The translations under genes were made by a program, and so were the position numbers. From a virus, in IMG/VR virus record IMGVR_UViG_3300044695_001718, positions 1 through 23,253 of that record: 23,253 nucleotides of DNA, one strand, 5' to 3'. Below the pieces are notes generated by a model that was given only the letters and a program-made list of their open reading frames with translations, ran no database searches and was not told where the DNA came from. Below are positions 1 through 23,253 of this stretch, one piece after another. Every line of letters starts with the position of its first letter. Position 1 is the first letter of the stretch.

Positions 1-860
1 TGTCAGCAAAAACTTTGGATAACAAATATGTAACTATCATGCCAAACGTGAAGTTCAAAGCTGTTATTCAAAGATTAGCAGTATCAAACATTGTAAGTAA
101 TGCAAGTTGTGATTTCTCTGAAACAAATAGTGGTTTAAACTCTGGTTCAGTTAATTTAACTGAAGCTGTAATTACTCCAAAAGAATTACAAGTTAACTTA
201 CAATTATGTAAGGAACAATTCGTAGATTCTTGGGAAGCATTGCAATTAGGATATAGTGCATTTGATACTATTCCTGCAAACTTCACAGATTACTTAATTT
301 CTTATGTAGGTGGAACAGTAGCTCAGGCAACTGAACAATCTATTTGGAATGGTGATGCTAGTGCAAATGGTCAGTTCGGTGGTCTTTACAGATTAATCAC
401 TGGTTCAGCAGCTATTAGTTCATCTGCAAGTGGTGCAATTGATTCTTCAAACGTATTAGCTGATTTAGATGCATTAGTAAATACAATTCCTAACACAGTT
501 TATGGTAAAGAAGATTTGATGATTTACGCTCCAACGAACGTAATCAAAGCTTACCAACAAGCATTAGCTGGTGGTGCACAAGGTGCAAATGGTTTCAACA
601 ACCAATTAAACGTAGGTGAAAAACCACTTAACTTTAATGGTATTGATATCGCGTTTTGTCCTGGTTTACCTTCATCTGCAATGGTAGCGGCTCAAAAGAG
701 TAATTTATTCTTTGGTACTGGTTTATTATCTGATTACAATACTGTAAAAGTATTAGATATGGCAGATTTAGATGGTTCTCAGAATTTCAGAGTGATTATG
801 AGATACACAGCTGGTACACAAATCGGTGTACCTGGTGATATCGCTTACCACAAGAACTAA
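1..860 (+). CDS. Major capsid protein (HK97 fold), 5' end cut by window
   Basis: The reading frame is open from the first bases of the window, so the gene starts upstream and about the last 286 codons are seen; a TTG at 15 is not a credible start. The protein would form the icosahedral shell. It has the composition of an HK97-type capsid subunit: mixed alpha/beta, no membrane segment, and a C-terminal part with a strand-rich pattern (VKVLDMADLDG, then NFRVIMRYTAGTQIG, then PGDIAYHKN) that I associate with capsid proteins of Bacteroidetes phages. The visible length fits most of a 300-350 residue subunit. It is followed by a hairpin and the probable tail tube gene. Portal lies downstream and protease far downstream, which is not the usual order. 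Family assignment is from recalled sequence resemblance, not from a search. Confidence 0.75.
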   Translation, partial: SAKTLDNKYVTIMPNVKFKAVIQRLAVSNIVSNASCDFSETNSGLNSGSVNLTEAVITPKELQVNLQLCKEQFVDSWEALQLGYSAFDTIPANFTDYLISYVGGTVAQATEQSIWNGDASANGQFGGLYRLITGSAAISSSASGAIDSSNVLADLDALVNTIPNTVYGKEDLMIYAPTNVIKAYQQALAGGAQGANGFNNQLNVGEKPLNFNGIDIAFCPGLPSSAMVAAQKSNLFFGTGLLSDYNTVKVLDMADLDGSQNFRVIMRYTAGTQIGVPGDIAYHKN

Positions 861-874
861 TTAAACAACTAATT

Positions 875-913
875 AAGGGGTGGGGAGTATCGTAGAACAG
901 AAACTCACCCTTT
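875..913 (+). terminator. Hairpin after capsid gene, possible attenuator
   Basis: Bases 875-884 (AAGGGGTGGG) pair with 904-913 (CTCACCCTTT), about ten pairs including G-T wobbles, around a 19-base loop, and four T follow the CCC. The long loop and short T run make it a weak terminator. It could lower expression of the tail gene relative to capsid, or protect the 3' end of the capsid message. Confidence 0.45.
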
Positions 914-937
914 TAACAAAACAAAAAACTTATCATT

Positions 938-1504
938 ATGGCTTGTAATTTATCAGCAGGAAGAAACGAACCTTGTAAAGAGAGTATTGGTGGTTTGGCA
1001 GGTGTTTACTTTATCAATTATGTATCAGGCGGATTCACCGTTTCTGGTTCATTAGATGGAAGTACAAATGCTTTACCAGTAGTTACCGCTTTACCAGCTA
1101 GTTCATCAGTTTATTTCTATGACCTTAAAGGGACAAGTGCATATACTGAGACAATTAATACATCACGTGAAAATGGAACTACGTTCTTTTCTCAAGAATT
1201 AACTTTGAATTTAAAGAAGTTAACAAATGAGATGACAACTCAGTTGAAACTTATGGCTTGGGGAAGACCTCAAATCGTAGTTTGGACAATGAGCGGAGAT
1301 GCTTTTTTAGTTGGATATAGAGAAGGTGCAGATTTGACTGGTGGAACTATTCAAACGGGTGGTGCAATGGGTGACCTTTATGGTTATTCTGCAACATTTA
1401 CCGGACAAGAACAATTCCCAGCAATTTTCATATCGGGTTCAACAACAACAGCAGCGTTTACAACAGGTGTGTTAAACAACGGAACTATCGTATACGGTAG
1501 TTAA
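938..1504 (+). CDS. Probable major tail tube protein
   Basis: A 188-residue protein with no signal or membrane segment, rich in Gly, Ser and Thr and in beta-type alternation. Near residues 85-105 it has LTLNLKKLTNEMTTQLKLM, followed by WGRPQIVVWTMSGDAFLVGY and GMGD-like turns (GGAMGDLYGYSATFTGQEQ). A segment of this kind followed by a GYSATFTGQE-like strand is what I expect of tail tube subunits, where the last strands read as a tube beta-sheet. Position just after the capsid gene and before a strong terminator suits a highly expressed structural protein. It could instead be another abundant virion protein such as a decoration protein. The start ATG follows an A-rich, Shine-Dalgarno-free leader. 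Confidence 0.5.
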   Translation: MACNLSAGRNEPCKESIGGLAGVYFINYVSGGFTVSGSLDGSTNALPVVTALPASSSVYFYDLKGTSAYTETINTSRENGTTFFSQELTLNLKKLTNEMTTQLKLMAWGRPQIVVWTMSGDAFLVGYREGADLTGGTIQTGGAMGDLYGYSATFTGQEQFPAIFISGSTTTAAFTTGVLNNGTIVYGS

Positions 1505-1530
1505 TCAGTAGTATAGCATTGAAAATATTT

Positions 1531-1559
1531 AATAGGGTATCCTTAAAGGGTATCCTATT
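1531..1559 (+). terminator. Strong hairpin terminator after tail tube gene
   Basis: Bases 1531-1542 (AATAGGGTATCC) pair with 1548-1559 (GGGTATCCTATT) over twelve positions with two G-T wobbles and a five-base loop. Only TTT follows on the + strand, but the A-T base of the stem itself supplies U-rich sequence. It begins 27 bases after the stop codon and separates the capsid/tube genes from the portal operon. Confidence 0.75.
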
Positions 1560-1575
1560 TCTATGTCTGAAATAT

Positions 1576-1608
1576 ATTTGGAAATGTGGAAAATATGTTG
1601 TAACTTCT
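1576..1608 (+). promoter_or_regulatory. Candidate promoter for the portal operon
   Basis: ATTTGG at 1576-1581, a 19-base spacer, and TAACTTCT at 1601-1608. The -33-like box and spacing are the same as in the promoter candidates at 22506, 23043 and 23195, but the -7-like box keeps only TAnnTT of TAnnTTTG. It sits just after the terminator at 1531-1559, where a new transcript would be needed. A second, weaker possibility is TTG (1779-1781) with TAATATTTG (1799-1807), 26 bases before the next ATG. Confidence 0.4.
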
Positions 1609-1832
1609 ATTATAGAAAGAAAGCAGATAAATAATAAACACTAAAAATAAAATTAATTATAAATAAAAATGTAAATGTAGATACTGATTACAGAATAGGA
1701 ATCAAGTACTTACATAGTCAGTATCACTTTTACAGATTTATAAATAAACTTCCTAATTAGAAATATAGAACCATATTATTGTCCAACTACTTTTAATCTA
1801 ATATTTGTTAAATTAGAGATAAATCATACATC
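1609..1832 (+). other. Structured leader of the portal operon, no gene
   Basis: This is most of the 328-base gene-free stretch between 1504 and 1833. It is very AT-rich. Bases 1680-1690 (GATACTGATTA) can pair with 1715-1725 (TAGTCAGTATC) in an 11-base stem with one wobble and a 24-base loop that itself contains the palindrome AAGTACTT. No tRNA, no open frame above about 25 codons and no clear protein-binding repeat are seen. It may be a 5' untranslated control element or simply a spacer. Confidence 0.45.
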
Positions 1833-2192
1833 ATGCTGAGCTATTACCTAGATAATACCAATTCCTTTACGATTAGAACAGAAAATACTTCTTCTAATGA
1901 ATTTACAATGTCTTTACAAGATATGATAACACAAACTAATACCACAGCAAGTTTAGTTAGTTCATCATTTACTTCGTATGAAAACTTATTAGCATTTACT
2001 GCAAGTATAAGTGGGGCATATACAGGACAAGAATTTAGAGTAAGAGTATTAAACTCAGGTAGTACTGAACCTATTTGGCATGGTTCTTTACAAGTATATC
2101 AATCACAATCAGTTGATAAGGCAGTATATAAAACACAAAACGACCAGTATATCTCAAATGAGAGTACTAATGAATATATTATAATGAACTAA
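1833..2192 (+). CDS. Small structural-type protein of unknown function
   Basis: A 119-residue protein that starts the portal operon; its stop is two bases before the portal ATG. It reads as a beta-rich fold (MLSYYLDNTNSFTIRTEN, then EFRVRVLNSGS and IWHGSLQVYQSQ) without membrane segment or catalytic motif. The pattern of a short strand followed by W/Y-x-G-x-L-x-V-Y near the C-terminus is like that in the small protein at 9290-9565 (EVYNGTLSI), so the two may share a fold. I recall similar proteins next to portals in uncultured marine Bacteroidetes phages but know no function. A head decoration or neck role is an inference from position. Confidence 0.7.
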   Translation: MLSYYLDNTNSFTIRTENTSSNEFTMSLQDMITQTNTTASLVSSSFTSYENLLAFTASISGAYTGQEFRVRVLNSGSTEPIWHGSLQVYQSQSVDKAVYKTQNDQYISNESTNEYIIMN

Positions 2193-2193
2193 T

Positions 2194-3492
2194 ATGAAGC
2201 AAACAACAAAATTTAGTATAGTAAATAATCCACAGAACAATATGTTACCTGTGATAATTGAGGATACAAAAACTCGTCATCCATATGTACCATTTGGTGT
2301 TTATGGTAATGATGATTTCTTTTCAGCAGTAACCGCAGCATATAATGTTAGTACAACTAATGCAGCGTGTGTAGAAGGATTATCAGATTTAATATTTGGT
2401 AAAGGAATTTATTCTAAGAATGAAATATTTAATGAAACCCTACAAAAGATATTACCGCAAGAAGAAACAAAGAGAGTAGCATTTGATTTAAAATTATTTG
2501 GTAACGCAGCATTTCAAATCTATTGGAACGCAGACCATACTAAAATTGTAAAACTATTTCATATTCCTATTCAGAATTTAAGAGCAGAGAAACTATATGG
2601 TGAACCTAAAATACAAAATTATTTTTATTGTACAGATTGGGTTGACCATAGAGCAGTAAAAAATAAAAAGAAGATACCTGCATTCGGAACATCTAAAGAT
2701 AAATTTGAAATACTTTATATTAAGAATTATCAGCCAGGTTTATATTATTATTCACTACCTGATTGGGTATCAGCATTACAATTTAGTTTAAGTGAAGGTG
2801 AAATATCTAACTTACATTATCAGAATATTACAAATGGTTTCTTACCGGCAGTAATGTTAAACTTTAATAGTGGAGTTCCAGCACCTGAAGAAAGACAAAC
2901 GATAGAAGATTTAGTGCATGCTAAATTTACGGGTACAGATAACGCAGGTAGATTTATGTTATCTTTCAACGATGACCCGGCAAACAAACCGACAATCGAT
3001 ACAATTGATATTCCAAACTTACATGAGAAACATCAGTATGTTGCAGAATATGTGCAAGATAGAATCTTAGTAGCACATAGAGTAACATCACCCCTCCTAT
3101 TTGGTATCCGTACACAGAACAATGGTTTCAGTTCTCAATCAGAAGAAATGAAAACAGCATTCAGTATTTTACAAACAATGACGATAGCTCCTTTCCAAAA
3201 CATTATTCTAAATTCATTAGATTATGTGTTAAATAGTGGAGGGTATAGTGATACTGAATTATACTTTGAACAATTAACTCCATTAGTAATTCTATCACAG
3301 CAAGCAGAAGAGCAAGGTAAAACAGTAGAGCAGGTTGAAGATGAAACAAATGATTCAATGGAAAATCCAGCAACAACAGAAGATAGTGTAGAACAAACAA
3401 TAGAGGATAGTGGAGATGTAAAATTAGAAGAAATAGAGAAGTTTGTTAAACCAACTTTCTTTAAACAAGAATACGAAATATTAAAAAAATAA
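2194..3492 (+). CDS. Phage portal protein
   Basis: A 432-residue protein of usual portal length, which would form the dodecameric ring at the head vertex through which DNA enters and leaves. Seen: an N-terminal region with AAYNVSTTNAACVEGLSDLIFGKGI-type helices (about residues 48-72), the LKLFGNAAFQIYW stretch (99-111) typical of the portal core where the chain reads 'phage portal' families, a region around 285-320 with QDRILVAHRVTSPLLFGI and an N-G-F-S-S-Q-S-E-E-M motif, which in portals is the pore/stem segment followed by a long helix, and an acidic Gln/Glu-rich tail (about 375-420). No membrane segment. It is followed two bases later by the connector gene. Family call is strong by motif order; the exact Pfam family cannot be checked here. 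Confidence 0.9.
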   Translation: MKQTTKFSIVNNPQNNMLPVIIEDTKTRHPYVPFGVYGNDDFFSAVTAAYNVSTTNAACVEGLSDLIFGKGIYSKNEIFNETLQKILPQEETKRVAFDLKLFGNAAFQIYWNADHTKIVKLFHIPIQNLRAEKLYGEPKIQNYFYCTDWVDHRAVKNKKKIPAFGTSKDKFEILYIKNYQPGLYYYSLPDWVSALQFSLSEGEISNLHYQNITNGFLPAVMLNFNSGVPAPEERQTIEDLVHAKFTGTDNAGRFMLSFNDDPANKPTIDTIDIPNLHEKHQYVAEYVQDRILVAHRVTSPLLFGIRTQNNGFSSQSEEMKTAFSILQTMTIAPFQNIILNSLDYVLNSGGYSDTELYFEQLTPLVILSQQAEEQGKTVEQVEDETNDSMENPATTEDSVEQTIEDSGDVKLEEIEKFVKPTFFKQEYEILKK

Positions 3493-3494
3493 TT

Positions 3495-4013
3495 ATGGCT
3501 TACGCATTATTCATAAGTAGAAATGATATCATAAAGAACTCACCATTGCAAGGAGCAATTGATGCAGATGCTTTGTTACCATTTATCAGAACAGCACAAG
3601 ATAAATACTTAAAGAACTTATTAGGAACTGTCCTATTTGATTTCTTACAAACAAGAATTACTGCAAATACAGTTAGTAGTTTATCAGTATATTATCAAGA
3701 CCTTTTAGATGATTATATTAAGAATGCATTAATTTGGTATGGGTGTGTAGAATACATTCCATTTAGTTCAATTCAGTTTAAATCTAATGGTAGTGTTAAA
3801 CAACAAAGTGAGCAAGGTATAGCACCTTCTAAGAGTGAAATAGATTACCTATTAGCAAAGGCATTAAATAACGCAGATTATTACGCATTAAGATTACAAA
3901 ACTATTTGATATCTTATTCAAATGAGATACCTCAATACTTAGAATCAGTTGGTAACCAAACACAAATATATCCTGACCAAACTAATCAATACTTTGGTGG
4001 GATTCAATTATAA
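3495..4013 (+). CDS. Head-tail connector (adaptor-like) protein
   Basis: A 172-residue mostly helical protein directly after the portal. The start ISRNDIIKNSPLQGAIDADALLPFIRTAQDKYLKNLLGT (written in parts: a turn, PLQGAIDAD, then a helix with an invariant-looking QDKYLKNLLGT) is the pattern I recall from connector/adaptor proteins of Bacteroidetes phages (DUF6712-like). Adaptors bind the portal bottom and receive the neck. The later helices (SEIDYLLAKALNNADYYALRL, about 115-135) fit the helical bundle of gp6/gp15-type adaptors. Position between portal and tail completion genes supports the role. Confidence 0.65.
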   Translation: MAYALFISRNDIIKNSPLQGAIDADALLPFIRTAQDKYLKNLLGTVLFDFLQTRITANTVSSLSVYYQDLLDDYIKNALIWYGCVEYIPFSSIQFKSNGSVKQQSEQGIAPSKSEIDYLLAKALNNADYYALRLQNYLISYSNEIPQYLESVGNQTQIYPDQTNQYFGGIQL

Positions 4014-4018
4014 TTAAT

Positions 4019-4636
4019 ATGAGTTTACAAATTGTACATAATACAGGCGTTAACTACACTTTATACTATAACATTCTAAATTATTTTAAAACAATAATGA
4101 AGAATCATCCTGGTGTAGGTGTGGCTACTTATGGTGATATTGCAGATTTTGATACAAAAGAATTTCCAGCTTATCCTGTTGCAAACTTACAGATAACTGA
4201 TACTTCGTTTGGATTAAGTACAACTAACTATACTATACAATTATTAGTAGCAGATAAAATTAAAAATAAAAATAATGAATCATCAGGTTCTCTTAATCAA
4301 CAATCAATAGATTATTTTAGTGGAGTAGATGATACAATTGATATACACAATAATACATTAGGTATTATTAACGATTTAGCATCATATACACAGAGAGGTA
4401 TATCAGGATTTGATATAGATGGTGATATAACTTGTTTACCTTTCGCAGATAGGTTTAACAATGGGTTGGCAGGATGGTCTGCAACCTTTAATATAATTAC
4501 TCATAATAATAAAGATAGATGTTTATTTGATTTGTTAGGAGTAGAAGAACCAATACCATTTGTTCCTGGTACTTTAATTTGGAGCACAACATCAACCACA
4601 TTCGGTGAAACAAATGTTAAATGGATAGAAGCATAA
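4019..4636 (+). CDS. Putative tail terminator/completion protein
   Basis: A 205-residue alpha/beta protein. It opens with a helix (YYNILNYFKTIMKNHPGV), continues with a strand stating PAYPVANLQIT and then TTNYTIQLLVADKIKNK, a helix (HNNTLGIINDLASY) and ends in strands (LAGWSATFNIITHN). The order helix, strand, strand with 'QLLVADK', helix, strand 'GWSATFNI' is what one sees in neck proteins of the tail-terminator fold (lambda gpU-like and its relatives), and the gene sits in the right place between connector and fibre. This is an inference from pattern and order, with no catalytic residues to test. Its start follows a 5-base gap after the connector. Confidence 0.45.
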   Translation: MSLQIVHNTGVNYTLYYNILNYFKTIMKNHPGVGVATYGDIADFDTKEFPAYPVANLQITDTSFGLSTTNYTIQLLVADKIKNKNNESSGSLNQQSIDYFSGVDDTIDIHNNTLGIINDLASYTQRGISGFDIDGDITCLPFADRFNNGLAGWSATFNIITHNNKDRCLFDLLGVEEPIPFVPGTLIWSTTSTTFGETNVKWIEA

Positions 4637-4657
4637 ATAAAATTAAAATAAAATAAT

Positions 4658-7600
4658 ATGGGAAGTTTAAGTAATTTATATATTTCACAGAGTTTTCAAT
4701 CTCTAATAAAATTAGCGAGTGATACTGGCGCAAGTGGAACATCTACACAATTGCAAGATGGTTTAGGAACAAACATTGGCGTATATGTAAATACCAATGG
4801 AGAAGTTAGTGCATCTTCTTTTAGCGGTAGTGTAACTGGTATCGGTAATGTAAGTGCATTTAGTTCATCAGTTAATAGTAGAATATTAGCTGCAGAGAAT
4901 ACAGGATTTGTAACTACTGCATCATTTAATTCATATACACAATCAACAAATACATTTACTGCGAGTATATCAACATCAGTAGGTTTATTACAAACGTTTA
5001 GCGGTAGTGAATATAAGAGTGATAGTTCAAGTTTTGATAGTAGATTAGATGCAATAGATGTAAGTGGATATGTTTCAACCGGTTCTTTTAACGCATACAC
5101 TGCATCACAAGATTTTAAGAATACTACATTTGCAACTACATCATCAGTAAATAGTTTAAGTGCAAGTATATTCTCAACAGATGCAACACAGAGTTCTTTA
5201 ATCAATGGTAAGTTAGATACTTCATCATTTACTACATTCTCTACATCAGTAGATAGTAGATTAGATTTATTAGAATTATCTGGCAGTGGATTTGCAACAA
5301 CAGCAAGTGTTAACGCATTATCAGCATCTATATTTCAAACAGATGCAACTCAAAGTTCTCAAATAAATGGTAAGTTAGATACTTCATCATTTAATGCATA
5401 TACTGCATCAGTAACCGAAAGTGTAGTAACTGCGGTAGTAACAAATAATGGTTCTAATTATTATATAATAGATGGTGTAAATCAACCTAAATTATCTTTC
5501 GTACCTGGTCCAAAATATAGATTTCACTTATCAGGTATTGCCGGTAATCATCCATTTAAGTTTTCAACAACAGAGAATGGTCCAACCGAATACACAACAG
5601 GTGTAACGAGTGGCTCAAACTTTATACAAATAGAAGTAGGATACAATACAACTACACCTTTATATTATTATTGCACAAACCATAATGGGATGGGTAATCA
5701 AATAAATGTATTAGAAATTGCAAGCTTAGCAACAACCGCAAGTCTTAACACATTATCTTCAAGTATATATCAAACAGATAGTACACAAAGTAATAACATA
5801 GCGAGTAATAGTTCATCAATAGGATTATTACAAACGTTTAGTGGGTCTCAATATAAAAATGATAGTTCATCATTTGATAGTAGAATATTAGCAATCACTG
5901 GAAGTACAATAAACACCGGAAGTTTCGCAACAACGGGTAGTAATACTTTTGTTGGTAATCAAACAATAACGGGTGATATTACTGCAAGTGGAAACATAAG
6001 TTCTTCAACAATTAGTGGTATAGGTAATGTAACCCTATTTAGTTCTTCAGTAGATAGTAGATTATTAGCAGCGGGTGGCCAATCACAAATACAAGACGAA
6101 GGAACGATATTAGGAAATGTAACTTCATTTAATTTTAATGGAGCGGGTGTAACTGCAACAGTAAGTAGTGGAACAGCATCAGTAACAATACCAGGCGGTG
6201 GTGGAAGTATATATACCGGAAGTTTTGCAACAACAGGTAGTAACTCATTCTTAGGAACACAAACACTTTTACAAACAGGAAGTTGGGGTGGTGTATTATT
6301 AAACGTACAATCAGGCTCAATTAAATTTAACGGACAAGTAGCGGATAGTGGATTTAGTGGAACAGGTAGTATATTTTTAACTCCTGTAAATTTACCACAT
6401 GGTTCTACTAAAGTTGTATTCCAAACAGAATATCAAAGCGGTAGTACAAATCCTAATGGAAATGATTATATTTTAGGTATAGGAAGACAAGGTGATACAT
6501 ATAGTAAGACAGTAGATTTAGGTACAGATTCAACATTAGATGTAAGTAGAGCAAACTTAGTAGGATTTAATTTCACTACAACTGCATCATTTGATGTATT
6601 TAGTGGGTCTCAATACAAAAATGATAGTTCTTCTTTTGATAGTAGAATAAGTTCAGGAGCAATTACCGGTAGTTCTATTATAACTGCAAGTGTATCTCAA
6701 AGTACAATTACATTCACAAAGGGTAATGGTACTCAATTTAGTATAACGATAGCAGATGTGAGTGGAAGTACATTTGATACAAGTTCATTAGTTAGTACTT
6801 CATCATTTAACGCATATACACAAAGTACAAATACATTCACAGCAAGTATATCAACATCAGTAGGATTATTACAAACATTCTCTGGCTCTGAATATAAAGG
6901 GGATAGTTCTTCTTTCAATAGTAGAATAATAACTGCAACAATTAACACTTCATCATTCGCAACAACGGGTAGTAATACCTTTGTAGGTTCTCAATGGTTT
7001 AGTGATGCAGCAGATACAAACTCTTATTCTGCATTATCAGAGTGGTCAGGTAGTTTAATACTAAGTGCAAAAGGATATTATACGGCTTCATTCCCGCAAT
7101 TAACTTCTTCATTAGCAGCGGCAGCAGGAACAGGATTTGTTAACCTTTTATTTAAGGGTGATAGTACAGCAGGAAATACAATATTATCCGGAAGTAGTAA
7201 CATATTAGGAAATCCAGTAGCACCAACTGCAACATTTTATAGACAAGTAGGTAATGGTAACTTAGCATTATTAGGAACATTACCACAAGTAAGTGCTTCT
7301 ATGTTATTTCCAATTACAATGAATGGTAACGTTATAAATGGAACAGGAAATCCAATTACTCTGAGAGGACCGGTAAGTTCTTCTGGATGGACTATCAATG
7401 CTAATAATATACAAGGAACATTAAATTTAGGTTCTAGTACCGCATTGCACGCAGAAAAGTTAGTAAGTGCAGTATCATTAACGGTTAATAATATTCCAGG
7501 TACATTAAGTATTATTGCAAATCAAAGTACAATAACAGGTTCTACAACTATTCTGGGTAATACAATAGCAGGAGGCGTAACATTAAACTTAAGTTCATCT

Positions 7601-8455
7601 GCAATTACAATGAATAATAATATTGTCAACGATAGTAGTTGTACTTTAACAAATCAATTTTATTCAAGTAGTTTAGGATTTGGAACATTAACTTTAAGTA
7701 GAAATAACATTGCAGGTCAAGGTAACTCAATTATAGTAAGTGGTTCACAACCTACAGGAACAACTACTACCGCAGCGATTAGTGATAACTTTATAGGTGG
7801 GGGCAGTAATATTATTTATAGTGATATTGCAAACGCAGCAGTATCTGGTGTTAATGCATATCATAACGCAGTTAGAAATATAGTATTTGGTAATCAATTA
7901 ATTATTACAGGTAGTAGTGTACCAGCTGATACAAACTCATTTGGTTCTGCATTCTTTGGTAGATATAATGATTTAACTGGTAATAAAGATTTAACTTCGC
8001 AAACAATATTTGCAGTTGGAACAGGTAACTCAACTACAAGAAAAACAGGCTTACATATAGATAGTGGTAGTAATACATTTATAGAAGGTAGTTTGAATGT
8101 ATCGGGTAGTTCTACATTCACAGGTAGTGTAGCAACGCCGCCGGTTGTAGTAACAATCACTTCAGATACAGCATCTATTGATTTTAGTAAAGGAAGTATA
8201 TATACATTAACGCTAGTAAGTTCATCAGTAGCAACATATGTAACTGCATCTAATTTAACACCAGGTCAAACTGCAAACTTAGTAGTAACGCAAGCATCCG
8301 CATTGAGTGGAAGTATTGTATGGGCATCAGCATTTAAGTTTCCATCTGGTTCTGCTTATACTGGTAGTAAAGTAGTAAACGCAGTAGATTTAATTTCTTT
8401 TATAACAGTAAATAATACAACTATCTATTCGGTAGGTGCATCAAACTTAGTATAA
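4658..8455 (+). CDS. Large repetitive tail fibre with cupredoxin-like domain
   Basis: A 1265-residue Ser/Thr/Gly-rich protein, the largest in the window and likely a receptor-contact fibre. Residues 1-60 (start MGSLSNLYISQSFQSLIKL) resemble a conserved attachment head of fibres in aquatic Bacteroidetes phages. Residues 60-250 and 355-760 carry fibre repeats of the type SSFNAYTAS / DSRLDALE / SVGLLQTFSGSEYK; residues 85-130 and 712-757 match at 40 of 46 positions. About residues 250-352 form a different domain with H298, C339, H342 and M345 placed like a type 1 copper site. About 860-1110 is Asn/Ile/Gly-rich and repetitive like a beta-helix. The last ~110 residues (with FPSGSAYTGSKVVNAVDLISF in pieces) look like the tip domain common in marine phage appendages. 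No membrane segment or protease site seen. Confidence 0.85.
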   Translation: MGSLSNLYISQSFQSLIKLASDTGASGTSTQLQDGLGTNIGVYVNTNGEVSASSFSGSVTGIGNVSAFSSSVNSRILAAENTGFVTTASFNSYTQSTNTFTASISTSVGLLQTFSGSEYKSDSSSFDSRLDAIDVSGYVSTGSFNAYTASQDFKNTTFATTSSVNSLSASIFSTDATQSSLINGKLDTSSFTTFSTSVDSRLDLLELSGSGFATTASVNALSASIFQTDATQSSQINGKLDTSSFNAYTASVTESVVTAVVTNNGSNYYIIDGVNQPKLSFVPGPKYRFHLSGIAGNHPFKFSTTENGPTEYTTGVTSGSNFIQIEVGYNTTTPLYYYCTNHNGMGNQINVLEIASLATTASLNTLSSSIYQTDSTQSNNIASNSSSIGLLQTFSGSQYKNDSSSFDSRILAITGSTINTGSFATTGSNTFVGNQTITGDITASGNISSSTISGIGNVTLFSSSVDSRLLAAGGQSQIQDEGTILGNVTSFNFNGAGVTATVSSGTASVTIPGGGGSIYTGSFATTGSNSFLGTQTLLQTGSWGGVLLNVQSGSIKFNGQVADSGFSGTGSIFLTPVNLPHGSTKVVFQTEYQSGSTNPNGNDYILGIGRQGDTYSKTVDLGTDSTLDVSRANLVGFNFTTTASFDVFSGSQYKNDSSSFDSRISSGAITGSSIITASVSQSTITFTKGNGTQFSITIADVSGSTFDTSSLVSTSSFNAYTQSTNTFTASISTSVGLLQTFSGSEYKGDSSSFNSRIITATINTSSFATTGSNTFVGSQWFSDAADTNSYSALSEWSGSLILSAKGYYTASFPQLTSSLAAAAGTGFVNLLFKGDSTAGNTILSGSSNILGNPVAPTATFYRQVGNGNLALLGTLPQVSASMLFPITMNGNVINGTGNPITLRGPVSSSGWTINANNIQGTLNLGSSTALHAEKLVSAVSLTVNNIPGTLSIIANQSTITGSTTILGNTIAGGVTLNLSSSAITMNNNIVNDSSCTLTNQFYSSSLGFGTLTLSRNNIAGQGNSIIVSGSQPTGTTTTAAISDNFIGGGSNIIYSDIANAAVSGVNAYHNAVRNIVFGNQLIITGSSVPADTNSFGSAFFGRYNDLTGNKDLTSQTIFAVGTGNSTTRKTGLHIDSGSNTFIEGSLNVSGSSTFTGSVATPPVVVTITSDTASIDFSKGSIYTLTLVSSSVATYVTASNLTPGQTANLVVTQASALSGSIVWASAFKFPSGSAYTGSKVVNAVDLISFITVNNTTIYSVGASNLV
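4910..5047 (+). repeat. Fibre-internal repeat, copy 1
   Basis: Encodes residues 85-130 of the fibre and matches the copy at 6791-6928 at 40 of 46 amino acids. Synonymous positions differ, including serine codons of the AGY versus TCN sets. Shorter relatives of the same unit lie near 5812-5889 and 6580-6649. Confidence 0.85.
6791..6928 (+). repeat. Fibre-internal repeat, copy 2
   Basis: Encodes residues 712-757 of the fibre, the partner of 4910-5047. The two are 1.9 kb apart in the same frame, so exchange between them would delete or duplicate most of the fibre shaft including the cupredoxin-like domain. Confidence 0.85.
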
Positions 8456-8456
8456 T

Positions 8457-9278
8457 ATGGGTATATTTTTAAATACAGCAGCATATGGATATCAACCAAC
8501 CACTGCAGCAGCAGAGTTTGTATATTATGGTGCAACAGGTACGGGTTCTATAAATTTAGGATTTCAAAAATGGTTTAAGGGTGTACAATCTACCGGAGCT
8601 AGTGACCCAATACCATCAGCTTCACTTACGATAAATGTAAGAAGTATTGTGGATGCAACTACAACTGCAGCTTATACTGTTCCTTCAGGTCAATTATTTA
8701 ATATAACAGGTTCGGTTAGTGGAAGTGGAACATTAGCTAATATGTTCGCCGGTTCATATCCTAACTCAATTGGTGATGAACGTGCTGGTAATGGGGTTGG
8801 ATATGGTATGTTAGTACAAGGACCTTCTGATTTAAGAACAAATCCTTTAAACTCAATGCCTCGTCCATTTGCACAAAGAGTAAGAATTAATACAGCTATT
8901 AATAGTGTGCCATTTAGTTATATAGATGGTACTGGCTCAGTTGTAAGTAAAACTTTAAATAGTGGTGTTAATTACTATATAGATGTACAAGGAGTTCAAT
9001 TAGCTACGTTAGAGCCAAATGGTTCAGTTTGGAATAACTTCGGATTAGATGGTGTTGCAACTGGCTCATTTACTGCTTATGTAGAAGGTACAAGACAATA
9101 CACCGTAACAAAAATACGTGGAAGCAATGCTTTCTTCAATTGGGTTAAACAATATACTACTGCTTCTATGGATATGCAGAATACATTGGTATCGGCAACC
9201 TCATATGTATTTAATGCAGCATTACCACCGAATGCATCGAACTTTACTTATGGTATAGAAGCCGGTTCAATAATTTAA
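8457..9278 (+). CDS. Second appendage-type structural protein
   Basis: A 273-residue protein beginning one base after the fibre stop, so it is translated from the same message and likely works with the fibre. It is beta-rich and Gly/Ser/Thr-rich (PIPSASLTINVRSIVDATTT, then YTVPSGQLFNITGSVSGSG), contains paired aromatic segments (GFQKWFKGV near residue 35, FFNWVKQYTTASM near 230) and no signal, membrane or catalytic motif. I do not recognise the family. A fibre-associated chaperone or a small trimeric spike would both fit the position; composition favours a virion component. Confidence 0.65.
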   Translation: MGIFLNTAAYGYQPTTAAAEFVYYGATGTGSINLGFQKWFKGVQSTGASDPIPSASLTINVRSIVDATTTAAYTVPSGQLFNITGSVSGSGTLANMFAGSYPNSIGDERAGNGVGYGMLVQGPSDLRTNPLNSMPRPFAQRVRINTAINSVPFSYIDGTGSVVSKTLNSGVNYYIDVQGVQLATLEPNGSVWNNFGLDGVATGSFTAYVEGTRQYTVTKIRGSNAFFNWVKQYTTASMDMQNTLVSATSYVFNAALPPNASNFTYGIEAGSII

Positions 9279-9289
9279 TAATTAATAAT

Positions 9290-9565
9290 ATGGAATACGG
9301 AATAATAAATGGATATGATAATCATTTAATTGATATTTTAGATTTTGAAACTAATTTAGAAACTACATTTTGGTTTAAGTGGTTTAATGGAAATGAATGG
9401 ATAGTGATAAATCCATTTACAGAATGGGTATTACATTTTGGTACAAATAATCTAAAATTATTAATTGGTCATAATTTTGAATTTAATGGAGACATTGATT
9501 TAATAATCTATGCAAATATAAATGGTGAAGATACCGAAGTATACAACGGAACATTATCAATATAA
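9290..9565 (+). CDS. Small protein of unknown function
   Basis: A 91-residue acidic, aromatic-rich protein (four Trp, many Phe/Tyr/Asn), with strand-like segments TTFWFKWFNGNEWIVINPF and LIIYANINGEDTEVYNGTLSI written here in pieces of one domain. No known motif. Its C-terminal EVYNGTLSI resembles IWHGSLQVY of the 119-residue protein at 1833-2192. It is preceded by ATTAATAAT and no Shine-Dalgarno sequence. Situated between appendage genes and the methyltransferase-like gene; a small virion or appendage-associated protein is the likely class. Confidence 0.6.
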   Translation: MEYGIINGYDNHLIDILDFETNLETTFWFKWFNGNEWIVINPFTEWVLHFGTNNLKLLIGHNFEFNGDIDLIIYANINGEDTEVYNGTLSI

Positions 9566-9580
9566 AATAAAAAATAAGTT

Positions 9581-10126
9581 ATGGAATTAAAAGATTTTTA
9601 CATACCTGAAATCTACAATACCGATAAAGGTAAAGAGCATGATTATATCAATGCATATTACAACAATGAATTTAAAAATAGAGAAGAAGAAATTCGTTTA
9701 TTGGAAATTGGAATATATAAAGGTGCATCAACACAATTATTCAGAAATTGGTTTACCAACGCAGAGTGTTGGGCAATTGAAAATAATGGCGAAGGTGGCG
9801 GAACATTTAAAATACCTAACGTAACTATATTATGGAAAGATGGATATAGTGATGATGTATTATCACAATTTGAAGATAATTATTTTGATTATATTATAGA
9901 TGATGGTCCTCATACTTTACAATCTCAAAAAGAAGCAATAATAAAGTGGTTACCAAAAATTAAAAGTGGTGGTAAACTTATTATAGAAGATATTCAGAAA
10001 ATAGAACATACATTAGAATTAGAAAATGTAATCAATAAAGATATTGCATCAGAATGGAAAACCTTTGATATGAGAAATAATAAAGGTAGATGGGATGATA
10101 TTATATTTGAAGTAACTAAGAAATAA
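9581..10126 (+). CDS. Class I SAM-dependent O-methyltransferase-like protein
   Basis: A 181-residue protein with the signs of a class I methyltransferase. T14-D-K-G with H20 and Y22 matches the TDKxxxHxY opening of MycE/macrocin-type sugar O-methyltransferases. LLEIGIYKGAST (40-51) is motif I binding S-adenosylmethionine. IIDDGPHT (105-112) and SGGKLIIEDI (129-138) carry acidic residues D107/D108 and E136/D137 where MycE-type enzymes bind a divalent metal. In those enzymes the acceptor is a sugar hydroxyl. Here the gene sits inside the virion operon and overlaps the next start by one base, so modification of a surface sugar or of a virion glycan is an inference. The acidic C-terminal strand IIFEVTKK closes the Rossmann sheet. 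It could also act on a small molecule. Confidence 0.75.
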   Translation: MELKDFYIPEIYNTDKGKEHDYINAYYNNEFKNREEEIRLLEIGIYKGASTQLFRNWFTNAECWAIENNGEGGGTFKIPNVTILWKDGYSDDVLSQFEDNYFDYIIDDGPHTLQSQKEAIIKWLPKIKSGGKLIIEDIQKIEHTLELENVINKDIASEWKTFDMRNNKGRWDDIIFEVTKK

Positions 10127-10557
10127 TGGCTAAATCAATAAATGATGTAATTCAAAAAGCAAACTCATTAGCTAGTATAATATCTAAAAGAGTTTCAGCG
10201 AATGCTCCTAAGAAAACAGGAACTCTACAAAGAGCATTATTAAGAGCTAATACTCTTAATACAATGTTAGAGGTAGGTAGTGGGGGTACTAAATCTATAC
10301 CTTTAAAAACTATTACATTCACTATTGATTACGCACCTGATGGAGCAGAGTATGGTATGTGGTGGAATGACCCAACCGTTAGTTCTACTGTCAGAAGTGG
10401 TAGGACTAAAAACGTACCTGGCAGAATAAATTTTGTTGAAACTGCATTAAGTGAACCTCAAGTTATAAGAGCATTAGATGATATATATGATTTATTAGGT
10501 GATACTATATTAGCAGGGATAGAAGATGAGTTGAATAAAATGGAAGCTGAGTATTAG
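10126..10557 (+). CDS. HK97 gp10-like tail completion protein
   Basis: A 143-residue protein whose start overlaps the preceding stop (TAATG). Residues 24-38 read SANAPKKTGTLQRAL, the APxxTGxL pattern of HK97 gp10 and related neck/tail completion proteins, followed by a strand with TFTIDYAPDGAEYGMWWNDP (about 64-83), where gp10-type proteins have VGxxxxYAxxxEYG. It ends in a long helix (EPQVIRALDDIYDLLGDTI). In siphophages these proteins sit at the head-tail joint. Being separated from the other neck genes by the fibre block is unusual. Confidence 0.65.
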   Translation: MAKSINDVIQKANSLASIISKRVSANAPKKTGTLQRALLRANTLNTMLEVGSGGTKSIPLKTITFTIDYAPDGAEYGMWWNDPTVSSTVRSGRTKNVPGRINFVETALSEPQVIRALDDIYDLLGDTILAGIEDELNKMEAEY

Positions 10558-10606
10558 TATCAATTACTTTTTTTAGTCCGTTGGTTATAAAAGAAAAGAT
10601 TATTAG

Positions 10607-11770
10607 ATGGCTTTATCGATAACACAAACTCCAGCAACAGCATCTCTAGCACAATCACCAATTATATTTACGGTTGCAGAAAGCAATTTAGTTAATTTAA
10701 CTTCATCATCATTTCAATATGTTGGTGAATTATATTATTGGACAGGTTCAGTTTTAGCTTCAGGTTCTTTATCAGATTATACAATTTCAAAGTTTCCAAA
10801 TACTTCTAATGTTGGTATCTTTGATTTAAATAGAATTATAAACTCTACACTTACAGATTTACTAATTCAAAATTCTTCTAACGTAGTTTACTTCGCAGTA
10901 GATTTTTATCCACAATATTTAAGTGGCTCAATATTTATAACAGGTTCGCATGTAAAGAGTGAATTATATAAAGCATTAGATGGATATGGAATATTTCCTG
11001 AAACGATAGGACAACAACTTAACACATTATCCACATACTATCCTTTACTTACTGATGGACCTGTAACACAAAGTGCATTTTTAGATAATGTAGGTCTAAG
11101 TGGTGTAGCAGTTGGAACATTAGGTGGAACGGTAGCAGATAGAATAGTTTATAGTGGTAATACGGGTACAGCAACTTATTTCTTATCATCATCTACTGCA
11201 ACATCAGGTCAAATAGATGATTATCCAATAGGAGTCGCACAGAGTGGTTTCCCATTATCAGGTAGTTTAGATTACTATACAATACAACCATATAGCGGAA
11301 GTACTGCATTAGGTGCTACAATACGTTATGAAATAGTTTGTCCTCAGAAATATCCAAACGTAAGAATCAAATGGAAAAATAGATTTGGACAATTTGATTA
11401 CTTAAACTTTAATATGATTAATAGAGAAAGTTTATCAACAACCAGAAGAACGTATCAACCAACATTAGGAACATGGGAAGGAAGTACATTTAGTTATCAA
11501 TCATACAATAGTTCTATGTTAGATTATATTGTAGATACTAAACAAACCCTACAAGTAAATACAAATTGGGTAAATGAAGATTATAATGATATTTTCAAAC
11601 AATTAATGGTAAGTGATGAAATATATTGGGTTTATGATGAAGCAACAAATGCAGTAAAACCTTTAAGTATCGCATCATCAGGTATACAATTTAAGACAGG
11701 AGTAGTAGATAAATTAATTCAATATCAATTTGAATTTAACTTAGGTCAATCTTATAAATTAATTATGTAA
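10607..11770 (+). CDS. Putative tail tip/baseplate protein
   Basis: A 387-residue beta-rich protein that follows a 49-base gap and overlaps the next gene by one base (TAATG). N-terminal half: strands with FTVAESN, ELYYWTGSVLASGS, and KFPNTSNVGIFDLNRIINS. C-terminal half: PQKYPNVRIKWKNRFGQFDYLNFNMINRES (in pieces), a region I recall from tail proteins of Bacteroidetes phages, then DEIYWVYDEATNAVKPLSI and a final strand YQFEFNLGQSY. No enzyme motif, signal or membrane segment. Close coupling to the 668- and 173-residue proteins and the tape measure suggests a common tail-tip assembly. The role is inferred from context. Confidence 0.55.
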   Translation: MALSITQTPATASLAQSPIIFTVAESNLVNLTSSSFQYVGELYYWTGSVLASGSLSDYTISKFPNTSNVGIFDLNRIINSTLTDLLIQNSSNVVYFAVDFYPQYLSGSIFITGSHVKSELYKALDGYGIFPETIGQQLNTLSTYYPLLTDGPVTQSAFLDNVGLSGVAVGTLGGTVADRIVYSGNTGTATYFLSSSTATSGQIDDYPIGVAQSGFPLSGSLDYYTIQPYSGSTALGATIRYEIVCPQKYPNVRIKWKNRFGQFDYLNFNMINRESLSTTRRTYQPTLGTWEGSTFSYQSYNSSMLDYIVDTKQTLQVNTNWVNEDYNDIFKQLMVSDEIYWVYDEATNAVKPLSIASSGIQFKTGVVDKLIQYQFEFNLGQSYKLIM

Positions 11771-13776
11771 TGGGAGTTATATCAACACAAGCGTTTACTT
11801 TTCGATTAGTAGCAAATGGAACTCAGTTAGACCTTTTTGAAGATGAAGATATTAAATTATCAAATAATGTAACAGGCCTTTTTGATATTGGACAATTACC
11901 ATCAGATTTCACTCGTCAGATAACCCTACCTGGAACGAAGACAAACAACGCATTTTTCGAACATGTTTACGATATAAGTATTGACTCACCTTTCTTATTT
12001 GCAACGAATATAAAGGTGCCAGCATACTTTGATTTTGATTCTATATATCTTTCACAAGGATACTTACAATTAAATAAGGTAAATGTATTAGCAAATAAAT
12101 TTATTGATTCATATGAGGTAACAATTTTTGGAACTCTATCATCATTTGGTAGAGAAATTAATAGATTATATCTAACAGATTTAACAACATTATCCCAATT
12201 CAATCATACTTCATCATATACTAATATTTCAGCAAGTTGGAATGGTGATTTATTTAGCGGTAGTATAGTTTATCCATTAGCAGATTATGGTAGTGGGTAT
12301 CAATATACATCAGGTCAATTTAACCAATTTGGTATTGATGATGTTCAGGGTGCATTAACTGTTCAAAATTTTAAACCTGCAATTAGAGTAAAGGAAGTAT
12401 GGGATGCAGTATTTGAAGAAACAGGTTATACATATACTTCTAATTTCTTTACACAAAGTTGGTTAGATGATGTATATATGGTTTGTAATAATGCATTAAA
12501 ATATCCTGAATATAGTGGAGTTGATTTAGAAGGATATGGTAAAATAAAAATAGGTGCGATTAGTGGAAGTGGAATGACAGATATAACATTAGCATCGGGT
12601 AGTTGGACAACTTTACCTTGGTATAATACATTATCTGATGTACAAAACTTTTATGAAAATGGTGCATATAGAGTTGAGAAACCAACTAATTTAAAAGGAA
12701 GATTAAATATTAATATTAATGTAAGTTCTTCTGCAAATAATATGCCAGGCACATTCTCAGCAAATGGAACTTGGCAATTAAGAATGTTAGAGACAGGTAG
12801 TTCAACTCCTTATTCAACGCAAGCACTTCAATCGTATATAATTTTCTTTACTGAATTACAAGAAAGTAGAAATGGTAGTATTAATACAACATATCAATTA
12901 GAAACTGAGTTTAACTTAAATAGTATACCGGTTGGTAATTATTATTTTCAAATTCGTCAATCACCTAATTCTGCAACTCCACCTTTGCCAGTGGTTACAT
13001 TAGACCCTGATGGAACAACAAAATCATTTTTAGAAATTACACAAGTTAATTCAGCGGCAGATGGTAGAGTAATAGATATACCTTCTAATATGCCTTACGG
13101 AACTCAAGGTATTAAATTAATTGATTTTATAGTAGGTATTCAAAAGCAGTTTAATTTAGTAATGTATCCTGATAAAACTAAACCAAATCAATTTATAGTT
13201 GAATCATTTAATGATTGGTATTATAGAGGGGAAGTAAAAGATTTTAATAAATACATTAATTTAGATGAAATTATAGAAGTAATTCCAGCAAATAACTTAG
13301 CAGTAAATAAATTAAATTTTGGTGATACATTAGACCAGGATTATATTTCACAACAATTTGCAAAAGGTGCAAATAGAGAATATGGTAAACAATACTATAC
13401 AGATACTAGTAATTTTTATTCACAAGGAACATATGAAGTTAAAACAACATTTGCAAGTTCTCCTTTAATTAGAATAGACGGAACAGGATTGAGTGGTAGT
13501 GTTGGTGGATTAACTCCAACTATTACACAATACTACGCGGGTGTATATACATTTACAACTGCATCTGATTCTTTTTCAGTATGTACTAGTGTAACTCAAA
13601 TATTTATGTACACAGCAGATGGTATGATTTCACCAGGACAAATTGCATATACTGACCAATATGGAGCTAACCCTATTACTGGATACAAATACTTTACATA
13701 TGGTGGCGGTAATGAAATTTATCAAATTAATCAATTCACCGGTGAAATAGGATATGGAACAGGAGATTTCTGTTAA
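11770..13776 (+). CDS. Putative tail tip/baseplate hub protein, large part
   Basis: A 668-residue protein just upstream of the tape measure region. It starts with TQAFTFRLVANGTQLDLFEDEDI and FTRQITLPGTKTNNAFFEHVYD (pieces of about residues 5-70), a module that I associate with large tail-associated proteins of Bacteroidetes phages. The middle has fibre-like Ser/Gly-rich strands. Around 450-490 is GIKLIDFIVGIQKQFNLVM then YPDKTKPNQFIVESFNDWY, and 495-520 DFNKYINLDEIIEVIP, resembling hub proteins in which a helix-strand unit repeats a tail-tube-like fold. The next gene (13788-14309) looks like the missing C-terminal part of the same protein type, so this may be one half of a split hub. No lysozyme or peptidase motif seen. 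Confidence 0.6.
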   Translation: MGVISTQAFTFRLVANGTQLDLFEDEDIKLSNNVTGLFDIGQLPSDFTRQITLPGTKTNNAFFEHVYDISIDSPFLFATNIKVPAYFDFDSIYLSQGYLQLNKVNVLANKFIDSYEVTIFGTLSSFGREINRLYLTDLTTLSQFNHTSSYTNISASWNGDLFSGSIVYPLADYGSGYQYTSGQFNQFGIDDVQGALTVQNFKPAIRVKEVWDAVFEETGYTYTSNFFTQSWLDDVYMVCNNALKYPEYSGVDLEGYGKIKIGAISGSGMTDITLASGSWTTLPWYNTLSDVQNFYENGAYRVEKPTNLKGRLNININVSSSANNMPGTFSANGTWQLRMLETGSSTPYSTQALQSYIIFFTELQESRNGSINTTYQLETEFNLNSIPVGNYYFQIRQSPNSATPPLPVVTLDPDGTTKSFLEITQVNSAADGRVIDIPSNMPYGTQGIKLIDFIVGIQKQFNLVMYPDKTKPNQFIVESFNDWYYRGEVKDFNKYINLDEIIEVIPANNLAVNKLNFGDTLDQDYISQQFAKGANREYGKQYYTDTSNFYSQGTYEVKTTFASSPLIRIDGTGLSGSVGGLTPTITQYYAGVYTFTTASDSFSVCTSVTQIFMYTADGMISPGQIAYTDQYGANPITGYKYFTYGGGNEIYQINQFTGEIGYGTGDFC

Positions 13777-13787
13777 AATAAATTATT

Positions 13788-14309
13788 ATGAGTCAAAATA
13801 TACCAATATACATACCAACATACATAAATTCGGCAACGTATACACCAGCTAGAGTATTACCGCGTTTATTTTTTTATAATGGTTTGATTGAGTGTCAACG
13901 TTATTATATAGAAAGTGGGTCATTAACAACATCGGGTGTTACAGAAGAACAAACTGTATTTCCTTATTTTGATAACTACAATGTAGTAAGTGGGAGTTTC
14001 CCAACCACAGATAGTTTATCATTACTATTCAATAATGAGGCTGCAGCATATGGTGAAATACCAACAGAAAATTTATATACAAGATATTGGGAAACGTATA
14101 TTCAATTATTATATAATCCAAAAACAAGATTATTAAATTGTAGTGCAATTATTCCATTGGCAGATTATTTCAATATGGAATTAAATGATATTGTAAATTT
14201 TAGAGGTAATTATTATCATCTAAGAGCAATAAATGATTATTCATTAAAGACAGGTGAGTGTACATTACAATTATTAGGTCCAATTATACCGGATGCGTTA
14301 AGTAGATAA
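13788..14309 (+). CDS. Putative tail tip protein, small part of split hub
   Basis: A 173-residue protein in a different frame from its upstream neighbour, with an in-frame stop (TAA at 13779) just before its ATG, so it is a separate translation unit. Residues RLFFYNGLIE (about 25-35), LYTRYWETYIQLLYNPKTRLL (about 100-120), IPLADYFNMELNDIVNF and NYYHLRAINDYSLKTGECTLQLLG are the pattern I recall at the C-terminal end of longer tail-hub proteins: a tyrosine-rich helix, then RLLxCSAxIPLxDxxxMxLNDIVxFRGxYY. It therefore probably completes the 668-residue protein in the particle. The 11-base AT-rich gap and good ATG argue for a real split, not a sequencing frameshift. Confidence 0.6.
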   Translation: MSQNIPIYIPTYINSATYTPARVLPRLFFYNGLIECQRYYIESGSLTTSGVTEEQTVFPYFDNYNVVSGSFPTTDSLSLLFNNEAAAYGEIPTENLYTRYWETYIQLLYNPKTRLLNCSAIIPLADYFNMELNDIVNFRGNYYHLRAINDYSLKTGECTLQLLGPIIPDALSR

Positions 14310-14329
14310 TAAAAATTAAATGTTAAATT

Positions 14330-14491
14330 ATGATAATAGGAATTATTGAACTACTTAGTATTACAGAACACTATGGTGTTTCAGAAAGAGTAGAAATAGC
14401 AAAAGGAAAATATGAAATAGCAAGAACTTGGAAGCAAGGTCTTAACAAAATAAAAAGAGCATGGCAGACAAGAAAATTAAAGTCCAAGTAG
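14330..14491 (+). CDS. Small basic ORF overlapping the tape measure start
   Basis: A 53-residue frame (MIIGIIELLSITEHYGVSER at the start, then helix-forming and basic, ending in RAWQTRKLKSK) that runs 31 bases into the tape measure gene in another frame. Its ATG lies 20 bases after the previous stop in an AT-rich, Shine-Dalgarno-free context like its neighbours. Without it there would be a 150-base hole in an otherwise tightly packed operon, and the sequence there is noticeably less AT-rich than the true spacers. Translation reading through it would deliver ribosomes to the tape measure ATG. The place is that of tail assembly chaperones, but the protein is much shorter than lambda gpG and I see no slippery site. 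Confidence 0.6.
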   Translation: MIIGIIELLSITEHYGVSERVEIAKGKYEIARTWKQGLNKIKRAWQTRKLKSK

Positions 14492-16344
14492 ATGTTGAAA
14501 CCAATGTAGAGCAATCTATTGCTGGATTAAAGGAACTTAAAAAGCAATTAAAGGAAACTGCCGCAGGTTCTGCTGATTTTAAAAAGATTCAGGAAGAAAT
14601 TGATGACCTTACAGATAAAATTAAGGTATCAAAACAACAAGCAGGTGATTGGGTAGATGCGTTGGAATCAGCCGGTGGTCCTATTGGTGCATTGGGTGGT
14701 GCTTTAAATAAAGCAAAACTTGCAACTATATCATTCGGTGCTGCATTGAAAGCAACAGGTATTGGTTTAATTGTAGCAGCGGTTGGTGGATTAGTTGCAG
14801 CATTCTCTCAACAAGAAGGTGCAATGAAGAAACTGCAACCTTTAATGATTGGATTAGAGAAGATATTGGGTGGTATATTTAAAGCATTTGAACCGGTATT
14901 AGATGTATTTATTGAAATGGCTACATCAGCATTACCATATATCACAAAGGGTATTGGTATGTTCTATTCAGGCCTATACTCATTATTCACATTAGTAAAG
15001 AATGTAGGTGTATCAGCTGGTAAAATACTTAAAGGTATATTCACATTAGATTTTGATGCACTTAAAGAAGGTGCAGCAGGTATTAAAGATGCATTCACAA
15101 GTGTTGGAGCAACATTCGATGCTACATACAAACGATTTGAGGAAGGTACTAAACTACAAACTAAAACTGAAAAAGAAAACGCAGATGAAAGAGCTAAGAA
15201 TGCAGCAGATGCAGCAGCTAAAAAGAAAGCAGCAGATGAGGAAGCAGAGAGATTAAGACAAGAGAACTTAAAGAAAGCAGAAGCAGCAAATGGGGTTGAA
15301 TTAGAAGCATTCAAAGCTACACTTTCAGAAAGAGAAAAAGCTGAATATGAAGCAGGATTAAAATTAGCAGAACAAAGAAAGATATTAGCAGCAGCTGGTA
15401 GAACTGATATGACTGCTATCGAAGAACAATATCGTATTTCATTAGCAGATATAAAGAAAAAGTACGATGATGAAGAACTTAAAAAGAAAGAAGAGAAAGA
15501 TAAAAAAGATAAAGAAGATTTATTAAAGAAACAAGCCGATGAGAGAGGTATACTATTAACTGGTTTACAAGCTAAATTTGAAGATTTAGATAGAGAGAAT
15601 GCTAAAATAGATGCAGATTTTGAACAAGATTTAGAAAGGTTAAAGCAACAAAGAGATATATTAGCGGAGCAAGAAGCAACTGAATTACAAAATACAGACC
15701 TTACAGAATTTCAAAAAACAGAGATTCGTAAGAAGTATGCAGATGCTAGAAAAGGAATTTCAGACCAGGAAGTAGCAACTGAAAAAGCAGCAGCACAAGC
15801 TAAGCAAGATATTAATATGGCTTACCTTCAATTGTTTGAACAATTCGGTAATGTGTTAGGTCAATTAGCAGGAAAGAATAAAGCATTAGCAATAGCTGGT
15901 GTTGTAATATCACAGGCAGCAGCAATAGGACAAATTATCGCAAGTACAGGTATAGCAAATGCAAAAGCAGCTGCAGCATCTCCATTAACATTCGGAGCAC
16001 CTTGGGTTTTAATTAATACTATATCAGCCGGTTTAAGTATTGCAGCAACAATTGCAGGAGCAGTTAAATCAATACAACAAATAAATTCAGCAGCATCGGC
16101 AGCTGGAGTAACCGGGGGTGGAGGAGGTTCGGCTAATACAGCAGCACCTTCATTACCAAAAGTAAGTAGTGCATCAGCACCACAAATACAGACAGGTGGT
16201 GGAATGAATCCAACACAACAAATTGGTGAAACAATAGCAGGAGCACAAAAACCTTTGAAGGCATATGTAGTGAGTGGTGATATTAGTTCACAACAGGCAT
16301 TAGATAGAAGAACAAATAGAGCAGCAACATTCGCTGGTGGATAA
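14461..16344 (+). CDS. Tail tape measure protein
   Basis: A 627-residue protein that would be wrapped inside the tail and set its length; at about 0.15 nm per residue it predicts a tail near 94 nm. Residues 13-70 hold a heptad-like helix region (VEQSIAGLKELKKQLKETAAG), a typical tape measure start. Residues 89-115 (FGAALKATGIGLIVAAVGGL) and about 470-545 (GKNKALAIAGVVISQAAAIG, then ISAGLSIAATIAGAV) are hydrophobic Ala/Gly-rich segments. About 230-450 is a long charged coiled coil rich in Lys, Glu and Ala. The end is Gly/Ser/Gln-rich with a basic tail. No lysozyme or peptidase domain. The ATG choice is supported by the conserved-looking MADKKIKVQVDVET start. Confidence 0.9.
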   Translation: MADKKIKVQVDVETNVEQSIAGLKELKKQLKETAAGSADFKKIQEEIDDLTDKIKVSKQQAGDWVDALESAGGPIGALGGALNKAKLATISFGAALKATGIGLIVAAVGGLVAAFSQQEGAMKKLQPLMIGLEKILGGIFKAFEPVLDVFIEMATSALPYITKGIGMFYSGLYSLFTLVKNVGVSAGKILKGIFTLDFDALKEGAAGIKDAFTSVGATFDATYKRFEEGTKLQTKTEKENADERAKNAADAAAKKKAADEEAERLRQENLKKAEAANGVELEAFKATLSEREKAEYEAGLKLAEQRKILAAAGRTDMTAIEEQYRISLADIKKKYDDEELKKKEEKDKKDKEDLLKKQADERGILLTGLQAKFEDLDRENAKIDADFEQDLERLKQQRDILAEQEATELQNTDLTEFQKTEIRKKYADARKGISDQEVATEKAAAQAKQDINMAYLQLFEQFGNVLGQLAGKNKALAIAGVVISQAAAIGQIIASTGIANAKAAAASPLTFGAPWVLINTISAGLSIAATIAGAVKSIQQINSAASAAGVTGGGGGSANTAAPSLPKVSSASAPQIQTGGGMNPTQQIGETIAGAQKPLKAYVVSGDISSQQALDRRTNRAATFAGG

Positions 16345-16369
16345 AATAATATTTAATTGTTAAAGAGAT

Positions 16370-17392
16370 ATGGAAAAAGAATTATTATATGAATTAGTAT
16401 TGGAAGATGAAGACGATGGTGTATTTGCAACATCTTTTGTAGAATCAGGTGCAATTGAAAGAGATTTTGTATTCTTTGGTAAAGAGATAAACTTTCAGGC
16501 AGTTAATGATGATAAAATGTTAGTAGCAGGCCCTTTATTAATTCCAAATAAAAAGATATTAAGAATAGATGGTGAGGGTAAAGCATATTATGTGTTCTTT
16601 ACACCTGAAACAATTGAGAAGATTGCAAGAAGGTTTATGAAGAATAAATACAATGATGCAGTTACCATAGAGCATGATAAGAAGGTAAGTGGAATTAACT
16701 TAACAGAAAGTTGGTTAATTGAAATGGCTTCAAAAGATAAATCTAATATATACGGATATACCCTACCAAAAGGAACATGGTTCGGTGTGTATGATGTAAG
16801 TGGTAATCCTAAAGTATGGGAAGAAGTTAAGAAAGGTATATTTAAAGGATTCAGTATAGAAGGTCTTTTTGAACATAAAGTATCTACAATAAAATTATCA
16901 TTAGATAAAGCTATTGATGAATTATCAGATGATGAAGCAGAAATAGTTCTTTCTAAAATCAAAGCAATGATTAAGAAAGATAAAAGATACGGAAAAGGAC
17001 AAAGAGTAGAAATGGAATCTTATTCTGATTATGGAAATGGTATTTCTAATAATGCTAAGAAAGGAATTGAATTAAACGAAAAGAATGGTAATAAATGTGC
17101 TACTCCGGTAGGTAAAGTAAGAGCTCAGCAATTAGCAAAAGGTGAACCAATTAGTGTAGAAACCATAAAGAGAATGTACTCTTATTTGAGTAGAGCAGAA
17201 ACGTATTACGATGAAAGCGATATGAATGCGTGTGGAACTATATCCTACTTATTGTGGGGTGGTAAAGCCGCACTTTCATATAGCAGAAATAAATTAAGAG
17301 AATTAGGATTACTAACTGAAAATGAATCACCTGTTATATCATCATCATATCCTGGCGAAGTAGCTAAAAAGAAAAAAGATGAATCAAAATAA
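16370..17392 (+). CDS. XkdF-like head maturation protease with extra C-terminal domain
   Basis: A 340-residue protein. Residues about 90-175 contain the pattern of XkdF/Peptidase_S78_2 proteases, named from Bacillus PBSX: H102 in AVTIEHDKKVSG, then S114 in LTESWLIEMAS, then YTLPKGTWFGVYDV, VWEEVKKGIFKGFSIEGLFEH. H102 and S114 are candidate catalytic residues by analogy with HK97-type prohead proteases, which cleave capsid scaffold regions. Residues about 218-313 are a separate domain with KCATPVGKVRAQQLAKGEP, ISVETIKRMYSYLSRAE and ACGTISYLLWGGKAALSYS, a pattern (G-R-A-R-x-L-A-x-G then helix, then W-G-G) I know from many phage portal and protease fusions but without known function. A Lys-rich tail follows. 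Lying after the tape measure and some 15.5 kb from the capsid gene is unusual. Its end overlaps the next gene by 14 bases. Confidence 0.8.
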   Translation: MEKELLYELVLEDEDDGVFATSFVESGAIERDFVFFGKEINFQAVNDDKMLVAGPLLIPNKKILRIDGEGKAYYVFFTPETIEKIARRFMKNKYNDAVTIEHDKKVSGINLTESWLIEMASKDKSNIYGYTLPKGTWFGVYDVSGNPKVWEEVKKGIFKGFSIEGLFEHKVSTIKLSLDKAIDELSDDEAEIVLSKIKAMIKKDKRYGKGQRVEMESYSDYGNGISNNAKKGIELNEKNGNKCATPVGKVRAQQLAKGEPISVETIKRMYSYLSRAETYYDESDMNACGTISYLLWGGKAALSYSRNKLRELGLLTENESPVISSSYPGEVAKKKKDESK

Positions 17393-17711
17393 TATTCATA
17401 AAAAACTAATTCAGTTTGCACCACAAACTATTTCATTATCTAAATTTCAGGACCTATTAGAAAGTAGTGATAGAGGTAATAAGATAAGAGTTGAGTGGGA
17501 AACATTAGAAGGTAATAGAGATTATTATTGGATGTGGTGGGATAGTGGTGCATATGTTGGTGATGAAGCAAGTGAAACTAAAGCAAGTGAAGGTATGTTT
17601 AATATACAAACTACTCTAACATCAGATAGTGGAAGGAAAGTATGGAGAACATTAACCTTACAAACTGTAACTAAATGTAGATTTGAAGGTAAATTATATA
17701 TTGTTAAGTAA
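17379..17711 (+). CDS. Small Trp-rich protein of unknown function
   Basis: A 110-residue protein overlapping the protease gene by 14 bases, so its translation is coupled. After a short helix (SKFQDLLESSD) it has strands with RVEWETLEGNRDYYWMWW, a Ser/Glu/Ala turn, and then KVWRTLTLQTVTKCRFEGKLYIVK in pieces, which suggests a small beta barrel. No membrane segment, no known motif. Context (between head protease and small virion proteins) suggests a head or neck accessory, but I do not recognise the family. Confidence 0.65.
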   Translation: MNQNNIHKKLIQFAPQTISLSKFQDLLESSDRGNKIRVEWETLEGNRDYYWMWWDSGAYVGDEASETKASEGMFNIQTTLTSDSGRKVWRTLTLQTVTKCRFEGKLYIVK

Positions 17712-17750
17712 AAAGAATTTAATAATTGTTAAATAATAAAATAAAAAATT

Positions 17751-18011
17751 ATGGCGAATAAAATTGCAAACGAAAAAAACTATGTTACCAACCCACAATT
17801 TAGTGGTGGATTAAATGTTACTGGTTCTATACAAGGAACTCCATTACCATTTGTAGCTATTGGTTTATATGTTGGACAAACAGGAAACTTAGTTGGAACA
17901 ACAGTAGATGGTAGTGTTATTACAATGGTATCAGCTAGTGGATTTATTCCAGGTCTTTTCAGTCAAGTAAGTTCATCTTCTACATGTGGTAGTATTGTAG
18001 CATTAAGATAA
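17751..18011 (+). CDS. Small structural-type protein
   Basis: An 86-residue protein with the opening NKIANEKNYVTNPQFSGGLNVTGS, i.e. a fibre-like Gly/Ser start, then GLYVGQTGNLVGTTVDGSV and a final VSASGFIPGLFSQVSSS. The last part, a strand-turn unit with SASGFIPGLFSxVSxSSTxxxIVAL, I recall from small virion genes in aquatic phages. No signal or membrane segment. It lies between the Trp-rich protein and the glycine-rich adhesin and may be a short appendage or fibre cap. Confidence 0.6.
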   Translation: MANKIANEKNYVTNPQFSGGLNVTGSIQGTPLPFVAIGLYVGQTGNLVGTTVDGSVITMVSASGFIPGLFSQVSSSSTCGSIVALR

Positions 18012-18029
18012 TCAAATAAATTAATTCTA

Positions 18030-18884
18030 ATGCTTTGGAATAACAACTATAACATTGTTGAATCAATTGACCAAAAATTAACTAGAGGTGGTGTACCTCC
18101 ATTGACTGTTGACTATTTAGTAGTTGGCGGTGGTGGGGCAGGACAAGTAGCTGTATTTGGAAATGAATATGCAGGTGGTGGGGCAGGTGGATTTGTAACA
18201 GGTTCATTTGTAGCTGCATTTAATGTACCATTTACAATTACAGTAGGTGCTGGAGCATTCGCTTCATCATCAAATATGAATGTAGGTCAACAATCAACCT
18301 TTTATGGTGTAAACTTTGGAACTCCAATTAATATTATAGCAAGTGGTGGTTTTACAACTGACCCTTATAGTGGATACCCACAACATATTCCAGGAGGTAG
18401 TGGAAGCGTATGTGGTGGAAGTGGTAGATATTATGGTGGTGGCGGAGGAGGAGGTATGAGTGCCGGTAATCCTGCAACTTGTTCATTTAATAATAATGGT
18501 GGTAATGGAGGTGATGCAATCGCATGGTATAGTGGGTCATTTGCAGGCGGTGGTGGCGGCGGTGTTATAGGATTAGCAGGTGAAACTCCAGGAGCAGGCG
18601 GCGGTGGTGGTTCAACAAATGGTAGAAGTGGTGGAGATGGTGGTCAATTTACATCACCTGGTTTACCTCCTGTAGAAAATAGTGGTGGAGGTGGTGGAGG
18701 TAATGGTAACAATAACCTATATCCAGCATCAAACGGAGCGAGTGGTAGTGTAATATTAAGATATCCATATTCAGCAGCAGAGTTTGCTATACCATATGCA
18801 ACAGGTGGTGATAGGTATGTGTATGATGGTTATGTATATCACAGATTTAATAGTGATGGAACATTTGCAACATTTGCAAGATAA
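18030..18884 (+). CDS. Glycine-rich adhesin, possible receptor-binding protein
   Basis: A 284-residue protein with VDYLVVGGGGAG at about 27-38 followed by AGGGAGGFVTGSF, the opening of glycine-rich receptor-binding proteins in phages, and long poly-Gly runs (several stretches of five to seven Gly between about 130 and 235). This matches glycine-rich domains that in adhesins such as phage S16 gp38 form polyglycine II helices, with variable loops between them contacting the host surface. The end (SVILRYPYSAAEF, then YVYDGYVYHRFNSDGTFATF) is the usual closing strand set. Two Cys at about 130 and 150 may bridge a loop. Likely sits at the tip of a fibre and decides host range; that is an inference from the family. 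Confidence 0.75.
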   Translation: MLWNNNYNIVESIDQKLTRGGVPPLTVDYLVVGGGGAGQVAVFGNEYAGGGAGGFVTGSFVAAFNVPFTITVGAGAFASSSNMNVGQQSTFYGVNFGTPINIIASGGFTTDPYSGYPQHIPGGSGSVCGGSGRYYGGGGGGGMSAGNPATCSFNNNGGNGGDAIAWYSGSFAGGGGGGVIGLAGETPGAGGGGGSTNGRSGGDGGQFTSPGLPPVENSGGGGGGNGNNNLYPASNGASGSVILRYPYSAAEFAIPYATGGDRYVYDGYVYHRFNSDGTFATFAR

Positions 18885-18890
18885 AATAAT

Positions 18891-19208
18891 ATGCCAGTAG
18901 ATAAACCAAAAAAAGGTGAAAGTAGAGATAAGTATTTATCATATTGTATACCATTAGAAATTAATGCAGGATACGAAAAAGAACAGGCAACAGCAATTTG
19001 TATTTCATATTACGATAGGGATAAGATGAGTAAGATTAACGATACATCTGCAAAAGTAATGGCAAGAGTAGTATATGATACAAAGTATAAAGGTATCAAT
19101 CTAAAAGATGCAAATGACCCTTGTACTGAGGGATATGAACAATACGGAATGAAAGATATGGATGGTAGAGAAGTTCCTAATTGTATACCAATAAAAGAAG
19201 ATAAGTAA
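18891..19208 (+). CDS. Small protein with two paired-cysteine phage motifs
   Basis: A 105-residue protein with two short conserved-looking units. Unit one (about 5-42): KPKKGESRDKYLSYCIPLEI then GYEKEQATAICISYYD, a Cys-Pro and Ala-Ile-Cys pattern I know from many Bacteroidetes phage proteins, often joined to proteases. Unit two (about 75-100): DPCTEGYEQYGMKD and GREVPNCIPI, the P-C-x-x-G-Y-E-x-x-G-x-K ... V-P-N-C-x-P motif seen in numerous phage ORFs. The four Cys could bind a metal or form two disulfides. No function is known to me. Its stop overlaps the next start by one base. Confidence 0.65.
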   Translation: MPVDKPKKGESRDKYLSYCIPLEINAGYEKEQATAICISYYDRDKMSKINDTSAKVMARVVYDTKYKGINLKDANDPCTEGYEQYGMKDMDGREVPNCIPIKEDK

Positions 19209-19384
19209 TGTTCGGATTTGATGATTGTACAAAAAAGATATTGCAATTGGAATTAACAATTGAACATCAGCAAAATCAGATGGATGAATTACGTTCTATT
19301 GTATTATCATTAGTAACTCAAATAGATAAATTACAAAACGAAATACACACATTAACGGAAACTAAATACGGAAAAGGAATATAA
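19208..19384 (+). CDS. Small coiled-coil protein
   Basis: A 58-residue frame (MFGFDDCTKKILQLELTIEH at the start). From residue 10 to 50 the hydrophobic residues fall at coiled-coil spacing (LQLELTIEHQQ, QMDELRSIVLSLV, IDKLQNEIHTL). It shares a TAATG overlap with the gene before and one with the gene after, the same arrangement used elsewhere in the operon, which supports it being translated. No membrane segment or signal. A short oligomerising protein is all that can be said. Confidence 0.7.
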   Translation: MFGFDDCTKKILQLELTIEHQQNQMDELRSIVLSLVTQIDKLQNEIHTLTETKYGKGI

Positions 19385-19503
19385 TGGCAAAAGGAATGAA
19401 CGCGGCAGTAAAAGTGCTGAAAAGTAAAAAGAAAGGTAAAGCGAAAAAAGGAAAAGGACCCAAGGATAAACCAACAAAAAAGAATGTTGGACAAGGTAGA
19501 TAG
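19384..19503 (+). CDS. Very small Lys-rich basic protein
   Basis: A 39-residue protein with about 14 Lys and one Arg, no aromatic residue and two acidic residues or fewer (centre SKKKGKAKKGKGPKDKPTKK). It begins at the last base of the preceding stop codon (TAATG). The composition is of a nucleic-acid binding tail, as in small basic proteins packed with phage DNA. It closes the late operon; the next recognisable elements are terminators. Function is inferred from charge alone. Confidence 0.6.
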   Translation: MAKGMNAAVKVLKSKKKGKAKKGKGPKDKPTKKNVGQGR

Positions 19504-19583
19504 AAATCTCAGCAAAATAGGAAATAACCTAATCGTCAACCCTCAAATATAAAAGTAAGGTAATCATACCAAAAGTGATTAAG

Positions 19584-19614
19584 ACCCGTTAATTAAAAGC
19601 TAATGGGTTTTTTT
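19584..19614 (+). terminator. Intrinsic terminator ending the late operon
   Basis: Bases 19584-19591 (ACCCGTTA) pair with 19601-19608 (TAATGGGT), eight pairs with one G-T, a nine-base loop, followed by seven T (19608-19614). It begins 81 bases after the last stop of the late operon. Confidence 0.8.
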
Positions 19615-19631
19615 GTGTCTTTATGTTTTTT

Positions 19632-19652
19632 ACCCTAAAAAGTGGGTTTTTT
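19632..19652 (+). terminator. Second, weaker terminator hairpin
   Basis: ACCC (19632-19635) and GGGT (19644-19647) can pair around an eight-base loop and are followed by six T in all. The stem is short, so it may only back up the terminator 20 bases upstream. Its ACCC...GGGT and T run resemble that terminator's outer stem. Confidence 0.4.
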
Positions 19653-19663
19653 CTAATTAATTG

Positions 19664-19762
19664 GTTATCAACGAGTTATAAACACCTCATTTTCAACGAC
19701 TTATACCCAAATATTACGATTTTTTTACATATAATAAAAATATATACATAACTTGTTGATAC
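19664..19762 (+). repeat. Iteron-like repeats with AT-rich flank, possible replication origin
   Basis: GTTATCAAC at 19664-19672 and GTTATAAAC at 19675-19683 are 11 bases apart start to start, about one helical turn. TCAACGAGTTATA at 19668-19680 recurs as TCAACGACTTATA at 19693-19705 (12 of 13). An inverted relative, GTTGATAC, lies at 19755-19762. Between the last two is a nearly pure A/T stretch. The unit is also loosely DnaA-box-like (TTATCAACG against TTATCCACA). The position between late genes and the helicase is one where phage origins are found. No biochemical evidence; inference. Confidence 0.35.
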
Positions 19763-19796
19763 TCAATAAAGAACTTTTCAAAATAGTTTCAAAAGC

Positions 19797-19829
19797 AGTA
19801 GGAAAGTCCTAAATATAGTCGTATCTTTG
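19797..19829 (+). promoter_or_regulatory. Candidate promoter for the replication region
   Basis: TATCTTTG at 19822-19829 is a full match to the Bacteroidetes -7 box TAnnTTTG. Nineteen bases upstream lies AGTAGG (19797-19802), which keeps only four of six bases of the ATTTGG box seen in the other candidates, so this promoter may be weaker or need an activator. It is 75 bases before the first gene of the region. Confidence 0.5.
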
Positions 19830-19903
19830 AGTTGTCTCCGTTCGGTAATTGAATAGGGATATATTATTAATTAAACAAAGGGTGGTGACCTACACTAAAA
19901 CAA

Positions 19904-20089
19904 ATGGCAAATATGACACAATTAGAAAAAGAAAAATTAGCACCACAATTTTGGGAATTAATTAAAGTATGGAAAATTAATCAAAATGATGAAAAAATAC
20001 CTGAAATGGTTTCCAACTTAACAAAAGAAGAAAATGAATATTTTCAACTTATGAAAAGAATGGTAGAAATGGAAATTATAATATTATAA
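19904..20089 (+). CDS. Small helical protein of unknown function
   Basis: A 61-residue protein, first of the replication region and followed by its own terminator, so probably expressed as a single-gene transcript. Predominantly helical and charged (TQLEKEKLAPQFWELIKVWK, then LTKEENEYFQLMKRMVEMEI) with no known motif. The ATG at 19904 follows an A-rich leader; a second ATG at 19913 is possible. Short early phage proteins like this often act on host factors, but nothing in the sequence says which. Confidence 0.6.
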   Translation: MANMTQLEKEKLAPQFWELIKVWKINQNDEKIPEMVSNLTKEENEYFQLMKRMVEMEIIIL

Positions 20090-20092
20090 AAT

Positions 20093-20117
20093 AAGGGGAA
20101 TTAATTTTCCCCTTTTT
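20093..20117 (+). terminator. Intrinsic terminator after the 61-residue gene
   Basis: AAGGGGAA (20093-20100) pairs perfectly with TTCCCCTT (20107-20114) around TTAATT, and the T run extends to 20117. It lies three bases after the stop codon. Its partial efficiency would set the ratio between the small gene and the helicase, as no good promoter is seen between it and the next start. Confidence 0.8.
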
Positions 20118-20129
20118 AATTACAAACAT

Positions 20130-20279
20130 ATGGCAAACGAATTAACATTGGAAAGATTAGCGGAAGCTATCATTAAAACAACAAAAGAAGTTCGGCAATT
20201 AAAAGCTGAATTAGAAAAAGTACAATTGTATTTAAGAGAACAACATAAATTAAAACAACAATTAAACACTAAAAAATAA
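20130..20279 (+). CDS. Small coiled-coil protein upstream of helicase
   Basis: A 49-residue frame between the terminator and the helicase gene. Nearly all of it is a charged helix with coiled-coil spacing (LTLERLAEAIIKTT, then VRQLKAELEKVQLYLREQ). The stop is three bases before the helicase ATG, so the two are co-translated. It may be a helicase partner by position; no motif supports this further. Confidence 0.6.
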   Translation: MANELTLERLAEAIIKTTKEVRQLKAELEKVQLYLREQHKLKQQLNTKK

Positions 20280-20282
20280 ACT

Positions 20283-22493
20283 ATGAGTAATTTAAAATTA
20301 AGTTATCAAAATATTATTGATAAAACAGGAATTGAAGATAGAACATATCAAAGAGATTTTTTAACAAATCCAATATATCAAATACCAAATAAACCAATTG
20401 TATTAGGTGCTGGAACATCATCTGGTAAAACTATTATGGCGATTCTTAAATTAATTATGTTCTATAAAAATAGAAATAATAAAAATAAACAATCTTTAGT
20501 AATTCCTGCGTTTCATGAAATTTTAAGAGATAATTTTATGGAACAATTAAATGAAATTGAAAAAATGTATGGTAAATTACCGTTTAGTTATATTGAAATA
20601 AAAGGAAAAAATACTAACGTTAAAATTAAAGAAGCATTAAAAATTGGTATAAATGTAATTATTTGTTTACCACAAACAACTTTTAATAATTCTTTATTAT
20701 TTAAAAATAAAATTGAATGGTTTTATTTTGATGAAGCACATTATTTTTATTTGAACACAATGTGTCAGAAAATGTTAAAACAAATTAAACCAAAATTTCA
20801 GTTATTAATGACAGGTTCGGTTTCAAAATATAATTCAATGCGTAATGATTATTTGATTAAATATGTTTGTGTTAATGAATTACATAAATTAGGATTAGTT
20901 TCAAACCCAAAAATTGAATTAATTCAATCATCATATGATTTAAAAAATACAGATTATCGTTCAGTTTGGGGTAGTTTAAAACAAAGTAAAACTTCAAATA
21001 GTATAAAAAATACTGAAGCATTATATTCAGTTGCAAAAGAAATGGTTTTAACTTTAAAAAATAAATTTCCAAATTTAATAACTAACAAATATTATGGAAA
21101 AAGAGCAGTTAGAATATTTGGAGACATTGATAAAACTATTATGATATGTAATAGTATTCCACAAGCTGAATGCTTTTATCATATTTTATACCCTGAATTA
21201 AAAGGTAAAGTATTAATTTCTCATAGTGAAACAGATAGAGAAGATTGGGATAACTTTAATAAATTTAAAACAGATGATACTAAATTATTAATTGTAGTTA
21301 ATCAAGGTAGAATTGGGTTTTCAATGAAAGAATTATTTAATATTGTTGATTTTTCAATGAGTAAAGATTTTGAAATTATTCAACAAATGTTTGGTAGATT
21401 ATTAAGGGTATCAGAAATTAATCCTACTAAACAAAAAATATATTATAAAGTATCTACTACGGATTTAGCTAAATGGTATGAATATGTAATGAGATGCGTG
21501 ATGTGTTTAATGCATATTGATTGGTATTCAACATATAAAGGTGATAAAAATCAGTTTAAGTTTCCAAGAATTGTTAAACAAAGACAACAAACTAATAATT
21601 TAAAAAAACCAACAAATAAATCTAAAGCAAATAATTTTAAAATTTCAGATGAATTTCCATTAGATTTAAATTATGTTAATTATGTTGAACAAAATATGCA
21701 ATCAGAATTTGCTACTTATGCATGGTGGGATTTAAAAGATGCATTAAATGAATTATATAATAGAGAATATATTTCATTTGAAGAAGCAAGAAATATTGTT
21801 TGGAGCTTTAATTTAAAAAACCAAAATGATTGGAGAGAATTTTCAAAAACTATTAGAAAAGAATATGGTATTCCATCTCAACCTGAAATTCATTATTCTA
21901 AAGAATGGTTATCATTTCAAGATTGGATTGGAACTAATAAAGGTTCTAATGGTAAACAATTTTTATCATTTGAAGATGCAAAAAAATATGTAAAAAAATT
22001 AAAATTTAAATCTAGAAATGATTGGAGTAATTGGAAAACAAATAGACCATCAAATATTCCTTCTACACCTAGAAATGCATATAAAGATGAATGGAAAGGT
22101 TGGGGAGATTTTTTAGGAACTGGTACAATGGCTCCACAAAATAAAAATATTATGACATTAGAACAGGCTAAAAAATGGGTTAAATCTAAAAAAGTAAAAA
22201 CTTCTACTGAATTTAATAATCTATGGAAAGATGCATTATTACCTGATAATATGCCAAAGGCTGGTGCTGGATATTACAAAGTAAGTTGGCCTAGTTTTTT
22301 ACAAAATGGTAATGATAAAGTAGATTTTTTATCATTTACAAAAGCTAGAAAATATGTAAGAACATTATCATTAAGTTCACAAAAAGAATGGAATAAATAT
22401 TCTAAAACTGAAAGGCCTAATAATATACCAAGTAATCCAAAAAATGTTTACAAAAATGAATGGATAGGATTTGATAATTGGTTAGGTAAATAA
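20283..22493 (+). CDS. SF2 helicase with four C-terminal integrase-like repeats
   Basis: A 736-residue protein. The first ~440 residues are a superfamily 2 helicase/translocase core: Walker A GAGTSSGKT (42-50, K49), DEAH box (D150-H153), motif III LLMTGS, motif V VVNQGRIGFS, motif VI QQMFGRLLR (367-375, Arg fingers R372/R375). Residues about 494-557, 558-620, 621-679 and 680-736 are four repeats of a ~60-residue unit: (F/Y)LSFEDAKKYV, then W-x-x-(Y/W/F)-x-K, then IPSxPxxxYKxEWxG(F/W)xD(W/F)(L/I)G; the third is most divergent. Such units are known as phage-integrase-like SAM repeats in aquatic viruses and algae, probably DNA-binding. Helicase motor joined to DNA-binding repeats suggests a replication or recombination role. 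By eye the gene is clearly more AT-rich than the virion genes (sampled lines near 17-22% GC against 33-37%), which hints at separate acquisition. Confidence 0.85.
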   Translation: MSNLKLSYQNIIDKTGIEDRTYQRDFLTNPIYQIPNKPIVLGAGTSSGKTIMAILKLIMFYKNRNNKNKQSLVIPAFHEILRDNFMEQLNEIEKMYGKLPFSYIEIKGKNTNVKIKEALKIGINVIICLPQTTFNNSLLFKNKIEWFYFDEAHYFYLNTMCQKMLKQIKPKFQLLMTGSVSKYNSMRNDYLIKYVCVNELHKLGLVSNPKIELIQSSYDLKNTDYRSVWGSLKQSKTSNSIKNTEALYSVAKEMVLTLKNKFPNLITNKYYGKRAVRIFGDIDKTIMICNSIPQAECFYHILYPELKGKVLISHSETDREDWDNFNKFKTDDTKLLIVVNQGRIGFSMKELFNIVDFSMSKDFEIIQQMFGRLLRVSEINPTKQKIYYKVSTTDLAKWYEYVMRCVMCLMHIDWYSTYKGDKNQFKFPRIVKQRQQTNNLKKPTNKSKANNFKISDEFPLDLNYVNYVEQNMQSEFATYAWWDLKDALNELYNREYISFEEARNIVWSFNLKNQNDWREFSKTIRKEYGIPSQPEIHYSKEWLSFQDWIGTNKGSNGKQFLSFEDAKKYVKKLKFKSRNDWSNWKTNRPSNIPSTPRNAYKDEWKGWGDFLGTGTMAPQNKNIMTLEQAKKWVKSKKVKTSTEFNNLWKDALLPDNMPKAGAGYYKVSWPSFLQNGNDKVDFLSFTKARKYVRTLSLSSQKEWNKYSKTERPNNIPSNPKNVYKNEWIGFDNWLGK

Positions 22494-22505
22494 TTTCGTT
22501 ACAAA

Positions 22506-22538
22506 ATTTGGCTGATACTTATATTTGTTGTATCTTTA
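22506..22538 (+). promoter_or_regulatory. Candidate promoter for the DUF1376 gene
   Basis: ATTTGG at 22506-22511, a 19-base spacer, and TATCTTTA at 22531-22538 (seven of eight to TAnnTTTG including free positions). An overlapping TATATTTG at 22520-22527 is a second -7-like match without an upstream partner at the right distance. It starts 13 bases after the helicase stop and 42 bases before the next ATG. Confidence 0.65.
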
Positions 22539-22579
22539 AGATATGATAAACATATTATTAACATAAAAAACACAACACA

Positions 22580-23053
22580 ATGGCAAAAGACCCAGCAGTA
22601 TTGTTCTATACATCAGATTTTCTGAGTGGAACACTAACAATGAATTACGAACAGAAAGGTAAATATATTACTTTACTGTGTTACCAACATCAGCAAGGAT
22701 TTTTATTAGAAGAAGATTTCAAAGCAATTTTAGATGGAACTGATAGTAAGGTATTCAATAAGTTTCAAAAACTAGATGATGGAAAGTATTACAATTTAAA
22801 ACTGAAAGTTGAAAGTGAAAGGAGAAAATCTTATACTGAAAGTAGAAGAAACAATAGAACAAAGAAAGATAATGTAGATATGATTAACTTATCTAAATCA
22901 TATGTTAATCGTATGGAAACTGTAACTGGAACTGTAACTGTAACTGATACTTCTATTAATAATACTTCTAGTAATACTGTATATAGTATAGGGGATAAAA
23001 TGAAAATTAAACCATCGGATAAAGAAATAAATGAGTTAGATAATTTGGTATAG
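22580..23053 (+). CDS. DUF1376-type phage replication protein
   Basis: A 157-residue protein. Residues 1-50 (AKDPAVLFYTSDFLSGTLTM, then NYEQKGKYITLLCYQHQQGF) and 66-91 (DDGKYYNLKLKVESERRKSY, ESRRNNR) follow the DUF1376 pattern: D-P-A-x-x-F-Y-x-x-D-F-L-S-G, a winged-helix-like domain, then YYNxxLxxExxxRKxYxESRRNNR. DUF1376 domains begin phage replisome-organiser proteins that bind the origin and recruit helicase loading. Here the part after the basic region is short (ends KPSDKEINELDNLV), so any C-terminal loader-interaction domain is reduced. A hexamer repeat codes for TVTGTVTVTDT in the linker. The gene has its own promoter candidate and lies right after the helicase. Confidence 0.8.
   Translation: MAKDPAVLFYTSDFLSGTLTMNYEQKGKYITLLCYQHQQGFLLEEDFKAILDGTDSKVFNKFQKLDDGKYYNLKLKVESERRKSYTESRRNNRTKKDNVDMINLSKSYVNRMETVTGTVTVTDTSINNTSSNTVYSIGDKMKIKPSDKEINELDNLV
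22919..22951 (+). repeat. Hexanucleotide repeat in replication protein linker
   Basis: Five to six units of ACTG(T/G/A)(A/T) in frame, coding alternating Thr and Val/Gly/Asp. A tract like this is prone to slipped-strand change in whole codons pairs, so linker length may vary among relatives without breaking the frame. Confidence 0.8.
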
Positions 23054-23075
23054 TAGAAAAAATAAATTATATTTG
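23043..23075 (+). promoter_or_regulatory. Candidate promoter for the non-coding unit
   Basis: ATTTGG (23043-23048), 19 bases, TATATTTG (23068-23075), a full match to TAnnTTTG and the best of the promoter candidates. The upstream box lies within the last codons of the replication gene. Transcription should begin about 23080-23082. Confidence 0.7.
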
Positions 23076-23081
23076 TTATAT

Positions 23082-23185
23082 AAATGTTCAGTTCTTTAAT
23101 GCCATTTAGTCTGAACATCCTTAACTAATATAGAGTGGTCAAATATTACACTCTCTCCCTCACTATTCTTAGTGGGGGTTTTTTT
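23082..23185 (+). ncRNA. Putative small structured RNA with own promoter and terminator
   Basis: From the start predicted by the promoter at 23043-23075 to the T run there are about 104 bases with no credible gene. Stem 1: ATGTTCAG (23084-23091) with CTGAACAT (23111-23118), eight perfect pairs, 19-base loop. Stem 2: AGAGTG (23132-23137) with CACTCT (23149-23154), six pairs, 11-base loop. Stem 3 is the terminator at 23157-23178. A 14-codon frame starts at 23084 inside stem 1, so a leader peptide is an alternative. The RNA family is not one I know (not tRNA, 6S or a named riboswitch). Another promoter follows 10 bases after the T run, which argues that this unit is complete in itself and not just a leader. 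Confidence 0.55.
23157..23185 (+). terminator. Strong intrinsic terminator of the non-coding unit
   Basis: CCCTCACTA (23157-23165) pairs with TAGTGGGGG (23170-23178), nine pairs with one T-G, around TTCT, followed by seven T (23179-23185). It has the most canonical form in the window. Confidence 0.9.
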
Positions 23186-23194
23186 ATGTAAATT

Positions 23195-23227
23195 ATTTGG
23201 TGGTTTGAGATTTTCTTAGTATATTTA
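23195..23227 (+). promoter_or_regulatory. Candidate promoter reading out of the window
   Basis: ATTTGG (23195-23200), 19 bases, TATATTTA (23220-23227), one base from TAnnTTTG. It begins ten bases after the terminator T run. The A-rich leader after it (ending in ACAAACAAAACAAAT) resembles the leaders before start codons elsewhere in the window, so a gene probably begins just beyond the end. Confidence 0.65.
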
Positions 23228-23253
23228 TAAGAACGAACACAAACAAAACAAAT

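Follow-up and report, generated by a model that had tools for sequence, protein, structure and literature searches.

A putative phage small RNA whose conserved hairpin loop is complementary to the start codon of an adjacent endonuclease gene

Directly 5' of the late operon of a tailed phage lies a compact unit that we believe, on well-supported comparative grounds, to be a real small-RNA gene, and there is good computational evidence that the conserved loop of its first hairpin complements the start codon of the endonuclease gene next to it. Computation established the conserved fold, where it lies, and that the loop matches the start, the last in two different folds. Our preferred reading, to which we lean without holding it firmly, is that the RNA acts in trans by covering the start codon on the endonuclease mRNA. 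The window analysed here is the whole record, a 23,253-base tailed-phage fragment with portal, capsid-like, tape-measure and protease genes; judging by the promoters, the hosts would be Bacteroidetes, and the closest named terminase relatives (about 36-37%) are those of Bacteroides and Phocaeicola phages.

The unit and its compensatory changes

The promoter, the two hairpins (8 and 6 pairs) and the 9-pair terminator with seven T that were claimed in a preliminary description all lie where it placed them, as does a following promoter ten bases on (TTTG-N20-TATATTTA at 23196), and the longest enclosed frame has, as it said, 14 codons (Table 1). Its name for the gene upstream, a replication protein, finds no backing, with zero Pfam or PHROG family matches for ORF 22580-23053. 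The -33 box of P1 lies inside the last codons of this ORF, which has a promoter-like site of its own at 22507-22537, and the RNA start predicted from P1 is 8 nt before hairpin 1.

Table 1. Elements of the small-RNA unit and its surroundings in the window
Feature	Position	Strand	Remarks
Upstream ORF, 157 aa	22580-23053	+	MAKDPAVLFYT..., starts ATGGCA; no family match
Promoter P1, TTTG-N20-TATATTTG	23044-23075	+	Bacteroidetes -33/-7 type; sole full match in window
Small RNA, ~106-110 nt (predicted)	23076-23185	+	Ends predicted from promoter and terminator; covariance-model search and alignment of 17 members
Hairpin 1	23084-23118 (23084-23091 with 23111-23118)	+	8-pair stem, 19-nt loop, arms ATGTTCAG/CTGAACAT
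Anti-start loop GCCAUUU	23101-23107	+	In hairpin 1; complement of AAAUGGC
Hairpin 2	23132-23154 (23132-23137 with 23149-23154)	+	6-pair stem AGAGTG/CACTCT, loop with conserved AAUANUA
Intrinsic terminator	23157-23185 (hairpin 23157-23178, T run 23179-23185)	+	9 pairs, UUCU loop, 7 U
Promoter P2, TTTG-N20-TATATTTA	23196-23227	+	Late operon; begins ten bases past T run

Elsewhere in the window, 20283-22493 encodes a DEAD-box helicase, in the place of a phage helicase, whose C-terminal part matches integrase repeat units (PF14882), and a terminator-like hairpin at 20093-20114 (AAGGGGAATTAATTTTCCCCTT) has T runs on both strands and is possibly bidirectional. A sub-threshold match to the eukaryotic SmY RNA at 12087-12156 (26 bits, gathering 39) lies within a coding region, and we take it as chance.

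By itself, the window sequence is suggestive of a structured RNA unit. Full P1-type matches are expected 0.30 times by chance in the window and occur in 27 of 100 shuffles, so the promoter match alone proves little. The fold of 23076-23190 has z = -5.0 (0 of 200 shuffles) and z = -2.5 minus the terminator, and the hairpins folded singly have z = -3.5 (hairpin 1) and -3.1 (hairpin 2). A cmscan of Rfam 15 with E up to 1 returned no family at 23076-23185. What we regard as decisive support for the unit is comparative, namely that 16 other distinct phage sequences have it with compensatory changes.

Entry to the family came from homologs of the 157-aa ORF, which led to contigs with the unit at the same place but with different stem sequences; pattern scans, a search that used the sigma-like late-operon protein as query and then covariance-model searches of IMG/VR phage contigs supplied further members. 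There are 17 distinct full members (the window, L122, L069, L116, L112, L119, L114, L113, L148, L142, L120, L131, L111, L005, L130, L127 and L189), matching the model at E 5e-13 to 1e-27 with one copy per contig, and an additional member, L027/L109, is cut by the contig end. Searches of other kinds returned little: blastn of the unit against phage records gave promoter or AT-rich chance matches only (that to Tenacibaculum phage Gundel_1 is promoter-like sequence only), an exact hairpin-1 pattern had zero matches, and a pattern scan of bacterial genome contigs gave one chance-like match, to a SAR86 contig, so that at that strictness the family was not found in sequenced bacterial species.

In the 17-row alignment, standard pairs fill 97.9% of the pair cells and 18 of the 23 pairs have changed on both sides. 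Covariation scores 0.723, where shuffled partners give 0.215 ± 0.021 and structures displaced by 1-3 columns no more than 0.10; fitting to the model biases the alignment toward the structure, and it is the displaced control that gives the effect size. Compensatory changes are present in all three stems. Every one of the eight pairs of hairpin 1 has changes on both sides, with 95.3% of cells paired, while three of the six pairs of hairpin 2 have such changes and the remaining three are invariant, with 99% paired. All 17 keep unchanged GCCAUU in the hairpin-1 loop, AAUANUAC in and beside the loop of hairpin 2, and some of the hairpin-2 stem. Stems 1 and 3 contain G-U pairs when read on the + strand; on the other strand these would be A-C, which fits the + strand as the RNA strand. 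For a loop-loop contact between hairpins 1 and 2 (AUUU/AAAU) there is one supporting double change (L130) and one break (L111). P1 is found as TTTG and TATNTTTG at about N20 spacing in 14 of 17 members, the -33 box being absent in L148, L114 and L130.

A peptide gene at 23084-23128 was considered and rejected: the 14-codon frame is broken by a 1-nt deletion in L116 and L119 and is without an ATG in L014 and L148. The preliminary description had proposed a possible new phage small RNA, to be supported by stem covariation and refuted by a conserved peptide frame across these positions without such covariation; the compensatory changes, the unconserved frame, the conserved promoter, terminator and next promoter, and the lack of an Rfam match all bear the proposal out.

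The endonuclease start opposite the loop

After the RNA, the order in the inspected members is endonuclease, two small conserved proteins (MCI, MPI), the sigma-like protein, TerS and TerL, and each of them except L148 has P2 (TTTG-N20-TATATTTA or TATCTTTA) after the terminator. The gene 5' of the RNA is the 157-aa ORF in most members and a different gene in several. The sigma-like protein (183-187 aa, e.g. L063 2575-3138) is conserved, without a Pfam match or a relative in the phage collection. The first downstream gene appears, from its domains, to encode a homing-type endonuclease with a GIY-YIG or HNH domain: it is of HNH_3 type (PF13392) beside the RNA in G003, G005, G007, G008, G009 and G011, has a GIY-YIG Pfam match (PF01541) in G015, and is of GIY type elsewhere by homology to the G015 gene (e.g. 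55%). A division into five unrelated endonuclease families was given up for two superfamilies, the GIY-type groups being distantly alike. With about 150-200 aa, the endonucleases are not the small hydrophobic toxins that go with type I toxin-antitoxin RNAs.

In the window, the endonuclease start ATGGCA would fall at 23254, just beyond the contig end, and was therefore taken from the near-identical contig L109/L027. That contig (1-87) starts inside the hairpin-1 loop and has the 3' arm TCCGACT in place of CTGAACAT (window 23084-23118); strain-level variation at hairpin 1 and the endonuclease start probably broke both assemblies.

The loop sequence GCCAUU is the complement of AAUGGC and stays fixed while the stems around it drift. 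The linked first genes start with ATGGC in 15 of 17 members and with ATGGT, which still pairs via G-U, in the other two, while not one of the 31 similar zinc-finger/GIY genes that lack the RNA begins with ATGGC and 8 of 10 endonuclease genes not adjoining the RNA (in these and related phages, minus L003 and L004) have another start. Pairing of the loop with its own start has a mean of -10.06 kcal/mol, compared with -5.1 ± 0.89 for position-shuffled loops (0 of 500). The complementarity is short, an unbroken Watson-Crick run of 5-9 pairs in the first fold and of only 6 for the predicted target of the window, and this counts against the endonuclease as target. GUGCC loops (L005, L189, L130, L127) stand opposite AUGGCAC starts with 8-9 bp, yet L069 and L112 have the same GUGCC loop letters and AUGGCAA starts. 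Although the endonuclease now starts later in L005 and L189, ATGGCAC is kept there as a four-codon minicistron (MAQL*, ATGGCACAATTATGA; L005 ~2414-2428, L189 ~7205-7219), whose ATGA overlap with the endonuclease start suggests that endonuclease translation may be coupled to the paired start. The start region may have been passed between different endonucleases as a module.

An RNA directed against phage starts in general was considered and rejected: AAATGGC occurs in the phages that carry the RNA about as often as chance predicts (26 observed, 28.8 expected), and ATGGC starts make up 18.6% of their genes, the base rate, compared with 23.9% in phages without it. When 538 distinct gene starts were scanned without bias for hairpin loops complementary to them, 12 matches emerged, nine of them RNA-endonuclease pairs, as against 5.4 on average with swapped targets; this backs the link between loop and start in a supportive but modest way.

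A second fold and the choice of target

More distant endonuclease homologs are preceded, at the same place, by a different RNA, found in L210, L283, L284, L214, L221 and L285 and as opposite-strand copies in L003 and L004. Its parts are a helix A, a bulge with conserved UUAA..AAU, a helix B that begins with AC, and a long-looped terminator; when both strands of 2.36 Mb were scanned for these parts in this order, only the known members and one match without a T run came up. An AAUAC-like motif is common to both folds, in the hairpin-2 loop of the first (window 23138-23150) and in the internal loop before helix B of the second (L210 2283-2408 and relatives), and is perhaps a protein-binding site.

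The anti-start of the second fold sits in the terminator loop, as UUUUGUCAUU or GUCAUU, facing the starts AAUGACAAAA, AAUGACAA and CAAUGACA. The loop UUUUUUGUCAUU is opposite AAUGACAAAA in L210 (10 bp) and AAUGACAA in L283, and a decayed GACAAAA, its ATG lost, in L284; UGUCAUUG is opposite CAAUGACA in L214 (8 bp), GUCAUUGUU opposite AACAAUGAC in L221 (9 bp), and AGUGCCA opposite UGGCACU, of the start AUGGCAC, in L285 (7 bp). Here, then, the loop tracks the start, GUCAUU going with ATGAC and GUGCCA with ATGGCAC. The endonuclease of L285 groups in the tree with those of L214 and L221 (support 84/91), apart from the first-fold clade, so that loop and start changed together there. Own loop-start partners exceed swapped ones in 50,000 permutations (0 of 50,000; 22 members, both folds), with p = 0.008 for the second fold and a weak p = 0.04 for the first, but the members are related and these p-values overstate their independence.

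In L283 the upstream ORF starts ATGGCA, the endonuclease ATGACA, and the loop reads GUCAUU; the loop fits the endonuclease and not the upstream ORF, and thus follows the endonuclease. The upstream ORF ranks second in hybridisation and its ATGGCA start is unchanged with or without a matching loop, and we have rejected it as the main target on these grounds; with its AUGGCA start, it is a possible additional one. Replication, a host gene or the late switch, which had been put forward as what the RNA controls, fit less well than the endonuclease, which the RNA tracks while the upstream gene varies.

In most members, loop and start are on the same strand, 114-168 nt apart. In L003 and L004 it is the opposite strand that carries the second fold, ahead of the upstream ORF; the apical loop is UGCCAUUU, whose complement, AAAUGGCA, is the start of that ORF; the endonuclease starts of these phages fit nearly as well. 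No consensus promoter was recognised for the opposite-strand RNA, which cannot act in cis on either gene and so favours action in trans. Both phages also have an extra hairpin AAAGGT..ACCTTT (loop AGCCAUAUUG in L003) with a terminator, 5' of the 157-aa ORF (L003 3700-3768, L004 2990-3066), a weak match to the first-fold model at 24-27 bits. A cis-antisense RNA would be opposite to its target and overlap it; this one is upstream on the same strand and, in L003 and L004, opposite without overlap.

Proposed action, rival explanations and known systems

From these sequences we infer transcription of the RNA, its pairing and, through that pairing, repression. P1 would transcribe an RNA of about 106 nt that is ended by its own terminator, and the hairpin-1 loop would present GCCAUUU for pairing with the AUGGC start of the P2-transcribed mRNA of the endonuclease, the first late-operon gene. 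Masking of the start codon would then block initiation and so curb translation of the endonuclease, in trans most probably. In Flavobacterium johnsoniae, mRNAs have no Shine-Dalgarno sites, and initiation needs low structure at the start codon and a few upstream bases (PMC6847099). As such hosts initiate without Shine-Dalgarno pairing, masking of the start codon itself would block initiation.

A cis version of this brake, in which transcripts from P1 or reading through from upstream fold the loop onto the start while P2 transcripts escape and are translated late, the terminated RNA being inert, is unlikely, though it deserves to be taken seriously. The unit sits between P1 and P2 much as the inhibitory hairpin of I-TevI sits between an early and a late promoter (PMC2988022), and the same-strand arrangement of loop and start in most members would suit it. 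An inhibitory structure within the endonuclease mRNA is, however, possible in read-through transcripts only, which the strong terminator right behind the loop limits; the strand of the RNA in L003 and L004 speaks against it, and P1 would start the transcript just ahead of hairpin 1, as expected of an RNA in its own right. We consider it distinctly unlikely that the RNA has another target, be it host AUGGC mRNAs or a loop-binding protein, and that the match to its neighbour merely reflects common Met-Ala starts. GCCAUU does complement many such starts (the 18.6% of genes above), and the conserved hairpin 2 with AAUANUAC is left unexplained by start-codon masking, but another target fails to account for the joint shifts of loop and start (GUCAU with AUGAC, GUGCCA with AUGGCAC) or for the strict position before the endonuclease.

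A late-operon leader with a regulated terminator, in the style of the lambda pR' leader (6S RNA, Q) or HK022 put RNA, in which hairpins 1 and 2 modify the polymerase for read-through, is improbable. The unit is directly 5' of the packaging operon and its two hairpins precede a terminator; yet every inspected member except L148 has P2 as a separate promoter for the late operon, the hairpins that the second fold puts at this place are quite unlike those of the first, the RNA of L003 and L004 is divergently oriented, and we see no alternative pairing that would compete with the terminator. That the unit is ordinary intergenic DNA with chance hairpins, operator repeats or a short peptide gene we scarcely credit at all. 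The promoter alone is not significant and the hairpins minus the terminator reach a z of only -2.5, but compensatory stem changes around conserved loops refute this explanation of the RNA fold, and the short frame is broken in L116 and L119 and without its ATG in L014 and L148.

Start-codon masking in trans has several known relatives. T4 homing endonucleases are restrained by hairpins that only transcripts begun at upstream promoters can form and that those of a near late promoter lack (PMC2988022); the order P1-RNA-P2 follows the same logic of upstream inclusion and near exclusion, but with a separate RNA. As proposed here, RNA pairing would mask the start of a phage homing endonuclease, like the T4-type control of I-TevI, I-TevII, I-TevIII, segB and Aeh1 mobE. 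The T4-type hairpin, however, is within the endonuclease mRNA and hides the Shine-Dalgarno site, whereas the RNA described here would be separately promoted and terminated, carries the start-codon complement in a loop, occurs in two folds and is on the opposite strand in two phages.

RNA-OUT of IS10 is a stable stem-loop RNA of a mobile element, and pairing of its loop blocks the translation start of a DNA-cutting enzyme. Our RNA would likewise be a small stem-loop RNA with loop pairing at the start of such an enzyme, but RNA-OUT is antisense over its target with long complementarity, and ours is encoded upstream, in most cases on the same strand, and is complementary over 5-10 nt. With trans-encoded loop-seed sRNAs it shares, in its sequence elements, an own promoter, a seed in a hairpin loop and an intrinsic terminator; it differs in a seed that complements start and second codon and not a Shine-Dalgarno site, in a target that is its neighbour, and in hosts that are presumably Bacteroidetes. 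Lambda 6S RNA and HK022 put are also short terminated hairpin RNAs before a late operon, without the conserved second promoter and the loop complementary to the first gene's start that are found here.

Translation-blocking RNAs that pair by a loop, and RNA control of homing endonucleases, are already known; what appears to be new is a separately transcribed RNA, in two unrelated folds, with a loop that follows its neighbour's start codon. To our knowledge, small RNAs described from Bacteroidetes phages are few, and the control of free-standing homing endonucleases is mostly unexplained. We see about as much reason to accept as to doubt that these are an undescribed class of "anti-start RNAs", with at least two unrelated folds and a loop co-evolving with the start and second codon of the endonuclease, which would silence it in trans in hosts that do not rely on Shine-Dalgarno pairing. 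Where hosts make no use of Shine-Dalgarno sites, masking of the AUG itself by an RNA would be the natural equivalent of the masking of Shine-Dalgarno sites by small RNAs elsewhere.
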